DNA of 64,000 bases from assembly GCA_025462865.1 (NCBI GenBank), contig JAOAPI010000015.1:1-64000 (forward strand), given 5' to 3'. The stretch's first letter is position 1; each line of letters begins with the position of its first letter. Under the pieces are notes generated by a model that worked only from the letters and a program-made list of their open reading frames with translations, was not told the DNA's origin and did not search any database. Both the position numbers and the translations under genes were made by a program. Of this stretch, positions 1 to 64,000 are shown in pieces. The stretch is from Candidatus Sulfotelmatobacter sp. (GTDB lineage Bacteria > Acidobacteriota > Terriglobia > Terriglobales > Acidobacteriaceae).

Positions 1-234
1 AGATCTGTTTAGGAAAAATCGTGCGCGGGGAGAAGACGATTAAATGTGGTTGGTCGCGTTGGACGCGGGATTTGTGGTCAACGCGCTTGTGACAGACGAG
101 CGCCTGCTCGCCGTCGCGAGAGTTCGCTGTCAGGGGAAAAGGATGACAAAATCGCATCGCATACCGCTCCTGGAATGGGTTTTACGGTATGGACGACGGT
201 ATGGATGGCACTTAACTCATTGAAAACAAAGAAC

Positions 235-324
235 TGGCGGAGAGAGTGGGATTCGAACCCACGTTACCCTTTCGAGTAAACACGCTTTCCAAGCGTGCGC
301 CTTCAGCCACTCGGCCATCTCTCC
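235..324 (-). tRNA. tRNA-Ser (anticodon GGA)
   Basis: Read on the minus strand the sequence begins GGAGAGATGGCCGAG and ends CTCTCCGCCA, so the 7-bp acceptor stem, the discriminator G and an encoded CCA are all present. The anticodon arm has loop residues around GGA, decoding UCC/UCU. A long variable arm follows, as expected for a class II serine tRNA, and the T-arm contains GGTTCGAATCC. At 90 nt the length is normal for tRNA-Ser. The 234 bases to its right in the plus direction start (1-234) hold no gene I can support. Confidence 0.97.
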
Positions 325-524
325 GGCGAAACTTGAGGAAAGACGATAGCTTCCGGACTGGCTATCGCAAATGTGCCGAGCCGGATCATACCAACCATCC
401 GCCAAGCTTCCATCCATTCTATGGGCAGGATTCCAGCAGCGCAAATCGAGTGCGGCTTCGCAGAATCTCGAAACTGAGAAGCGGAGAGCGAGAAGCATCA
501 CGGATAAGGATTGATGAAGGAGTT

Positions 525-1397
525 TTAGGAAAGCTTTGGCGAGGGCGGCACAACTGGCGCGTCCGAATTAGAGGGTGCAGACACGCTCGAAGCGGCGGCG
601 GCGCTTGCGCCCGCTGTCGCTGCGGACGCATTGGTGGCATCGCTATTCGGAGGAACAATAGTAGCAGTAGGAATCGGCGGCGGCTTGACGCCATCCACTA
701 CGTGATGGCTCAGGCAATAGAGCGCGAGTTCCAGACGATCCGCAACGCCCAGTTTGTCGTAGACCTTACGGAGATAGTTTTTTACCACTTGTTCGGTCGT
801 GCCCACGCGAATCGCAATTTCTTTATTCTTCATGCCCTGAGTGACACAGGAAACAATCAGCGTTTCCTTAGGCGTGAGCTGCACCTTGGGCCGCGCTCCA
901 GAGGGACGCAGATTGTGGCCGCGATAGGCTTCCATCACCCAATGAATGGCCTGGTTCTCGAGCCAAGGTTCGCCACCCGCGACCTTGCGGAGACAATCGA
1001 CAAGCAGTTCGGGTTCGACTTCGCGCGATAGTATGCCGTGCGCACCACGACGGAAAAGATCGAGGGTGAGTTGCTCGTCCGATGCCGGAGTGACGACAAC
1101 GATTTTCAATTGCGGCGCCTGACGCAGTAACTCCGTTACTGCTTCGACCGGGTTGGGCGCCAGCGCGGACTCAAAAATCAGAACGTCGGCGGAAAACTTT
1201 GTTACAGCAGATTGTGTTTGAGGCAAAGTCTCAGCTTGACCCACGACGCGGATGTCATCTTCGAGAGCGAATATCTTGCGCAAGCCGGCGCGGAAAATAG
1301 CCTGGGTGTCGGCCAGGATCACGCGAATGAGCGGCCCCGTCCCGCTGTTCCCGTGAACGCCGTGATTCTCTCCTACACTGATCGAAGTGCCCGCCAT
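525..1397 (-). CDS. Atypical NarL/LuxR-type response regulator
   Basis: A 290-residue protein with a receiver-like domain (about residues 24-140) and a LuxR-type helix-turn-helix (about 172-232, with LTPKE and NKEIA typical of the family), so it should be a DNA-binding transcription regulator. Seen directly: the usual Asp-Asp pair is D30-T31, the phospho-acceptor Asp is E76 in the context LIFESAL, the conserved Thr is present (T103), and the switch Lys is R125. Known: Glu at the acceptor position often mimics phosphorylation, and such receivers often act without a kinase. The C-terminal 50 residues are Ala/Ser/Pro-rich low complexity. The gene lies 14 bp downstream of the PilZ gene on the same strand, so the two are probably co-transcribed. 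No histidine kinase is nearby. Regulated targets are unknown. Confidence 0.9.
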   Translation of the reverse strand: MAGTSISVGENHGVHGNSGTGPLIRVILADTQAIFRAGLRKIFALEDDIRVVGQAETLPQTQSAVTKFSADVLIFESALAPNPVEAVTELLRQAPQLKIVVVTPASDEQLTLDLFRRGAHGILSREVEPELLVDCLRKVAGGEPWLENQAIHWVMEAYRGHNLRPSGARPKVQLTPKETLIVSCVTQGMKNKEIAIRVGTTEQVVKNYLRKVYDKLGVADRLELALYCLSHHVVDGVKPPPIPTATIVPPNSDATNASAATAGASAAAASSVSAPSNSDAPVVPPSPKLS

Positions 1398-1411
1398 CAG
1401 TTTCTCTGCAC

Positions 1412-1771
1412 CTATGCCCGCTCGAAATGGTATTCGTCAATTACTACGCCAACGCCGCGCCGGCCCTGATCTTCAAAGCTGCGCACCACGCGGCCATGGC
1501 AGTCAATTTGCACGTCACGACGCGAACCTACAACTTCCCCCGGCAGCATGATGGTGAAATCCACCATCGAACCCACCGGGACGTCGCGATCCATCGCAAA
1601 AAGGACGCCGTTGGCAGAAATGTTTTGCGTTTCCGCAGCACAAGCTCCGCTCTGCGACGTCACTTCCACAGCCAGATGCAGAGGAAACCGCGGGGCACTT
1701 TGCATTGCGGCATAGTGCTTCGCTTCCGCCTGCTGTGGAATCGTGAGTTCCTTCCCTGCCTCGTCTGCCAC
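1412..1771 (-). CDS. PilZ domain protein
   Basis: A 119-residue, single-domain PilZ protein (domain about residues 26-115), a family that commonly binds cyclic di-GMP and passes the signal to motility, secretion or polysaccharide machinery. The second half of the ligand motif is recognisable as N50-I-S-A-N-G55. The RxxxR half is only R28-F-P-L-H32, so the second Arg is His and nucleotide binding may be weak or lost. The gene is followed after 14 bp by an atypical response regulator in the same direction, suggesting that the two work together. A GGDEF protein occurs in this window at 33-34 kb but is far away. Identification as PilZ is firm; c-di-GMP binding is uncertain. Confidence 0.85.
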   Translation of the reverse strand: MADEAGKELTIPQQAEAKHYAAMQSAPRFPLHLAVEVTSQSGACAAETQNISANGVLFAMDRDVPVGSMVDFTIMLPGEVVGSRRDVQIDCHGRVVRSFEDQGRRGVGVVIDEYHFERA

Positions 1772-1981
1772 GACGCGATGAACCTTTCTTGTGACTTTCA
1801 GCGACTCAAAAGGCAGCGTACACCCAGGAATCAGGTGTACAAAGTTACTGAAGTCATGGAACGGATGGTTGCTAACTGCTTGCAGAGGAGGGGATTAGAG
1901 GCGATTCATGCGCCGGACTCGGGGCCCGAGAAGTTGTTTTGCAAAGGCAGCAGGCTCGGAGGAATGCGAACTGCTACAGGC

Positions 1982-3370
1982 TTAGAACTTAGTCACTTCG
2001 GTGAAATTGAAATCGCGGATCTTCATGGCCGGTACCACCATATCAAACGACTCTTCTCCCGAAGAACGCTGAGGCACACTCATAGCTTCCACGTTCGAAA
2101 GCATGTGGATTAAACTCTCGTTAAAGCGGAAATTCCTGACACCTTCTTTTATTCGTCCGTTTTCCACCAGGAAGGTCCCGTCGCGAGTCATTCCGGTGAC
2201 AATCTTTTCGTAAGGGTCCACTTCGCGGATATACCACAACCGAGTAACCAGCACACCGCGCTCGGTGGAGGCGATCATTTCCGCAAGATTTTGCGGACTT
2301 TGGGGCGCGGCAAAAACGAGGTTGAGCGGCATCTCGCCCATTTCGTTGGGTAAGGGAAATCCGTGGCCGGTGGGTTCGATCGGGCCGGCTTTATCTTTAT
2401 ACTCAGATCGCTTCATTCGCTCGGCCGTAGCTCGCGCGTAAACCACGCGTTTTACAACCCCGTTTTCAACCAGCGGAAGGCGCAGGCGTCTCATACCTTC
2501 ACCGTCAAAAGGAGTTCCGTTTTGCAGGGGATGCCCAACGTCATCCCAAATCGTGATGTTCTCGCCAAAGAGTTTGCTGCCGATGCGGCCAGTGAGAAAC
2601 GAGCGCTGATCCAAGATCGCCATTCCCGAATAATCCCAGAACATGAAGCCGACGATATCTAGCGCAGCGGAGGGCTCGAGGATTACCGTGTACTTCCCTG
2701 CCGGAATTTCGGCGGCATGCGCGGAGTCGATCGCCTTTTTTGCGGCAACTTCGGCCATGTGAGGTGGATCGAGGTTCGTGACATCGGGCGAGTTAGCTTT
2801 CTGCCAGCCGGAAGAGTCCGCGCCCAGCATCGTGATGGAGACTTCCGCCAAAGTCTGAGCATGCCATTGGCTGAGACCGCGAGAATTGAAAATGCCGTCG
2901 ACGGATTCGGAGCTGGAAAAGATGCCAGCAGTCACGAGCTGGTGATTTCTTGCCACTTCGACAATTTTCTTTACGCTTTCCGCACGAAGCTGGGGCGTGA
3001 TGGCCGCGGTCTGTTCGAAGTGCCGTGTGGGGATGGGCAGCTCGCCCGTCTTGGCGGCTTCCCGCGAATCGGGCATGGGCAAGAGATCCGGATCAGGATG
3101 CTGCACTTTAGCTAATGCTTCCGAAGATTCGACTACCCGCCGCAAACTATCATCGTCGAACTTGTTGGTTGTAGCGCGGGCCGTGCGTTTGTCAAAAGTC
3201 GTGCGCACCGAGACAACATGGTTTTCGTCTTCTACATTCTGATGGATGATGTTGTTGGCAAAACGCGTAAGCGCAAAGCGGCCGCCGGAAAACAGAACCT
3301 CGACTTCGTCAGCCGAAGAAAATCCCTTGATGCGATCGAAAATGTCGCCCGCACGGTCCCTGGTTAGCAT
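1982..3370 (-). CDS. tldE: TldE/PmbA-family metalloprotease subunit
   Basis: A 462-residue member of the PmbA/TldE (U62) family. With TldD it forms a heteromeric protease that degrades unfolded peptides and, in several bacteria, matures or removes leaders of ribosomal peptides such as microcin B17. This partner lacks the HExxxH zinc motif found in the upstream gene, as expected for TldE, which shapes the chamber rather than carrying the active site. N-terminal residues match the usual start (AGDIFDRIKG and the VLFSGG strand), and the ATG at 3368-3370 is used. It lies 36 bp downstream of tldD, so the two form an operon. No peptide precursor gene is recognisable nearby, which favours a housekeeping protein-quality role. 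Confidence 0.93.
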   Translation of the reverse strand: MLTRDRAGDIFDRIKGFSSADEVEVLFSGGRFALTRFANNIIHQNVEDENHVVSVRTTFDKRTARATTNKFDDDSLRRVVESSEALAKVQHPDPDLLPMPDSREAAKTGELPIPTRHFEQTAAITPQLRAESVKKIVEVARNHQLVTAGIFSSSESVDGIFNSRGLSQWHAQTLAEVSITMLGADSSGWQKANSPDVTNLDPPHMAEVAAKKAIDSAHAAEIPAGKYTVILEPSAALDIVGFMFWDYSGMAILDQRSFLTGRIGSKLFGENITIWDDVGHPLQNGTPFDGEGMRRLRLPLVENGVVKRVVYARATAERMKRSEYKDKAGPIEPTGHGFPLPNEMGEMPLNLVFAAPQSPQNLAEMIASTERGVLVTRLWYIREVDPYEKIVTGMTRDGTFLVENGRIKEGVRNFRFNESLIHMLSNVEAMSVPQRSSGEESFDMVVPAMKIRDFNFTEVTKF

Positions 3371-3406
3371 CTGTTCGTTCTTGCCACTCTCTGTCTCTGT
3401 GGTGAA

Positions 3407-4873
3407 TCAGCTTCCTTTATAAGCGCTTCCCACTTTGATCTGCCGAAAGCGCGATGGTGCTGCACCGTGTCCCGTGCCCATCACCTGTTGTGGCTGGCCT
3501 TTGCCGCAATTTGGTGTGCCCCAAAGCGTCCATTCATCGCGGGAGCAAATTGCGTCCAGCGAATTCCAGAATTCAGTCGTGATTCCGGAATACGACGGGT
3601 TTTTCACCATGCGGACGCGCTTTCCATGCTTGATCTCCCATCCGATCTCGCAGCCGAATTGGAAATTGTAACGCCGGTCATCGATTGACCATGAGCGATT
3701 GGTCTGCATGAGAATGCCGTGATCGGTAGAAGCGATCAGTTGCTCAAGCGTCAGTGGCTTCTCGCCAGGCAGCAAGCTGATGTTAGTCATGCGAATCATG
3801 GGCAGCCGATTCCAACTTTCAGCGCGCAACGTTCCGCCGGAACGATTCTCGCCGATCGTATGTGCGGTCTCGCGCGAGCTGAGGTACCCGGTGAATAATC
3901 CATTGGTGATGATGGGCGTACATTGCGCCGGCACACCTTCATCGTCATACGCAAAAGTTCCGAGTCCGGGACCGTGCTCCTGGCGCGCGTCTGCGACCAC
4001 ATTAACTATTTCACTGCCGTAGCGCAGCGAGCGCAGTTTGTCGAGTGTGAGAAACGACGTGCCTGCAAAATTCGCTTCCATCCCTAGAACACGATCGAGT
4101 TCGATGGGATGGCCGATGGACTCGTGGATCTGCAATCCAAGTTGAGAACTATCGAGGATGATGTCGAACGTGCCTTCAGGACATTGCTCCGCATGATGTA
4201 AAGCAACCGCTTCTTCCGCGATCCGGCGAGCATTTTCAATAAGTTTCAGCTCGTCAATCAGCTCGTAGCCCTTGTTCTGCCATTGCCCGCCAAAGGAATT
4301 AGGATAAGAGCGTTTCTGGATTTCATTTCCCGCGAACGCATGCGCGGTATAGCCTGCGCCCGCGGAATATTTCGTCTGATGGATGTCACTTCCCTCGGAT
4401 GACAAAAACCATTGCTCGTCGCGATTGAAATTGAGATTGCTTTCGGCCAAAGTAACTCCGGCGACGGCGCACAGTTCAGAATCGATCTGCAGCAGTAGAG
4501 CAATGTTTTGTTCGACCGAGATCGCGAAGGGGTCGATGGCATAGGGGGTGGCCCATTCGGCGGTCACGGGTTTTTCTGGAGCAAGGCGTACGTCCTGCTG
4601 CTTCACCTGCGACGATGCGCGAGCGATTTCCACTGCGCGCGCAGCAGTCGCTTCAACTCCGGACCGCGAGAGATCTTCGGACGCTGCAAATCCCCATGCA
4701 CCATCGGCAATCACGCGCACGTTCATTCCTACAGATTCGGAATCAGAGGCGCTGCCGACCTTGCCGTTCTTCGTAGTGAGGGCGCGGCTTTTTTGGCTGA
4801 CAATTCGCGCATCAGAATAGCTCGCGCCGCGCATCGTGGCGACGTTCAAAGCCCAGTTAGCAATTTGCTTCAT
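3407..4873 (-). CDS. tldD: TldD-family metalloprotease
   Basis: The catalytic partner of TldE, a cytoplasmic zinc protease of family U62. The HExxxH motif is visible as HESIGH at residues 250-255 with the chosen start, followed by the conserved PIELDR segment. I chose the ATG at 4871-4873, giving 488 residues that begin MKQIANWALNVAT, which matches the usual TldD N-terminus. The frame remains open upstream to a GTG at 4924, but those 17 codons run into a dispersed repeat (4908-4939) and look non-coding. It is followed after about 36 bp by tldE. Length and motif are normal for the family. Confidence 0.93.
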   Translation of the reverse strand: MKQIANWALNVATMRGASYSDARIVSQKSRALTTKNGKVGSASDSESVGMNVRVIADGAWGFAASEDLSRSGVEATAARAVEIARASSQVKQQDVRLAPEKPVTAEWATPYAIDPFAISVEQNIALLLQIDSELCAVAGVTLAESNLNFNRDEQWFLSSEGSDIHQTKYSAGAGYTAHAFAGNEIQKRSYPNSFGGQWQNKGYELIDELKLIENARRIAEEAVALHHAEQCPEGTFDIILDSSQLGLQIHESIGHPIELDRVLGMEANFAGTSFLTLDKLRSLRYGSEIVNVVADARQEHGPGLGTFAYDDEGVPAQCTPIITNGLFTGYLSSRETAHTIGENRSGGTLRAESWNRLPMIRMTNISLLPGEKPLTLEQLIASTDHGILMQTNRSWSIDDRRYNFQFGCEIGWEIKHGKRVRMVKNPSYSGITTEFWNSLDAICSRDEWTLWGTPNCGKGQPQQVMGTGHGAAPSRFRQIKVGSAYKGS

Positions 4874-4907
4874 GCGGAGATTCAAATTTACCACGGAGGA
4901 ACGACGA

Positions 4908-4939
4908 TCAACCACAGCGAACACGATGGTTCACGAAGG
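4908..4939 (+). repeat. Dispersed intergenic repeat, copy A
   Basis: A 32-base unit starting TCAACCAC and ending CACGAAGG. It aligns without gaps to the left arm of the palindrome at 7684-7715, sharing the outer octamers and the internal ACACGA. It lies in the short gap between tldD and kdsA. Function is unknown; see the finding on this repeat family. Confidence 0.6.
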
Positions 4940-4948
4940 TTTAGTTGT

Positions 4949-5800
4949 TTAGGGCGTGGCGCGCGCGACTTCTAACACTTTGCTGACTGCCAGCAGTTCT
5001 TTTAAGACTTCGCGCAGCTTGGTTGACTCCAGCGCATTGGCGCCATCCGATTTCGCTACTTTGGGATTGTCGTGAACTTCGAGGAAGACGCCATCTACAC
5101 CGGCAGCCACAGCTGAGCGCGCCAGCACTGGGATGAACTCGGGTTGCCCTCCGCTGACCGCCGGAGTTCCGTCCTCAGCCTGCGCCGAGGGGAGCTGCAC
5201 GGAATGTGTCGCGTCGAAGACCACTGGCGCAAACTTACGCATGATGGCAAGCGAGCGCATGTCCACGACAAGGTTGTTGTAGCCGAAACTTGTGCCGCGC
5301 TCAGTGAGGAAGACTTTCGAATTTCCTGCCTCGCGGCATTTCTCAATGACATGGCGCATATCCCACGGAGAAACGAATTGTCCTTTCTTAATGTTGACAG
5401 AACGGCCGCTTAGCGCCGCTGCCACTACGAGGTCGGTCTGGCGGCAAAGAAATGCCGGGATCTGCAGGACGTCAACCACTTCCGCGACCTTGGCGACATC
5501 TCCAACTTCGTGCACATCGGTGAGTATCGGCAACTGCAGTTCATCTTTGATTTTCTTTAAAATCCGGAGACCATCTTTTAGTCCAGGTCCTCGAAAGCTG
5601 CGAATCGAAGTGCGGTTGGCCTTGTCATAGCTGGCTTTAAAAATAAAAGGCAAACTCAGAGCTTTGGTTACGCCCTTGATAATCTCGGCCATGCGAATGG
5701 CGTGTTCCTCACTCTCGATCACGCACGGCCCGGCGATCAGGAAGAGTTCACCAGATCCGATACGCACGTCGCCGATTTGGAACGAGGAAGCCAAAGGCAA
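4949..5800 (-). CDS. kdsA: 3-deoxy-8-phosphooctulonate synthase (Kdo-8-P synthase)
   Basis: A 283-residue cytoplasmic aldolase that condenses phosphoenolpyruvate with arabinose 5-phosphate to give Kdo 8-phosphate, the second step of Kdo synthesis for lipopolysaccharide. Hallmarks are the N-terminal [10 protein letters not shown], the [12 protein letters not shown] segment, RGPGL, and TDVHEVGD. The Cys of GPCVIES is shared by all KdsA. Whether it is the metal-dependent type cannot be settled by eye. No ATG suits the start: the frame opens with TTG at 5800, and a second TTG at 5794 has AAAGG at better spacing, so a TTG start is likely. The partner genes kdsC and kdsD are elsewhere in this window; kdsB is not seen. 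Confidence 0.95.
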
Positions 5801-5807
5801 AACCTTT

Positions 5808-5873
5808 CATCGCAAAGAACGCAGAGAAGAAATCCGAGTCTCTCTTTTCTCGGCGTATTCAGCGATCTCAGGA
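5808..5873. repeat. Imperfect intergenic hairpin between kdsA and pyrG
   Basis: The left part ATCGCAAAGAACGCAGAGAA and the right part (about 5850-5873, ending AGCGAT) are roughly inverse complements, giving a long imperfect stem with a loop of about 20 nt. The sequence style (AACGCAGAGAAG) resembles the dispersed repeats at 4908 and 7684. It could act as a transcript end or be a degenerate mobile palindrome. Confidence 0.4.
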
Positions 5874-5888
5874 GAAAAACTCTTTATT

Positions 5889-7583
<1,695 letters not shown>

Positions 7584-7683
7584 CTAAATTGTGTTTGAAA
7601 AATGGTGCAGGTGGGGTGCACGATCAATTATGGCAGAAGAGGCCTGTGGAAACAAACAGAAGAATTCAGGAAAATCCAAACCA

Positions 7684-7764
7684 TCAACCACGAAGGACAC
7701 GAAGTTACACGAAGGCAATGTTGAAGCGCTTTCCTTCGTGATGCTTCCTGTCCTCAGTGGTTGA
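7684..7764. repeat. Palindromic intergenic element
   Basis: Left arm 7684-7715 and right arm 7733-7764 are each 32 bases. Both read TCAACCAC...GGACA...GAAG...CACGAAGG when the right arm is reverse-complemented, with only a few mismatches. The 17-base centre would be the loop. The element sits between the start of pyrG and tRNA-Ala. It could fold as RNA, but there is no T-run on either side, so it is not a simple terminator. Confidence 0.65.
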
Positions 7765-7854
7765 TCGGTCCTCGCGTTGACTATCCCAAGGATGTGGGCG
7801 AAAATGAACGTGGTACTTCCCTCGATCCCGATTTCTCGGGTGGTTTCCAATCGT

Positions 7855-7930
7855 GGGCCTGTGGCGCAGCTGGGAGCGCGCTTCCATGGCATGGAAGAGG
7901 TCGTCGGTTCGATCCCGACCAGGTCCACCA
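7855..7930 (+). tRNA. tRNA-Ala (anticodon GGC)
   Basis: A 76-nt tRNA with acceptor stem GGGCCTG/CAGGTCC that carries the G3-U70 pair diagnostic of alanine. The D-arm, the anticodon stem CTTCC/GGAAG with loop ATGGCAT (anticodon GGC), a TTCGATC T-loop and an encoded CCA are all present. It is transcribed on the plus strand, opposite its neighbours. Confidence 0.97.
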
Positions 7931-7965
7931 ATTATCCTCAACGAAGGCTCGGATTTTTCGTAGGC

Positions 7966-8988
7966 TCAAGAGAGAGGCTTGCGGCAAATCACCAGCATGG
8001 CTGATGTATGCGCGCCTAGAGCGCCGCGGACCAGGTCGAATGCCGTAAACCCCGCAATTCCGCATAAGCTCTTCATCGGATCGAACCAAGCACCTGCACG
8101 CGGCCTTGAGGCTCCTTCAAATCTTACCCAATGGTGGAGAGAATACATCCAGAAGGAGTGACCTGTCTGGAAGATGGTCATAATGACCTCCAAGCCATTT
8201 TCCGTGAGAAGGCGTGAAATTGTGGACGGCGTAAACAGGTTCCAGTGACGCGGTATGTGGTAGCCGCCCCAGTGGGTACGCCGGAATATGCGCGAATCCA
8301 AGCTGTCAATATTAGGTGTTTCCAACGCGAACACTCCTCCCGGAGGAAGCCAGCCCACAACTTGTCCTATAACGGCTGCGGGATCGCTTACGTGCTCGAT
8401 GACATGAAACATTGTAATCAGGTCGATGGCGCTTTCCGGAAGGCTGGAGCTGTCCTCAACGCGCTCGCAGAATACCCCTGTGTAGCCTTCGCCGCGCAAG
8501 CGATTCACAACTTGCTCATCCAACTCGAGGCCATAGAGTCCGGATCGCGGAACTCCAAACCCTTCTGAGGTGCGAAGGAATCGTCCGTCTCCACACCCTA
8601 TGTCAGCATAGGTGCGAGGCCGGGTCGCGCATTGGGCCATGATCTTAGCCATTTTGCGGCGGTCCAGCCACTCCTTCGCCTTGCGAGCCAGCGGGTTAAT
8701 CTTGGCGTAGTTGTAAGCGTAGTAGCTGGAGGGATAGATGATGCCAAGTTCGGCGACTCCGGGCCGGGGATTCAGCCATACGTGGCCACATGCCGAGCAT
8801 TGCACGAACCGCCATGGGTTGCTGCAGGTCATCAGCTCGTAATCGAAACCAACAGCGAATTCAGATTGGGCCGAAGCGGCGCAGACCGGGCAGAGGGGAA
8901 CACGCTCTACGCCGATCAACGGAGATCGCAGCCGGGAAAACTCCTCAGGAGCCGGCGTCAGACGCCAGGCCTCGGGGTCTTCGCTCAA
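7966..8988 (-). CDS. SAM-dependent methyltransferase with N-terminal Cys cluster
   Basis: A class I methyltransferase of about 340 residues. An N-terminal CPVC...CSACG pair looks like a small zinc ribbon. The Rossmann domain has motif I as ADIGCGDGRFL and the post-motif region MFHVIEHVSDP, as in the Methyltransf_23 group acting on quinones, lipids or sugars. I chose the TTG at 8986-8988: it overlaps the TGA of the upstream desaturase gene as TTGA and is preceded at 4-5 nt by GGAGGA, an excellent ribosome binding site. The longer reading from 9066 overlaps the neighbour by 82 bp and is unlikely. Tight coupling with the desaturase suggests a lipid or glycan substrate; the actual substrate is unknown. 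Confidence 0.87.
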   Translation of the reverse strand: MSEDPEAWRLTPAPEEFSRLRSPLIGVERVPLCPVCAASAQSEFAVGFDYELMTCSNPWRFVQCSACGHVWLNPRPGVAELGIIYPSSYYAYNYAKINPLARKAKEWLDRRKMAKIMAQCATRPRTYADIGCGDGRFLRTSEGFGVPRSGLYGLELDEQVVNRLRGEGYTGVFCERVEDSSSLPESAIDLITMFHVIEHVSDPAAVIGQVVGWLPPGGVFALETPNIDSLDSRIFRRTHWGGYHIPRHWNLFTPSTISRLLTENGLEVIMTIFQTGHSFWMYSLHHWVRFEGASRPRAGAWFDPMKSLCGIAGFTAFDLVRGALGAHTSAMLVICRKPLS

Positions 8989-10052
8989 ACAGTCCTCCGG
9001 GCACACTCGGAGATGGGTAGCGCGGACCAATAACGAAAAAGATAAGCAAAATACGAACCGCGCCACTCGATCCCAGCCGCTTCAGCGCCTTGACGAATCT
9101 CCTGATCGGCCTCCGGCAGGTTGTAGTAAGGAATCGATGGCCAAAGGTGGTGGACGGTGTAGTAATTCATATTCATGGGCGCTACCAGCATTCGCTCCAG
9201 AGGATTGCTGATGTAGGTAATCAGCCGATGACGATCTGCTGCTTGATCACCTTCCGGGTGCGAGTGCTCGGAAAAAGACCGGAAGTTATCCGCCAGATAC
9301 ATGAAGGTGTACACCGGAAACAACCAGAGCACTGGATAAGCCCACCATCCCACCAGCCAGGTGAGACCTCCAGCGAGAAACACTAACCAACCAAACAGCA
9401 GTATGAAATCCCGAAGCCTATAGCCGTCGGCCTCCGAAGATAGTGGGCTGCGGTTTTCTGAAGTCGCTCGGCCACGCGTGACAAACACCGCTTTTGCCGC
9501 GTATCCAACGCTGGCCAGCCCTGACAAGAACGCCGCCAGTTCAATACGATCAGCCTTGTTAAAGCAGGCATGTTTATGGCGATCGGGATCTCGCGGTGTC
9601 GCAAGGTGAAGGTGATGCGCAAGATGGTTTCGATTATTGAGCCGGGTAATCGCGCCAATGGAAGCGAAGACGAGAAGGTCTGCCCAAAAGTCGTTACGTT
9701 TGATGTTGGGGAAAAGGCGGCGATGCATGGCATCATGCCCAATTATGAAAAGCCCATAGTAACGATTGCCGATCACTGGAATAGCGATCAACACCGTCCA
9801 CCAAGTCGGATGAATAGCCACCAAAGCGGCTGCGGCCAAAATCCATGCCCAGCACACGATTATGTCAGCGATGGCACGCCAAGGTTTAAGAGTGCTTAAG
9901 TCCTTAATTCGGGCCGGTGACAGCAAAGTGCGCCGGTACGGAAGGTAGGGGCTTTCAACCACGACGGGTTGCATGCCTTCCGCCAATTGATGCTCCAATT
10001 TCAATGGGTCCTGCCTAGAAGTATTTCTCGATGGATTTACAGTACCAAACAA
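8985..10052 (-). CDS. Membrane fatty acid desaturase family protein
   Basis: An integral membrane di-iron oxygenase-type desaturase or hydroxylase of about 355 residues. The three histidine boxes are visible: HDAMH (about 106-110), HLAHH (about 143-147) and TVHHLWP near residue 295, together with hydrophobic segments around 62-100 and 210-250. Such enzymes introduce double bonds or hydroxyls into acyl chains or carotenoids using O2 and electrons from ferredoxin or cytochrome. The frame opens with TTG at 10052. Other TTG codons at 10004 and an ATG at 9974 are possible starts, and none has a decisive ribosome binding site. It is translationally coupled to the downstream methyltransferase through a TTGA overlap. 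Substrate cannot be deduced. Confidence 0.88.
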   Translation of the reverse strand: MFGTVNPSRNTSRQDPLKLEHQLAEGMQPVVVESPYLPYRRTLLSPARIKDLSTLKPWRAIADIIVCWAWILAAAALVAIHPTWWTVLIAIPVIGNRYYGLFIIGHDAMHRRLFPNIKRNDFWADLLVFASIGAITRLNNRNHLAHHLHLATPRDPDRHKHACFNKADRIELAAFLSGLASVGYAAKAVFVTRGRATSENRSPLSSEADGYRLRDFILLFGWLVFLAGGLTWLVGWWAYPVLWLFPVYTFMYLADNFRSFSEHSHPEGDQAADRHRLITYISNPLERMLVAPMNMNYYTVHHLWPSIPYYNLPEADQEIRQGAEAAGIEWRGSYFAYLFRYWSALPISECARRTV

Positions 10053-10216
10053 CCAGTGGCTAGGGGTAGTAGACGGTTCACGTCGCGCTCAAAGCCCGGG
10101 TTTTGTTCGGCTTTTAGTTCTTTTGAAATTGGACAGCAAATTCTATCAACGCAATTAAGAGCTGAAAAAAAGATGCGCCCCGCGCCGCCGTTGCACACGG
10201 ATGCTAGGCTTATAGA

Positions 10217-11122
10217 GTGAATCGACGCCTCTATACTCTTGCCTTTCCGCTCATCGTACTTATTTTTCTCATCTGGACGATTGTCGGTGCAGTCCCTCTC
10301 GCTTCGGCCGCGGCCTGGAGTGTGCGCCCGGAACCGACCCGGCTGGTGAATGGCGGTCCAGTTCTGTTCCAAGTAAAACCTCCATCTAAACTTAAATCTT
10401 TGAGTGGCAAATGGCTTACCCACCAGCTTTCCTTCAATTACGATCCCTCTACGAAAACATGGTTCACCCTGGCAGGCGTAAGCTTCGAGACGTCCCCCGG
10501 CAGATACCCGCTGGAACTAACCGCCGAACTTGCCGGAACCATGGCTCCATTGACGATCACCCGCTCGTTCCTGGTCGGCCGGGCCAAGTATCCCCAAGTT
10601 AGAGTAGAACTGACCGTCGAAAAGAAGTTCACCGAGCCTTCGCCGGAGCAGCAGGCACAAGTCGCGGAAGGCGTAAAGATCAAGCAGGAATACCTTAGCC
10701 GCGTCACGCCGGCCCGTGAGTGGAATGGTAAATTCATAGGCCCCGCCGATGCTGCCATTTCCGACGTCTTTGGCTCTCAACGAATTTTCAACGGCACCGC
10801 TCAACGTCCGCACTTCGGATTGGACTACCGCGTTCCCGCGGGAACTCCCGTGGCCGCCATGAATCAGGGGACGATACTGCTGGCGCGCTTTCTTTATTAC
10901 GAAGGGAACTGTGTCGTAATTGATCACGGGCAGGGACTCCTCACGCTCTACTTTCATCTTTCTGAATTCAAAGTAAAGGAAGGGGACCAAGTAAAGCGCG
11001 GCCAGGAAATAGGATTGAGCGGTGGCACCGGCCGGGCCACCGGTCCGCACCTTCACGTCGCGGTGCGATGGCAGGGGACCTACCTCGACCCTGCGAGCCT
11101 GATACGACTGCGATTGCCGTAA
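10217..11122 (+). CDS. M23-family peptidase (LytM domain), secreted
   Basis: A 301-residue exported protein. An N-terminal hydrophobic stretch (about residues 5-30) serves as signal peptide or anchor. A beta-rich region follows, and then a C-terminal LytM/M23 domain (about 195-295). Zinc ligands are visible as HFGLD (first His and Asp) and the final HLHV, with the catalytic GPHLHVA motif complete, so it should cut peptidoglycan cross-bridges or act in envelope remodelling. The start is GTG at 10217, and no better ATG exists before the signal sequence. It is divergent from the desaturase gene (164-bp gap) and convergent with the sigma54 activator. Confidence 0.9.
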   Translation: MNRRLYTLAFPLIVLIFLIWTIVGAVPLASAAAWSVRPEPTRLVNGGPVLFQVKPPSKLKSLSGKWLTHQLSFNYDPSTKTWFTLAGVSFETSPGRYPLELTAELAGTMAPLTITRSFLVGRAKYPQVRVELTVEKKFTEPSPEQQAQVAEGVKIKQEYLSRVTPAREWNGKFIGPADAAISDVFGSQRIFNGTAQRPHFGLDYRVPAGTPVAAMNQGTILLARFLYYEGNCVVIDHGQGLLTLYFHLSEFKVKEGDQVKRGQEIGLSGGTGRATGPHLHVAVRWQGTYLDPASLIRLRLP

Positions 11123-11208
11123 CGGCAATTTGCAATTAGCGGTTGGTAGCATACAGACAACCTTCGGGCTGACGGCTAAATTGCCAATTGCTGAATGGCT
11201 TGATTCCT

Positions 11209-13173
11209 TTACGCATTTCCCCCCGGAAAATTGCCAAGTCCGCGCGTCTGAATAGCTCGCAACACATCGCGCAGGCTTTCTTTCAACTCGAGATTACGAA
11301 TCAGACGATGAAGATAATTAGGATGCACGCCCAGAATGCGGGCCGCGTCGGCATAGCTGCCTTCGGTCTGCTCCACGGCATCGAGGATCAATTGCTTCTT
11401 CAACTCTTTGACGGCGGCGTGATACTTCGCCTCGGTCATCTCCGGAGCAGGTGGGCGTTCCAGCAATGATTCCGGCAGATCCTCGGGCAGAATCATCTCC
11501 GAGGAGCCGAGAACCAGCGCTCGCTCGATTGCGTTTTCCAGTTCGCGCACATTGCCCGGCCAGTCGTAATTCACGAGACGCGCCAAAGCCTCGCGGGAAA
11601 TTGGACGGGGTTTCACCTTGCAGCGCATCGCATGTTTTTGCACGAAGTGCCGAACCAGCATGGGGATATCTTCCCGTCGCTCGCGCAACGCGGGCATCGT
11701 GATCTTTAACACCGCCACACGGTAATACAAGTCCTGGCGAAAATTGCCGTCGCGCACCGCCTGATCGAGATTGCAATTGGTAGCGGCGATGACACGGATA
11801 TCCACTTTGATGGGATGAGTACCACCGACGCGCTCGAATTCGCGTTCCTGCAGCACCCGCAGCAATTTGACCTGTAGCGCGAGAGGCAACTCCGCGATCT
11901 CGTCGAGAAAAACTACGCCTCCATCGGCGATTTCAAGGCGCCCTTTTTTCTGCGAAGTAGCTCCGGTGAATGCCCCGCGTTCGTATCCAAAGAGATCGCT
12001 TTCCAGTAGCGTCTCTGGGATTGCGGCACAGTTGATCGCCACAAACGGCTTGCTGGCTCGCGGGCTATTTCTGTGGAGCGCCCGCGCCGCCAGTTCTTTT
12101 CCGGTTCCGCTCTCGCCTTCGATCAACACCGTAGATTCGGTGGGCGACACGCGCTTCAGGAATTGGTAAACATCTTTCATGCGCGTGCCTTCGCCCACCA
12201 GGCTTCGCTCCTGGCTGATTTCCACGGTGAGGCGGTCGTTCTCCTGCTCCAGCCAATGCAGGCGCCGGGCGTTTTCCAGGGCGACCGCGGAAATGCCGGC
12301 AATCGCCGTAACCAATTGCAGATGCTCTTCGTTGAGACGATCGCTCAGAGTGTCACTATCGAGATAAACGCATCCGATGACCCGCTGAAACACAGTTAAA
12401 GGCACACACAACAACGAGCGCACTTGCGATGCTGCCAGGCTTTCGATTTCCCGCAAATCATCGCTGCCGGCCACATCGCTGCCTAGCATCGCAATTCCCT
12501 GCTCCAGAACCTGACGTGCTACCGTACGGCTCACCCGGACTAACGGAGTTTTGCCCGCCTGCCGCATGCGGGCGAACATGGAATTGAATTGATGGCCTTC
12601 GCGGTCCGATAAGAGAATTGCGCCCCGACCAGCAGGAACTACTTCAAAAATCAGATCCAGCAATTGCCCCTGCAGGTCGTTGAGCTCCCGAATCGAATGA
12701 ACGATCCGGCTAATTTTGAGCAGCGCGTTCAGATTGCGTGCGACGCGAGAGTTCGCGGGCAACTCGCGCAGTAGCCGGTCAGGCTGCAGATACACAGCAT
12801 CTCTCGGATGAATGATGGTAGTTTCGGCGGTCAGACGAGCGTCCTCGAATTCGACCCGACCTTCCGGCGGGACAATACCATCGTCTTCAAGCAAAAATAG
12901 AAAAGAAGAATCGCCAGCTGCGATTTCGTCCCCATGCTCCAGCCATTTCTCCTCGACCGCGGTTCCGTTCACCAAGGTTCCATTGCGGCTGTCGAGGTCC
13001 CGAATCTGAAATCTGCCATCTTGCCAAGTGACCAGACAATGCTTTCGGGAGATAGAGGGGTCAGTAATTGCGAGCCCATTCGAGCCTTCCCGCCCAATAG
13101 TGATTTCGTGCTCAGACAAAGGAATTGTCGAGTCTTTCAAAGGCCCGGAAATCACCAACAGTCTGGGACGCAA
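11209..13173 (-). CDS. FHA-GAF sigma54-dependent transcription activator
   Basis: A 654-residue bacterial enhancer-binding protein. Domain order: FHA (about 15-95, with IGREGSN and SISRKH for phosphothreonine binding), GAF (about 165-305), AAA+ (about 325-560) and a C-terminal Fis-type helix-turn-helix (about 608-648). In the AAA+ part the Walker A GESGTGKE is at 353-360, the sigma54-contacting GAFTGA loop at 400-405 and Walker B VFLDEI at 421-426, so it should remodel sigma54 RNA polymerase. The FHA domain implies input from a Ser/Thr kinase rather than a receiver. A TTG start (13171-13173) follows GAGG at about 8 nt. Convergent with the M23 gene. Targets are unknown. Confidence 0.93.
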
Positions 13174-13555
13174 GCGGCCTACCTCGCGCGCCCTTCATAT
13201 CATAGTTTGGGCTCAAAAACATTCCCCATGCGAAGTTGTTCCAATATCCGAACAGATAGTGGCTATCCGATCGGATAGTGATCGAGGTCGGCACGGGAAT
13301 GCCGCTACTCCTTAACTGCAACTGGATTTCTACGCTAAATACTTTGCCTAGATAGAGTTGGCAGGGTTCTTGGGTTTCTTCGTAAAGCCGAGCCGAGTGG
13401 CATTCCGCATGCAATCGAGTGTGTGCGGCAATGCTCGGCAAAAAGCGATGGGGGAAGCGCTTTTTGGAATTGTTCTTGCTGAGCTTGCGCAATCAAGGAT
13501 CCGAGGGGCCCCCTCATCGGATCCTTTGATTTTTTGAAATCGATGCCGCGCAGAC
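13174..13555. other. Intergenic region with two hairpins, no supported gene
   Basis: 382 bp between the helicase and the sigma54 activator. Open frames here have no family resemblance and unusual composition, so I call none. It holds a 9-bp perfect stem with a 10-nt loop (13439-13466, CAAAAAGCG/CGCTTTTTG) and a stronger terminator-like stem (13492-13535). The promoter of the activator gene should lie here but I cannot place it. Confidence 0.6.
13492..13535 (+). terminator. Strong intrinsic terminator, plus orientation
   Basis: Stem ATCAAGGATCCGA / TCGGATCCTTTGAT with a small bulge and a G/C-rich loop, followed on the plus strand by TTTTTT. On the minus strand no T-run follows. It therefore suits a plus-strand transcript, although no plus-strand gene is visible upstream; see findings. 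Confidence 0.7.
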
Positions 13556-16500
13556 CTAGCTGGCGACCGCCTCATTCGAGGCCAATGCAGGGACCGCTAC
13601 GGTAGGCAACACGACCGCCACTCCATCGCGATAGGTAATGCTGTTCCCGGAAATCGCGGGCACGCGCTCTCCCGGAACCAGAATCCCCACAAGATTTAGA
13701 GGATCCGCAGCCGACAACGTGACCGTACCCTGTGCCGAGTCGAGTTTGCGCAGAGCTCGTACGGACTCCACTGCGACCGGAAGAGCGAACTGCTCGCCGA
13801 GGAATCCATCGACAAAGCGGCCACCGCGAATCTCGCCTCGGTCTTCCAGCCGTCTAAATCCCATCAGCAATTCGCGCCATGGAGGCAGATTCGCCTCACG
13901 CGCCAGCACGTCCCGGACAACGATGCCATAACGCCTCAGCAGCATCCAGCAAGCGGCTTCGACGGCGCGTGGCCGCTCGACCACTTCCTCGGCATGCAGA
14001 AGAGCCCAACGCCCGGCATTGTGCCGCGGTCGCATCGCGCGGCCGCTGCCCTGCCCGGCTCGCCGTTTGGGATCGATCAGCGATCGCAGATTGTCGAAGC
14101 CATCGGCCGTCACCAGGCCGGCAGCGACAAGTTCCCAGAGAGCCGTCTCGATTTCGGCTTTCAGCTTTTCTGTGCCGCGTACGATATCTGCAAAAAACGA
14201 TGCGCCCCGCTGCCGCAGAAAATCAAGCACCTTCTGGGCTCCGTGGCTCAATCCGTTATTCTTGCCCAGTTCCGCGCCTGGATGTCGCGGCGTCATCCAG
14301 TCGGCATCTTCTCTGATAAAAAATGTGATGGGCGCTACGCTGGTGGGAATCACGCGCCGCTGGCGCGGAGCGGCACCTGGCTCACTGTCTGTTCCACGGC
14401 TAGCATTGGAGTAGTCAAGCGTCGCCGGATGTGGCGACAACCTTCCCCATCCCACGGCTCCGGTTAGACAAAGTTGGTCAAGCCATTTGGGATCGTAATC
14501 CACGATGCGGCGAAACAGAACCTGCCGCTCCCATGCATTGGCCGGAATTTCAAAGCCCTGCAACTGCCGGAGAACTTCGAGAGTACCGCGCTCACCAGAA
14601 ACCTGAGTCCCCGGGGCCACATGCTGCCATTGCAGCAGCCACTGCATAAACTGGGCTGCTGTGACCGGCTCAATCTGTTTGCGCAACGTTGCGACGGTCA
14701 ACCGATGAATGCGCGCCAGGAGCCTTCGTTCGCACCATTCAGTCTCATGCTCGTGTGCGGAGGACTCGGACTGAGCGATAGTTGAAGGCACGGGTACCCG
14801 CGAGGCAATGCCACTGAAGTTTCCCCGAAGGATTGTCCCGCTCGCCTCCATGCGAAGAAGAGCAGCTGAAATGTCAGACGGAGCCAGACCCAAAATTTCT
14901 CCGAGCGTGCTTGCAGTAGTCGGACCCAGATGGGACATCCATCCTGTAACCAGCGTTAGGAAAGCGTCCTCCCGAGTAGGTGCGGCCGCTTCGACATCGG
15001 CTAATGCGGGCTCGAATCGCGCCTCGGGAAACAAAATTGAAAAAGTCTTGGCGCGTTCAGCCGCCACCCAATAGGTTCGTCCGCCCGATATTGCCGATGC
15101 AGCGCGGCCCTCAGCAACCAATCGATCAAAATAAAACTTCCACTGCCCGGTACCGAAACTCACGCCTGCTTCCGGCAACGCCACCAGTGTGTGAAGCACA
15201 TCGTGCAGTTCATCGGCATCGCGGACATCCGGCCAAGCCTCTTCGCGCACTTGGGCGATTGCCGCCGGATCGAGCCCTCCAACTTCTTCCAGCACAGATT
15301 CAGGCAGCATGCGCCGCATCTGCACGGCGCGCGCCCGTCGCTCCTCGAGTGGCGCATCATCAAGATAGGCATATGGATTCGCGTTCAGAATTTCATGCGA
15401 AAACTGTGATGGAACTGGCGTGTCAACTGCGATACAGCGGATTCGTCCGTCGGCCAGGCCGCTCAGAAGAGCCTTCAGCCCATCGAGATCCATCGCCTCG
15501 GTGAGCACATCCTTCATCACTTCTCCAACGAGAGGATGATCGGGAATTTGGCGCTCGCCTTGAATGTTTTCGAAGCAGGCCGCCGCATCAGGAAATACCG
15601 AGGCCAGCAAGTCTTCGGATCGCATGCGCTGAATTTGTGCCGGAACCTTTTTTCCGTTTTGAAAACGCAACAGCGCAAGAGCCCGATTCGCATCCCAGCG
15701 CCAGCGCGTAGCGAAGATTGGAGAATCCAGCGCCGCCTGTTCCAAGATGGGCTGCACCGTCGCTGCCTGCAAAAAATTGAAGACATCGCCCAGCGGAAAA
15801 CTGTGCTGCTCGCTCAAAGCGATATTGAGTCCGTTGTCGGTCGCCGCCGCCTGTAGTTCAAAGTTGAACCCAACGCAGAAGCGCTTCCGAAGAGCAAGAC
15901 CCCAGGCTTTATTGATCCGTCCACCAAAGGGAGCGTGGATCACCAACTGCATGCCGCCGCCTTCGTCGAAGAAGCGCTCCGCAATCACGGTCGTCTGCGT
16001 CGGAACGGCGCCCAGAACCGCACGGCCTTGCAAGATATATTCAATCGTCTGCTCGGCGCCGGAATCATCCAGTCCACATTCCTGCTTCAGCCAGGAAACG
16101 GTTTCGGCGACTTCTGGTTGCGTCGCGGAGAACCCCACGGGAGAAGTGTGCGGCAGCATCTCGCTGATGGTTTGCCGCAGATTTCCGACGTGCTCTGAAA
16201 GTTCCTGGGTTCGGGCTGGCGCTTCACCTCGCCAGAAGGGGACGCTAGGCGGCGCGCCGTGCGCATCCTGCACCAGCACGCGGCCCGCGTTAGTTTCGAT
16301 GCGGCGAATCATCCACGAAGTATTTCCGAGCAGCATGATGTCGCCGCGGTTGCTCTCAACGGCGAAGTCTTCGTCCACAGTGCCTACGACGAGACCGTCC
16401 GGTTCGGCAACAACGGCGTAGAGCGAATTGTCGGGAATCGCGCCGCCGCTGGTGATGGCCGCCAGGCGTGCTCCGCGGCGAGCTCGCAGCTTTGAATTCA

Positions 16501-17944
16501 CTCGGTCGCGGTGGATATACGCGCCATACCGTCCGCGCTTCGAGGCAATGCCCTCGGCCAGCATTTCCAGAACCGCATCGAATGTCGTTCGCGTCAAATT
16601 TCGGTAAGGGTAGGCTCGCCGCACTAAGGCGAACATCTGATCCTCGTCCCACTCTTCGGCCGCACATGCCGCCACAATCTGTTGCGCCAACACATCGAGT
16701 GGCGAATCCGGAATCATCAGGCGGTCGAGATCGCCCTGCCGGATGGCGCGCACCAGGGCCGCGCACTCCAACAGATCATCGCGCGTCGTTGCAAACAAGC
16801 GTCCTTTGGGAACGGCACCGCGCCAGTGACCGGAGCGCCCCACGCGCTGCAAGGTCACAGCTATCGCGCGGGGTGAATTGATCTGAACAACCAGATCTAC
16901 CGTGCCGACATCGATTCCCAATTCGAGTGAAGCGGTTGCCACGAGAACGCGAACCTGGCCTTCTTTCAGTTTTTTCTCGGCAGCCAATCGCAGTTTGCGC
17001 GACAGACTTCCATGGTGCGCCGCCACATGCTCTTCACCGATGCGCTCGCCCAGGTGGTGTGCCACGCGCTCCGCCATCCTCCGGGTATTCACAAAAACCA
17101 AAGTCGACCGGTGTTGTTCCACCAGCGTCACCAGCCGGTTGTAAACCTCGTCCCACATTTCGTTCGAAGCTACCGGCCCGAGCGGCATCGAAGGAACTTC
17201 GACCGCCATATCGAGCGTCCGCTTGTGTCCAATGTTGACGATGACCGGGGCAGGCCGTCCTTCACTGCCGTCAGAGCTGCCGGTAAGAAAGTGCGCGACT
17301 TCTTCAATCGGTTTCTGCGTGGCGGAGAGCCCAATGCGGACCGGCCGTTTGTACGTGAGCGCCTCCAGCCGTTCCAGTGATAGCGTAAGATGTGCGCCCC
17401 TCTTGTCATCGGCCACCGCGTGGATTTCGTCGACGATCAGGGTTTCCACATCACGCAAAATAGCGCGGCTCTTATCGGCCGTAAGCAAAATGTAAAGCGA
17501 CTCCGGAGTAGTCACAAGAATGTGCGGAGGTCGCTTCAGCATGGCGCGCCGCTCATGCATCAGTGTGTCGCCGGTGCGGACCGCAGTGCGAATCTCCGGC
17601 ATGAGCAGCCCGCGTTCTCCAGCCATGGCGAGAATTTCCCCAAGCGGAACCTCCAGGTTCTTCTGAATGTCATTGCCCAATGCCTTCAGGGGAGACACGT
17701 AGAGAACTTCGGTTCGGTCCGCAAGATCGCCTGCAAGCGCTTTTCGGACTAAACGGTCGATGCAGGCAAGAAACGCCGCCAAGGTCTTGCCCGACCCGGT
17801 GGGCGCAGAAATCAGAGTGGTGCGACCCGCAAGAATGTGAGGCCAACCCTGCTCCTGGGGCTCGGTAGGAGTCGAAAAGCGCTGGACAAACCACTCCCTG
17901 ACTAAAGGATGTGCCCAAGCTAAAGAGGAGGGAAGGGACGACAT
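13556..17944 (-). CDS. Lhr-type DEAD/DEAH-box ATP-dependent helicase
   Basis: A very large superfamily 2 helicase, 1462 residues from the ATG at 17942-17944 (MSSLPSSLAWAHPLV). The frame stays open upstream to 18181, but that part runs across kdsC on the other strand and is not coding. Visible motifs: Walker A APTGSGKT (47-54), DEIH (IVDEIHAVADDKRG), the SAT motif (LSATQKP) and motif VI QRVGRSGHWRG. A long Lhr C-terminal region follows with winged-helix segments. Lhr proteins translocate 3'-5' on single-stranded DNA and unwind DNA or RNA:DNA hybrids in repair. Length matches the Lhr family. It is divergent from kdsC with a 100-bp shared promoter region. Confidence 0.93.
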   Translation of the reverse strand: MSSLPSSLAWAHPLVREWFVQRFSTPTEPQEQGWPHILAGRTTLISAPTGSGKTLAAFLACIDRLVRKALAGDLADRTEVLYVSPLKALGNDIQKNLEVPLGEILAMAGERGLLMPEIRTAVRTGDTLMHERRAMLKRPPHILVTTPESLYILLTADKSRAILRDVETLIVDEIHAVADDKRGAHLTLSLERLEALTYKRPVRIGLSATQKPIEEVAHFLTGSSDGSEGRPAPVIVNIGHKRTLDMAVEVPSMPLGPVASNEMWDEVYNRLVTLVEQHRSTLVFVNTRRMAERVAHHLGERIGEEHVAAHHGSLSRKLRLAAEKKLKEGQVRVLVATASLELGIDVGTVDLVVQINSPRAIAVTLQRVGRSGHWRGAVPKGRLFATTRDDLLECAALVRAIRQGDLDRLMIPDSPLDVLAQQIVAACAAEEWDEDQMFALVRRAYPYRNLTRTTFDAVLEMLAEGIASKRGRYGAYIHRDRVNSKLRARRGARLAAITSGGAIPDNSLYAVVAEPDGLVVGTVDEDFAVESNRGDIMLLGNTSWMIRRIETNAGRVLVQDAHGAPPSVPFWRGEAPARTQELSEHVGNLRQTISEMLPHTSPVGFSATQPEVAETVSWLKQECGLDDSGAEQTIEYILQGRAVLGAVPTQTTVIAERFFDEGGGMQLVIHAPFGGRINKAWGLALRKRFCVGFNFELQAAATDNGLNIALSEQHSFPLGDVFNFLQAATVQPILEQAALDSPIFATRWRWDANRALALLRFQNGKKVPAQIQRMRSEDLLASVFPDAAACFENIQGERQIPDHPLVGEVMKDVLTEAMDLDGLKALLSGLADGRIRCIAVDTPVPSQFSHEILNANPYAYLDDAPLEERRARAVQMRRMLPESVLEEVGGLDPAAIAQVREEAWPDVRDADELHDVLHTLVALPEAGVSFGTGQWKFYFDRLVAEGRAASAISGGRTYWVAAERAKTFSILFPEARFEPALADVEAAAPTREDAFLTLVTGWMSHLGPTTASTLGEILGLAPSDISAALLRMEASGTILRGNFSGIASRVPVPSTIAQSESSAHEHETEWCERRLLARIHRLTVATLRKQIEPVTAAQFMQWLLQWQHVAPGTQVSGERGTLEVLRQLQGFEIPANAWERQVLFRRIVDYDPKWLDQLCLTGAVGWGRLSPHPATLDYSNASRGTDSEPGAAPRQRRVIPTSVAPITFFIREDADWMTPRHPGAELGKNNGLSHGAQKVLDFLRQRGASFFADIVRGTEKLKAEIETALWELVAAGLVTADGFDNLRSLIDPKRRAGQGSGRAMRPRHNAGRWALLHAEEVVERPRAVEAACWMLLRRYGIVVRDVLAREANLPPWRELLMGFRRLEDRGEIRGGRFVDGFLGEQFALPVAVESVRALRKLDSAQGTVTLSAADPLNLVGILVPGERVPAISGNSITYRDGVAVVLPTVAVPALASNEAVAS

Positions 17945-18044
17945 TTTACTATTGTAATAGGAAGCAGCGGTTTCGCAAACTATTCGCTTTCGGGTTTGGC
18001 GATACGGCGGGTCGAAGTTTGAGCAAAATGCTAGAATTCCGCCA

Positions 18045-18620
18045 ATGCCAAAACTTTCAGTCCAGGCTCGCGCCCGGAAAATCAAACTTCTACTCTTCGA
18101 CGTAGACGGCGTGCTTACCGACGGAAAGCTATTTTTCCTGCCCCCTGCCGCAGGTTCACAAGCGAGCATGATTGAATTCAAAGGCTTCCATGCTCACGAT
18201 GGCGCATCGATTTCGCTGGCACGTCTCGGCGGCATCAAAACTGGACTCATCACAAAGCGCAATTCGGAAACGGTCGCACTTCGTGCCCGCGATCTGAAAC
18301 TCGAGTACGTCTATCAAGGTGTGCAGGACAAGCGCAAAATTTTTGACGATGTCGTGAAAGCAGCGGGTCTGAAGCCGGAGGAAGCTGCATTCGTCGGCGA
18401 CGACGTAATCGATCTTCCAGCCATGCGCGCGGGAGGACTCGCCATCGCGGTAAAGAATGCGCGCGCGGAAGTGAAGAGAGAAGCTCATTACATAACGCCT
18501 CATGCCGGCGGAGAGGGCGCTTTGCGCGATGCCGTTGAATTCATTCTTAAGGCTCAGGGCAAGTGGAAGGGCGCCGTGGAGGATTACATCGGCGAGAAAA
18601 GTCCGAAAAGAAGCTCTTAG
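18045..18620 (+). CDS. kdsC: 3-deoxy-D-manno-octulosonate 8-phosphate phosphatase
   Basis: A 191-residue HAD-superfamily phosphatase, third step of Kdo synthesis. The catalytic motif is LFDVDGVLTDG (D19 and D21). The central ITKRNSE supplies the motif II Ser/Thr region and KAAGL...VGDDVIDLPAM supplies motifs III and IV. The lack of a cap domain and the short length fit KdsC, which works as a tetramer. An insertion of a few residues follows LFFLP compared with the usual GxIY region. Not adjacent to kdsA (13 kb away) or kdsD (10 kb away). Confidence 0.92.
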   Translation: MPKLSVQARARKIKLLLFDVDGVLTDGKLFFLPPAAGSQASMIEFKGFHAHDGASISLARLGGIKTGLITKRNSETVALRARDLKLEYVYQGVQDKRKIFDDVVKAAGLKPEEAAFVGDDVIDLPAMRAGGLAIAVKNARAEVKREAHYITPHAGGEGALRDAVEFILKAQGKWKGAVEDYIGEKSPKRSS

Positions 18621-18986
18621 CTATTAGCCTTTAGCTCTTAGCTAGCCAACAACACATCTTTGAAATGGAGTGAATGGCTGTTGAGCTAAGAGCTAACAGT
18701 TAACCGCTAAAAGAAAAAACCCATCGGATGCTTGCTTGGGGCGTGCTCGGGTCAGCATCCGACGGGGTACCGTTTCTCCTTACTCACCCTGTTGTTTTCA
18801 GGAGTATGTGAAATGATTAAACCGCAGAACCGCATCAAGTTCCGTCTAGTTTTGTAAAACTTTGTAATTCTTGTCTCTCTACAACTTTGGTATTGCATTT
18901 GAATAACATCAGAGCGCGCATAGAACTGCAGCCAGTCTTTTTAAGCTCGTGTTCTCATGTTAGGGAAGGTCTTGACCAGTTGATCT
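18621..18986. other. Intergenic region with AGCTCTTAGCT repeats and a terminator
   Basis: 366 bp between kdsC and a TPR gene, which converge. The first 90 bases contain tandem variants of TTAGCTCTTAGC (about 18612-18645) that are matched by inverse copies (GAGCTAAGAGCTAA, about 18682-18700), so the region can fold. A minus-strand terminator follows (18711-18766). The remainder, 18767-18986, is AT-richer and holds nothing I can name beyond a 14-codon frame discussed under rejected items. Confidence 0.6.
18711..18766 (-). terminator. Intrinsic terminator, minus orientation
   Basis: On the minus strand the stem GTCGGATGCT / AGCATCCGATGGG (with one mismatch, closed by CCC/GGG) is followed directly by TTTTTTCTTTT. 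It probably ends transcripts of the TPR gene that stops at 18987. Confidence 0.7.
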
Positions 18987-19790
18987 CTAGTCCGGAATGG
19001 CAGGGGCCTTCGACGCCATGAGTTCCGTAAAACGCGGACTCTTTCTCAACTCCGCAAACTCGACGTCTTTGTATACGTTCTTCAGATCTTTATAACCGGC
19101 TTCCATCGCCCTTCTCAAATATTCGAGCGATTGCTCGGACAATCCCATCTTGGCGTACAACTTCGCGACGGTGTAGTTGTAGCGGGCGCGATCCTCGGGA
19201 GAGGGAAGTTGGGCCTGCACGCCGGCGCGTGATGTACGCTCAAACACTGAGGGATCCAACTCAAGAGCATGCTGATAGGCAATTATCGCGGGCTCGAACT
19301 CTCGTTTGGAGAAATAAGCCGCGCCCAGATTACTGAAGAACGAGGCTGAACTGCTGTCTCGTGCGATCGCCTTTTGGTATTGCTTCACCGCGGTTCCGTA
19401 TTTCTTGGCCTCGTAATAAACTACTCCGAGATTGTTATAAGCGTCCGCAAATGCGTGGTCGTTGTGGATGGCGCGCTCGAATGATTTACGCGCCTCCTTA
19501 TAGCGCTGAATCAGGAGTTCGGTGATGCCGATTTTATTCAGCAAGTGCGCGTCGTTCGTCTTCTTGGCCAGCGCTGCCCGGTAATAGTCGAGGGCATCCA
19601 GATAAAGCTTTTCCGAGCGCAACCGATCGGCTTGTAGTTCAAGAGCGGCCACTGTGGCTTCCGGAGCCGGTGGATCGATGCCGCGCATCAGCGGAGGCGA
19701 GATCTGCACTTGCTCGGAATGAGAAACTTGCGCGAGTGTCGCAGTGGAAGAAATCAGAAGGAAAATCAGGCAGGCGTTCCGGCAGGACAT
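18987..19790 (-). CDS. Secreted tetratricopeptide-repeat protein
   Basis: About 267 residues from the ATG at 19788-19790, which gives a clean signal peptide (MSCRNACLIFLLISS then AQVSHSE) and follows a G-rich ribosome binding site. The frame is open further upstream but those codons look non-coding. At least five TPR units run from about residue 45 to 250, including the motif-rich AYNNLGVVYYEAKKY and FFSNLGAAYFSKREF. TPRs mediate protein-protein contacts. The protein should act in the periplasm or on the membrane. Partner and function unknown. Confidence 0.85.
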   Translation of the reverse strand: MSCRNACLIFLLISSTATLAQVSHSEQVQISPPLMRGIDPPAPEATVAALELQADRLRSEKLYLDALDYYRAALAKKTNDAHLLNKIGITELLIQRYKEARKSFERAIHNDHAFADAYNNLGVVYYEAKKYGTAVKQYQKAIARDSSSASFFSNLGAAYFSKREFEPAIIAYQHALELDPSVFERTSRAGVQAQLPSPEDRARYNYTVAKLYAKMGLSEQSLEYLRRAMEAGYKDLKNVYKDVEFAELRKSPRFTELMASKAPAIPD

Positions 19791-20015
19791 ACACCACCCC
19801 CAGGCAACCAGTTCCAATGCAGGCCATTTTGCCACACTTTTGGCCGGATGGCGAAGAAATTTGGATCTGCGGCCTAAAGTGAAGCAATTACTCCCTCGGC
19901 AGGATGCTGTCCCGGGGGTTGTTGGCAGCCGAAGTTTTCCCACTTTCCGTCTTCTGAGCGGATAGTTAACTCCGGACTTTCGAAAATGTCCCCCCCAACA
20001 CATCCGACACACACA

Positions 20016-20642
20016 CTATGTTTCTGTCTGAATGAGGCGCCGTCCGGAATATAGCTTGGTGATCAAGAGTACCGACCATGACGTACGCATGAGGGACGCG
20101 AGTTTTTCAAAAGCTCCGGCCGCGCCACCAAGGTGATTAGCAACTCCGAAGGCTGTGAGAAACGACATCATCAGCACTGCAGTCAGAATCGAATAAGCCG
20201 TCCAGCCTTTCCAGCGGCTATCGCCCGAAAATCGCCACGCGAATAAGAAGAGGACCAGCAGCGCCGAATTGAAGGCGATCAAATCGCAAACCAAATGCAG
20301 CGGCTCGTGAATGAAGATGGCATCGCTAGCCACCCCAACCCCCGAGAGAAATTGAAAGGTTGGAATCAGGACTGCACCCCGTCCCGCGCCGAGCTCTCTG
20401 CGGAGCGCTAAGGCAAACACCATCAACAGCAGACCAAGGACAAAGAAATTCATCCGCTGTGCGAAACCTAACTAGGTGAATTCGAGAGCGCTGATGGTGT
20501 CGCGCATCGCATCGTAGCTCGGCGCCATCGCCCCCAGCACGAGAAATGTCAGCACAAACGGGACCCCGCCGAAGCCCGCCGCCAATAGAGCCCTTTGTGT
20601 CTTGGAGCGGTGCGTGCCTGTAGCTCGGTTTATAAAGGTCAT
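20016..20642 (-). pseudogene. DUF998-family membrane protein, interrupted by an in-frame amber codon
   Basis: Reading from the ATG at 20640-20642 gives a typical DUF998 protein start (LLAAGFGGVPFVLTF, then MRDTISALEFT). A TAG stop lies at 20472-20474, codon 57, followed in the same frame by LGFAQRMNFFVLGLL and the rest of the family to 20016. The complete product would be about 208 residues with several membrane segments. A single change such as TCG to TAG would explain it. The downstream part alone could be translated from the ATG at 20453 as a 145-residue fragment lacking the first helix. Either the gene is decaying or this is a sequence error. No frameshift is needed to join the halves. 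Confidence 0.75.
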
Positions 20643-20719
20643 GTCGGGGAACGATGGTCCACTCGCGCTTCAAGTCAGGTCGTGGTTAGCGCGGATACGG
20701 TGATCACCAGCCGAAGAAA

Positions 20720-22729
20720 TTACGTCTGCGGTTTCTCCTCTTCTTTCGCGCTTGGTTGATCGGAAGGTTTGCTCTGCGGCTCTTTGCGTTTTTCGTCGGA
20801 GTCCACGGCAAAGATCATGTAGTGGTCGAAACTGTGGCGCCGATAGTAACGATGACGGCGGAAGTCAAAATAAATTTCAGCGCTCTTTGGCAACCACAGA
20901 GTGGTGTTTTTCCTGGCGAACGGAATGGGCCCATATTCCACGACCTGATGCTCGCTGAGTAGTTGAATTTCCGGCATCGGACTCACCAGCTCCGCTTCAA
21001 TGCGCACAATCTGAAATTTTCCGGCGGTGATCCATGCGCGTCCTTTCAAGTTGACCGCGTGAACCTGTGTTCCAACTTTGTAGCTGTGAATCCGGCTGGG
21101 ACGGTCGTCTCGTTGCTGAAAGCGCACCAGCCAGCTAGGCTGTCCTCGCCACTCTCCCAGGCCCTCGCATTTCATCTCGAAGTTGTCGCGCATGTGCGGA
21201 TGGAATACCAGCGCCAGCGCAGCAAATCCGGTGCTGGAAATCTGGTCGGGATAGCCGGTCAGGTCCATCTTGTCGGCGCGGTATTCATCCACCGAAAGGA
21301 ACCCTGGCTGCAGCTCCGAAATCGAAGCAACATAGTTAAACTTGCGTGTTTCAGTGCTAGTTGGAAGCCCGTAGGCATCGAGTCTCTGGTGGAAAAGATC
21401 TTCGATCGCGGCGAAGCGTGTCACGTCTTCCACCAATTCCTGCACCCGTTTGCCAGATTCGTCGATCACCTTCTCTGTGGGGCAGACCGTCCCTGCGGCA
21501 ACATTGAGTTTGATATCGTCGATGCCGGGCGGCTGCCACGACTTTACTGAAAATACCGGAGCGTCGAGGGCCAGTAGGGGGTCAATTCCGACCAACTTGG
21601 ATACAGCTCTGTCCGTCGAAGGCGCCGCTGCGGAATTCGCAGCATCCTCTTCAATTTGGGCAATCAGGGCACGCACCTGTCCAGCCATAGGGTGGAGGGG
21701 CGACTGCTCCAAAAACCTTTTCAAAGCCTCGACTGCTTCCTTGTCGTCGCCCAAACTCACCAAGGCTTCCCCCAGCACCAACTGGGCTGCACTGGCGTGA
21801 TTTTTTCCTTTTTCGATAGCCACACGAGCTTCGTCGCGGGCACGCTCGGGGATGCCCTGGTGCAGATAGGTATCCGCCAACAGATTGTGCGCCTGCCAGT
21901 TATCTCCATCTTGCATCACGGCCTGCTCCAACGCCGAGCGCGCCGCCGGATAGTCCTGGCGTTGCAAGCCCGCCCGTCCCAACAGCGTTAACGCTTGCGT
22001 ATTTCTGGGATTGATATTGGTAGCGGCGCGGAGGTAATGTGCCGCACGCCCGTAGTCGATCTTCTGGTAGTACAAATAGCCAAGCAAAAAATTCACGTCC
22101 GAACTCGATGGATCGGAGTTATAGGCTGCGCCCAACTGTTTTTCGGCTTCCTTCAGATTATTCGACTTTAGCGCGGCGATGCCCCGCTTTACTTCTTTCC
22201 GCGCCTTCGCGGAGATGCCCATATCCGGAACATTAAGGTTGATTGCCTCCGGGTCTCGTTTCAACGCAAACATCAGTTGTACCGGGCTCCAGGAATTTAC
22301 CACTTGCAACTGCCGACGCTCGCTTAGATACCCTACGGCGCTGACTTCGATGTCGTATTCTCCGTAAGCGACGTTGGTAAATGCTCCTTGCGAAACGTGA
22401 TCCTGAAACGCCCCTTGCACAATTTCGTCGGTCGTTTGCCATGTCGCTGTATGGGTGGACCGGTTTAGTAACTGAAGCAAGGCTTGACGATCAAGGAGAG
22501 CTCCCTTCTTTTCGGACGACACCGTGGCGACCACAACACCTGTCCCGGGAGCCGATGTGTATAACAGGGAACGATCCCGCAAGCCAGTGTCTGTCGTTGG
22601 GCCTTGACCGTGCGCGGTGGTTGCGATCGCCATGCAGACGAGCAGGAACGTCAGTGTCAGGCAATCGGGAACAAGGGCTGGAAGGGCAAAGCGGCGCATG
22701 AAAGGAAATACCCGGCAGCAGTGTGGCAC
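20720..22729 (-). CDS. Large secreted TPR protein
   Basis: About 669 residues. A signal peptide is evident (RRFALPALVPDCLTL then AHGQ). The N-terminal part up to about 160 is beta-rich and resembles a carboxypeptidase-regulatory fold (FTNVAYGEYDIEVSAVGY). A TPR array follows (about 175-360, for example VNFLLGYLYYQKIDYGRA), and then a C-terminal globular domain. The start is either GTG at 22729, with GAGG upstream, or ATG at 22699. It probably anchors or scaffolds an envelope complex; no specific role can be named. The style is common in Acidobacteriota. Confidence 0.82.
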   Translation of the reverse strand: MPHCCRVFPFMRRFALPALVPDCLTLTFLLVCMAIATTAHGQGPTTDTGLRDRSLLYTSAPGTGVVVATVSSEKKGALLDRQALLQLLNRSTHTATWQTTDEIVQGAFQDHVSQGAFTNVAYGEYDIEVSAVGYLSERRQLQVVNSWSPVQLMFALKRDPEAINLNVPDMGISAKARKEVKRGIAALKSNNLKEAEKQLGAAYNSDPSSSDVNFLLGYLYYQKIDYGRAAHYLRAATNINPRNTQALTLLGRAGLQRQDYPAARSALEQAVMQDGDNWQAHNLLADTYLHQGIPERARDEARVAIEKGKNHASAAQLVLGEALVSLGDDKEAVEALKRFLEQSPLHPMAGQVRALIAQIEEDAANSAAAPSTDRAVSKLVGIDPLLALDAPVFSVKSWQPPGIDDIKLNVAAGTVCPTEKVIDESGKRVQELVEDVTRFAAIEDLFHQRLDAYGLPTSTETRKFNYVASISELQPGFLSVDEYRADKMDLTGYPDQISSTGFAALALVFHPHMRDNFEMKCEGLGEWRGQPSWLVRFQQRDDRPSRIHSYKVGTQVHAVNLKGRAWITAGKFQIVRIEAELVSPMPEIQLLSEHQVVEYGPIPFARKNTTLWLPKSAEIYFDFRRHRYYRRHSFDHYMIFAVDSDEKRKEPQSKPSDQPSAKEEEKPQT

Positions 22730-22796
22730 AGGGTTCGTGCCTCGTCAAACCGGAGGTGGCTTGGCTCGCTCGGGCTTTAATATGGGCGGGAAATGT

Positions 22797-25361
22797 TCAG
22801 TGCGGAGCGGTCTGGTTGGCGTCTGGGGGCTTGGGCGGTGGTGTGGACGATTTATCGTCCTTAAAAATGCCGGCAATCTTGCCAAGAATTCCCTTCTTTT
22901 TCTTGGCATCCTCGGTGTCCTGGCCATCAGCGGCCTGGGTTGGAGGGGGCAACACCTTGGGCGCTCCTCCGAAGAGACGATTAAAGAATCCGGCGACGCC
23001 GGTTTGCTGATCGCACGTCTCCCGCGGCTCGGTGCCTGCCACAAAAGCCGCCACGTAATCGTCGGGACAGGTCGGCGTAGCGAGCCGGTTCGTAGCCTTG
23101 TCGAGTTGCACGTCCACAACTCCGGTCGGCTGGGAGAATGCTTTCATCCCGGAATATTGTGGCAGCGCCGCGGCCTTCTTCATGAACTCAGTCCAGATGG
23201 GTGCTGCGGTTTGTGCGCCGCTTAAGCGCAGATCGCTGTAATCGTCGTAGCCCACCCAAACGATGCACAGCAAATTCGAGGTGTATCCCGCAAACCAGCC
23301 ATCGTGCGAACTTCCGGTCTTCCCCGCCGCCGGCGGAACAAATCCGCGCAAGCGCACCGCCGTGTAGCCCAGCCCATTATTGATCACGCTCTCCATCATG
23401 TTGGTCATGATGTAGGCAATGCGCGGATCAAGAACTTGGCGTTGATCAGTTTTGAAGTTTGCCACCACGTCGCCCTTGGCGTTTCGCACGGAGTTCACCA
23501 GGATTGGCGAAAGACGCGCGCCATTGTTGGCGAACGCCGTATAGGCTCCCGCCATGTCGAGCGGGGGTGCATCGTAGGATCCCAGCGCCATCGCCGGCGT
23601 CGCCTTCACCGAAGTAATTCCGGCCGATTTTGCCAGGTCCGCTACTTTGTCATAGCCAACCTCTTCCGCCAACTTAACGGTGGCGTTATTGAGCGACATG
23701 GCCAGCGCGTACCGCAGTGTCACGTCTCCGTGGTACTCCTCTTTGTAATTACGAGGCTCGTAGATTTGATCTCCATACGCGAAGCTGGAGGGCGCGTCGG
23801 TAACCGTGGAAGCCGGCGTGATCACAGTTTGCGAACCATCGAGAGCGGTATTCATGGCGGCCGCGTAGACGAACGGTTTGAAAATGGAACCAGTGGGACG
23901 CTTTGACACTGCATGATTCAACTGGCTGAAACCATAATCGCGGCCGCCCACCAGGGCGAGTACGGCGCCTGTGTGCGGATCGAGCGCGACCAAAGCTACC
24001 TGGGCCTGCGGACCTTGAGCTACTTTGGTTTCTATTTTCTTGCCCACTTTGACGCGCTTGGTGCGCAGCTTCTTGACTTGATCATCCACGAGCTTAATGC
24101 CCGATTCGACCGCTTGCGCCGCCGCCTTCTGCAAATCCGGATCGAGCGTTGTGTAAATGCGGTAAGACTCATCGTTGAGATCATGCTCGCTGAACTTATT
24201 GATCAGCGTGTCGCGAACCATATCAACAAAATAAGGCGCGTCACTGGCCTCCACGTTGGGGGGGGCAAGCTTGAGCGGCGACGCTTTGGCCTTGTCCGCC
24301 TGTTCCCGTGTAATGGCGTGGGTTTCCACCATGGAATCCAATACCAGATTGCGGCGGTCGAGAGTCCGCTCGGGATGCCGATAAGGCGACAGCCGGCTTG
24401 GCCCCTGAATAATGCCCGCCAGAAGCGCCGCCTCGGGCAGAGTAATGTCTTTCAAATCCTTGTTGAAATACGCCCGCGACGCCTCGGCGAAACCGCTGAT
24501 GGCGAACGATCCGCGCTGCCCCAGGTTGACCCAGTTGCCATAAAACTCAAAGATCTGCTGCTTGCTGAACTTCTGTTCGAGTTCCTCGGCGATCAGCATC
24601 TCGGTCAGCTTGCGCCGAATGGTTTTTTCCGGCGTCAGAAAAAAGCCCCGCGAAAGCTGCATGGTGATGGTCGATCCGCCCTGCTCGTGCCGTTGCCGAG
24701 TCAGATCGATCCACACCGCTTCGGCCATGCGAAGAAAATTCACGCCGCTATGCTCGAAGAAACGCCGATCTTCGATCGCCAGCACAGCATCGACCATCAC
24801 CTTGGGAATGTCGGAGTATTTCACCACTTGGCGTTTGGAACGCTGTTCGGAGTCAAACAGAGCGGTTACTAGTTGGGGTTCTAGTTCATACGCGGAAAGC
24901 TCATTGCCCTTGCTGACGATTTTGTCGACCTGCCCGTCGAGAATAGAAATTCGGGCCGCCTCGGGACTGTGGTAACTCTCCTGCCCGGGCGTAATCTCAA
25001 TTCCATCCGGGATCAGATGAAAGGTTCCGAGTTGCGACTGGCCGTCCTTTTCAGAATAGCCGGCGCGGCGCAAGAGCGCGGCGATTTCTTTTGCGTTGGC
25101 CTTGTCGCCGTCGTGCACGGTTCGAGGCAGGGCGTAGATTTTCGCCGAATTGGTGAATACCGGGGATCGAAACCGCTGCGCAATGATGCGATCGTATTTG
25201 ATGTAGAAGTAACAAAAGAAACTGCCTAACCCAATCGCCACGACAAAGAAGACAATTAGGGCAGCTCGAATTACAGGGTCCCGCGGCAAGCCGTACCGGC
25301 CTCTACCGCTTTTGTCTCCGACCTTCGGAATCTTGATCTTAATGGCCACGTTCTTGAGCAA
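22797..25361 (-). CDS. Bifunctional class A penicillin-binding protein (PBP1 type)
   Basis: An 854-residue inner-membrane peptidoglycan synthase. A short cytoplasmic tail and one membrane helix (about 30-55) are followed by a small UB2H-like region (about 65-170), the GT51 transglycosylase domain with catalytic Glu in IEDRRFFEH (197) and GGSTITMQL, and the transpeptidase domain with SIFK (Ser492, Lys495), SLN (556-558) and a later KTGS. All catalytic motifs are intact. The layout resembles PBP1b more than PBP1a. The C-terminal 60 residues are Lys/Pro-rich. The start is TTG at 25361 or GTG at 25349, with no ATG suitable. It makes and cross-links glycan strands during growth. Confidence 0.94.
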   Translation of the reverse strand: MLKNVAIKIKIPKVGDKSGRGRYGLPRDPVIRAALIVFFVVAIGLGSFFCYFYIKYDRIIAQRFRSPVFTNSAKIYALPRTVHDGDKANAKEIAALLRRAGYSEKDGQSQLGTFHLIPDGIEITPGQESYHSPEAARISILDGQVDKIVSKGNELSAYELEPQLVTALFDSEQRSKRQVVKYSDIPKVMVDAVLAIEDRRFFEHSGVNFLRMAEAVWIDLTRQRHEQGGSTITMQLSRGFFLTPEKTIRRKLTEMLIAEELEQKFSKQQIFEFYGNWVNLGQRGSFAISGFAEASRAYFNKDLKDITLPEAALLAGIIQGPSRLSPYRHPERTLDRRNLVLDSMVETHAITREQADKAKASPLKLAPPNVEASDAPYFVDMVRDTLINKFSEHDLNDESYRIYTTLDPDLQKAAAQAVESGIKLVDDQVKKLRTKRVKVGKKIETKVAQGPQAQVALVALDPHTGAVLALVGGRDYGFSQLNHAVSKRPTGSIFKPFVYAAAMNTALDGSQTVITPASTVTDAPSSFAYGDQIYEPRNYKEEYHGDVTLRYALAMSLNNATVKLAEEVGYDKVADLAKSAGITSVKATPAMALGSYDAPPLDMAGAYTAFANNGARLSPILVNSVRNAKGDVVANFKTDQRQVLDPRIAYIMTNMMESVINNGLGYTAVRLRGFVPPAAGKTGSSHDGWFAGYTSNLLCIVWVGYDDYSDLRLSGAQTAAPIWTEFMKKAAALPQYSGMKAFSQPTGVVDVQLDKATNRLATPTCPDDYVAAFVAGTEPRETCDQQTGVAGFFNRLFGGAPKVLPPPTQAADGQDTEDAKKKKGILGKIAGIFKDDKSSTPPPKPPDANQTAPH

Positions 25362-25766
25362 TCTGCCAGGGAGAACGGCAACTCTCTACTCAGACGGCAG
25401 GAGGTGCAAAAAGGTTTCAACCGCCTTCGAGTCCCCGAATTTCCTTTGGACGACAACTTGATATTGGGCGGCCAAAAAGGATGCTCTATTGTAACTCCTC
25501 ATCACCAAAGAAAAAGACTCGCAACCGATGCGGGTCTCCAGGAGATCAACAACCTTCGATTTTCTCTCGCACAGAGCCCTAGATTGCGGAGCCGAGTGTG
25601 GTGAAAAGCCAATTCTAGTCTGTGGTTGCAAAAGGCATCCCGCACGCACTCAGATCCGCAGCGTGGATCGAAGTTCCGGTCGAATGGCGTTGGAAGCGAA
25701 GCAAAGAGAGAGCCGGTTATTGGCGCAAGCGCAAGAAGGAGATTAGTGGGTCGGAATTAGGTCTGT
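25362..25766. other. Intergenic region upstream of the PBP gene
   Basis: 405 bp without a supported gene; the short frames here look random. It contains one clear minus-strand terminator (25508-25537). The promoter for the PBP gene is expected between this terminator and 25361. Confidence 0.6.
25508..25537 (-). terminator. Intrinsic terminator, minus orientation
   Basis: On the minus strand AGACCCGCA-TCGGT-TGCGAGTCT forms a 9-bp stem with one mismatch and a 5-nt loop, followed by TTTTTCTTT. It ends the proS operon transcript before the PBP gene. Confidence 0.7.
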
Positions 25767-26123
25767 TTAGAAACCTTTGTTCCCGCTGTTGGGATTGAAG
25801 CGCATGTCGAAGGCATATCCGGGAAAGTTGATGGTCACCGTGTAATCGGCTGCCAAATAGACAGCTGCAATACCTGGCGTGTTAATGCGCTGCACGGTAA
25901 CCTGTTTGTCGCTGATCGGAAGGTCATGCTCTTTGGCTCGCCGGAGCACATCATTGCGGATATCATCGTCCGTTTTAGTCAGACTGGTTCCGTCCATGAG
26001 CGCCACCGTCTTGAGGTCATCCTGAAAGCTGTAATTCGACATTATCGGCGGGGCAACCTGAAAGAGCGCGAGCACCACGGCCGCGATCGCCAGAAATCCG
26101 AGGGTTAGCTTTACGATTCCCAT
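25767..26123 (-). CDS. Small membrane-anchored hypothetical protein
   Basis: 118 residues with one N-terminal membrane segment (about 5-25, KLTLGFLAIAAVVLALF) and a soluble, probably periplasmic domain resembling the DUF4845-like group (DDIRNDVLRRAKEHDLPI, then a VTINFPGYAFDMRF strand). It lies 34 bp downstream of proS in the same direction and upstream of a terminator, so it is the last gene of that transcript. No catalytic motif visible. Function unknown. Confidence 0.78.
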   Translation of the reverse strand: MGIVKLTLGFLAIAAVVLALFQVAPPIMSNYSFQDDLKTVALMDGTSLTKTDDDIRNDVLRRAKEHDLPISDKQVTVQRINTPGIAAVYLAADYTVTINFPGYAFDMRFNPNSGNKGF

Positions 26124-26157
26124 AGCCTTAAATGCAACGCCGCCCGTAGCGCTAAGT

Positions 26158-27924
26158 TCACGCCTTGGCTCGCAGCGCTCCTTGAAAATATTCCACTATC
26201 GAGGCGATCGTAACATCGTGCACCTCTCGAGTCGAGCGTAGAACGACTTCTACAGTACCTTCGGTAACCTTCTTCCCAACCGTGATTCTGAAGGGGATCC
26301 CGACCAAATCGGCGTCCTTAAACTTGACTCCGGGGCGCTCGTCGCGATCATCAAGGATAACGTCGAACCCGGCGGCCCCCAGCCGCTGCCCGATATCCTG
26401 TGCGACACTCAGCAGGCTTTCGTCCTTCACGTTCGTAGGACTGACGACAATCTCGAAGGGCGCAATCGAGGGCGGCAGCCAGAATCCATTTTCGTCGTTG
26501 CCCTGTTCCACCGCCGCAGTCAGAATGCGCTCGATCCCAATACCGTAACTGCCCATAATCGGCGTCACTTCCTTGCCATTTTTGTCGAGCACCCGCGCGC
26601 CCATTTTTTCGGTATAGCGGTCGCCGAGTTTGAAAATGTGACCGATTTCGACCGCGGTATCGATGCGGAGCGCGTTGCCACAATTCCGACAGCCCTCACC
26701 CGCCGTTACTGCACGCAGATCCGCATACGCGGTCGGATGAAAATCTTTGCCCGGAGTAAGATTCTTCAGGTGATAGTCCTCTTTGTTCGCCCCTGCGATC
26801 AGGTTGCTTCGACCTTCGAGAGCTTTGTCGACCAGCAGAACCGGAAGCGCGTCCTTCTTCAGATCCTTCGCCCACTCAATTCCAATTGGTCCTAAATATC
26901 CCGCGGGAGATTTGAATAGAGCTTTGATCTCACCTTCATCCATGGGCCGCGTCGCTTGCGCCACCATGCCGTTGAGCTTCGCCTCGTTCAGTTGATGGTC
27001 GCCGCGCGTCAGCACTACAATCGCCCGCAACTTTGTCTTGCCGGTCTTCCCGTCTTTCTCCTCCCCCATCAAAGCCAGTGTCTTGATCTTGTTCTTGGGC
27101 GAGACGCCTAAAAATCGCGCTACATCTTCGATGGTTTTCTGGCCCGGAGTGTGCACTTCGAGCGGCTTGCCGTCACCTTCGGGCCTCAGATCTTCGACTC
27201 CTTCAAGCTTCGACGTAGCTTTCTCGAGGTTTGCGGCGTAGTTGCATCCGTCGCAGCTCACAATCTGATCTTCGCCCGCCGGAGTCCGCACCATAAATTC
27301 GTGCGATTCCTTCCCGCCCATCGCACCCGAATCCGCTTCAACCACCATGTATTTCAACCCGCAGCGGTCAAAGATGCGGCAGTAAGTGTCGTAATGTTTC
27401 TTGTAAGACACGTCGAGCGCTGCAGCGTCGATGTCAAACGAGTATGCGTCCTTCATCATGAATTGCCGCACGCGTAGCAGGCCGGCTTTGGGCCGAGGCT
27501 CGTCGCGAAACTTCGTTGCAATTTGGTACCAGATCTGCGGCAACTGTTTATAGCTGCGCAGTTCCTTGCGAGCGATTTCCGTCATTACTTCTTCTTCGGT
27601 CATCCCCAGGCACATGTCGGCGCCCTTGCGGTCTTTCAGGCGAAACAGATTTTCGCCCATCAAAGACCAACGTCCGCTGGCCTCCCAAATCTCGCGCGGA
27701 TGCAGGACTGGCAGAAAAAACTCCTGCCCGATTTTGTCCATCTCCTGGCGCACAATGGCAACGATCTTGTTGAACGAGCGGTTACCGAGAAAAAGAAATG
27801 AATAAATTCCCGCCGCCAGTTGCCGAATGTAGCCCGCCCGGACGAGAAATTTGTGGCTGGCAACTTCCGCGTCCGCCGGCGCTTCGCGCAGGGTGGGAAT
27901 GAAGAGTTCTGACCAACGATGCAT
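26158..27924 (-). CDS. proS: Prolyl-tRNA synthetase
   Basis: A 588-residue class II aminoacyl-tRNA synthetase charging tRNA-Pro in the cytosol. Motif 2 region [21 protein letters not shown] (here [13 protein letters not shown]) and motif 3 GIGIERIL are present. A YbaK-type editing insertion (about 240-390), which clears mischarged Ala-tRNA-Pro, is characteristic of the bacterial form. The anticodon-binding domain is C-terminal. The ATG at 27922-27924 fits the usual [17 protein letters not shown] tRNA-Pro gene occurs at 44.5 kb in this window. Confidence 0.97.
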
Positions 27925-28061
27925 AGAGAATGATTCCTGTGGAAGTTGAATTGGCTATTGTAAATGATTGGCCAAACAGGGACCGGAGATGGTCCGAACT
28001 GGAACAGCGACCGTCATGTGGGAGAATTGCCCTCGACTATGCATTCGAGCGCAGCTAGGCA

Positions 28062-28292
28062 TTAAGCAGAGAGCTGCTTCAAAATCTCTTTTCCCAACTT
28101 TTGCGTCTCCCCGAAAAACTTCTGATACTCGACGAACAACCGGTTCAACTCCAGGGATTTGTCGGCGGTGAGTTTCTTGCGCAGCATCATGTCGCGGACG
28201 TGCACTGGGTTCGGCAGGATTGCGTCTTCTGTTAGTTCTTCCAGCGCGGTATTTGGATCATAGTGATACATGCAGGTATTGTAGCTCCGCAT
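28062..28292 (-). CDS. Small conserved-looking hypothetical protein
   Basis: 76 residues, acidic N-terminal half and a helical Leu-rich second half (LELNRLFVEYQKFFGETQKLGKE would form an amphipathic helix). No known domain is recognisable, but composition and codon pattern look like real protein. It lies between kdsD and proS on the same strand. Function unknown. Confidence 0.6.
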   Translation of the reverse strand: MRSYNTCMYHYDPNTALEELTEDAILPNPVHVRDMMLRKKLTADKSLELNRLFVEYQKFFGETQKLGKEILKQLSA

Positions 28293-28337
28293 GGTGGCGC
28301 AGATATTGCTGGCAGACAGAAGGATGCCCTCCCGACA

Positions 28338-28355
28338 GCCGGCACGGACGCCGGC
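28338..28355. repeat. Short GCCGGC palindrome at the 3' end of kdsD
   Basis: GCCGGC-ACGGAC-GCCGGC, a 6-bp self-complementary arm either side of a 6-nt loop, lying immediately after the kdsD stop codon. There is no T-run, so it is not a classic terminator; it may protect the transcript 3' end or be a dispersed palindrome. Confidence 0.45.
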
Positions 28356-28356
28356 G

Positions 28357-29484
28357 CTACACTAGTTCCGTGCTCCACAGATCGTGCAGATGCACAATGC
28401 CTTCCAGCTTCCCGGTTCCATCCACAACCATCAGCGAGGTAATCTTCTTCTCTTCCATGAGGGCGAGGGCAGTCGCTGCAAATTCTCCCGATGAAATCGT
28501 CATGGGATTTTTCGTCATGGCCTCGCCAGCCGACAGATCGAGGACATCTTTTCCGCGCTTCTCGAGCAGACGCCGCAAGTCTCCATCACTGATGATGCCA
28601 ACAAGCGTTTCGCCTTCCACCACCGCCGCCACGCCAAGCTTCTTTCGCGACATCTCATAAATCACATCTGGCATCTTCGTCTGAGGAGTGACACGCGGCA
28701 GCGCATCGCCGGAATGCATCAGCGAGTCCACCCGCGCCAACCGCTTTCCCAGCTTTCCCCCGGGATGCAAATTGGCGAAATCTTCTTCTTTGAACCCACG
28801 TTTCTCGCTGAGCGTCACGGCTATTGCATCTCCGAGCGCCAGCATCGTTGTGGTGGAAGCCGTCGGCGCCAGCCCCAAGGAACAAGCTTCCTCCGCAATC
28901 GAACAATCCAGAGCTATGTCCGCCGCCGTCGCGAGTGTAGAGCCTGGTCGTGTGGAGCGGGCGCCCTCGCCCGCGGCCTTTGACTTAGCCCTGGCTCTCA
29001 ATTCAACTCGATCTGCCGACAATTCTGCGGAAGACTTCCCTGTGCCCCCGGACCCTTTGCTACTGGCAGCCTTCACGGGCGAGGGCGCCCGCGCCACACT
29101 ACCAATCTCATCTCCAGTCATCGCAATCAAGGGCACTCGCAAACGCTTTATGGTTGCCAAGAGTGCCAGAATCTCTTCGGTCTCGCCGGAAGCTGAAAGC
29201 GCCAAAACTACATCCCCGCGAACCACCATTCCCAAGTCTCCGTGCAGCGCCTCCACCGGATGCAGGTACAACGCCGGAGTCCCCGTAGAACTGAGCGTCG
29301 CGGCAATCTTGCGCGCAATCAGACCGCTCTTTCCCATTCCCGTGACCACCACGCGGCCGGCGCAGGAAAACATTAACTCCACAGCCTGCTGAAACGACTC
29401 CGCCATCGGCCCGGCAATGCGGTCCGCCAGAGCACGAAGTGCCTCAGCTTCAATGCGCACCACGTTCTCGCCAATATTTTTCAT
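28357..29484 (-). CDS. kdsD: Arabinose 5-phosphate isomerase with in-frame insertion
   Basis: KpsF/GutQ-type sugar-phosphate isomerase interconverting ribulose 5-phosphate and arabinose 5-phosphate, the first step of Kdo synthesis. It has an N-terminal SIS domain (VVVTGMGKSG, SASGETEE) and two C-terminal CBS domains. I chose the ATG at 29482-29484 (MKNIGENVVRIEAEALRAL), giving 375 residues. The family is about 325. The excess is a hydrophilic stretch at residues 129-179 encoded by a 150-bp palindrome-bounded element (see repeat at 28950-29099) between MTGDEIG and STLATAADIAL, where normal proteins have only a short loop. The rest is intact (LAPTASTT, LHPGGKLGKRL), so the enzyme may still function if the loop is tolerated. 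Confidence 0.9.
   Translation of the reverse strand: MKNIGENVVRIEAEALRALADRIAGPMAESFQQAVELMFSCAGRVVVTGMGKSGLIARKIAATLSSTGTPALYLHPVEALHGDLGMVVRGDVVLALSASGETEEILALLATIKRLRVPLIAMTGDEIGSVARAPSPVKAASSKGSGGTGKSSAELSADRVELRARAKSKAAGEGARSTRPGSTLATAADIALDCSIAEEACSLGLAPTASTTTMLALGDAIAVTLSEKRGFKEEDFANLHPGGKLGKRLARVDSLMHSGDALPRVTPQTKMPDVIYEMSRKKLGVAAVVEGETLVGIISDGDLRRLLEKRGKDVLDLSAGEAMTKNPMTISSGEFAATALALMEEKKITSLMVVDGTGKLEGIVHLHDLWSTELV
28950..29099. repeat. Palindrome-bounded 150-bp element inserted in kdsD
   Basis: The arms 28950-28973 and 29076-29099 are 24-base inverted repeats differing at one position, reading GTGTGG(A/C)GCGGGCGCC then CTCGCCCG. The element is exactly 150 bp, a multiple of three, with no stop in the kdsD frame, so it adds 50 residues in frame. 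The encoded peptide is rich in Ser, Gly, Lys, Ala and Arg. I see no convincing target-site duplication and no gene inside. Size and behaviour suggest a small non-autonomous palindromic element. Confidence 0.8.
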
Positions 29485-29581
29485 TGAATGTAGAGCCGGG
29501 AAAGGAATGGTAGCACGCACCGCCCTGGAACCGGGCTGCGGTAGAACGGGTACGCTAGGCTCGTGCGTCAGACCGGGTCCG

Positions 29582-30778
29582 TTAGAAGTGATCGTCAGTG
29601 CTGACCGCGCTGACCGGCTGCGCTGGCTTTTGCCCGAGCACCGCCAGTCCTTTCGCCTGGATAATCCGGTCCCAAGGCCCGGCCTGCCAATTGTCCCGCA
29701 TCTTCGCGGGATGCCGCCACGGGGGCAGCGCCACCATCAAGTTTTTCGCCGTGGAGTGCAGATAAGGTTCATACATCGATCGCAACTTATTCAACTTCAT
29801 CCGCGCTTCATCCGTACTTCGCAATTTCAAGCCGGCGGCCGCCAGAGTGGTTCGCAATGCCTCGAAATCGGCGTCCGGAAGGCGTTCCGGCGCCTGCGGA
29901 TCGTAGCGTGCATTCACCACCTGCGCCAGATCCACGGCCGCATGGCGCGCCATGGCAAATGTCAGTCTCGCCTGTCCGGGATGAATGTCTTCAATCCCGG
30001 TAATCACCAGCGAAGTCACGTCCAGCATGATCATCAGTGCTCCCAGCCACGACTGATTGCTATGCTGTGAACGAAAAAAACTTAAAACCGGATACGAAAG
30101 ACCGCTTTCCAGCAATTCTCCCGCCCAGCGCTCCCAGTCACGGAGAACTTCGTCGAGAACCAATTGATCGATGCTTGGATCCTCTGACCTCCCGGCCAGC
30201 CGGACCAGCAACTCGCTGGCTGTCGGCGGAGAACCTGCGCGAGCATCAAGCATGGATATTTGAATCTCGCGTCGGGAAAACGAACCGTAGACAACCGGTA
30301 AGTAGCCGATCACCACGCCAAGAAATGCGAAGCCCATCCCGGCTTCGAACACGGAAAGCACGCGGGCCATTGTCGATATCGGCAGAATGTCACCGTAACC
30401 GAGGGTGAAAAATGTCTGCCCGCTGTGGTAGAGGATTCTGGCAAAAGTGATCGGCTCATGCGCCAGCTGTTCATGCCCGCCAATCCCGTATTGCAGCAGT
30501 CCAAAGCCGCAAATCAGTCCCGCAGCCCAGAATGCCAGCAGCATGATCAGAGAGAGAGGCCCGAAGTATCCCAAAAAACTTTGTTGTCGCGCAGGCGTTT
30601 TGATATGAGCAGCGATCCTCTGCCAGGGAATCCAGGTGCGCCGGTAGAACCATGCCGTCAGCCGGAACTGTCTCGTCACACGGCGGGGCAGCACAACGGT
30701 CTCAAATGCATCCAGCAGCACCACACCGATGATGAACAGGCCAGAAACAATTGCTGGAATGTTGAGATGAAGGCTCAT
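29582..30778 (-). CDS. Two-helix potassium channel-like membrane protein
   Basis: 398 residues with an N-terminal pore module (about 1-160): membrane segments around 8-30, 75-95 and 135-155 and a selectivity filter TLGYGD at about 123-128, as in Ion_trans_2 channels. The large C-terminal part (about 170-398) is cytoplasmic and helical (Glu/Arg/Leu-rich, motif-poor), with no RCK or cyclic nucleotide domain that I can recognise. The ATG at 30776-30778 is clear. Potassium selectivity is inferred from the filter. Gating ligand unknown. It has a pore shared with ion-channel families in many soil bacteria. Confidence 0.85.
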   Translation of the reverse strand: MSLHLNIPAIVSGLFIIGVVLLDAFETVVLPRRVTRQFRLTAWFYRRTWIPWQRIAAHIKTPARQQSFLGYFGPLSLIMLLAFWAAGLICGFGLLQYGIGGHEQLAHEPITFARILYHSGQTFFTLGYGDILPISTMARVLSVFEAGMGFAFLGVVIGYLPVVYGSFSRREIQISMLDARAGSPPTASELLVRLAGRSEDPSIDQLVLDEVLRDWERWAGELLESGLSYPVLSFFRSQHSNQSWLGALMIMLDVTSLVITGIEDIHPGQARLTFAMARHAAVDLAQVVNARYDPQAPERLPDADFEALRTTLAAAGLKLRSTDEARMKLNKLRSMYEPYLHSTAKNLMVALPPWRHPAKMRDNWQAGPWDRIIQAKGLAVLGQKPAQPVSAVSTDDHF

Positions 30779-30857
30779 TCGGGACTCTCGGTTGTCGGAC
30801 TACTTGATGCGGAAGGAAGAGTAACAGATTCGGGCTTTAGGAATCCCTCTCTCGTGG

Positions 30858-30876
30858 AGACGTTGCTTGCAACGTT
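30858..30876. repeat. GACGTTGC palindrome, copy 1
   Basis: AGACGTTGC-TT-GCAACGT, 7 to 8 paired bases around a TT centre, in the gap between the channel gene and a secreted hypothetical. Two close relatives lie at 39392-39411 and 39426-39445. See the repeat-family finding. Confidence 0.55.
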
Positions 30877-30902
30877 GCGCAGTTAGTAAAACGGACCGCT
30901 CG

Positions 30903-31658
30903 TTATGATTGCGGCTTAGCCTGCTGCTCAGGCGGGGTCTGTCCCGGTGTCGTCGCCGGCTTCTTGGTGGCAGGCTTCTTTTTTGCGGCCGGTTTCTTCG
31001 CCGGCTGGTTATCGTCTATAACCGTTTTCTTGGGAGGCACGGCAGCAACCGCCGCCTGTGCCGTTTTCAATTCCGTCCGCAAGTGAGAGAGTTCCTGTTC
31101 CTTCGACGTCGCCAAATTGGCCAAGCGGTCGGCCAGCTGCCTTCGTGAGACTTCAAAACTGTTCAGGTCGTTCGAGAGCGATTGGAAATCATCTTTAGGA
31201 CCGAACGCTCCCGCCGATTCCGCCACGTTTCCCAGCACGTCGTAAAGCGCATCCAGATTCCGGTACAACTTGAAACTAGCGGACAGGTCCTCAGGCGCGT
31301 TGCGCACCTGACCCATGATCTCCGGCAACGCACTTTGCAGATTGCGCTGGATCGAATCCACATTTCCCAGCGTCTGTTTCTTGGTGGAACCGTCAGTCTT
31401 CCAGCGTTCGATGCGCAGCCGGGTCAGATCGTTCTGAGCCGTTTTCGAAGTGGCTTCCAACTGGGACAACAAGCCATTCACTTGCGACACTGAGGCGTAA
31501 GAAACCGCGGGACTCTGCGGTGACGTACCGGCGGCAACGCTTGTCTGCGTCACATATTGAGGATCGCTGGCGGCCGCTGCACGATTTTGTCCGACGACCG
31601 GTGCCGTCGACATCAGCATGAACAGCGAGAAAAAATAGAGGAGAACTTTGAATTTCAT
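30903..31658 (-). CDS. Secreted coiled-coil protein with Lys/Pro-rich tail
   Basis: 251 residues. A signal peptide (KFKVLLYFFSLFMLMSTAPVVGQ) is followed by a Ser/Gln-rich helical region (about 55-200) likely to form coiled coils, and then a Lys/Ala/Pro tail (about 210-251, KKPAAKKKPATKKPATTP). The tail resembles histone-like or surface-binding linkers. It is divergent from the next gene (192-bp gap), which also encodes an exported protein. No known domain. Function unknown; an envelope role is likely given the signal peptide. Confidence 0.75.
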   Translation of the reverse strand: MKFKVLLYFFSLFMLMSTAPVVGQNRAAAASDPQYVTQTSVAAGTSPQSPAVSYASVSQVNGLLSQLEATSKTAQNDLTRLRIERWKTDGSTKKQTLGNVDSIQRNLQSALPEIMGQVRNAPEDLSASFKLYRNLDALYDVLGNVAESAGAFGPKDDFQSLSNDLNSFEVSRRQLADRLANLATSKEQELSHLRTELKTAQAAVAAVPPKKTVIDDNQPAKKPAAKKKPATKKPATTPGQTPPEQQAKPQS

Positions 31659-31849
31659 GGAGTACGAATTTGCTGCTATTTCGACGTTTCAGAATACTAC
31701 AAGCAAGCGCCGCTTGTTGATTGAACCCACCTTCGAAAGAATCACCGAGACTTCACAGGCGATTCCAGTTTTTCCAAGTCACCAGCAGCGGTATTCTATT
31801 TCTGTGCGGGCACCAAGGCAAAAAATAAGAAGATAATTGCGTCAACCAT

Positions 31850-32911
31850 ATGTCATCCAGATGTCCTGCTATTTCGGGCCGCCAATTGCGTGCATTCGCC
31901 GTATTGATATTGTGTGCGCTGATCACCGTAAGTCAACCACATGCTCTAGCGGACGACCACGCACGGCGTCTCATCCTGAAAGACGGGTCCTACCAGCTCG
32001 TCACCAAATATGAGGTGAAGGGCGACCGGGTGCGTTACAAGAGTGCCGAGCGCGACGAATGGGAAGAACTGCCTTCGTCGCTGGTCGACTGGACGGCGAC
32101 CGAAAAATACGAAAAGGACCGCTCCGCAGCGCCGGCTATTCCCGAAGCCTCCGCGCTGGACAAAGAAACCGATGCCGAACGCGAAGCCGAACAATCCCAT
32201 CTGCCTCAAGTTGCGCCCGGCCTGCGGCTTCCAGAAGACTCTGGCGTATTCCTGCTCGATAACTTCCAAGGCCAGCCGCAATTGGTGGAACTGAAGCAAA
32301 CCGAAGGCGACATCAACCGAAACACAAAGGGAAACATTTTTCGCGGCGCCATCAATCCCATTGCCAGCGCGAAACAAACGGTGGAACTCGAAGGCGAACA
32401 CGCAGCAATCCATGCCCACGTCGCCGTGCCTTCCATCTACATTAACGTTGAAGACGAACCCTCAAATCGGCCGCCCAGCGGCGAGACCGCGTCCGCTAAA
32501 CCTTCCGAGCCCAGCCTTGACGCTCCGCGCGCCGAGCGAGAAGGTCCACAGCAGCCGCAGCGGGCCACTGTTCCTTTCGATCGTTTTCGCATCGTTCGCG
32601 CGAAAGTCAAGGGCGGCAAGCGCATTGTGGGCGACATAAAGCGAGCCGTCACCGGGAAAGTCAGCCAGGATCAAAGCTACGTAAAGACCACCATCGACCG
32701 GATCAGTGGCGGATGGCTCAAACTAACCCCCGCAGAGGATCTCTCCTCCGGCGAATACGTTGTGGTTGAAATGAAGGGAAACGAGGGAATGAATCTTTAT
32801 GTCTGGGATTTCGGAGTGAATCCCAACGCCCCGGCTAATACAAATCCGTGGAAACCAGATGTGAAGGACCCCGGCACTCTTACGAAGAAGCCTGGCGATG
32901 GGCCGAAATGA
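31850..32911 (+). CDS. Secreted hypothetical protein
   Basis: 353 residues beginning MSSRCPAISGRQLRAF, with a hydrophobic signal segment (about 12-32) ending near ALADD. The mature part is hydrophilic and mostly beta (ILKDGSYQLVTKYEVKGDRVRYKS near 43-66), with a middle Pro/Glu/Ala-rich section (about 100-120 and 225-240). No family is recognisable. It is divergent from a second secreted protein and convergent with the GGDEF gene. Function unknown. Confidence 0.75.
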   Translation: MSSRCPAISGRQLRAFAVLILCALITVSQPHALADDHARRLILKDGSYQLVTKYEVKGDRVRYKSAERDEWEELPSSLVDWTATEKYEKDRSAAPAIPEASALDKETDAEREAEQSHLPQVAPGLRLPEDSGVFLLDNFQGQPQLVELKQTEGDINRNTKGNIFRGAINPIASAKQTVELEGEHAAIHAHVAVPSIYINVEDEPSNRPPSGETASAKPSEPSLDAPRAEREGPQQPQRATVPFDRFRIVRAKVKGGKRIVGDIKRAVTGKVSQDQSYVKTTIDRISGGWLKLTPAEDLSSGEYVVVEMKGNEGMNLYVWDFGVNPNAPANTNPWKPDVKDPGTLTKKPGDGPK

Positions 32912-33056
32912 TGCGTAGAAACAACGGTCGGAACTAAAAGCAATTAGCCTTGTCCGCGCGAGTCGTCCGCCCGGGCAGCCGACAGGTGAGCCGCTCTCGT
33001 ATTTCACTTGTGGCAGTTTGCCTTCATGTCGCTTGGAAACCGGCAATTGCCCGCCG

Positions 33057-34109
33057 CTACTTCATCACTCCGCGCTGTGCGATTCCGATATTGTCCCGGG
33101 TAGTGTTCTTCACCAGATACATCATCTCGTCGGCTTGCCGGATGATGTCGTGGGTGTCGCGGGCATCATGGGGATAGGTGGCCAGTCCGATGGAAGCCCG
33201 AACATTTAAATTCAGCCCTTCTTCGCGGCAGAAATTACTCGCGCGCAGGCCATCGCGCAAGCGTTTCGCCACCACCAGCGCTTGATCTTTGCCGGTCTGC
33301 GGCAACAGAACCACAAACTCATCCCCGCCGTAGCGAAAGGCATAATCAATCAAACGCAATTGCGCTTTCACCAGGTAGCCAATTTCCGCCAGCAGCTTGC
33401 TACCAATCAAGTGCCCGTGAGTGTCGTTCACCTGTTTGAAATGGTCGAGATCGATGAACAGCACGCTGAATTCATAGCCAAACCGCGACGAGCGATAAAC
33501 CTCGGTGTCGAGCGTCTTGTACAAGTGGCGCGCGTTGTAAAGCCCGGTGCAGTCATCGGTGATGGTCAACTCCTGGATCTTTTCAACCCAGCGCGCATTC
33601 TCAATCGCGATGGCGGCATAATCGCAAAGCGCCTGCAGAAAGAAAACTTCCTGCTCGTTGAATTGCGCCAGATCCACATTCACCAACTGGATTACGCCCA
33701 ATACCCGAAGCCTGGACCGCAGGGGAACGCAGATTACGGAACGCGTCTCCCACTGCGTGGTTTCGTCAATGCGCCGAGCAAAGCGCGGATCACTTTCCAC
33801 GTCGGCCGAGATAACCTGTTCCCCGTGTTTGGCCACCCATCCGGCAATGCCTTCGCCCATTTTGAGGCGAACGTTTTTTAAAACCTCCGCGGCATCGCCG
33901 ACGGCAATGGCGAAATAGAGCTCATTGTGCAACTCGTCCACCATGAGCAGCGACCAGGTGTCAGGACGGAAATATTCCGCCATCTTGTCCATGATTGTCT
34001 GCAGAATTGAGTCGAGGTCGAGCGACGAAGTCAGCGCCTTGGCCACGTCGTGGAAGATGGTTACTTCCTGGGTATGACGGGTTAGTTGGGTGCCGGTGCC
34101 CTCAGACAT
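33057..34109 (-). CDS. GAF-GGDEF diguanylate cyclase
   Basis: About 350 residues: a GAF sensor domain (about 20-165) and a C-terminal GGDEF domain (about 185-345) with the active-site motif RYGGDEF at 261-265 intact, so it should make cyclic di-GMP from two GTP. The inhibitory site RxxD is present as RLID five residues before GGDEF, so product feedback is likely. I chose the ATG at 34107-34109. The frame is open a further 24 codons but those look non-coding. It is soluble with no membrane segment, so the GAF signal is probably a small intracellular molecule. A PilZ protein at 1.4-1.8 kb is a possible effector. Confidence 0.92.
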   Translation of the reverse strand: MSEGTGTQLTRHTQEVTIFHDVAKALTSSLDLDSILQTIMDKMAEYFRPDTWSLLMVDELHNELYFAIAVGDAAEVLKNVRLKMGEGIAGWVAKHGEQVISADVESDPRFARRIDETTQWETRSVICVPLRSRLRVLGVIQLVNVDLAQFNEQEVFFLQALCDYAAIAIENARWVEKIQELTITDDCTGLYNARHLYKTLDTEVYRSSRFGYEFSVLFIDLDHFKQVNDTHGHLIGSKLLAEIGYLVKAQLRLIDYAFRYGGDEFVVLLPQTGKDQALVVAKRLRDGLRASNFCREEGLNLNVRASIGLATYPHDARDTHDIIRQADEMMYLVKNTTRDNIGIAQRGVMK

Positions 34110-34310
34110 GCCTGGTTCCCTGACCTCAGTTCCTCGGTTCGGATGGACGGAGTAACGGTTCCAAAAATTATAGGGCTGCACCGCCGCCGGAGCAACGAAC
34201 GTTGGTAACTGGAACCCCTAAAGCTAACGCGTCGTGCTACTTGGGGTTCTTTGCGGAGCGACAGAATCGCCGAAGTGCGCGTTTCCCGGATTGCGGGCGT
34301 ATGCTGAATC

Positions 34311-34733
34311 ATGCCGATCAGCAAACGTCATATTTTTCAATCGTGCGCGGGCGCTCTGGCGTTACTTTTTGTAACGTCCCTGCAAGCGCAAAATGCATCT
34401 TCGGCGGCGGATCCTAAATCCGTTCCTGTGATCGATGGCGCCATCGGTACCTGTTCCGCCGACTTCACCATTACTGACGCGGCGGGTGCGCCAGTTTATG
34501 CTGCTAGCATCCGCGTCCATATCGCTTACGGGTTTTTAAATGCTCACAAGCTGGACCTCGAAATAGGGACCAACGCCGACGGGAAAGCCCGCTTCATCGG
34601 CCTGCCTGAAAAACTAAAGCAGGGCCTTTTCTTCCAGGCCTCGGAAGGCAAGCGAGAGGGTTCGGCCTTCGACGATACCGGCAAGACCTGCAAGGCAAAC
34701 TTCACCATCGCTCTCGAAAGAAAAGCTCAGTAA
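34311..34733 (+). CDS. Secreted carboxypeptidase-regulatory-like protein
   Basis: 140 residues: signal peptide (FQSCAGALALLFVTSLQAQ), then a single beta-sandwich domain with TCSADFTITDAAGAPVYAA and DGKARFIGLP, the pattern of the carboxypeptidase regulatory-like fold. Two Cys (in TCSADF and TCKANF) probably form a disulfide. It is divergent from the GGDEF gene. Exported; function unknown, probably binding or structural. Confidence 0.78.
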   Translation: MPISKRHIFQSCAGALALLFVTSLQAQNASSAADPKSVPVIDGAIGTCSADFTITDAAGAPVYAASIRVHIAYGFLNAHKLDLEIGTNADGKARFIGLPEKLKQGLFFQASEGKREGSAFDDTGKTCKANFTIALERKAQ

Positions 34734-34889
34734 CATTCAGATACTTGTGTCTCGGAAAGCCGGTGGAATCCCAAGGTCGCTGACCCTCGGATTTCGTGGT
34801 CCACGGAGGTCATCTGGCGTCCGCCCATGCTTTCGCCTATGATTGATCGCGTCTGGGCAGAAACTTAAACAAGCTTGCTGGAGTTTGTC

Positions 34890-36233
34890 GTGGGAGCCTT
34901 CGGGGAAAAACTTCGCAAACAGCGTGAACAACGTGGCCTCGCGCTCGATGCCATTTCCAACAGCACGAAAATCAGCACTCGCATGCTGCGTGCTCTTGAA
35001 GACGAACACTTTGACCAGCTTCCCGGCGGAGTCTTCAACAAAGGTTTCGTGCGCGCCTATGCCCGCCAAGTTGGACTGGATGAAGACGAAACCGTAACTG
35101 ACTATCTGACCGCTTTGCGCGAGAGCCAGGTTCAGTCACAGCAGATTTTGCCTGACTTCCGCGCACCGGGGGGCAAGCCTCGCGCCATTACCAACCCCGA
35201 CGTGCGGCACCATGTACTTCCAGCCGGCGATCACCCCGTCCAAGACAATGGACACCACGATCTCCCAGCGGCCGAACGCCGCAAGCAAGAGCGGCGGAAT
35301 GAAGTTCGTCGCCACAAGGACCGTGACGGGCGTAAGTCGGAGGTGCAGAAGAGTGACGATCACGGTGTTGACCACCTGGTTGACCATTCCAAAGAAGCCG
35401 CTTTTACAGAAACGAGTCGCATGCCAATCGCTCGCGTGACGGATAGCCGGAGGCAGGATGCTCCGCAGCCGCGCGGTAAGGATGAAGGTAAAAGTGATCG
35501 CGGCGACCATCGCGCTCTTACCAACTCTTCTGGACAGTCGGGATTCATCACGATGGGGCCCGGCGCGGAAAATTCCGCTGAACCTGCCGAAGAACGTTCG
35601 CCGCGGATTTTTTCGCCGCGCATTTTGAAGATCGTAGCGCCAGCCGCTATTTTGCTTCTCACCTTGGGTGTGGCCATCTGGAACTCTCGGCGCCACCGCG
35701 AGCCCTCGGTGGCAGCGCCTTCGAATTCCTCTCCACAACTCGTGGTCGCACAAGCAACAGCTCCCGTCATGACTCCCGCCTCCGCGAGTTCGCCAAAGAC
35801 GGAACAAGGGTCAGCCGCAGCTAAACCCACCGGGGGAAAATCTTCGGCTGTAGCACAGACTGCATCCATTCGGCCATCCGTAACAAGTCTCCCCGCTAAA
35901 CCCGCCGCGAACCCGTCGGTCGGAGATCCTCCGGTCGAAAAGACCATTAATCATCCGCTTACGGAGAAGGCGCCCGCTACGTTCACTCTCCTGATCCGCG
36001 CCGAGCAGACTACCTGGATTTCGATCGTCGCCGATGGCAAACCTGTAACCCATGAGACTCTGATCGCGCCGGCGCATACCTCTGTGCGGGCAACCCGAGA
36101 TGTAATTGTCAAAGCTGGAAACGCGGCGGGAATCAGTTTTCTGCTCAACGGCAAGGAATTTCCTGCGCAGGGAAATGAGGGGGAAGTAAAAACCTACCTT
36201 TTCGATGCCACCGGTCTCAGACCTCTGCAGTAG
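34890..36233 (+). CDS. RodZ-like membrane protein with HTH
   Basis: About 447 residues. A Cro/XRE-type helix-turn-helix (about 6-70, FGEKLRKQREQRG and FDQLPGGVFNKGFVRAYAR) is followed by a long Arg/His/Asp-rich linker (about 100-215), one membrane helix (about 246-265) and a periplasmic DUF4115 beta domain (about 360-440). Such proteins link MreB to the envelope in rod-shaped cells. I chose the GTG at 34890 (GGAG at 6 nt upstream), which gives MGAFGEKLRKQ, rather than the TTG five codons earlier. The linker is much longer than in E. coli. It ends 5 bp from the convergent CheY-like gene. Confidence 0.85.
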   Translation: MGAFGEKLRKQREQRGLALDAISNSTKISTRMLRALEDEHFDQLPGGVFNKGFVRAYARQVGLDEDETVTDYLTALRESQVQSQQILPDFRAPGGKPRAITNPDVRHHVLPAGDHPVQDNGHHDLPAAERRKQERRNEVRRHKDRDGRKSEVQKSDDHGVDHLVDHSKEAAFTETSRMPIARVTDSRRQDAPQPRGKDEGKSDRGDHRALTNSSGQSGFITMGPGAENSAEPAEERSPRIFSPRILKIVAPAAILLLTLGVAIWNSRRHREPSVAAPSNSSPQLVVAQATAPVMTPASASSPKTEQGSAAAKPTGGKSSAVAQTASIRPSVTSLPAKPAANPSVGDPPVEKTINHPLTEKAPATFTLLIRAEQTTWISIVADGKPVTHETLIAPAHTSVRATRDVIVKAGNAAGISFLLNGKEFPAQGNEGEVKTYLFDATGLRPLQ

Positions 36234-36238
36234 TAGTT

Positions 36239-36661
36239 TTAGGCGGTCGTCGTCCGCGATCCTTCGGCGGATATTTGCTTGAGGATTTCCCGCACAGCAC
36301 TCAACAGCTTTTCCGAGCCCTTATCCAACTCAAGAGCGGATTTCTCCAGGAACCCGAGCGCTCCCTCTTTCCGCAACCGTTCGGCATTCTTCTGCGACAT
36401 GCCGGTCATGACCACAACCGGAATCCTCCGGGTCAAACCGTCTTTTTGCAGCGCGGCCAGCACATCCGGCCCACTCATCTTGGGTAATAGCATATCCAGC
36501 AGAATCAGGTCAGGCAGTCTCTCGCGGGCCAACTCCAGAGCCTTCTCGCCGTCCGCCGCGCTGCATACCTCATAGCCTGCGCGCGTCAGCGCGCGCTCAG
36601 TCGCCAACCTCAGAAATTTGCTGTCTTCCGCTAGCAGGATTTTGATCATTGGCTTATCCAT
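36239..36661 (-). CDS. CheY-like single-domain response regulator
   Basis: 140 residues, receiver only. The Asp cluster is intact: E11-D12 in LLAEDSKF, phospho-acceptor Asp in ILLDMLLPK (about 55), Thr in VVMTGMS and Lys in FLEKS. It therefore should be phosphorylated normally, in contrast to the atypical regulator at 525. A short Ser/Thr tail follows. No kinase neighbours it. Output partner unknown. Convergent with the RodZ-like gene. Confidence 0.9.
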   Translation of the reverse strand: MDKPMIKILLAEDSKFLRLATERALTRAGYEVCSAADGEKALELARERLPDLILLDMLLPKMSGPDVLAALQKDGLTRRIPVVVMTGMSQKNAERLRKEGALGFLEKSALELDKGSEKLLSAVREILKQISAEGSRTTTA

Positions 36662-36742
36662 CGGCAGGACATCGGTATCAGAACAGACACTCGCAGTCTA
36701 TAACTACGTATAGGTGCTGAGGAGATTTTAATAAATACCTCG

Positions 36743-36767
36743 ATTGATAAAGGAATTCTCTATCAAT
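36743..36767. promoter_or_regulatory. Inverted repeat, possible operator
   Basis: ATTGATA and TATCAAT, a perfect 7-bp inverted repeat with an 11-nt spacer, in the 272-bp gap upstream of the YihY gene and the CheY-like gene, which diverge. The AT-rich setting suits a promoter or operator. Binding protein unknown. Confidence 0.4.
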
Positions 36768-36933
36768 TGGACGATAAACCTCGATAGTGCATCCAAAGTT
36801 CGTTACCAGAACGGGTCTTTGTGGAATGGATCATAATATCGGATGGGTGGCTTAAAAATGTCACCTGTCGCGATTGGAGCCGCCGGGATCATAATCGTTT
36901 TCGCGCGACGATGCGCTAGAATGCGGAAATTTC

Positions 36934-37869
36934 ATGGCAAGTACCAGGCCCATTTTGACGCACGAAGGACTATCGATTTGGAAACTGGGTGGCCTAACTG
37001 TTTGGCAGCTTACCAAAAAGATCGTACATGCCGTGGAGGAAAGTGAGATCCTGGATTATGCCTCCGGACTCGCCTTCAATTTTCTGCTCGCCCTCTTCCC
37101 TCTTCTCTTGTTCATGCTCGCGCTATTTGGCTTATTCGCGTCGCGCAGTTCCGAGCTACAAACCAGCCTGCTGTCTTATTTCGGCGATTTCCTTCCGCCC
37201 GCGGCCTTCCACTTACTGAACGACACAACAACTGAATTGGCTAAAAGCTCGAGCGAAGGGAAACTCACCTTTGGCATAGTCTTGGCTCTTTGGTTTGGTT
37301 CAGGGGGCATAAGTTCGATGATTTTAGCTTTGAACGCAGCGTACAACGTGCGCGAATCTCGTTCCTGGATCAAGATTCGCGCCATTGCACTTGTGCTGAC
37401 CGTTGTAATTTCCATATTGCTGCTTGCTGCATTATTCATCCTGCTGGCTGGCGGACAAGTTGTGGATTGGGTCGGCATGAAACTCCACTTGGGATCGACG
37501 GTTGTGATTGTGTGGAAGGGAATGCAATGGATCGCTGCAGCGGTTTTCGCGATCGTGTCTTTCTGGCTGATTTATTATTGCGGACCGAGTTTAGGAAAGC
37601 GGCACTGGTACTGGGGGATCCCTGGTTCAATCTTCGGAGCCGTTCTTTGGTTATCCGGCTCAGCGGGATTTCGTCTCTACCTGCATTTCTTCAACACATA
37701 TACCGCCACGTACGCATCGTTGGGAGCAGTGATGATCCTGCTGGTGTGGTTATATGTTACTGGCTTGGCGTTTCTGGTTGGTGCAGAAATGAATGCCGAG
37801 ATCGAGCGCGCCGCTACCGCGAATGACCCCGAGAAGAGGACGCTTTCAACAAGGCGTCGCGCGGCGTAA
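36934..37869 (+). CDS. YihY/BrkB-family inner membrane protein
   Basis: 311 residues with about six membrane segments (roughly 50-70, 115-135, 150-175, 190-215, 225-245, 255-280) and the family signatures LDYASGLAFNFLLALFPLL and GSGGISSMILALNAAYNV. The family is often named virulence factor BrkB or mis-annotated as ribonuclease BN; its true activity is not settled. The ATG at 36934 follows GGAAA. It is convergent with the M56 gene, 30 bp apart. Membrane location is firm; role unknown. Confidence 0.92.
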   Translation: MASTRPILTHEGLSIWKLGGLTVWQLTKKIVHAVEESEILDYASGLAFNFLLALFPLLLFMLALFGLFASRSSELQTSLLSYFGDFLPPAAFHLLNDTTTELAKSSSEGKLTFGIVLALWFGSGGISSMILALNAAYNVRESRSWIKIRAIALVLTVVISILLLAALFILLAGGQVVDWVGMKLHLGSTVVIVWKGMQWIAAAVFAIVSFWLIYYCGPSLGKRHWYWGIPGSIFGAVLWLSGSAGFRLYLHFFNTYTATYASLGAVMILLVWLYVTGLAFLVGAEMNAEIERAATANDPEKRTLSTRRRAA

Positions 37870-37899
37870 ATCTTTCGGCGAGAGGATCGCACCTAACTC

Positions 37900-38865
37900 C
37901 TATCGCACCAGCCATTCCGTCACGGCGTGCATCCGAACCAGGAGATAACTATAAGTAACGGCCAACGTAGTCACCGCGACAGCCGCAGCGCACAACGAAT
38001 ATCTAAACGAATGTCTGTTCGGAACGTCGTGCCGCTCGTTCCACGAGATCAACCGCTCCACGCGCGCATTCACCGATTCCGCAGGACTGTGGACCAGGGC
38101 CATGGTTACTTCGCCGGCCGGCTGCACGGACACGAGCCGGGACAATTTGATTACCGCCGCAGCCAGGTCCAGCGCTTCGGAAGCACTGGATACGGCAGCA
38201 TCGTCAGCGGCCATTTCCGTCCTTTCACGCCACGCTCTTTCCAGCCCGTTCATTCCTGGAAATGCAACCAGGCGCATTACCAGCTTTCGCAGGTTATCCC
38301 GCCGCTGCACGTGGACTGCTTCATGCCGAAGAGCGGTTTGTAATTCCCTATCGTTCAGCACAAATTCCGCCGCCCGCGACAACCATACTGTGGGGCGGAA
38401 GATGCCTGCGGCGGTAAGGGGCGGCACATCTGCCGAAGTGCGTAGCACAGAAACCGATTTTTGCGAGCGGATCGGACTGGAGCAGATGAAGGTTGCCTTC
38501 AGCGACCACTGTGCAAGCATCCGGGAAGCGCGCATCCAAGCCATCGTCGCGTTCCGTATTCCCCAAATCAGCAGAACAATTCCGCACAGGCCTAGTATCG
38601 AAGGCATGGGTCCGATTGATTCGCTCCCCGCCCGGGGTTCGAGGAGCAGGAAAGAAGGCACCGCCACGACGAAAGTGACCGCCGATGCCACCCCGAAAGG
38701 AAGCATGCGCAGTGCGAAGAGAAGATCCGCGCAGCGTCTCTGTTGATGCCGTTCTCCGCAATACCAGACCCTGCGCCACAAGTTGCAAACTGTCACAGAC
38801 AGCGCGCAGTAAAGAACGACGAAGATCGAGGAAGAAATCAGGATTCCTCGTATCGCGAAGATCAC
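37900..38865 (-). CDS. M56 (BlaR1-type) membrane metallopeptidase
   Basis: 321 residues with about four membrane segments and the HExxH zinc motif in ALRHEAVHVQRR (about 177-188), as in BlaR1/MecR1 sensors that cleave their partner repressor after a signal. The usual C-terminal penicillin-binding sensor domain is absent, so the inducing signal is probably not a beta-lactam bound there. It overlaps the upstream BlaI gene by 4 bp (ATGA), so the two are co-translated. No beta-lactamase is visible nearby. Confidence 0.9.
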   Translation of the reverse strand: MIFAIRGILISSSIFVVLYCALSVTVCNLWRRVWYCGERHQQRRCADLLFALRMLPFGVASAVTFVVAVPSFLLLEPRAGSESIGPMPSILGLCGIVLLIWGIRNATMAWMRASRMLAQWSLKATFICSSPIRSQKSVSVLRTSADVPPLTAAGIFRPTVWLSRAAEFVLNDRELQTALRHEAVHVQRRDNLRKLVMRLVAFPGMNGLERAWRERTEMAADDAAVSSASEALDLAAAVIKLSRLVSVQPAGEVTMALVHSPAESVNARVERLISWNERHDVPNRHSFRYSLCAAAVAVTTLAVTYSYLLVRMHAVTEWLVR

Positions 38866-39311
38866 TTTGTCTCCTTCGGACGGGACTCCCGCGGGAAGCC
38901 GAGTTCGCGACGCTTGCGCTCTACTAGTTCCTGCAAATCATCGAGTAATTGAGCGTCTCGTTCGCCCAGAATTTCCACCAGGAATGAAAGCGGCAACGAG
39001 GAAGATGGACTGGCATCCAGCAGTTGACGTAACGCCTGGCCTGCCACCTCCCGGCTTAGCTCCTCGCGGCTGAACCGCGGACCGTAGCGGAATGCCCGGC
39101 CTTCCTCCCATCGCGTCAATATTCCCTTCTTGAACAATCGGTCCAATGTAGTCATGACCGTTGTATACGCCAGTTCCGGACAGCCGTTTTCCAGCAGTTC
39201 GCGGACGGTCGCACTGCCCTTCGCCCACAACCTATTGAGCAGGCGCTGCTCCAGCGGCCCGAGGTGTCGCGACGGACTTCGGAAGGGATGAAAAATGCGG
39301 TTCATTTTCAT
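38862..39311 (-). CDS. BlaI/MecI-type transcriptional repressor
   Basis: About 149 residues from the ATG at 39309-39311, with a second ATG two codons later. The N-terminal winged helix contains GPLEQRLLNRLW and TTVMTTLDRLFKKGIL, which match BlaI. The longer open frame overlaps a tRNA and is unlikely. BlaI-type repressors bind palindromic boxes and are inactivated by the co-transcribed M56 peptidase. I could not identify a confident operator. The target is unknown: either this operon itself or distant genes. Confidence 0.88.
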   Translation of the reverse strand: MKMNRIFHPFRSPSRHLGPLEQRLLNRLWAKGSATVRELLENGCPELAYTTVMTTLDRLFKKGILTRWEEGRAFRYGPRFSREELSREVAGQALRQLLDASPSSSLPLSFLVEILGERDAQLLDDLQELVERKRRELGFPRESRPKETK

Positions 39312-39391
39312 GTCTCTACTGAATCTCGCACACTTTAGCATGAGTCCGCGGGGCAGGACCAGAAATTCATTCGGGTCACGACATTCGGCGT

Positions 39392-39445
39392 AGACGTAGC
39401 TTGCTACGTCTGGGCCTGCGGGGCAAGACGTTGCAAGCAACGTCT
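39392..39445. repeat. Two palindromes, copies 2 and 3 of the GACGTTGC family
   Basis: AGACGTAGC-TT-GCTACGTCT (39392-39411) and AGACGTTGC-AA-GCAACGTCT (39426-39445) are each perfect 9-bp inverted repeats with a 2-base centre, separated by a G/C-rich 14-bp spacer. They lie between blaI and tRNA-His. Copy 1 is at 30858. Confidence 0.65.
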
Positions 39446-39482
39446 CTACAGGAAGGTTCTGGATAAGAGGGGAGAAAAAATC

Positions 39483-39559
39483 TGGGGTGGGAAACGGGAA
39501 TCGAACCCGCAACCGTCGGAGCCACAGTCCGGTGCTCTACCAGTTGAGCTATTCCCACC
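39483..39559 (-). tRNA. tRNA-His (anticodon GTG)
   Basis: On the minus strand GGTGGGAATAGCTC begins an 8-bp acceptor stem whose first G pairs with C73, the extra G-1 diagnostic of histidine tRNA. The anticodon loop CTGTGGC carries GTG, the T-arm GGTTCGATTCC is present, and CCA is encoded. The lowest anticodon-stem pair is a C-A mismatch. Confidence 0.95.
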
Positions 39560-39663
39560 GCCAGGTTGATTATACAACTGGGCTTCGCCGATGTCAGAAC
39601 GGCTTCCGCGCACCAGCGCGACGTGGGGTTGGTAAGTTTGCAGAAGAAGCCTTAAGGCGGCTT

Positions 39664-40932
39664 TTATCCTCTTCCGACGCCAACGTATTCGAACCCCATG
39701 GCGCGCAGCCGGACGGAATCCAGGAGGTTCTTGGTATCCACGATGAGAGGTTTTTTCAGCAACTGCTTGATACGATCAAAATCGAGCACGCGGAACTCAG
39801 GCCATCCCGTGCCTACGACGAGAGCATCCATTCCTTCGGCCGCGGCATAAGCAGAATCGCAATACCGCACCGAACCATTCAGCCGCATCTTAGCTTCGGA
39901 GAGCGCAACCGGATCATATGCCCGTACCCGCGCGCCTTTGGCGACCAGCGCCTCCGCCAACCGCACCGCGGACGATCCCGCCACCGAATTCGTATTCGGC
40001 TTGAAAGCCAGACCTAGAATTCCTACATCCTTGTTCTCGACCGAATTCAAGGCCAGCGCAATTTTTTCTACCAGGTGATCGGCTAGCGAATGGTTGACGT
40101 CCCGTGCAGCGCTTAACACTTTCAGAGGAAGGCCATTGGACTTAGCCAGCTCAGCCAGCGAATCCATGTCGGACTCGGCAAACACTCCGCCCATGCCGGC
40201 TCCGGGCTGCAGACAGCGCGGAGCGATTTTCTTGTCGAGGCCGAGCGCCAGCGCCAGGCTCACTGCGTCCGCGCCCACGCGCTCGCAGAGAGCCGCAACC
40301 TCGTTGATGAAAGAAATTTTCGTCGCGACAAATGCGGTTGCCGCTTCGCGCACCAACTCGGCCGTCGCCTGGTTGGTCACAATCACCGGCACGCCGCGCA
40401 TCACCAGCGGATGATAGATCTGCTTGAGAGCATGCACCGCTTCGTTCGAGCTCGAACCAAGAATCAGCCGGTCGGGCCAGTTGAAATCTTCTACCGCGCA
40501 GCCGTCAGTAAAAAACATAGGCTGCGAAACAATCGTGGCCTGTAATCCCCCCGCCCTCAAGGATTTCTCCAGCGCCGCTGCCGTCCCAACGGCTACCGGT
40601 GTGACGATCGTCAGAATCGGGGGCTTCGCGGCCAGCCGCGCAATGCGCATCACCACGTCGGTCAGGTTCTCGGCGCCATCTTCCGCCAGAAAAATAACTT
40701 GCGTCTTACGCGCAAAAGATTCGATATCGGTGGAGTACGCCAGGCGTCCTGCTCGCACGTTGCGGCGGATGACCTCTTTCAGGTTCTTCTCGAAAAATGG
40801 AATGTTGCCCTGAGCCATCTCAACCATTCGCGACCGGTCGGGATGACAGCAGGAAACTGGAGTGCCGAAATCCGCCAGGCAGGCCGAAATCACCGTTCCC
40901 AGGTAACCCGAACCGTAGACTCCGATCTGCAT
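39664..40932 (-). CDS. UDP-glucose/GDP-mannose dehydrogenase homologue lacking catalytic residues
   Basis: 422 residues with the full three-domain UGD architecture: NAD-binding GxGYxG (GSGYLG, residues 7-12), the central helix with ATKISFINE (K205 and N210 intact) and a C-terminal domain (GLAFKPNTNSVAGS). The oxidation centre is altered: the usual PEFLREG is PMFFTDG (Glu to M139), and the usual GGSCFPKD is GGVFAESD (catalytic Cys to F251, Lys to S254). It is thus unlikely to oxidise UDP-glucose to the acid by the standard thiohemiacetal route. Otherwise it looks conserved and unbroken. It could bind NAD and a nucleotide sugar for another reaction or a regulatory role. Confidence 0.9.
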   Translation of the reverse strand: MQIGVYGSGYLGTVISACLADFGTPVSCCHPDRSRMVEMAQGNIPFFEKNLKEVIRRNVRAGRLAYSTDIESFARKTQVIFLAEDGAENLTDVVMRIARLAAKPPILTIVTPVAVGTAAALEKSLRAGGLQATIVSQPMFFTDGCAVEDFNWPDRLILGSSSNEAVHALKQIYHPLVMRGVPVIVTNQATAELVREAATAFVATKISFINEVAALCERVGADAVSLALALGLDKKIAPRCLQPGAGMGGVFAESDMDSLAELAKSNGLPLKVLSAARDVNHSLADHLVEKIALALNSVENKDVGILGLAFKPNTNSVAGSSAVRLAEALVAKGARVRAYDPVALSEAKMRLNGSVRYCDSAYAAAEGMDALVVGTGWPEFRVLDFDRIKQLLKKPLIVDTKNLLDSVRLRAMGFEYVGVGRG

Positions 40933-41163
40933 CCCTTACCTCCGGCATGGCTGAAAACTGCGCCCCAAGCGGCTTCTGGCGCGGAATTTCGACCCATTCC
41001 CTGTCTTCTATTTACAGCGCGACGAATGCGTTCGCAACACACGGGAGGGAAATGTACCAGGGGCCATGTTCTACCGACATGAGGTAACGTAACGGGTGGT
41101 AATCAGGGCGCGGGTTACGACGGAGCCGGCGCTGACCAAGCTCTGAAGATCGGGACTGGCAAA

Positions 41164-42897
41164 TTATTTCTTAAGGTCCGCGGTCCAGTTCGTGACCAAA
41201 ACCAGCGGCGTGGAGACGCTTTCCGGATTCGTGGCAAAGATGAAATGCTGTCCGTCCGGACTGACGTCGTAGGCGTTCCCAACTGCCGCAACATAGTTGA
41301 TCTGGAACAGCGCCCGCACCGGATCCAATTCAAACTCGTCGCTTTTCGTATTCACAGTAGCAGCGTTGAGATAGGAATTGATTCCGAAATAATAGATCTC
41401 TCTACTGTCCGCCCGCCAGGTTGGGAAGGTGCCACCGGTCTGCGAGACCTGCCATTTGCCGGCGCCGCTGGGGAAGTGAGTGACATAGACTTCCTCCCGT
41501 CCCGACTCGGTTGAACTGTAAGCCAGCCAGCGGCCGTCGGGAGAAAGGCGGGCTTGAATGATTCGCGCTTGCGGTCTCTCAGGCTGAACGATGGGAAAAG
41601 GTTTTTTGTCGCCCGTCGTCGGCAATGCCCACACTCCTGTAACAGTTGGGCCGCTCTGCTCGAGGTGCAGGATGTACCGTCCATCGGGCGACCATTGCGG
41701 CTCGGTCAAGGTATGAGCGGTTGCGGAATTTTCGCCCTCCATCATGATTTCTTCCTGACCACCACCATTGGCCCGGCGGGCGCGCAGCGAAGTTCCAGTG
41801 ACCGCCGTCACGCCGCTCTGGCGTACGTAAATAATCCGCTGGCCGTCGGCGGACCAAGACGGCATCAGGTAAGTGGCCCCGCCAAAGGTGAGACGGATAC
41901 GCGATCCGCGAGCCAAATCGAATACCCAAATATCGGCCTGCGGATCTCCCATGGAAACGGCGAGGTGCTTGCCATCGGGAGAAAGCCGGCCGCCCTTGTA
42001 GAACCCACGCTCTCCCACCTTGTTCAGTACCTTGCCGCTGCGATCGAGCAGAAAAAGATCCGATCCGAGGATCTTCGATCCCGGCTCGTAGATCAGCAGG
42101 CCGTTCTGGCTGGCGGCGAATGTTGTGTGCCAGGTTCCAGAATCGTATTCCACGGAACTGGCGACCGCCGCCGCATCCCCGGACACAGTGCCGGTGGCGG
42201 GATCGAACCTCTGCGCCAGCAGGGTTGACTGCTGATGCTGGAGCAGATAACCGGGGGCGTACTGAGCGTCGGAATCCGCATCAATCACGTGCTTGTAGGA
42301 ACCATCCTTGAGCGATCCGAAATAGATTCCCTGCTCCGAGTTCCCGGAGTGGTTGGTGGCGAAGAACAGGAAATGCTTGCCGTCGGGCAGGAACCTGGGC
42401 CAGCGGTGGGTGGTGTGCTTGCTCTCTTCAAATTTGGTCAAACGCACCGGGGTCCCGCCGGCAGCGCTGATTTGCCACAATGAGTCCCGATAGTCGGGCT
42501 CGTAAATGATGATGTTGCCCTGGTTCCACGACCCTCCACGAGCATTGGGCGCCTCGGCGAGAACCGTGACTGGACCGCCGCTTGCCGGTACTTTTTTCAG
42601 ATGGCCGTCGGCGAAGAATCCCACGAATTTTCCGTCGGCGGACCAGAAAGGAAAAGAAGCGCCGTCCGTACCATCGAGCTTCCGGGGCGTCAGGTCACTG
42701 AGGGATTGGACCCAGATGAAATCGCGATCCTTTTGGCTGCGGGCGCAAAACGCGACCGCCGTCCCATCGGCGGTGATCACCGGTGGCCCGGAAAAATCAC
42801 CGGTAAAGTCGAAGCCTGCTCCCTGCGGCGGCGGAAGAGGAGCGCAACGTTGGCGCCGGCTGGCGCTCGCGCAATCCCAACCACAGCACACCCGCAA
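41164..42897 (-). CDS. PD40/TolB-type beta-propeller, C-terminal half of a split kinase gene
   Basis: 577 residues of repeated WSPDG/WSADGK-like blades (FPFWSADGKFVGFF, RWPRFLPDGKHFLFF, PSWSADGQRIIY), that is WD40-like PD40 repeats as in TolB. In Acidobacteriota these follow a kinase domain and membrane helix in one protein of about 900 residues. Here the two parts are in different frames and overlap by 101 bp (42797-42897). The apparent start MRVCCGWDC is spurious: it simply reads the kinase linker in a wrong frame. Real homology begins near LPPPQGAGFDFTGDF. See the frameshift finding. Propeller probably extracytoplasmic, senses or binds an unknown ligand. Confidence 0.85.
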   Translation of the reverse strand: MRVCCGWDCASASRRQRCAPLPPPQGAGFDFTGDFSGPPVITADGTAVAFCARSQKDRDFIWVQSLSDLTPRKLDGTDGASFPFWSADGKFVGFFADGHLKKVPASGGPVTVLAEAPNARGGSWNQGNIIIYEPDYRDSLWQISAAGGTPVRLTKFEESKHTTHRWPRFLPDGKHFLFFATNHSGNSEQGIYFGSLKDGSYKHVIDADSDAQYAPGYLLQHQQSTLLAQRFDPATGTVSGDAAAVASSVEYDSGTWHTTFAASQNGLLIYEPGSKILGSDLFLLDRSGKVLNKVGERGFYKGGRLSPDGKHLAVSMGDPQADIWVFDLARGSRIRLTFGGATYLMPSWSADGQRIIYVRQSGVTAVTGTSLRARRANGGGQEEIMMEGENSATAHTLTEPQWSPDGRYILHLEQSGPTVTGVWALPTTGDKKPFPIVQPERPQARIIQARLSPDGRWLAYSSTESGREEVYVTHFPSGAGKWQVSQTGGTFPTWRADSREIYYFGINSYLNAATVNTKSDEFELDPVRALFQINYVAAVGNAYDVSPDGQHFIFATNPESVSTPLVLVTNWTADLKK

Positions 42898-43888
42898 GCA
42901 GAGCTACAACCGCGACGGCCCAGACCACGCGCTCAGTGAAGCGGCTGCGGGCATCAGTCGGCGCTGCCGTGCTGCCGGCCGTACTGCCGCTCGAAATCCA
43001 GCGGAGCTCGCGTGCAATGTCAGCGGCGTTCTGCCAGCGCAATTCCGGATCCTTTGCCAGACAATCGCCGACGACATGGTCCAGCGCGGCCGGGAGCGTC
43101 GGTTGAATGGTTGTAACCGAGTCCGGCTCTTTCTCAAGGATGGCCGATGCCACCGAGAGCTGGCTCTTGCCTTCGAAGGCACGCCGTCCCGTGATCATTT
43201 CAAAGAGCACGCAGCCGAAGCTGAAGATGTCGCTGCGCGCGTCCGCGTCGCGCCCTTGCAGCACCTCAGGCGCCATGAACTGGAACGTTCCCACGATGGT
43301 GCCATGTTGCGTAAGTGTCCCCGGCTGTGGACTGAGCGCCGAAAGGTTCATCGTAGGAGTAGAAGGCGTGAGCTGACCTCGCTCGCTCAAAGGCTGAGTG
43401 CTCAACGCAGCCACCGCCGGTTTCGCTAATCCAAAATCCAGCAGCTTGGCGCCCGATGCGGTGAGCATGATGTTCCCGGGCTTGAGGTCGCGGTGCACGA
43501 TGCCGGCGCGGTGTGCCTTCTCGAGCGCCTCGCAGATCTGCACGCCAACTTCGAGCGCCTGCTTCAGGGGCAACCGCCCTTTTCGCAGTTGCGATTCCAG
43601 ACTCTCCCCCTGCAAATACTCCATCACCAGGTAAGAGGTTCCATCCTGGCTGCCCACGTCGTGCAGGACGCAAATATGCGGATGGTTCAGCGACGAAATC
43701 GCGCGAGCTTCCCGCTCGAAGCGCTGCTTCGCCTCAGGGTTTTCGGAAAGATGCGATGGCAGGATCTTGACTGCAACGGTGCGATCCAGACGGGTGTCGC
43801 GCGCGCGATACACCTCGCCCATACCGCCCGCTCCGAGCGGCGATTGGATCTCGTACGGACCAAGTTTCGTCCCAGAGGCTAGAGGCAT
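42797..43888 (-). CDS. Ser/Thr protein kinase, N-terminal half of a split gene
   Basis: 363 residues: a Hanks-type kinase domain (about 10-280) with glycine-rich loop GAGGMGEVYRARD, ATP Lys41, catalytic HRD (132-134, HRDLKPGN) and DFG (151-153), all intact. A membrane helix near 324-342 (VVWAVAVVALLAGVLWLGL) ends the readable part, and the frame stops at 42797 just after the helix. Normally a PD40 propeller follows, now in a shifted frame (41164-42897). The kinase should still be catalytically competent but would lack its outside sensor. Whether the shift is real or an error is open. ATG at 43886-43888. Confidence 0.88.
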   Translation of the reverse strand: MPLASGTKLGPYEIQSPLGAGGMGEVYRARDTRLDRTVAVKILPSHLSENPEAKQRFEREARAISSLNHPHICVLHDVGSQDGTSYLVMEYLQGESLESQLRKGRLPLKQALEVGVQICEALEKAHRAGIVHRDLKPGNIMLTASGAKLLDFGLAKPAVAALSTQPLSERGQLTPSTPTMNLSALSPQPGTLTQHGTIVGTFQFMAPEVLQGRDADARSDIFSFGCVLFEMITGRRAFEGKSQLSVASAILEKEPDSVTTIQPTLPAALDHVVGDCLAKDPELRWQNAADIARELRWISSGSTAGSTAAPTDARSRFTERVVWAVAVVALLAGVLWLGLRERQPAPTLRSSSAAAGSRLRLYR

Positions 43889-43918
43889 TTTTTACGCAAC
43901 TATAGTCCAGACTTGAGG

Positions 43919-44464
43919 CTATGGTGTAACCAAACTCCCCCCGAGCAGCACCGGGGCCAGGTCGACCCAACAATTAACTTTGTCTTCTCGCACGAAGGTC
44001 AGCCGGTCAAGCAGAATGCGGCGGGTACCTGAATACTGATGCCAGCGTTCGCGGGCAATTTCTAAAGCTTGGTCGGCCGCTTTTTCAGTCGCCATCTTCG
44101 CAATCGTGAGATGTGGAATGTACGGCCACTCTTCCGCGAATGCTAACGTTTGCTTGTTTAGTTGCTCATGCAATCCCTGCAGGCGCGATGCTCCCAAAGC
44201 CACCTGAATGTAGATCGTGGGAGTGGCAGGAACAAAAGTTTCCATCTCTCCGAGGCCCACTTCAAAAGGAAGAGCCTGGCCGCAAATCCGCGCCAGCACC
44301 TGCAAGGCCGCGCCTTCGGTTCCTTGTAAGGGCCGCGGCGGCAGAAGGGTGAGGTGGGCCGCGAGATGCGGCAGTTCGGGATGCAGTTCCCGCCGGAGGC
44401 TCTCGACGAACTCTCCCACTGGACTTTTGATGTAGGCGACTAACGCATACCGCAGGGTCGGCAT
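43919..44464 (-). CDS. 2H phosphoesterase (2'-5' RNA ligase family)
   Basis: 181 residues with both HxT motifs of the 2H superfamily: HLTLLPPR (about residue 37) and HLTIAKM (about 119), in the fold used by RNA ligase LigT and cyclic phosphodiesterases. Such enzymes join or hydrolyse 2'-5' or cyclic phosphate ends of RNA; the substrate here is not known. ATG at 44462-44464. It is followed by tRNA-Pro on the other strand, which may be coincidental. Confidence 0.88.
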   Translation of the reverse strand: MPTLRYALVAYIKSPVGEFVESLRRELHPELPHLAAHLTLLPPRPLQGTEGAALQVLARICGQALPFEVGLGEMETFVPATPTIYIQVALGASRLQGLHEQLNKQTLAFAEEWPYIPHLTIAKMATEKAADQALEIARERWHQYSGTRRILLDRLTFVREDKVNCWVDLAPVLLGGSLVTP

Positions 44465-44540
44465 ATCCAGTGAAAAATTATAGCGCGTTCCGTCGTTTAT
44501 AATCAGAACGTCGTTGATTCTGAAGAGTCTTTAATAATGT

Positions 44541-44617
44541 CGGGGCGTAGCGCAGCCTGGTAGCGCACCTGCCTTGGGCGCAGGGGGTCGTAGGTTCAAA
44601 TCCTATCGCCCCGACCA
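44541..44617 (+). tRNA. tRNA-Pro (anticodon TGG)
   Basis: 77 nt: acceptor stem CGGGGCG/CGCCCCG, anticodon arm CCTGC-CTTGGGC-GCAGG with anticodon TGG, T-arm GGTTCAAATCC, and encoded CCA. It is on the plus strand. Confidence 0.97.
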
Positions 44618-44717
44618 TTTCTCTTTCACGTGAATCGATTGATGAACAAAGGCCCGCGCTCCCTCGTCGAACAACGACGGGAAATGCAGGCCGGTACTGC
44701 GAATCTTAATCTGTAGC

Positions 44718-44867
44718 TCAGACTGCGCTGGAACGGCCGCTCAACAGGTTGATGACCAGAACCACAAGAGCTACCACAAGGAGCAGATGAATCAGGCCCC
44801 CAGCCACGTGCAGGCTGAAACCCAGTAGCCACAGAACCAAAAGCACAACGAAGATCGTCCAAAGCAT
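44718..44867 (-). CDS. Lmo0937-like small membrane protein
   Basis: 49 residues from the ATG at 44865-44867, preceded at optimal distance by GAGGAGG. Nearly the whole protein is two hydrophobic helices (MLWTIFVVLLVLWLLGF and HLLLVVALVVLVINLL) joined by SLHVAGGLI, ending in LSGRSSAV, the signature of the Lmo0937/DUF5670 family. Function unknown; often stress-associated. The longer reading to 44921 has no ribosome binding site. Confidence 0.85.
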   Translation of the reverse strand: MLWTIFVVLLVLWLLGFSLHVAGGLIHLLLVVALVVLVINLLSGRSSAV

Positions 44868-45019
44868 ATTAGCCTCCTCACTTCCGTCAGGATGTCCCGT
44901 TATGCACGGGCATGTTCCCAAACACTGAGCCGCACCGCTCCATTCCGATCAAGTTAGTTGCGGTTGAGTGCCAGCGATGTTGCCGACAAACGGAAGCCGT
45001 CAATGCAGGTCGTGCACAG

Positions 45020-45562
45020 TCACGATTTGCGCTTGGCCTTGGCGCGAACACGTTTGTACTTGGGCGCGATCATGCCTTTGGAATACGTCTTGTTTTCGAC
45101 CAGCGCAAAATCTCGCTGAGGGAAGCCGCTTGGGAACAGAGGGATGCCCTTCCCCAGCAAGACCGGAACGATGCCGAGATGGAGTTCATCGACTAAATCG
45201 GCTTTTAGAAAGTCGCGTAAGAGTTCGCCGCCGCCCATGAGCCAAATGTCTTTGCCGGGCCGCTTGCGGAGTTTCGCGATGAAAGCCGCCGGAGATTCAT
45301 TGACGAAGGTCCATCCATCGCACTTGCCCGGCGGCTTCGAGCGGGAGTAGACGTAGTACGCGATGGAATAGTCCGGGAGCGAGCCGCCATTCATTTTCAG
45401 ACCGGCTTCCAGAGTCTTGCGTCCCATGATAGCGGTGTCGACGGTGGCGAAAAAAGAAGCCATCGAATAGCCTTTCGGCATGAATAGAAAATCAACCGAT
45501 CCATCTGGACGAGCGATGTAGCCGTCGAGGCTAATGCCGAGGCTGAGAATGATTTTCCGCAT
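45020..45562 (-). CDS. Dihydrofolate reductase-family protein (RibD C-terminal type)
   Basis: About 180 residues from the ATG at 45560-45562 (MRKIILSLGISLDGYIARPDG), the usual start of YyaP/RibD_C proteins. Visible features are the SLDGYIA and IMGRKTLE segments of the NADPH fold and IWLMGGGELL. The longer frame adds 26 residues without support. Such proteins reduce pterin- or deazaflavin-like substrates; the actual substrate is unknown. With F420 genes in this window, a link to that cofactor is possible but not shown. Confidence 0.87.
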   Translation of the reverse strand: MRKIILSLGISLDGYIARPDGSVDFLFMPKGYSMASFFATVDTAIMGRKTLEAGLKMNGGSLPDYSIAYYVYSRSKPPGKCDGWTFVNESPAAFIAKLRKRPGKDIWLMGGGELLRDFLKADLVDELHLGIVPVLLGKGIPLFPSGFPQRDFALVENKTYSKGMIAPKYKRVRAKAKRKS

Positions 45563-45646
45563 GATGCAGCATTGTAAGGCAGGTGGGTTTCTGACTCGAG
45601 CAACAACTAGCCTTGCGTAAAGCCCTGGGTATAACCCCAACTAGCA

Positions 45647-46843
45647 TTAACCAAGCAACTGGTTTGGATCGCGTATGGCTTCAGCTAGATCATCCAGGAA
45701 CATCGCCGCGCGGGCGCCATCGACGGCGCGGTGGTCGGAAGATAGAGTAATCGTCATCATGGGAAGCACGGTGGGCTTCCCTTCGACCGCGACGACGCGA
45801 TCCGCGATGCCGCCCACCGCGAGAATTGCGGCTTGCGGTGGGGTGATGATCGCGGTGAACTGGTCCACGTGATACATGCCAAGATTGCTGATGGTGAATG
45901 TGGCGTCGGCGATGTCAGCGGGACGAAGCTTCCCTGCCCGGGCACGCTCGGCGACGTCGCGTCGCTGTTTCGCAATTTCCGCGAGGCTCGCTGTGTTGGC
46001 ATTGGCAATTACCGCCGCCACCACACCGTCATTCACCGCTATGGCCACGCCCATGTTCACCTGATCGTGAAAGCGAATACCCTCAGCGGTAAAGCTGGAA
46101 TTCAGGCGCGGATGTTTTAGCAGTAGGCGTGAGGTGAGTGCGACGAGCAGATCCGTGTGCGTGATGCGGATGCTGTGGGTCCGTTCAATCTCGGCGAGGT
46201 ATTTATCGCGGTAGGCGTTGAGCGCGGTACCCTCGATTTCTCGTGTGACGAAGAAGTGAGGGACGGTCTTCCAGCTCTGGGTCGTGCGTTCGGCCATTAG
46301 CCGGCCGAGAGTGGTGGGGACTTCAAGGTTGCCGGATTTTGCTGGCGCTGCAGTGCCGGTCGGCGCGGCAGTGGCGGCCTGAATGTCTGAAGCAAGAATC
46401 TCTCCTCCTGGACCGGAGCCGCGAACCGTAGCGATATCGACCCCTAACTCTTTTGCAAGACGGCGCGCCTTGGGAGAAATTCTCGCGCCCGTCGGAGCGG
46501 TGGGTTGCGGGGAAGCCGGGACAACAGGCGCGGAGTGCGACTCAGTCTTTCCTCTCGCTGCCGGTGCGGCGGCTGCAGATTCTTTTTCGGCCGGAGGCTT
46601 TTCGCCGGGAGCAACAATCCAGGCAATTGTCTGGCCCACTGGAATGTCGGCACCGACTGATCCAGTAATTCCTGCGAGGATGCCGTCAGCGGGTGCCTCC
46701 ACTTCCATCACGGCTTTGTCGGTTTCAATTTCGAGGAGTGGCTCGCCTTTGGTGACCTTATCGCCTTCCTTTTTGCGCCAAGCGATGAGCTTTCCGGTTT
46801 CCTGGGCCATCTCCAGGGCGGGCATGACGACGCTGAAGGCCAT
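45647..46843 (-). CDS. 2-oxoacid dehydrogenase E2 acyltransferase
   Basis: 398 residues: lipoyl domain (1-80) with the lipoylated Lys43 in ETDKAVMEVEA, a hinge rich in Pro/Ala/Gly, a peripheral subunit-binding domain (about 122-158, RISPKARRLAKELG) and a catalytic domain with the C-terminal HRAVDGA (active His and Asp). It transfers an acyl group to coenzyme A. The lack of visible E3 here means it would use dihydrolipoamide dehydrogenase from elsewhere. Last gene of the FadR-to-E2 cluster. I cannot distinguish pyruvate, acetoin or branched-chain specificity by eye. Confidence 0.92.
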   Translation of the reverse strand: MAFSVVMPALEMAQETGKLIAWRKKEGDKVTKGEPLLEIETDKAVMEVEAPADGILAGITGSVGADIPVGQTIAWIVAPGEKPPAEKESAAAAPAARGKTESHSAPVVPASPQPTAPTGARISPKARRLAKELGVDIATVRGSGPGGEILASDIQAATAAPTGTAAPAKSGNLEVPTTLGRLMAERTTQSWKTVPHFFVTREIEGTALNAYRDKYLAEIERTHSIRITHTDLLVALTSRLLLKHPRLNSSFTAEGIRFHDQVNMGVAIAVNDGVVAAVIANANTASLAEIAKQRRDVAERARAGKLRPADIADATFTISNLGMYHVDQFTAIITPPQAAILAVGGIADRVVAVEGKPTVLPMMTITLSSDHRAVDGARAAMFLDDLAEAIRDPNQLLG

Positions 46844-46877
46844 ATGTTTTATCCGGAGAAGGGCTGCACTGGCGCCT

Positions 46878-48224
46878 TCAGTCCGAAACTCCTACGCGCT
46901 CGGTTTTCGCGCTGGCTTCAATCATATCCAGCACTTTTTCGCTTGGCCCAGCTTCAGTTTCGCGAATCGTGGGGAGCGGCCCGTTGACGGTGAAGTAATG
47001 CGCGCCCGCAACCAGAAGTTCTTCCGCGGGGAAGCGCGTGATTACTTCGTGCCCGGTCGGCGTGACAACGATCTCTTCTTCAATGCGGGCGGCGCTCCAG
47101 CCATCAGTTGAAGGCCAGAACGTTTCGAGCGCAAATACCATGCCCGGCTCGATCGTTACCGGATGCTCGAATGATACCAACCGGCTGATCACTGGTTTCT
47201 CCCAGATGGCGAGGCCGATGCCATGGCCGTATTGCAGAGCGAAGCAGGATTCTTCATTCGGAAATCCAAACTCTTCTGCCTTCGGCCAGACTGCAGCAAT
47301 CTCCGCTGTCGTGCGGCCCGGGCGAACAAGCTCGATCGCAGCGTCGAGATATTCGCGGCAGCGTTTGTACGCATCGACCATGGCGTGCGATGAGTAACCA
47401 ACGGTGAAGCAGCGGTAGTAGCAGGTGCGGTATCCCATGTAAGAATGCAGGATGTCGTAATAGACAGGATCGCCGGGGCGCAACACGCGATCGGAAAACA
47501 CATGTGGATGGGGATTGCAGCGCTCGCCGGAAATCGCATTCACCGCCTCGACGTATTCGGAGCCGAGATCGTAGAGGACTTTGCTGACCAGGCCAACGGC
47601 TTCGTTCTCGCGCATACCGGGTTTCATGGCGCGATAGAGTTCGTCGTAGGCGGCGTCGACCATCACGGCGGAGGTGTTGAGCAGCGAGATTTCATCCTGC
47701 GTCTTGATGACGCGGGCATTCGACATCAACTGCTGGCCGTCCACTACCTTGATGCCTTCGCGTTGCAACGCGAAGAGAACCGGCAATTCAATGATGTCAA
47801 TACCGACAGGCTCTTTGTGGAGGCCGCGCATTTCGAGCTCGATGCGAATTTTCTTGGCGACATCTTCGGCGCGTCCCATCTCAGGCGTCATGGCGCCGCG
47901 CAGCATGGAAATTCCTGGGCGCGAGCGTCCATCCAGCCATGGGCAATTCAGTTGATGATGCTTCGCGGCAGAACCGAAATCCCACAAGATCGGCTCGTCG
48001 TTCTGCGGCAGCAATGTGAAACGGTTCGCCTTGTCCTGCGCCCACGAACCAATGTGGGTAGAGGTCAGATAGCGCACATTGTTCATGTCGAAACAAAGAA
48101 GCGCGCCCATCTCGGACTTCGCCAACAGCGCTTTGGCCTTCGCGAGGCGTTCGCGACGGAGGCGATCGAAGTCGATCCGGTTTTCCCAATCGACGGCCAT
48201 GGTTCCATGAGTTTTCAATGCCAT
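46878..48224 (-). CDS. M24-family (aminopeptidase P/creatinase-like) hydrolase with altered metal site
   Basis: 448 residues with an N-terminal creatinase-like domain and a C-terminal pita-bread fold. Of the five usual metal ligands, D257 (VYYDI), H334 (GHGIG), E367 and E382 (RIEEE) are present, but the second Asp is Cys268 (context RTCYYRCF where prolidases have SDITRT), and the usual HE after GHGIG is WE (W341). So it is not a normal dinuclear metallopeptidase. Creatinases also lack metal and use other residues. Its place between E1beta and E2 in a 2-oxoacid dehydrogenase operon suggests it handles a small C-N or C-S bond substrate of the pathway. Substrate unknown. Its ribosome binding site AGGAG lies within an AGCT-type repeat. 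Confidence 0.85.
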   Translation of the reverse strand: MALKTHGTMAVDWENRIDFDRLRRERLAKAKALLAKSEMGALLCFDMNNVRYLTSTHIGSWAQDKANRFTLLPQNDEPILWDFGSAAKHHQLNCPWLDGRSRPGISMLRGAMTPEMGRAEDVAKKIRIELEMRGLHKEPVGIDIIELPVLFALQREGIKVVDGQQLMSNARVIKTQDEISLLNTSAVMVDAAYDELYRAMKPGMRENEAVGLVSKVLYDLGSEYVEAVNAISGERCNPHPHVFSDRVLRPGDPVYYDILHSYMGYRTCYYRCFTVGYSSHAMVDAYKRCREYLDAAIELVRPGRTTAEIAAVWPKAEEFGFPNEESCFALQYGHGIGLAIWEKPVISRLVSFEHPVTIEPGMVFALETFWPSTDGWSAARIEEEIVVTPTGHEVITRFPAEELLVAGAHYFTVNGPLPTIRETEAGPSEKVLDMIEASAKTERVGVSD

Positions 48225-48282
48225 AAAATCAGCTCCTAGCTCTTAGCTCTCAGCCACTAGCTTGAACCTAACCAATTACGCC

Positions 48283-49269
48283 TCAAGCCGGCTTGCACAT
48301 CGACCTCGCTGCATCGAATACTGTTTGTTCCGTCGGCACTGTTGCGTCTTCTAAGGGTGGAGAGAATGGAATTGGCACATGCATCGCTCCCATTCGCTTC
48401 ACCGGTGCGTCCAGATCGTAGAATGCGCCTTCTGCGATTACTGCCGCAAGTTCCGCTGTAACTCCATAGCGGCCGTAGCCTTCATCGAGCACGATCACGC
48501 GTGAAGTTTTCTTTGCCGATTCGATCAAAGTTTTTTCGTCCAGCGGCCAGGTAGTCCGCGGATCGACCACCTCGGCGCTGATGCCTTCTTTTTCCAGCAA
48601 GATCGCCGCTCCCAACGCAACCTGCACCATGCTGCTGGTGGCGACCAGCGTGATGTCGTCACCGGCGCGCTTCACGTCGGCGACACCGAGTGGAATCGTG
48701 TAATCGTCTTCGGGTACTGGGCCCTTCAGCTTGTACATCATTTTGTCTTCGAAGAAGACCACCGGATTCTCATCGCGAATTGCGGCCTTCAGCAGACCCT
48801 TCGCGTCATAGGGCGTCGAGGGTAAAACCACTTTCAATCCCGGCACGTGGCTGAACCAGGCGTGCAGCGACTGCGAATGCTGCGCCGCGGAGCGTCGGGT
48901 CGCGCCCAGCGTGGTGCGCATCACCATCGGAACTTTCCAGTGGCCGCCCGACATGTAATGCGCTTTGGCGGCCTGATTCACCATCTGGTCCATCGTGAGA
49001 GTGATGAAATCGCCGAACATGATGTCGACAACGGGACGCAGGCCCGTCATCGCAGCGCCCACAGCCACACCAGTGAATCCAGCTTCCGATATCGGAGTGT
49101 CGACCACGCGCTTTGCGCCGAATTCTTCCACCAGACCAGAAAGAACCTTGAAAGGAGTGCCGGCTTCGGCAACGTCTTCACCGATAATGCACACGCGAGA
49201 GTCGCGGCGCATTTCTTCCGCCAGCGCTTCGCGTACGGCCTGCGCAAATGTGAGCTCGCGTTCAGGCAT
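48283..49269 (-). CDS. 2-oxoacid dehydrogenase E1 beta subunit
   Basis: About 328 residues from the ATG at 49267-49269 (MPERELTFAQAVREAL), overlapping the stop of E1alpha by 8 bp. The transketolase-like pyrimidine domain shows IGEDVAEAGTPF and ISEAGFTGVAVGAA, and the C-terminal half shows the VLDEGYGRYGV region. With E1alpha it binds thiamine diphosphate and decarboxylates the oxo-acid. Part of the cluster regulated, probably, by the FadR-type gene at 51350. Confidence 0.92.
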   Translation of the reverse strand: MPERELTFAQAVREALAEEMRRDSRVCIIGEDVAEAGTPFKVLSGLVEEFGAKRVVDTPISEAGFTGVAVGAAMTGLRPVVDIMFGDFITLTMDQMVNQAAKAHYMSGGHWKVPMVMRTTLGATRRSAAQHSQSLHAWFSHVPGLKVVLPSTPYDAKGLLKAAIRDENPVVFFEDKMMYKLKGPVPEDDYTIPLGVADVKRAGDDITLVATSSMVQVALGAAILLEKEGISAEVVDPRTTWPLDEKTLIESAKKTSRVIVLDEGYGRYGVTAELAAVIAEGAFYDLDAPVKRMGAMHVPIPFSPPLEDATVPTEQTVFDAARSMCKPA

Positions 49270-50266
49270 AGACGTGCTTCTCGACTTCCTCGACATTGGG
49301 ATAAGGCGCCGCAATGGCGAACTTCACTGCCGATTCCATGATGGTGCGAACTTCAGACGTGATTCGGTCGAGAGCCGAAGCGTCAGCATAGCTCTGATCG
49401 ATCAGCCACTTCGTCAACACCAGTATCGGATCGCGGTCCGTCTTCCAAAGATGCTCTTCCTGCTTGGACCGATAGTATTCACGATTGATGTCGCCGACGT
49501 GATGCCCGCTGTAGCGGTAGGTGTCGCATTGTAAAAATGCGGGGCCGCCGCCAGTGCGGGCACGGCTGATCAGTCGTGTCGCAACTTCATTCACCGAGCG
49601 GACATCTTGTCCGTCTACTCTCGCGGCTTCGATACCGAAAGCCGTGGCGCGGCCAAGAATCGTGCCGGCGGTGGTTTCCTGAAAATGCGTGTATTCGTTG
49701 TATTGGTTGTTTTCGCAGACGTAAATAACCGGCAGCTTCCATAGCTGCGCCAGATTCATCACCTCGTAGAGCGATCCCTGGCCGAGAGCGCCTTCTCCAA
49801 AGAAGCAAGCTGCTACGCGATCAGTGCCCAGCGTTTTCGCAGCGAAAGCCGCTCCGGTGGCAATGCCTACGCTGCCGCCGACAATGGCGTTCGCTCCGAG
49901 GTTGCCGGTGGCGGGATCGGCGATGTGCATCGAGCCGCCCTTGCCGCGGCAATAGCCCGCTTCTTTTCCTAACAGTTCCGCAAACATGCGATCTGGCGAT
50001 GCGCCTTTGGCCAGGCAGTGGCCGTGTCCACGGTGCGTGCTGGTGATGTAATCGTCGACTCGCAGAGCTTCGCAGATTCCCACCGCTACGGCTTCTTCCC
50101 CGCTGTACAGGTGCGCGAGCCCCGGCATGAGCGCGCGGGTGTAAACCTCGTTCACCTGCTCTTCAAACAGCCGGATGCTCACCATTTGGCGATACGCACG
50201 AAGCCATTTGTCTTTTTCCGTGCCGATATCTCGGCCGGCTTCGGCTTTGGAGGTAGCTATCGTCAT
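49262..50266 (-). CDS. 2-oxoacid dehydrogenase E1 alpha subunit
   Basis: 334 residues. The thiamine diphosphate motif is GEGALGQG...ENN (157-187; the canonical GDG is GEG). The phosphorylation-loop-like region TYRYSGHHVGD is also present. It starts by overlapping the preceding dehydrogenase gene by 4 bp (ATGA), so translation is coupled. With E1beta it decarboxylates a 2-oxoacid and passes the acyl group to E2. Substrate not deducible; similarity to both pyruvate and acetoin dehydrogenase alpha subunits is expected. Confidence 0.93.
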   Translation of the reverse strand: MTIATSKAEAGRDIGTEKDKWLRAYRQMVSIRLFEEQVNEVYTRALMPGLAHLYSGEEAVAVGICEALRVDDYITSTHRGHGHCLAKGASPDRMFAELLGKEAGYCRGKGGSMHIADPATGNLGANAIVGGSVGIATGAAFAAKTLGTDRVAACFFGEGALGQGSLYEVMNLAQLWKLPVIYVCENNQYNEYTHFQETTAGTILGRATAFGIEAARVDGQDVRSVNEVATRLISRARTGGGPAFLQCDTYRYSGHHVGDINREYYRSKQEEHLWKTDRDPILVLTKWLIDQSYADASALDRITSEVRTIMESAVKFAIAAPYPNVEEVEKHVYA

Positions 50267-51171
50267 ACCTTCTTTCCCCCTTTCGTGACCGGAGTCGATA
50301 CTCCGGACATGGCAGCCAGCACGTCGAACATGCAGGCGAAATCGTACTTGGTCCAGCCCATCCCGCGCGCGGCGGTGAGTATCTCGTTGCTCACGGCGGT
50401 GGAGGGAAGTGGCACGTCGAGCTGGCGGCCGAGATCCATTGCAAGGACCATATCCTTCTGCATCATGTTCACATCGAACCAGGCTTCTTCTGGCTGCTGC
50501 AGAACGAAGGGCCCGCGATACTGAATCATCGGAGAAGCAATCGCGCTGTGAATGAGCACGTCGACCGCAGTGTCGCGCGAGATACCGCTCTTCTCCGCCA
50601 GCAAGACTCCCTCGGAGAATGCGAGCATCTGCACGGCGAGGCTTAAGTTGACAGCAATCTTCATGGACAAGGCGAGACCGTTGTCGCCCACGTGAGTGAC
50701 TTTCGGCCCGATATCGAGCAGCAGCGGCTTTATCTTTTCGAAGGTTTCACGTCGTCCCCCAACCATTACCGATAATTTCCCTTCCTGCAGCGTGATCACA
50801 CTACCGGAGACAGGCGAATCGACCATATCCGCACCTTTTTCGCGCACCTTTGCTGCGAGGGCGCGACTGACGGTGGGACTGATGGTACTCATGTCGATGA
50901 AGATTTTCCCGGGGCCAAGGCCTGCCAGCAATCCGTCTGGTCCTTCGGTAATTGCAGCGATAGCGGCGGAGTTGGTGACCATCGCGAAGGTAAAATCGGA
51001 AGCGGTCGCGACCGCGCGCGGGGAGTCGGCCCACTGCATGCCTTTTTCAACTAGCCACTGCGCCTTGGCGCGAGTGCGGTTGTAGCCAGTGACACTGTGA
51101 CCTTTGCTGAGCAGCCGGTTCACCATCTGGCTGCCCATCACTCCTAGTCCGATGAAACCTAGTTTTGCCAT
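50263..51171 (-). CDS. 3-hydroxyisobutyrate/beta-hydroxyacid dehydrogenase family
   Basis: 302 residues: N-terminal NAD(P) Rossmann motif GFIGLGVMGSQM, substrate-binding SPVSGS (119-124), and catalytic Lys171 (MKIAVN, with N175). These are the family's hallmarks. It oxidises a short beta-hydroxyacid to an aldehyde or oxo-acid using NAD(P)+. Coupled to E1alpha by ATGA, it may provide the substrate for the oxoacid dehydrogenase. The cluster order regulator, dehydrogenase, E1alpha, E1beta, M24, E2 suggests a catabolic route. Confidence 0.92.
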   Translation of the reverse strand: MAKLGFIGLGVMGSQMVNRLLSKGHSVTGYNRTRAKAQWLVEKGMQWADSPRAVATASDFTFAMVTNSAAIAAITEGPDGLLAGLGPGKIFIDMSTISPTVSRALAAKVREKGADMVDSPVSGSVITLQEGKLSVMVGGRRETFEKIKPLLLDIGPKVTHVGDNGLALSMKIAVNLSLAVQMLAFSEGVLLAEKSGISRDTAVDVLIHSAIASPMIQYRGPFVLQQPEEAWFDVNMMQKDMVLAMDLGRQLDVPLPSTAVSNEILTAARGMGWTKYDFACMFDVLAAMSGVSTPVTKGGKKV

Positions 51172-51349
51172 CCGCTCTAAGACCTCACGCGACGTTTACG
51201 GAATGTTCCTGCAAAAAACCTTCTCTTGCGTCTCAAATTACTGCGGCTCCAACAGCCGCTGATTTTCAGGCCGTAGCGGGCGGTGAAAAGCGCCCTTCAA
51301 ACAGCTGTGATTAATGCAATGGTCGAAACTAAACACATGGCCGAGCTGT

Positions 51350-52210
51350 TCATAAAGCTTTGGAACCGACCGGAGCCTGTTTTCCGGGCAGCAAAAGTTT
51401 GCTGTTAGGGGAAGCTCTCGAATCTTCACGAACCTGCTCGAGATGAGAGCGCATCGCTGTCCGTGCCATCTCCGCATCACGCTTCTCCATTGCTTCAAGA
51501 ATGCGTTTGTGGTGCACCTGGCCGCGCTGCGGTCCACCCTCCACATTAAAAATCTTTATGCGCTGCTCACGCAGAAGACCCACGATGGAATCGATCAATG
51601 ACAGTATCAAGGGATTCGCGACGGTTTCCGCCAGCGCCAGGTGAAAATCGAGATCGGCCTCGATATAAGCTTCGGGATCGTCCTGCGCGCGGTCCATGAC
51701 TGCTACTGCTTCGCGCATAGCGGCGAGATCTTCATCCTTAACGCGAACTGCAGCCAAGGCGGCAATTCCCGGCTCTAGGATCAGGCGAAGTTCGGCGAGG
51801 TGAGGCGCACCCTCCTGTTGCCCAATCTTCACCATGAGATCAAAAGACTGGCGCGCCGCTTGCGACGTTCCATCGGTGACGAAGGTCCCGCGACCCGAGT
51901 AGGCTTCCACTAGACCTTTCTCGCGCAGCGCTTTGACTGCTTCGCGCACCGCAGTGCGGCTGACGCCGAGTTGCTGCGCAAGTTCGCGTTCGGCAGGCAG
52001 CTGGTCGCCAGGTTTTAGTGTGCCATTGAGGACGGAGTCTTCGATCTGCTGGACGATCTGCTCGTAGAGACGCGAAGTCCGGACAACTTTGTACACAGAA
52101 TTTTCCCTCGCACGAGCCAGCGCTGGGGGACTGGCGATGGTCTGGCTACTATACCGCAGGTCCAGCACTTTGGGAGGCGCTTCCTGCGCCTTCACGTCTG
52201 ATGACATCAT
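51350..52210 (-). CDS. FadR/GntR-family transcriptional regulator
   Basis: 286 residues: an unusually long N-terminal extension (about 1-45), a GntR winged helix (about 46-112, PAERELAQQLGVSRTAVREAVKAL) and an all-helical FCD ligand domain (about 125-265) of the FadR type, with metal-binding His/Asp residues. These regulators sense a small acid or its CoA ester, often repressing neighbouring catabolic genes. It is divergent from the TonB receptor and followed downstream by the catabolic cluster. A perfect inverted repeat at 52229-52254 between the genes is a likely binding site. Confidence 0.9.
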   Translation of the reverse strand: MMSSDVKAQEAPPKVLDLRYSSQTIASPPALARARENSVYKVVRTSRLYEQIVQQIEDSVLNGTLKPGDQLPAERELAQQLGVSRTAVREAVKALREKGLVEAYSGRGTFVTDGTSQAARQSFDLMVKIGQQEGAPHLAELRLILEPGIAALAAVRVKDEDLAAMREAVAVMDRAQDDPEAYIEADLDFHLALAETVANPLILSLIDSIVGLLREQRIKIFNVEGGPQRGQVHHKRILEAMEKRDAEMARTAMRSHLEQVREDSRASPNSKLLLPGKQAPVGSKAL

Positions 52211-52228
52211 GAATGGTCTCTAGGTATG

Positions 52229-52254
52229 GTGGTATGACAGCTACACGATACCAC
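52229..52254. promoter_or_regulatory. Likely operator of the FadR-type regulator
   Basis: GTGGTAT and ATACCAC, a perfect 7-bp inverted repeat with a 12-nt spacer, and within it TGGTATGACA, close to the GntR/FadR half-site pattern TnGTnnnAC. It lies 19 bp upstream of the regulator start codon and 187 bp before the TonB receptor, so it could autoregulate or control both directions. Confidence 0.55.
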
Positions 52255-52440
52255 GGCTAACTACTTGGAGCAAGTTGAGAAAAAATCCATTCTAAGCGCT
52301 GATTCAACACAAAACTTGGATTAGCGTCGCCGGCAAGGCACCTGCCATATTGTCGGAAAGGGAGCAGATCGGGAAAATATGCTTGACTTCATTCACTCGC
52401 CAGTGGTATGGCTGTCGGACCAGCATAACGGAGGAGTTCC

Positions 52441-55400
52441 ATGATATCCCGATGCACCGCCCTGTGTGCGGATCATGTAGCAACGTCAGCTACCCGGATT
52501 TTGCTTCTTGTTCTCGTCTTGAGCCTGATAAGCACACCCGCGCTAACGCAATCCACGGCGGGACGAGTCTTGGGCACGATCAGCGACCAAAGCGGTGCAT
52601 CGGTCGCGAGCGCTACGGTGGTCATCACCGACGTGGAGCGCGGCACGTCTCGCACTCTTACGACCGACTCTTCCGGCGACTATGTGGCCTCCGACTTGAT
52701 CCCAGGCACGTATAAAATTCATGCCGAAGCGAAAGGCTTTAAATCCGCGGAGCGTCCCAGCGTCACCGTCGAAGTGGCCACGGACGTTCGCGCCGACTTC
52801 AGTTTGCAACCGGGCAACGTGTCCGAAATCATCACCGTGACCGAGGAAGTGGCGCTGGTGAACACGACCTCCGCCACTCTGGGTGGAACGCTGAGCAACA
52901 AGGAAATCAACGACCTGCCGTTGAACGGCCGCAACTACGAAAACCTGCTGCAGCTTCGACCGGGAATCATGCGTTATCCGGGCGGCGGGTTTTCGACCAC
53001 CAGCAGCAATGGGCTGCGTGCGGAAGACAACGCTTATCTCGTCGATGGGCTGTTCAACAGCGAGCCATTCTCCGGTCAGAGCATTATCAATGGCGCAGGC
53101 ATTGCCGGGGACTCAGCAACCATTCTTCCTATCGACGCCATCCAGGAATTCAATCTTCAGCAAAATCCAGCGGCAGAGTATGGATGGAAGCCAGGCTCCA
53201 TCGTCAACGTTGGGTTGAAATCCGGCACGAACCAGATTCATGGCAGCGCGTACGCGTTCGGCCGGGACACACCGCTCGATGCGCGGAACTACTACAATTG
53301 CGCGTCGGTTTCATCGTGTCCCCCGGGAATCACGCCAGCGCCGAAAAATCCCCGCAACCTTGAACAATTCGGTGCAACCACGGGCGGAGCAATCATCAAA
53401 GATAAGCTTTTTTACTTCGGCGCCTATGAGGGACAGCGCTACACAGTCGGCAACGCCGGCTATCTTTCGACATGGGCGACAATCCCGCTAGCTACTCCTG
53501 CGGGCGGGACAACCTGCACAGCCCTAGCGACCGGCGACTGCGCCAACAGCATTCCAGACGCCATTGCAGACGTTTACGCGCAGGGGCTGACGGTGAGCCA
53601 GGTCAGTTTGCAGGTCGCGGGCTGCACATTCACTCCGCCCAATACGGTGACGTGCAACGGGAAGGGATTCCCAACAAATACCGCGGGGGGCACAACCATC
53701 CCCTACAACTTGGCCAACACAGTGAACTCCGACAATGCTGTTGCCAAGGTTGATTACCAACTAAACCAACGCAACACTCTGAGCAGCATCTATTTCTTCG
53801 GCAACAACGGGGGAACTGTAGCGGATGCCCAGCAATTGCAGCCGCAATGGCTGACTCAGATTCACACGCGAGCGCAGGTCTTTGGCGAGAACTGGACTTA
53901 TATCCCCAACGCAAATTGGGTGAATGAGGCACGCTTCGGATACAACCGTCTTTACCAGCCCACGTTTACTAATGATCACAGCACGTCAGCCTCAACTTAT
54001 GGACTGGACACAGGCGTGACCAATCCGCTTTATGGAGGCTTGCCTCGCATCAACATTGCCCCTTTTTATATCTTTCCGAACGAACTCGGCGGTTTTAACT
54101 GGCCGAAGGTGCAGGGACCGGATACGCGCATCCAGTTCGTCGATCATGTTTCGTACATAAGGGGCAAACATGCGATCAAGTTTGGCGGAGAACTCCACCG
54201 CGATGGATTCACCGGAGGCGCTTACGGTGGCGTGCGTGGCCGAATCAAGTTCGGATTAGGAGGAGGAACGCTAGCTCAGCCGATCGAAGATTTCTTCGCT
54301 GGCTTTTCATCCCATGCCAGCCTTCTGGTAGGCGATCCTACTCGCCATATCCACAACTGGGGATACGCTGGTTTCGTGCAGGATGACTGGCGCGTGAGCA
54401 AGACTTTCACACTTAACCTTGGATTGCGATACGAACTCAATACCGTAATCAAGGAAGCACACGACCTTCTCGGTAATTTTAGCCCGACAGTAGGACTGCA
54501 ACAGGTCGGAATGCAGATCAAGGGCCCGTACAACGGAGACCACAAAAACTTCGCGCCGCGTGTCGGGTTCGCATGGGACACTACCGGCAACGGACGAACC
54601 GTAGTGCGCGGCGGTTTCAGCATGATGTACGAAACATTGAACTGGGAATCGTTTCTGGCTTTGGAGAACTCTTTGGGTCTCTCTACGATACCCACGGGGG
54701 CCATCATTGACGCGAGCGGCGGAACGGCCGGCGGCAGGATCGCGGTCGGCACGGAAAACTTTGCCGGCTCCGATCCCACTACCGGAGGGATCAACTGGGA
54801 TCCTGCGGTGACCGGCATCCCTGGCACTGTCTTCCCCACCACGCCTCTCAATTGCTTCGCCAACCCATGCAGCATCATGGGAATCGATCCCAATCTGAAG
54901 ACTCCGTACGTTTTGACTTATACCCTCAACCTGCAGCACTCCTTTACTCAGAACCTTTCTCTGGAGATCGGTTATGTAGGAGATCATGGATCGAGGTTGG
55001 CGGGCATCCGCGATATTAATCAGGTTAATCCCGCGCTGGACGACGGTTCCGAGCAAGTGGGGCGACCATTCAACGCGCAGTTTCCATATCTGGCCCAGAT
55101 TTTCCAGATGGGGAACATTTATCGTTCGAACTACAACGGCCTGCAGGCTACCCTCACGTCACGGAATTTTCACGGGTTGAGCATGGTCGCCGGATACACG
55201 TACTCGCACTCGCTCGACATGGTGGGCGCGAACTGGGACTTCGGCGCGGGCAACGGACTTCCCACGGACAGCACTCATTTTCAGCGGGAATATGCCAGCA
55301 GCGATTTTGACATGCGGCACCGCCTTACGCTTTCCCTCACTTATCTGATTCCCGGCAGGGATGGCGCATGGCAGATGCTGAAGGGCTGGCAGGTGAATAC

Positions 55401-56019
55401 GATCACGACCTTAAACGGAGCGCAGCCTTGGGGCGTCATGGATGCGGGAACGGACGTCAGCTTGACCGGTGAACTTAATGACCGGTGGGATTTTTTTGGG
55501 AATCCCAAGGACTTCAAATCTACTCCGCGCGGAATTCCTTTCTTCGCAGGAAGTAGTGATCCAGCGAATCCCACGTCGAATGCCGCGTGTAATGCTCAGG
55601 CTATGGCCCTCGACGGCGGAGTCGCCGGAGGTCCCACCAGCGCGGAATTGGCGACGTTCGGCTGCTATGCGGCGGGCAAGTCATTCCTGATTCCCCCGAC
55701 GCCAGGCACTTTCGGCACAATGGGTCGCAACATCTTCCGCGACACCGGATTTCGTAACGTTGATCTTTCGCTGGCCAAGAATTTCAAGTGGGGGGATCGC
55801 TTTGGGGCACAGTTCCGGATTGAGTTCTTCAACGTATTCAATCATCCCAATTTTGCCAATCCATTCGGGGGACAAAATGGATGGGCACACAATGATCCTT
55901 CTGGCGGTGGCGGCTTCTTCGGTTGCGCCTGCGCGACGCCCGACGTGGCAGCCTCCAACCCGGTGATTGGATCGGGAGGCAGTCGGGCAACTCAGTTGGG
56001 CTTGAAGTTGACGTTCTAG
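52441..56019 (+). CDS. Oar-like TonB-dependent outer-membrane receptor
   Basis: 1192 residues. A signal peptide (ILLLVLVLSLISTPALTQS) is followed by a carboxypeptidase regulatory-like domain (about 40-120), a plug domain with NDLPLNGRNYENLL and a very long beta-barrel with alternating aromatic residues, ending in the C-terminal strand TQLGLKLTF (outer-membrane signature Phe). GGAGGAG directly upstream of the ATG at 52441 is a strong ribosome binding site. Acidobacteriota use these Oar/CarbA-type receptors for glycan or peptide uptake, but substrate cannot be read from sequence. It is divergent from the FadR-type gene and ends at a terminator. Confidence 0.93.
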   Translation: MISRCTALCADHVATSATRILLLVLVLSLISTPALTQSTAGRVLGTISDQSGASVASATVVITDVERGTSRTLTTDSSGDYVASDLIPGTYKIHAEAKGFKSAERPSVTVEVATDVRADFSLQPGNVSEIITVTEEVALVNTTSATLGGTLSNKEINDLPLNGRNYENLLQLRPGIMRYPGGGFSTTSSNGLRAEDNAYLVDGLFNSEPFSGQSIINGAGIAGDSATILPIDAIQEFNLQQNPAAEYGWKPGSIVNVGLKSGTNQIHGSAYAFGRDTPLDARNYYNCASVSSCPPGITPAPKNPRNLEQFGATTGGAIIKDKLFYFGAYEGQRYTVGNAGYLSTWATIPLATPAGGTTCTALATGDCANSIPDAIADVYAQGLTVSQVSLQVAGCTFTPPNTVTCNGKGFPTNTAGGTTIPYNLANTVNSDNAVAKVDYQLNQRNTLSSIYFFGNNGGTVADAQQLQPQWLTQIHTRAQVFGENWTYIPNANWVNEARFGYNRLYQPTFTNDHSTSASTYGLDTGVTNPLYGGLPRINIAPFYIFPNELGGFNWPKVQGPDTRIQFVDHVSYIRGKHAIKFGGELHRDGFTGGAYGGVRGRIKFGLGGGTLAQPIEDFFAGFSSHASLLVGDPTRHIHNWGYAGFVQDDWRVSKTFTLNLGLRYELNTVIKEAHDLLGNFSPTVGLQQVGMQIKGPYNGDHKNFAPRVGFAWDTTGNGRTVVRGGFSMMYETLNWESFLALENSLGLSTIPTGAIIDASGGTAGGRIAVGTENFAGSDPTTGGINWDPAVTGIPGTVFPTTPLNCFANPCSIMGIDPNLKTPYVLTYTLNLQHSFTQNLSLEIGYVGDHGSRLAGIRDINQVNPALDDGSEQVGRPFNAQFPYLAQIFQMGNIYRSNYNGLQATLTSRNFHGLSMVAGYTYSHSLDMVGANWDFGAGNGLPTDSTHFQREYASSDFDMRHRLTLSLTYLIPGRDGAWQMLKGWQVNTITTLNGAQPWGVMDAGTDVSLTGELNDRWDFFGNPKDFKSTPRGIPFFAGSSDPANPTSNAACNAQAMALDGGVAGGPTSAELATFGCYAAGKSFLIPPTPGTFGTMGRNIFRDTGFRNVDLSLAKNFKWGDRFGAQFRIEFFNVFNHPNFANPFGGQNGWAHNDPSGGGGFFGCACATPDVAASNPVIGSGGSRATQLGLKLTF

Positions 56020-56049
56020 CAGCGGACTACGTTGAGAGTTCACGGAAGG

Positions 56050-56078
56050 CCGGACGCAGTTCCGTCCGGTCTTTTTTT
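56050..56078 (+). terminator. Intrinsic terminator of the TonB receptor gene
   Basis: CCGGACG-CAGTTC-CGTCCGG stem (7 bp, 6-nt loop) followed by TCTTTTTTT, 31 bp after the stop codon at 56019. Strong and correctly oriented. Confidence 0.88.
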
Positions 56079-56085
56079 CGTAGGT

Positions 56086-56104
56086 GCTCGGGCGACGCCC
56101 GAGC
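56086..56104. repeat. Perfect 19-bp palindrome
   Basis: GCTCGGGCG-A-CGCCCGAGC is a 9-bp perfect inverted repeat around one base, just after the terminator and before the hydrolase start. It could be a second hairpin or a binding site. GC-rich composition recalls the arms of the kdsD element, though the sequence differs. Confidence 0.5.
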
Positions 56105-56123
56105 AGAAGGAAAGGGCCAAGCT

Positions 56124-57353
56124 ATGAAAATGAGAGATCGGTTCTGTTACGCAGGAATTCTGATGGCATTATTCGCAATTATTTGTGCCGGCGCCTCCGC
56201 CCAAAAAGAGGAGCGCCGCGAGCGCACGATCGATGAGATTCGGGTGGAAGCGATTCACCGCGCCGAGGTCGGCCAGTATCCGCTGATCGGGCTTGATCCG
56301 GCTGACGTGAAAGAGGCATTCGAGAACATTCATACCAGCGACAAAGACGAGTGGGCCGCGGGATTCATGCGCGTAGCCGATCGCTACTTCAATGAGGCCA
56401 AGTCGCTGGAAAAGTCTGATCCGACCAAGGCAAACGCCGACTACATCCGCGCATGGCGGCTATATTCGTTCGGACGCTGGCCAATTCCGGCTTCCCCCGG
56501 CAAGCAACGCTCGTATGAAAAGGCAATTGAGGCATTTCTCGCGCATGCGCGATTCTTCGATCCGCCGCTCGAGGTGGTGCGCATTCCATTTGAAGGCAAA
56601 GAAATTATTGGCTACCTACGACTGCCGAAGAATGCGAAAGGTCCAGTGCCGCTCGTCCTTGCGGTGAATGGACTTGACAGCCGCAAAGAGGATCTTGCCG
56701 AAAGTTTTGGAGCGATTCTTCCTTTTGGAATCGGATACCTCGCGGTCGATGGGCCGGGAACGGGACAGAATCCAATCAAAGTCAGCGAGACGGCTGATCG
56801 AATGCTATCGCGCGTAATTGATTACGCGCAGTCGCGGCCGGAAATAGACAAGAACCGTATCGCCATGCACGGTGTAAGTTGGGGAGCGTACTGGGCCACG
56901 AAGATGGCGATTGTCGAGCGCACTCGGCTGCGCGGAGCGAGCGCGCAGTCTCCGCCGGTCGACAAGTTTTTTCAGAAGGATTTCTTAATGAACTCGTTAC
57001 TTGGGAATCGCGAGTACCTGTTCGACCAGGTGCCGGCTCTGATGAACATTTTGGAGGGGGTGCACTCGCTGGAAGAAATGGGAGACTCTCTGCCCAAGAT
57101 GTCGCTGGTACATCAGGGACTGTTGGGAAAACCCATGGCACCGATGCTCATTCTGGCGGGAGTCAAGGACACGCAGGTTCCCATCGACGACGAATATCTG
57201 CTGCTGAGCAAAGGCGACGTTCCGAAGGAAGCCTGGATTAATCCTCAAGGCGGACACCTTGGGCGGCAGGTTGGAGTGTGGCCTGATCCGCGGATATTTA
57301 AGGAAGTGATTATTCCGTGGCTGGTTAAGATCCTTCAGGGACCTGTGAACTAA
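56124..57353 (+). CDS. Secreted alpha/beta hydrolase
   Basis: 409 residues from the ATG at 56124 (MKMRDRFCYAGILMAL) with a signal peptide ending near AGASAQ. The nucleophile elbow GVSWG (in HGVSWGAYWA, about 252-261), an Asp region (AGVKDTQVP) and the final His (GGHLG) form the expected catalytic triad. The N-terminal third is a helical cap-like region, as in the FrsA/dienelactone or DHPON-hydrolase group. It may cleave a carbon-carbon or ester bond of the substrate imported by the receptor, though the terminator before it suggests a separate promoter. Confidence 0.86.
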   Translation: MKMRDRFCYAGILMALFAIICAGASAQKEERRERTIDEIRVEAIHRAEVGQYPLIGLDPADVKEAFENIHTSDKDEWAAGFMRVADRYFNEAKSLEKSDPTKANADYIRAWRLYSFGRWPIPASPGKQRSYEKAIEAFLAHARFFDPPLEVVRIPFEGKEIIGYLRLPKNAKGPVPLVLAVNGLDSRKEDLAESFGAILPFGIGYLAVDGPGTGQNPIKVSETADRMLSRVIDYAQSRPEIDKNRIAMHGVSWGAYWATKMAIVERTRLRGASAQSPPVDKFFQKDFLMNSLLGNREYLFDQVPALMNILEGVHSLEEMGDSLPKMSLVHQGLLGKPMAPMLILAGVKDTQVPIDDEYLLLSKGDVPKEAWINPQGGHLGRQVGVWPDPRIFKEVIIPWLVKILQGPVN

Positions 57354-57610
57354 ATGCACGAGTGCCGGTAAGGAGATCGGTCTGCGGTCTATTGTTGTGG
57401 CCTGCTGGGACGGTTGCTGTAGTCGCTCGTGGTTGCAGCTGAGGTTCTCGGCACTCGACACAGGAGTCTCTAGAATCCAGAAGAATCATGAGATTGTTCC
57501 ACTTTCGTAATCAGCCGCGCTGCACATTTTTTGTTGCACTTTCACATTCCTGAAATATCTTACAACTAACATCTATCCAGCGCTCAGCATCAATTCAGGA
57601 GATGACCGCC

Positions 57611-58129
57611 ATGGGTTCGCCGCGCGTTTCAAAGTCGCTGCCGCTGCAGGTCGCCGCGATCTGCTACCGCAGGCACGGTGAAGCGGTGGAGTTTTTGCTG
57701 GTGAATACGAACGGCGGAAATAAGTGGACCTTTCCTAAAGGATCGACGGATCCCCGGCTATCACATAGTCAAGCGGCTGAGCGGGAAGCGGCAGAAGAGG
57801 CAGGCGCTCTCGGTACCATCGAGCCTCGCCACTTTCATCTCTACATTCACTCCAAGGGCGTCTTCTGGCAACCGAATGGCGTGCAGGAGTTTGTGGTGAA
57901 AGCCTTTTTGATGGAAGTTCATCAGTTACGCCGCGCCGATGAGCCACAGCGAAAGCCGACCTGGTTCAGTCCGGAAGAGGCCCGGCAACGGCTGGCAAAA
58001 GGCCGCGAAGTGAAATATGCGCGCGAGCTGGAAGCATTGATTGATCGCGCGATGCACCATTTGCAGTTCCCCGAGGCGGTGTTAAACAGTCACGACAATC
58101 GTAGTACCAGGGCGGCCGCGAACTCCTGA
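57611..58129 (+). CDS. Nudix hydrolase
   Basis: About 172 residues. The Nudix box reads G-STDPR-L-SHSQAAE-REAAEEAG: the REAxEExG core that coordinates Mg is intact, but the usual Glu after the first five residues is Leu. Hydrolyses nucleoside diphosphates linked to another moiety. I chose the ATG at 57611 with AGGAG nine bases upstream; an ATG nine bases earlier (57602) is too close to the AGGAG to be used. The 257-bp gap before it (57354-57610) holds no gene; it has only an 8-bp inverted repeat (GAGTGCCG/CGGCACTC) spaced about 85 nt apart. Confidence 0.9.
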   Translation: MGSPRVSKSLPLQVAAICYRRHGEAVEFLLVNTNGGNKWTFPKGSTDPRLSHSQAAEREAAEEAGALGTIEPRHFHLYIHSKGVFWQPNGVQEFVVKAFLMEVHQLRRADEPQRKPTWFSPEEARQRLAKGREVKYARELEALIDRAMHHLQFPEAVLNSHDNRSTRAAANS

Positions 58130-58177
58130 TTCATCTGTCTACGCAAAGTCCTTTTGTGAGACGATGGATGAAGCCCA

Positions 58178-60151
58178 ATGATTCAGCTTTCCGGCGCCGG
58201 AAAACGCTTCGGCCACAAACTTCTTTTTGAAAACACCGACTGGCTGATCACGCCGCGCGACCGCATCGGCCTGGTGGGCGCGAACGGCACCGGCAAATCC
58301 ACGCTGATGAAGGTTCTCGCCGGGCTGGACACGCTCGATTACGGCTCGCTGATCGTCGCCAAGGGCACCACCGCTGGATATCTTCCGCAGGATGGGCTCT
58401 CACTTTCCGGACGCACCGTGTTTGCTGAGTGCATGGCGGTGTTTACGGAACTGCACGCGATGGAGCGGGAGCTGGAGATGCTGACTCATCGCATCTCTGA
58501 ACTCGATCATGCCAGCGCGGAATATTCTGACGTCGCCGACCGTTATCACAGTCTTGAGCACGAGTTCCAAACGCGCGATGGGTATTCGATTGAAGCTGAA
58601 GTCGGACGAGTGTTGATGGGGCTCGGCTTTCGGAAAGAAGATTGGGAGCGGCTGACGGACGAGTTTTCCGGCGGCTGGCAGATGCGCCTGGCTCTGGCCA
58701 AGCTCCTGCTGCAGAAGCCCAACCTGTTGTTGCTGGACGAGCCTACCAACCACCTTGATCTGGAAGCGCGCAACTGGCTGGAAGAATATCTGCACAACTA
58801 TCCGCACGCCTTCGTGCTCATCTCCCACGACCGTTATTTTCTCGACGTCACCGTCAATAAGATCGCGGAAATCTGGAACAAGCGCTTCTGGTTTTACACC
58901 GGTAACTACGACAAGTTCCTGTCCCAGAAAACGCAACGCAATGAGCAGTTACAAGCCGCCTACCGCAACCAGCGCGACCGGATTGAGCAACTGGAAGTAT
59001 TCATTAATCGCTTCCGCTATCAGGCGACCAAAGCCAAGCAGGTGCAGAGCCGCATTAAGGAACTCGAGAAGATTGAGCGCATCGAGATCCCGCCGGAAGA
59101 AAAAACGATCCATTTTTCGTTTCCGCAACCCAAACCGAGTGGACGGATTGTTGCTGAGTTCGTCGGGGTAGCGAAAAGTTATCCTCCCAAGGAAGCGACC
59201 AAGGCCAGCGAAAAAGAAGTGTTCAGAGACGTCGGCTTCATGATTGAGAAAGGCGACCGCATTGCGTTGGTGGGCGTGAACGGAGCGGGCAAATCGACGC
59301 TGATCAAGTTGCTCGCGGGCGCCGAACCGCCGACGCGCGGCGAGTTCAAGCTCGGCCACAATGTTGAGGCGGACTACTTCGCTCAGGATCAGTACAAGGA
59401 ACTCGAGGCGGATTCGCGAATGATTGATGATCTCGGCGCAGCATCCCCGCGGTCGACGCAGACGGAACTGCGAAGTCTCCTCGGCTGTTTTTTGTTCTCC
59501 GAAGACGATGTGTTCAAGAAGATCGGTGTGCTCTCCGGTGGCGAGCGCGGGCGCTATGCCTTATTGCGGCTGCTTTTGCATCCAGCAAATTTCTTGCTGT
59601 TGGATGAGCCTACGAACCACCTTGATCTGCGCGCCAAGGACGTACTGCTGGATGCGCTGATGAAATATACGGGTACGGTTGTCTTTGTTTCGCACGACCG
59701 ATACTTCATCGACAAATTGGCAACGCGCGTTTTCGAGATCGGAGACGGAAAGGTCGAGGTGTATCCCGGCAATTACGAAGATTATCTCTGGCGGAAGCAA
59801 GGCGGAAGCGCCAAGCAGAACGAAGCGATTCGTGAGCAGTTAAAGATCGCCGAAGCTGCTCCTTCGGCGCCTTCAAACGGGAATCGAGGTTCGGTCGAGG
59901 CGCCGGCTGCCAAAGCGAAGCGGATGAATCCCATCAAGCGCAAGAAGATGGAAGACCGCATCCACGAACTGGAGGCGAAAATCAATCATGCGGAGAAGGT
60001 GATTGCGGAGTGCGAAACGGCGATGCAGGATTTCGTAAGTGCCGATGAAAGTCAGCGCCAGGCGCAGGAACTGGAACAGCAAAAAGGCGCGCAAGTCGCT
60101 TTGCTGAAGGAATGGGAGGACCTCAGCAAGTCTCTGCAGGAAGTCGACTAA
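58178..60151 (+). CDS. ABC-F family ATPase (Uup-like)
   Basis: 657 residues, two ATP-binding cassettes joined by an Arg/Glu-rich linker (about 245-310). First cassette: Walker A GANGTGKST (34-42) and signature FSGGW. Second: GVNGAGKST and LSGGE, with LLLDEPTNHLDL in both. A C-terminal coiled coil (about 590-655, KKMEDRIHELEAKINHAEKV) marks the Uup/EttA type. No membrane helix. Such proteins act at the ribosome in translation or in DNA repair; the exact role is unknown. The first Nudix gene lies 48 bp upstream, which may be coincidental. Confidence 0.95.
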   Translation: MIQLSGAGKRFGHKLLFENTDWLITPRDRIGLVGANGTGKSTLMKVLAGLDTLDYGSLIVAKGTTAGYLPQDGLSLSGRTVFAECMAVFTELHAMERELEMLTHRISELDHASAEYSDVADRYHSLEHEFQTRDGYSIEAEVGRVLMGLGFRKEDWERLTDEFSGGWQMRLALAKLLLQKPNLLLLDEPTNHLDLEARNWLEEYLHNYPHAFVLISHDRYFLDVTVNKIAEIWNKRFWFYTGNYDKFLSQKTQRNEQLQAAYRNQRDRIEQLEVFINRFRYQATKAKQVQSRIKELEKIERIEIPPEEKTIHFSFPQPKPSGRIVAEFVGVAKSYPPKEATKASEKEVFRDVGFMIEKGDRIALVGVNGAGKSTLIKLLAGAEPPTRGEFKLGHNVEADYFAQDQYKELEADSRMIDDLGAASPRSTQTELRSLLGCFLFSEDDVFKKIGVLSGGERGRYALLRLLLHPANFLLLDEPTNHLDLRAKDVLLDALMKYTGTVVFVSHDRYFIDKLATRVFEIGDGKVEVYPGNYEDYLWRKQGGSAKQNEAIREQLKIAEAAPSAPSNGNRGSVEAPAAKAKRMNPIKRKKMEDRIHELEAKINHAEKVIAECETAMQDFVSADESQRQAQELEQQKGAQVALLKEWEDLSKSLQEVD

Positions 60152-60406
60152 GCAGTCTCAGAATTCGGCGCCTAAAGACCCGTACTCAAGTGCGGCCTGC
60201 AGGATCGCTGAAGCGATGCCCTGATACGAATCCTTATCTCTCTGCCGCAGTCGTACACTCTCTTCCGTAATCTCGTAGTAACCCTTACCTGCGTGCGATA
60301 GTGACCATGGCCGAAGGGACAGGAACGACCAGAGGCCAAAATCCCAGACTGAACCCGCCTTGCGGCAGCCCACGTGCCGTGCGCGGAGACCCAAGGAAGG
60401 TTGCGA

Positions 60407-60907
60407 ATGCTCCAGCCCTCGGAATACACATACAACGGCAAGTCAAACCAGCCAGCCTCGAACTCCAATCCCAATCCAGTGAAAACCGTCAGTGCACCGG
60501 TTGAGCAGGCCACAATTGGCCGATCGTTGTTCATCAAGGGCGAAGTCAGCGGCTCGGAAGCGCTTTATATCGATGGCCGTATCGAAGGCAAGATCAGCTT
60601 ACCGGATAACCGCGTCACTATTGGGCGGAACGGCAGCGTGCAGGCCAACATCACTGCTCGCGAAGTTGTAGTGATGGGCAAAGTCAACGGGAATATCGAA
60701 TGCAGCGATCGCGTCGATATTCGCAGCGAAGGCTCGGTCACGGGAGACGTTTCGACTATTCGTATCAGCGTGGAAGATGGCGCTGTGCTGAAGGGCGGCA
60801 TCGAAGTGCGGAGCTCCGAGCGCAAGCAGAACCAGAAAGAATCTCAGCCAAAACAAGCGGAAGCGCAGAAGGCGGAGCCTGCAAAGGCCGCAGCCGCTCA
60901 CGCGTAA
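60407..60907 (+). CDS. Bactofilin
   Basis: About 166 residues from the ATG at 60407, preceded by AGGAAGG. The central beta-helix (about 40-130) has the bactofilin rhythm of hydrophobic strands (EALYIDGRIEGKISL, EVVVMGKVNGNIEC, DRVDIRSEGSVTGDV). Flanking tails are disordered: an Asn/Ser/Pro-rich N-terminus and a Lys/Ala/Gln-rich C-terminus. It should polymerise into filaments on the cytoplasmic membrane and help shape or polarity. A strong terminator follows. Confidence 0.93.
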   Translation: MLQPSEYTYNGKSNQPASNSNPNPVKTVSAPVEQATIGRSLFIKGEVSGSEALYIDGRIEGKISLPDNRVTIGRNGSVQANITAREVVVMGKVNGNIECSDRVDIRSEGSVTGDVSTIRISVEDGAVLKGGIEVRSSERKQNQKESQPKQAEAQKAEPAKAAAAHA

Positions 60908-60931
60908 ACGACACACTTTATTTCGGTGCGT

Positions 60932-60960
60932 AAAGGGCACGCAACTGCGTGCCCTTTTTT
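60932..60960 (+). terminator. Intrinsic terminator after bactofilin
   Basis: GGGCACGCA-AC-TGCGTGCCC, 9 perfect base pairs (preceded by AAA that can also pair with the T-run), then TTTTTT. Correctly oriented for the bactofilin gene. Confidence 0.9.
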
Positions 60961-61005
60961 ACGATCTTTTCCACGATCTGAGCCGCGGATGGTTTCGCGA
61001 AGGCT

Positions 61006-61410
61006 CTACTTTTTATCGCTCGGCTTTAGATCGAGGGCTGCCGAATTCATGCAGTATCGTAGCCCGCTCGGCGCCGGTCCGTCCTCAAACACATGTCCGA
61101 GGTGGGCGCCACAGTGAGCGCAACGCGCTTCGGTACGGACCATTCCATAACTTGAGTCTTTGTGTTCTTCTACTTTGCCTTCGTCCGCCGGCTTGAAGAA
61201 ACTCGGCCAGCCTGTGCCTGAATCGAATTTTGTCGTGGAATCAAATAACGGCTCTCCGCAGCAAACGCAGTGATAGGTTCCCGCGTCCTTGGTCTTCCAA
61301 TACTTGCCCGTGAACGCCGGTTCTGTCCCGGCTTCGCGGGTTACCCGGTATTGCTCCGGCGTAAGCTGCTGCTTCCACTCCTTCTCGCTCTTTGCAATTT
61401 TTTCTGCCAT
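61006..61410 (-). CDS. msrB: Peptide methionine (R)-S-oxide reductase
   Basis: About 134 residues from the ATG at 61408-61410, preceded by GGAGG. The catalytic Cys is in RYCMNSAAL, the zinc site is CVCC and CAHCG, and the substrate pocket GTGWPSF is intact. It reduces methionine-R-sulfoxide in proteins using thioredoxin. A longer frame adds 18 residues without a ribosome binding site. The region upstream (61411-61620) holds a CRP-type palindrome about 120 bp away. Confidence 0.96.
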
Positions 61411-61528
61411 GTATACCTCCGGTTTCACAAAGCCCTGCGCCACAAATACCTGTCTCTTTCGCATTCAATTGGATGTTCAGCAAGCAGAAAAGTCGCGGCC
61501 CCGTGGCTCACATCCGGCCTGCCCCGTC

Positions 61529-61544
61529 TGTGACATCCATCACA
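61529..61544. promoter_or_regulatory. Perfect CRP/FNR-type palindrome
   Basis: TGTGA-CATCCA-TCACA matches the CRP-family consensus TGTGA-N6-TCACA exactly. A second half-site TGTGACAT starts at 61552, 23 bp further on, two helical turns away. It could regulate msrB (start 119 bp away), a plus-strand transcript, or both. Regulator identity unknown. Confidence 0.6.
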
Positions 61545-61551
61545 ATAAATG

Positions 61552-61657
61552 TGTGACATTCAACCTTGCCGTCCACAGGCCGATCAGGCAAATATTGTTG
61601 AAACGTCTGCGAGTCCCTCGGGCCCGGCTACCTCCTCAGAAGGCGCCGGGCCTTTTT
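61552..61657 (+). ncRNA. Candidate small RNA ending in a terminator
   Basis: The plus strand after the CRP-type site has no open frame but ends in an intrinsic terminator: GGCCCGGC (61621-61628), loop TACCTCCTCAGAAGGC, GCCGGGCC (61645-61652) and TTTTT. The loop contains CCTCCTC, complementary to Shine-Dalgarno sequences. No gene lies upstream on the plus strand to be terminated, so I infer an independent small transcript. The 5' end and promoter (-10/-35) cannot be placed with confidence. Inference only. Confidence 0.35.
61621..61657 (+). terminator. Intrinsic terminator, plus orientation
   Basis: An 8-bp G/C stem with a 16-nt loop followed by TTTTT. It overlaps the end of the flavin reductase gene on the minus strand, for which it lacks a T-run. 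Confidence 0.8.
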
Positions 61658-62162
61658 ACTGTGTACCTGTTACTTCTTCGCCGATCTCGCGGTACTTGCC
61701 CCGGAAAAACAGGAGCGGCTGGCCCTGGCGCACAACTACATCTTCTACTTCGGCAATGAAGATCGTGTGGTCCCCTGCCTCCTGCGTAGATTGAAGTCTG
61801 CACTCGAGATACGCCAGTGACCCATGCAACATGGGAGTTCCATGCGCGGTTCGGTCGAAACGCGCCCCGGCTTCAGCGTCGGCCCGCTCCTGACTGCTTT
61901 CCAGCCGTGCGTAGTATTCGGAAATTGGTCGCTGATTTTCCGCCAAAACGTTGACGCCGAAGCGTTTTTTGGCATGCAAGTGAGCGTGGGTCCGGGCGGT
62001 GCGGTCGACACAAACCAACACCAAAAGAGGTGCAAGCGATACTGAAGCGAACGCATTAGCGGTCATACCATGGATTTCTCCATTCAAGTCAACCGTGACA
62101 ATGGTTACTCCAGTTGCGAAACATCCCATTGCCTCTCGGAATTCGGCCTGAGTGAGACCCAT
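61656..62162 (-). CDS. Flavin reductase-like FMN-binding protein
   Basis: 168 residues of the split-barrel flavin reductase family: REAMGCFATGVTIVT at the start, GMTANAFASVSL binding FMN, and the GDHTIFIAEVEDV strand near residue 135. It may supply reduced flavin to a partner oxygenase or act on F420-related cofactors. Divergent from cofG, whose start is about 75 bp away. ATG at 62160-62162 is clear. Confidence 0.9.
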   Translation of the reverse strand: MGLTQAEFREAMGCFATGVTIVTVDLNGEIHGMTANAFASVSLAPLLVLVCVDRTARTHAHLHAKKRFGVNVLAENQRPISEYYARLESSQERADAEAGARFDRTAHGTPMLHGSLAYLECRLQSTQEAGDHTIFIAEVEDVVVRQGQPLLFFRGKYREIGEEVTGTQ

Positions 62163-62237
62163 AACCTAATGTTCAGCTTTCTGTCGCGACTGACTACCTT
62201 ACCATGCCGAGTTGCGGGTCGAGGCGGTCGCTCATGT

Positions 62238-63488
62238 ATGATTCGATGCATCCGCAGGTCCGCGGAAGCAAGCAGCGTGACTCGAATTGCCGACAAGATC
62301 GCCGCGCTGGAACACCGCTCTTGTTGCGGTACAGAACTGGCCGATCTGCGGCCTGGGACGCCGATCTCTCGCGATCTAGCTCTGCAATTGATTGACTGCA
62401 GTGACGGCGATCTGCCCACGCTACTCGCCGCCGCCCGCGCCGCAAAAGAAAACTTCAAACCCGGCGTCATCACCTATTCGCGAAAAGTTTTCCTGCCGCT
62501 GACCAATCTTTGCCGCGACTATTGCGGGTACTGCACTTTTCGCCGCGACCCTGGAGAGCCGGGTGCGCACACCATGAGTCCCGAAGAAGTCCTGGCCGTA
62601 GCGCGTGCCGGCGAAAAACTCGGCTGTACCGAGGCTCTCTTCAGTCTTGGCGATAAGCCGGAACTGATCTTCCCTGAGATGCGCGAAACTCTACAGCGTC
62701 TGGGGTATAAATCTACGCTGCATTATCTGGAAGCAATGTGCGAGTTGGTGCTGAGGGAGACCAGCCTGCTGCCGCATCCGAACCCAGGACTGCTGAGCGC
62801 TGAGTGGATTGCACGTCTCTCAGCAGTTTCTCCCAGCATGGGCCTCATGCTTGAAACTACGAGCAATAACTTGCTTGCCTCCGGCAGGGCGCACGACAAT
62901 GCTCCCGATAAAATTCCCGCCAAGCGTCTGCGCACCATCGAAGAAGCTGGGAAGCAACAGGTTCCGTTCACTACCGGGCTGCTGATCGGAATCGGCGAGA
63001 CGCTGGAGGATCGAGTCGATACCCTGATCGCCATTCGCGACTTGCACGAGAGTTACGGGCACATCCAGGAAGTGATAGTGCAGAACTTCCGCACTAAGAG
63101 CGCGATTCCTATGGCGCACTCCCCTGAGCCCAGCCATGGAGAGATGCTGCGTGCCGTGGCGGTAGCTCGCTTGTTAATGCCCAACGTCAATATTCAAGCA
63201 CCTCCCAACCTCAGCGCGCCGTATTATGAAGAGTTGCTGGACGCTGGCATTAATGATTGGGGAGGAATTTCGCCGCTGACACCTGACTACATCAATCCGG
63301 AGAAACCCTGGCCGCATCTGGAACAATTGCGCCTGCGCACCGAGGATAAGGGATTCCAGTTGCGTCAGCGATTGCCGGTCTATCCTGAATTTTTGTCCGC
63401 GGTTTTGTCGCGGCCTGGGTTGCTTTCCAGGAAGGTTCAAGCCGCCCTCGACAGTGACGGTCTCGCCAGAGAAATGAGGGCGGCATGA
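62238..63488 (+). CDS. cofG: 7,8-didemethyl-8-hydroxy-5-deazariboflavin synthase subunit CofG
   Basis: A radical SAM enzyme, about 416 residues from the ATG at 62238. The [4Fe-4S] motif CxxxCxxC is C92-C96-C99 (LCRDYCGYC), with YSRKVFLPLTNLC before it as in CofG. A GTG at 62277 is another possible start; the open frame reaching to 62070 overlaps the divergent flavin reductase and is not used. With CofH it builds the deazaflavin chromophore Fo of coenzyme F420. It overlaps cofD by 4 bp (ATGA). cofH itself is not seen here. Confidence 0.9.
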   Translation: MIRCIRRSAEASSVTRIADKIAALEHRSCCGTELADLRPGTPISRDLALQLIDCSDGDLPTLLAAARAAKENFKPGVITYSRKVFLPLTNLCRDYCGYCTFRRDPGEPGAHTMSPEEVLAVARAGEKLGCTEALFSLGDKPELIFPEMRETLQRLGYKSTLHYLEAMCELVLRETSLLPHPNPGLLSAEWIARLSAVSPSMGLMLETTSNNLLASGRAHDNAPDKIPAKRLRTIEEAGKQQVPFTTGLLIGIGETLEDRVDTLIAIRDLHESYGHIQEVIVQNFRTKSAIPMAHSPEPSHGEMLRAVAVARLLMPNVNIQAPPNLSAPYYEELLDAGINDWGGISPLTPDYINPEKPWPHLEQLRLRTEDKGFQLRQRLPVYPEFLSAVLSRPGLLSRKVQAALDSDGLAREMRAA

Positions 63489-64000
63489 TTTGTGTCCTCA
63501 CCGGCGGTACTGGCGGAGCGAAGTTCGTTGATGGTCTGCGGCAGGTTGTCCCGGCGGAAGAAATCACGATGGTGGTCAATACCGGTGACGATTTGTTGTG
63601 GTGGGGACTTTACGTTTCGCCGGATATCGATTCCATCACGTACGTTCTCTCCGGATTGCTCAGCCGCGAACGTGGCTGGGGCGTCAAAGGCGATACGTTT
63701 CTCTGCCTGCAAGCCATGGGTCAACTTGGCGAGCCGACATGGTTCCACACCGGGGATCGCGATCTCGCGGTTCATTTGCTGCGGTCGCGTCTGATGGCAG
63801 AGGGCAAGACGCTTTCCGAAGCCACATCGGCAATCTGCGACAAACTCAGCGTGAAAGCGCGCATCCTGCCCATGAGCGATTCGCGCGTGGAGACGCGGGT
63901 CGATACACCTTCAGGCGAGTTGAGTTTCGAAGAATATTTCGTGCAGCGCTGGTATCAAGATCCGGTTAACTCGGTCCGCTTCGCCGGAGCTACCGACGCC
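63485..64000 (+). CDS. cofD: 2-phospho-L-lactate transferase CofD (partial, cut by window end)
   Basis: The first 172 residues are visible: the N-terminal motif LTGGTGGAKFVDGL, NTGDDL and the YVSPDIDSITYVL stretch, as in CofD, which attaches a phospholactyl (or enolpyruvyl) group to Fo in F420 synthesis. It starts by overlapping the cofG stop as ATGA, so the two are translated together. The C-terminal half is beyond the window. Confidence 0.9.
   Translation, partial: MICVLTGGTGGAKFVDGLRQVVPAEEITMVVNTGDDLLWWGLYVSPDIDSITYVLSGLLSRERGWGVKGDTFLCLQAMGQLGEPTWFHTGDRDLAVHLLRSRLMAEGKTLSEATSAICDKLSVKARILPMSDSRVETRVDTPSGELSFEEYFVQRWYQDPVNSVRFAGATDA

Follow-up and report, generated by a model that had tools for sequence, protein, structure and literature searches.

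In-frame REP elements in a hypervariable loop of the arabinose-5-phosphate isomerase KdsD in Candidatus Sulfotelmatobacter and its relatives

We analysed a stretch of 64,000 nucleotides (the window) from a genome of Candidatus Sulfotelmatobacter sp., in which an open reading frame on the minus strand (28357-29520) encodes a KdsD/KpsF-type protein of 387 residues that scores 309 bits against TIGR00393 (cut-off, 203.7). Translation probably starts from the ATG at 29484 and not from the GTG at 29520, because the database copy of the protein (P0002) has 375 residues. The gene and the features within it are as follows.

28357..29520, minus strand: kdsD, a KpsF/GutQ-type arabinose-5-phosphate isomerase with a SIS domain and two CBS domains (open reading frame, Pfam SIS and CBS, NCBIfam TIGR00393)
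28945..29115, minus strand: hypervariable KdsD loop, residues 136-192, between TG and STL (loop comparison; alignment to 2xhz)
28950..29099, minus strand: inverted REP pair, REPIN-like, 150 bp, which encodes VARAPSPV...AGEGARST (arm match and frame check)
28950..28973, plus strand: REP arm 1, with the tag GTGTGG at 28950-28955 and the hairpin 18-mer at 28957-28974
28974..29075, no strand: spacer of 102 bp that separates the arms, homologous to the kdsD spacers of close relatives
29076..29099, minus strand: REP arm 2, with the tag GTGTGG at 29099-29094 and subtype C after the tag; the coding strand reads VARAPSP

Fifty of the 57 residues of the variable loop come from the 150-bp insert, and in a sequence alignment the loop corresponds to the RPES turn of E. 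coli KdsD (2xhz). Each arm is 24 nt long, with one mismatch between the two and an outer length of 150, and a chance arm match in the window arose in 0 of 100 dinucleotide shuffles. The first-pass annotation of this DNA had described 24-base inverted repeats with a single mismatch that bound exactly 150 bp within kdsD, and the arms at 28950-28973 and 29076-29099 bear this out. It was also correct that the insert is in frame and stop-free, with the coding frame open through all 150 bp, and that it lies between MTGD and STLATAAD of the 387-residue protein. Two of the six frames across the insert are open, namely the coding frame, which is the sole open frame on the minus strand, and one plus-strand frame. 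In arm 1, the coding strand reads AGEGARST, the base after the tag is A (its subtype), and the outermost pair of the stem is A:G and hence unpaired. The complementarity of the arms runs on as a looser pair of 34 nt (88%), and the insert folded as single-stranded RNA reached -81.5 kcal/mol (z = -5.6 against shuffles). An Rfam search of 28300-29700, up to an E value of 1, returned no match.

The arms have the architecture of REPs. An arm of the kdsD type consists of GTGTGG or a near variant, one base, and the hairpin GCGGGCG-CCCT-CGCCCGC; according to the available sections of PMC6006769, a REP has GTAG or GTGG 0-2 nt 5' of its basal stem, which measures 7-20 nt, and the loop of short hairpins has 2-5 nt. 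The genome from which the window derives (6.08 Mb) contains 43 arms at up to 3 mismatches, both kdsD arms counted, and the control searches gave 0 and 1. GT(A/G)G stands at letters 3-6 in 42 of these 43 arms and GTGT in the remaining one, in a search whose pattern favoured such tags. The inner 6 bp of the stem are perfect in 35 of the 43, the next pair is complementary in 38 and the outermost pair in 40, compared with a mean of 17.4 and a maximum of 28 for the outermost pair in 10,000 shuffles. Among those 40, the outermost pair is C:G in 23, A:T in 10, G:C in 6 and T:A in 1. The kdsD pair combines one C-kind arm with one A-kind arm, the latter among the three that are unpaired. Beyond this genome, the arm core occurs in 39 of 41 genomes of the genus, at 0-83 copies each (control, at most 1 per direction). 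Several features that characterize GTAG-class REPs are present, namely the tag, a stem of at least 7 bp with a loop of 2-5 nt, dispersed copies, and copies beside a RAYT gene, and we conclude that the kdsD arms are dispersed GT(A/G)G-tagged REPs with covarying stems. As a separate observation, the window also holds short stretches that match the cores of a different palindrome family, of the GGATGACA type, at 40838-40848 (plus strand) and 6033-6042 (minus strand).

The RAYT model NF047646 has eight matches in the same genome, five of them over the cut-off. Two REP-associated transposase genes contain a REP hairpin in frame.

L038, 1203-1943 (G000:C47): RAYT gene with an in-frame REP hairpin inside (NF047646, 83.1 bits; cut-off, 80)
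L005, 1008-2000 (G000:C119): RAYT-like gene with an in-frame REP hairpin inside (NF047646, 74.3, below the cut-off)

The REP inside the C47 gene is an in-frame variant, and the conserved part of this gene is flanked on both sides by REP pairs with their tags outward, of 139 and 141 bp. REPs in frame within transposase genes are already known from the TnpA-REP genes of subclass 2.4, as described in the available sections of PMC6006769. The kdsD gene resembles these in having a REP in frame, as do the RAYTs of C47 and C119, and differs from them in being unrelated to REP mobility.

Arms also occur within other genes of the genome. A Pfam scan of KdsD and 19 open reading frames over arms (threshold, 200 aa) placed at least 9 of the 43 arms within Pfam-supported frames. 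Besides kdsD, the Pfam-supported frames with an in-frame arm encode UvrD, leucyl-tRNA synthetase (LeuRS), a CHAD/Ppx protein, DnaE, homoserine dehydrogenase, MnmE and ribonucleotide reductase. The REP is read as VARAPSP or a variant in five of these seven, as it is in the start-proximal kdsD arm, and MnmE and the reductase use another frame.

We then compared the KdsD loop across relatives, using 132 kdsD loci (L039-L170), of which 10 were without anchors (frame not judged) and 122 were anchored, with 86 distinct; the 84 analysed loops are these 86 minus L062 (N run) and L124 (regular expression). The frame is kept in all 86 distinct parsed loops, and no stop or frameshift was found in the 84; stops were flagged within the matches of L043, G026, L150 and L093, all outside the 84 loops. 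From TG to STL the loop ranges from 9 to 71 residues, with a median of 33 in the 29 same-genus loops and of 17 in the remaining 55, some of which may also belong to the genus. A recognisable repeat is present in 54 of the 84 loops and in 23 of the 29 from the same genus. Window-type REPs or their stem variants account for 40 loops, family B for 6, C for 4, D for 3 and E for 4, some loops holding several, under rules that were post hoc, since classes B-E are regular expressions written after the loops were viewed. The REP count is 39 of 84 by the 18-mer and 40 with a looser 16-mer added. Hairpins are concentrated in the loop, with 44 in 6,255 loop bases versus 1 in the 85,126 bases that make up the remainder of kdsD and 6 in 275,280 flank bases, which corresponds to 7.0 per kb in loops versus 0.01 per kb in the rest of the gene. 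The family B insert has at least 42, 13, 42 and 40 matches in four genomes, the kdsD copy counted and up to 40 candidates scored in each genome, and in three genomes most of 37, 29 and 14 matches belong to family D; for family C, BLAST gave 5 short matches outside kdsD. Dispersed copies are thus demonstrated for three families, REP, B and D. At the protein level, a permissive REP-peptide pattern is found in 100 of 116 parsed proteins (from a set of 121 near proteins, with the protein from the window counted twice). Among the three genomes examined from f2, a family in the same order (G037, G038 and G040), none has a kdsD insert, because the two halves of the match lie at most 3 nt apart. An alignment with orthologues, proposed when the insert was first noticed, therefore yielded both a loop that varies from 9 to 71 residues and relatives without the segment. 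Nor is the insertion a single event, as the KdsD loops of relatives contain different inserts, often of other repeat families.

Two further observations concern these loops. The tip of the REP hairpin seems to hold a second palindrome, with peptides PFDSRSGQV, LRQAQGKL and PELVEG-like; its DNA was seen in L058 and L128, and it was judged by peptide in L185, P0015, P0040, P0063 and P0121. Genome G001 of the genus has two kdsD genes (G001:C184 and G001:C171), one with a long loop and one without; contamination of this bin is 9%, and one of the two genes may be foreign.

LeuRS and UvrD were chosen as controls, and UvrD proved partly hot. The LeuRS REP is present in 2 of the 17 genus sequences that hold the region (L183 and L185), in a set in which 2 further genus rows are incomplete and 3 of 11 f2 rows are in the wrong frame, and the LeuRS gene of L199 carries a different small insert. 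The UvrD loop hairpin is present in 6 of 16 genus sequences (15 genomes), and in L221 and L223 the hairpin lies elsewhere in the gene. The six loop REPs of UvrD occupy two positions, three REPs at each, that lie some four codons from one another, a spacing as compatible with separate insertions as with an indel. UvrD is thus a milder hot spot and LeuRS is not hot. Among the three genes examined kdsD is extreme, yet it is not the sole gene hit by REPs, because LeuRS and UvrD also carry the hairpin. In the variable loop of UvrD/PcrA (L213-L227 and L241), we also observed that the REPs are 0-3 of 24 nt apart and that synonymous sites of the gene differ by 42-66%.

Taken together, these comparisons lead us to a reading that we consider likely, in which the kdsD element is an inverted, tags-outward REP pair in a permissive loop, placed by a RAYT, retained as an in-frame survivor and subject to REP turnover. 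A RAYT-type HUH transposase would place REPs by way of single-stranded hairpins, as expected from established work on RAYTs and REPs. Insertions into kdsD would survive only when they are in frame and hydrophilic, and the pattern of loops suggests that the turn after the MTG strand tolerates such peptides. A REP that is already resident may attract or exchange further REPs, through insertion into or beside it or through gene conversion with genomic copies, and the loop would turn over continually while its hairpins remain intact.

Renewal of the REPs at kdsD is suggested by conserved arms and switching stems, with repeated insertion at one place as the alternative. Between the gene in the window and that of G014, in which the pair and spacer are common to both, the arms differ at 2 of 48 nt and the spacer at 30 of 102 (Fisher, 2e-4); in the kdsD flanks, 57% of synonymous sites differ. 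When windows of 7 codons were compared, the left arm had 0 of 7 third-position differences versus a mean of 2.89, with 9 of 341 windows as low, and the right arm had 1 of 7, with 38 of 341 windows as low and a spacer window equal to it. One kdsD arm is therefore conserved even at third codon positions and the other less clearly, in a test that compares two genomes and whose three-genome version holds the out-of-frame 5' part of L051. For UvrD, the REP window has 0.33 third-position differences versus 2.89 across 15 species pairs, and 6 of 747 windows are as low.

The stems of the kdsD hairpins also covary. We typed 34 hairpins (27 distinct), in a set in which the row for L064 is about one base out of register, and found that 94.1% of pairs are kept and that both sides have changed in 17 cells. 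Covariation was 0.269 versus 0.161 ± 0.020 when shuffled (0 of 500) and at most 0.178 when slid, and 2 of 5 covariation measures showed no excess over shuffles (pairs with both-side changes, 343 of 500; pair types, 456 of 500). The sister species L097 and L114 have different stem types, GGGCG and GGACA, which are separated by paired changes (on a starred branch of a quick tree). Six genomes of their clade contain 24-84 REPs each (controls, 0), and among the matches listed both stem types occur in G262 and part of G259, with the genome of L114 not among these. On the kdsD tree, a single-gene tree with 30 of 81 inner branches open, neither REP presence (26 changes versus 28.3 for shuffled labels) nor stem type (15 versus 16.6) fits better than shuffled labels, which may reflect fast turnover, too sparse sampling or too weak a tree. 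Covariation and conservation could also stem from independent insertions of ready-made REPs. We put forward only as a tentative possibility that the KdsD loop, and in milder form that of UvrD, is a maintained site of REP exchange, where hairpins would be continually renewed or swapped with genomic REPs and where selection or conversion at the level of DNA would dictate part of the protein. In one other pair of species, L043 and L053, the loop differs at 1 of 132 nt and the flanks at 72 of 675, for which insert exchange or a contig-edge artefact is possible; this pair was left out as evidence because L053 begins its contig near the loop.

Several other readings of the loop deserve consideration. 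The kdsD loop might hold the preferred target sequence of the transposase, so that target choice, and neither tolerance nor a resident REP, accounts for the extreme hairpin enrichment in one loop; the REPs of UvrD, which in six species lie only a few codons apart, are consistent with this. We consider it unlikely, however, because other families are also found in the loop, B and D among them with dispersed copies, and because the residues that flank the repeat vary between kdsD loops.

It is slightly less likely still that the loop has been domesticated, with REP-derived peptides selected for a role in regulation, oligomer contacts or localisation. Between the gene in the window and that of G014, the insert has a dN/dS of 0.68 and a dS of 0.33, below the flank dS of 1.06, and a charged spacer peptide can be recognised in dozens of proteins, which speaks for such a role. 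However, the flanks have a dN/dS of 0.06, and from this contrast selection on the insert peptide appears weak at best; other loop pairs gave insert dN/dS values of 0.38-0.82 or no usable estimate. For 45 related proteins picked by loop length, the two REP peptides show identities of 0.88 and 0.72 and the spacer one of 0.48, as against 0.93-0.94 in the neighbouring core. A single genus contains unrelated loop sequences of 9 to 71 residues, and the insert is absent from the three f2 genomes, which likewise speaks against domestication. The REP-derived peptide probably amounts to ballast that is neutral to mildly costly and has no new function, though it may bring some benefit to the host.

The element might instead belong to a family of protein-coding mobile palindromes of 150 bp, of the RPE type and unrelated to REPs and RAYTs. 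We searched the genome for repeats with the insert plus 10 nt on each side (170 nt) as the query, and scored the best 40 of 47 candidates. At least 42 matches were found, and these, apart from the insert itself, cover the arms plus up to about 25 nt adjoining; in the best 40 of 47 candidates, no other match in the genome extended over query positions 60-117, the middle of the spacer. Because the spacer middle is single in the genome, the kdsD element is an inverted REP pair and not a copy of a repeated 150-bp family. A mobile family of 150 bp was therefore rejected, as the repeats consist of arms and a short adjoining stretch alone. Tags-out pairs at up to 2 mismatches number five in this genome, with lengths of 76-150 bp; this limit was used because a partner search at 5 mismatches (16 of 43) gave mostly noise. 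One of the five, a pair of 127 bp, lies in the mnmE frame (L174, G000:C125). The 150-bp pair in kdsD may have formed through two insertions, and it may never have moved as a unit, given that its two arms belong to different subtypes. The REPIN of Bertels and Rainey, from 2011, is said to be a short element made of two REPs in inverted order. The kdsD pair likewise consists of two inverted REPs with their tags outward; unlike a REPIN, it has a 102-bp spacer whose middle is unrepeated and arms of different subtypes, and no multi-copy whole unit with spacer appeared in the best 40 of 47 candidates.

As described in the available sections of PMC2229807, the RPE of Rickettsia is a palindromic insert of 105-146 bp that is read in frame in conserved genes. 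By that description, the kdsD insert resembles an RPE in its length, its long palindrome and its in-frame position in a conserved protein gene, and differs from it in that no whole unit of 105-146 bp is repeated; the repeat unit is a 24-nt arm with a REP tag, and arms of this kind flank a RAYT. Membership of an RPE-type family is accordingly very improbable. The first-pass annotation, which had drawn this likeness and suggested a mobile palindrome family in Acidobacteriota that inserts in frame, was right about the in-frame reading in conserved genes and about dispersal, in that arms number 43 in this genome and occur in 39 of 41 genus genomes and in seven other open reading frames; the 150-bp family does not stand, the repeating unit being a RAYT-linked REP arm plus at most about 25 nt. 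Its proposed search with the arm for copies of about 150 bp likewise returned 43 arms and five tags-out pairs of 76-150 bp, with a spacer middle that is nowhere repeated (best 40 of 47). Chance, in the form of a GC-rich loop of low complexity, or an artefact of assembly is a hardly credible explanation. In its favour, the loop is rich in GC and hydrophilic, metagenome assemblies make up nearly all of the named sources, a run of N falls at the loop in L062, and L051 is frameshifted upstream; against it, 0 of 100 shuffles gave the arm match and assemblies from several projects agree.

REPs are usually called extragenic. Di Nocera et al. (2013) report REPs in frame within numerous genes, many of which serve DNA synthesis and repair, as well as inverted REP dimers and recB genes of two Xanthomonas species that were struck at about the same site, and they suggest that location in a loop may render REP inserts neutral (available sections of PMC3733652). 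That paper names Acidobacteria once and Koribacter once, the latter in connection with tyrosine transposase genes that go with other repeats. The kdsD arms resemble the GTAG-class REPs and RAYTs described there in their GT(A/G)G tag, short GC hairpin, inverted dimers, nearby RAYT and in-frame copies in conserved genes. They differ from those REPs in that one kdsD loop is struck across many species by several repeat families and in that the DNA sequence of at least one REP arm is conserved within the gene. Searches of the open-licence literature for a case in Acidobacteria or in arabinose-5-phosphate isomerase, and for palindromes within coding sequences, yielded nothing that, judged mostly by title and abstract, describes this loop. 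In-frame REPs and the in-frame palindromes of Rickettsia are thus already known, and what is new is perhaps the loop of one housekeeping enzyme that is hot for many families, with REPs that are perhaps renewed as DNA.

Taken together, these results suggest that one enzyme loop seems to serve as a landing place for mobile DNA, which is tolerated as extra protein. REPs, though nominally extragenic, shape a conserved enzyme at one loop across many related soil bacteria, beside other repeat families, and there are signs that the REP is preserved at the DNA level while it is also translated. The dozens of natural kdsD alleles, with loops of 9-71 residues, therefore offer a ready system for the study of site choice by mobile repeats, their homogenisation and the amount of foreign peptide that an enzyme can bear. 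If the loop is indeed a site of REP exchange, a non-coding repeat would dictate part of a protein, and the loop would be among the fastest-changing stretches between sister species.
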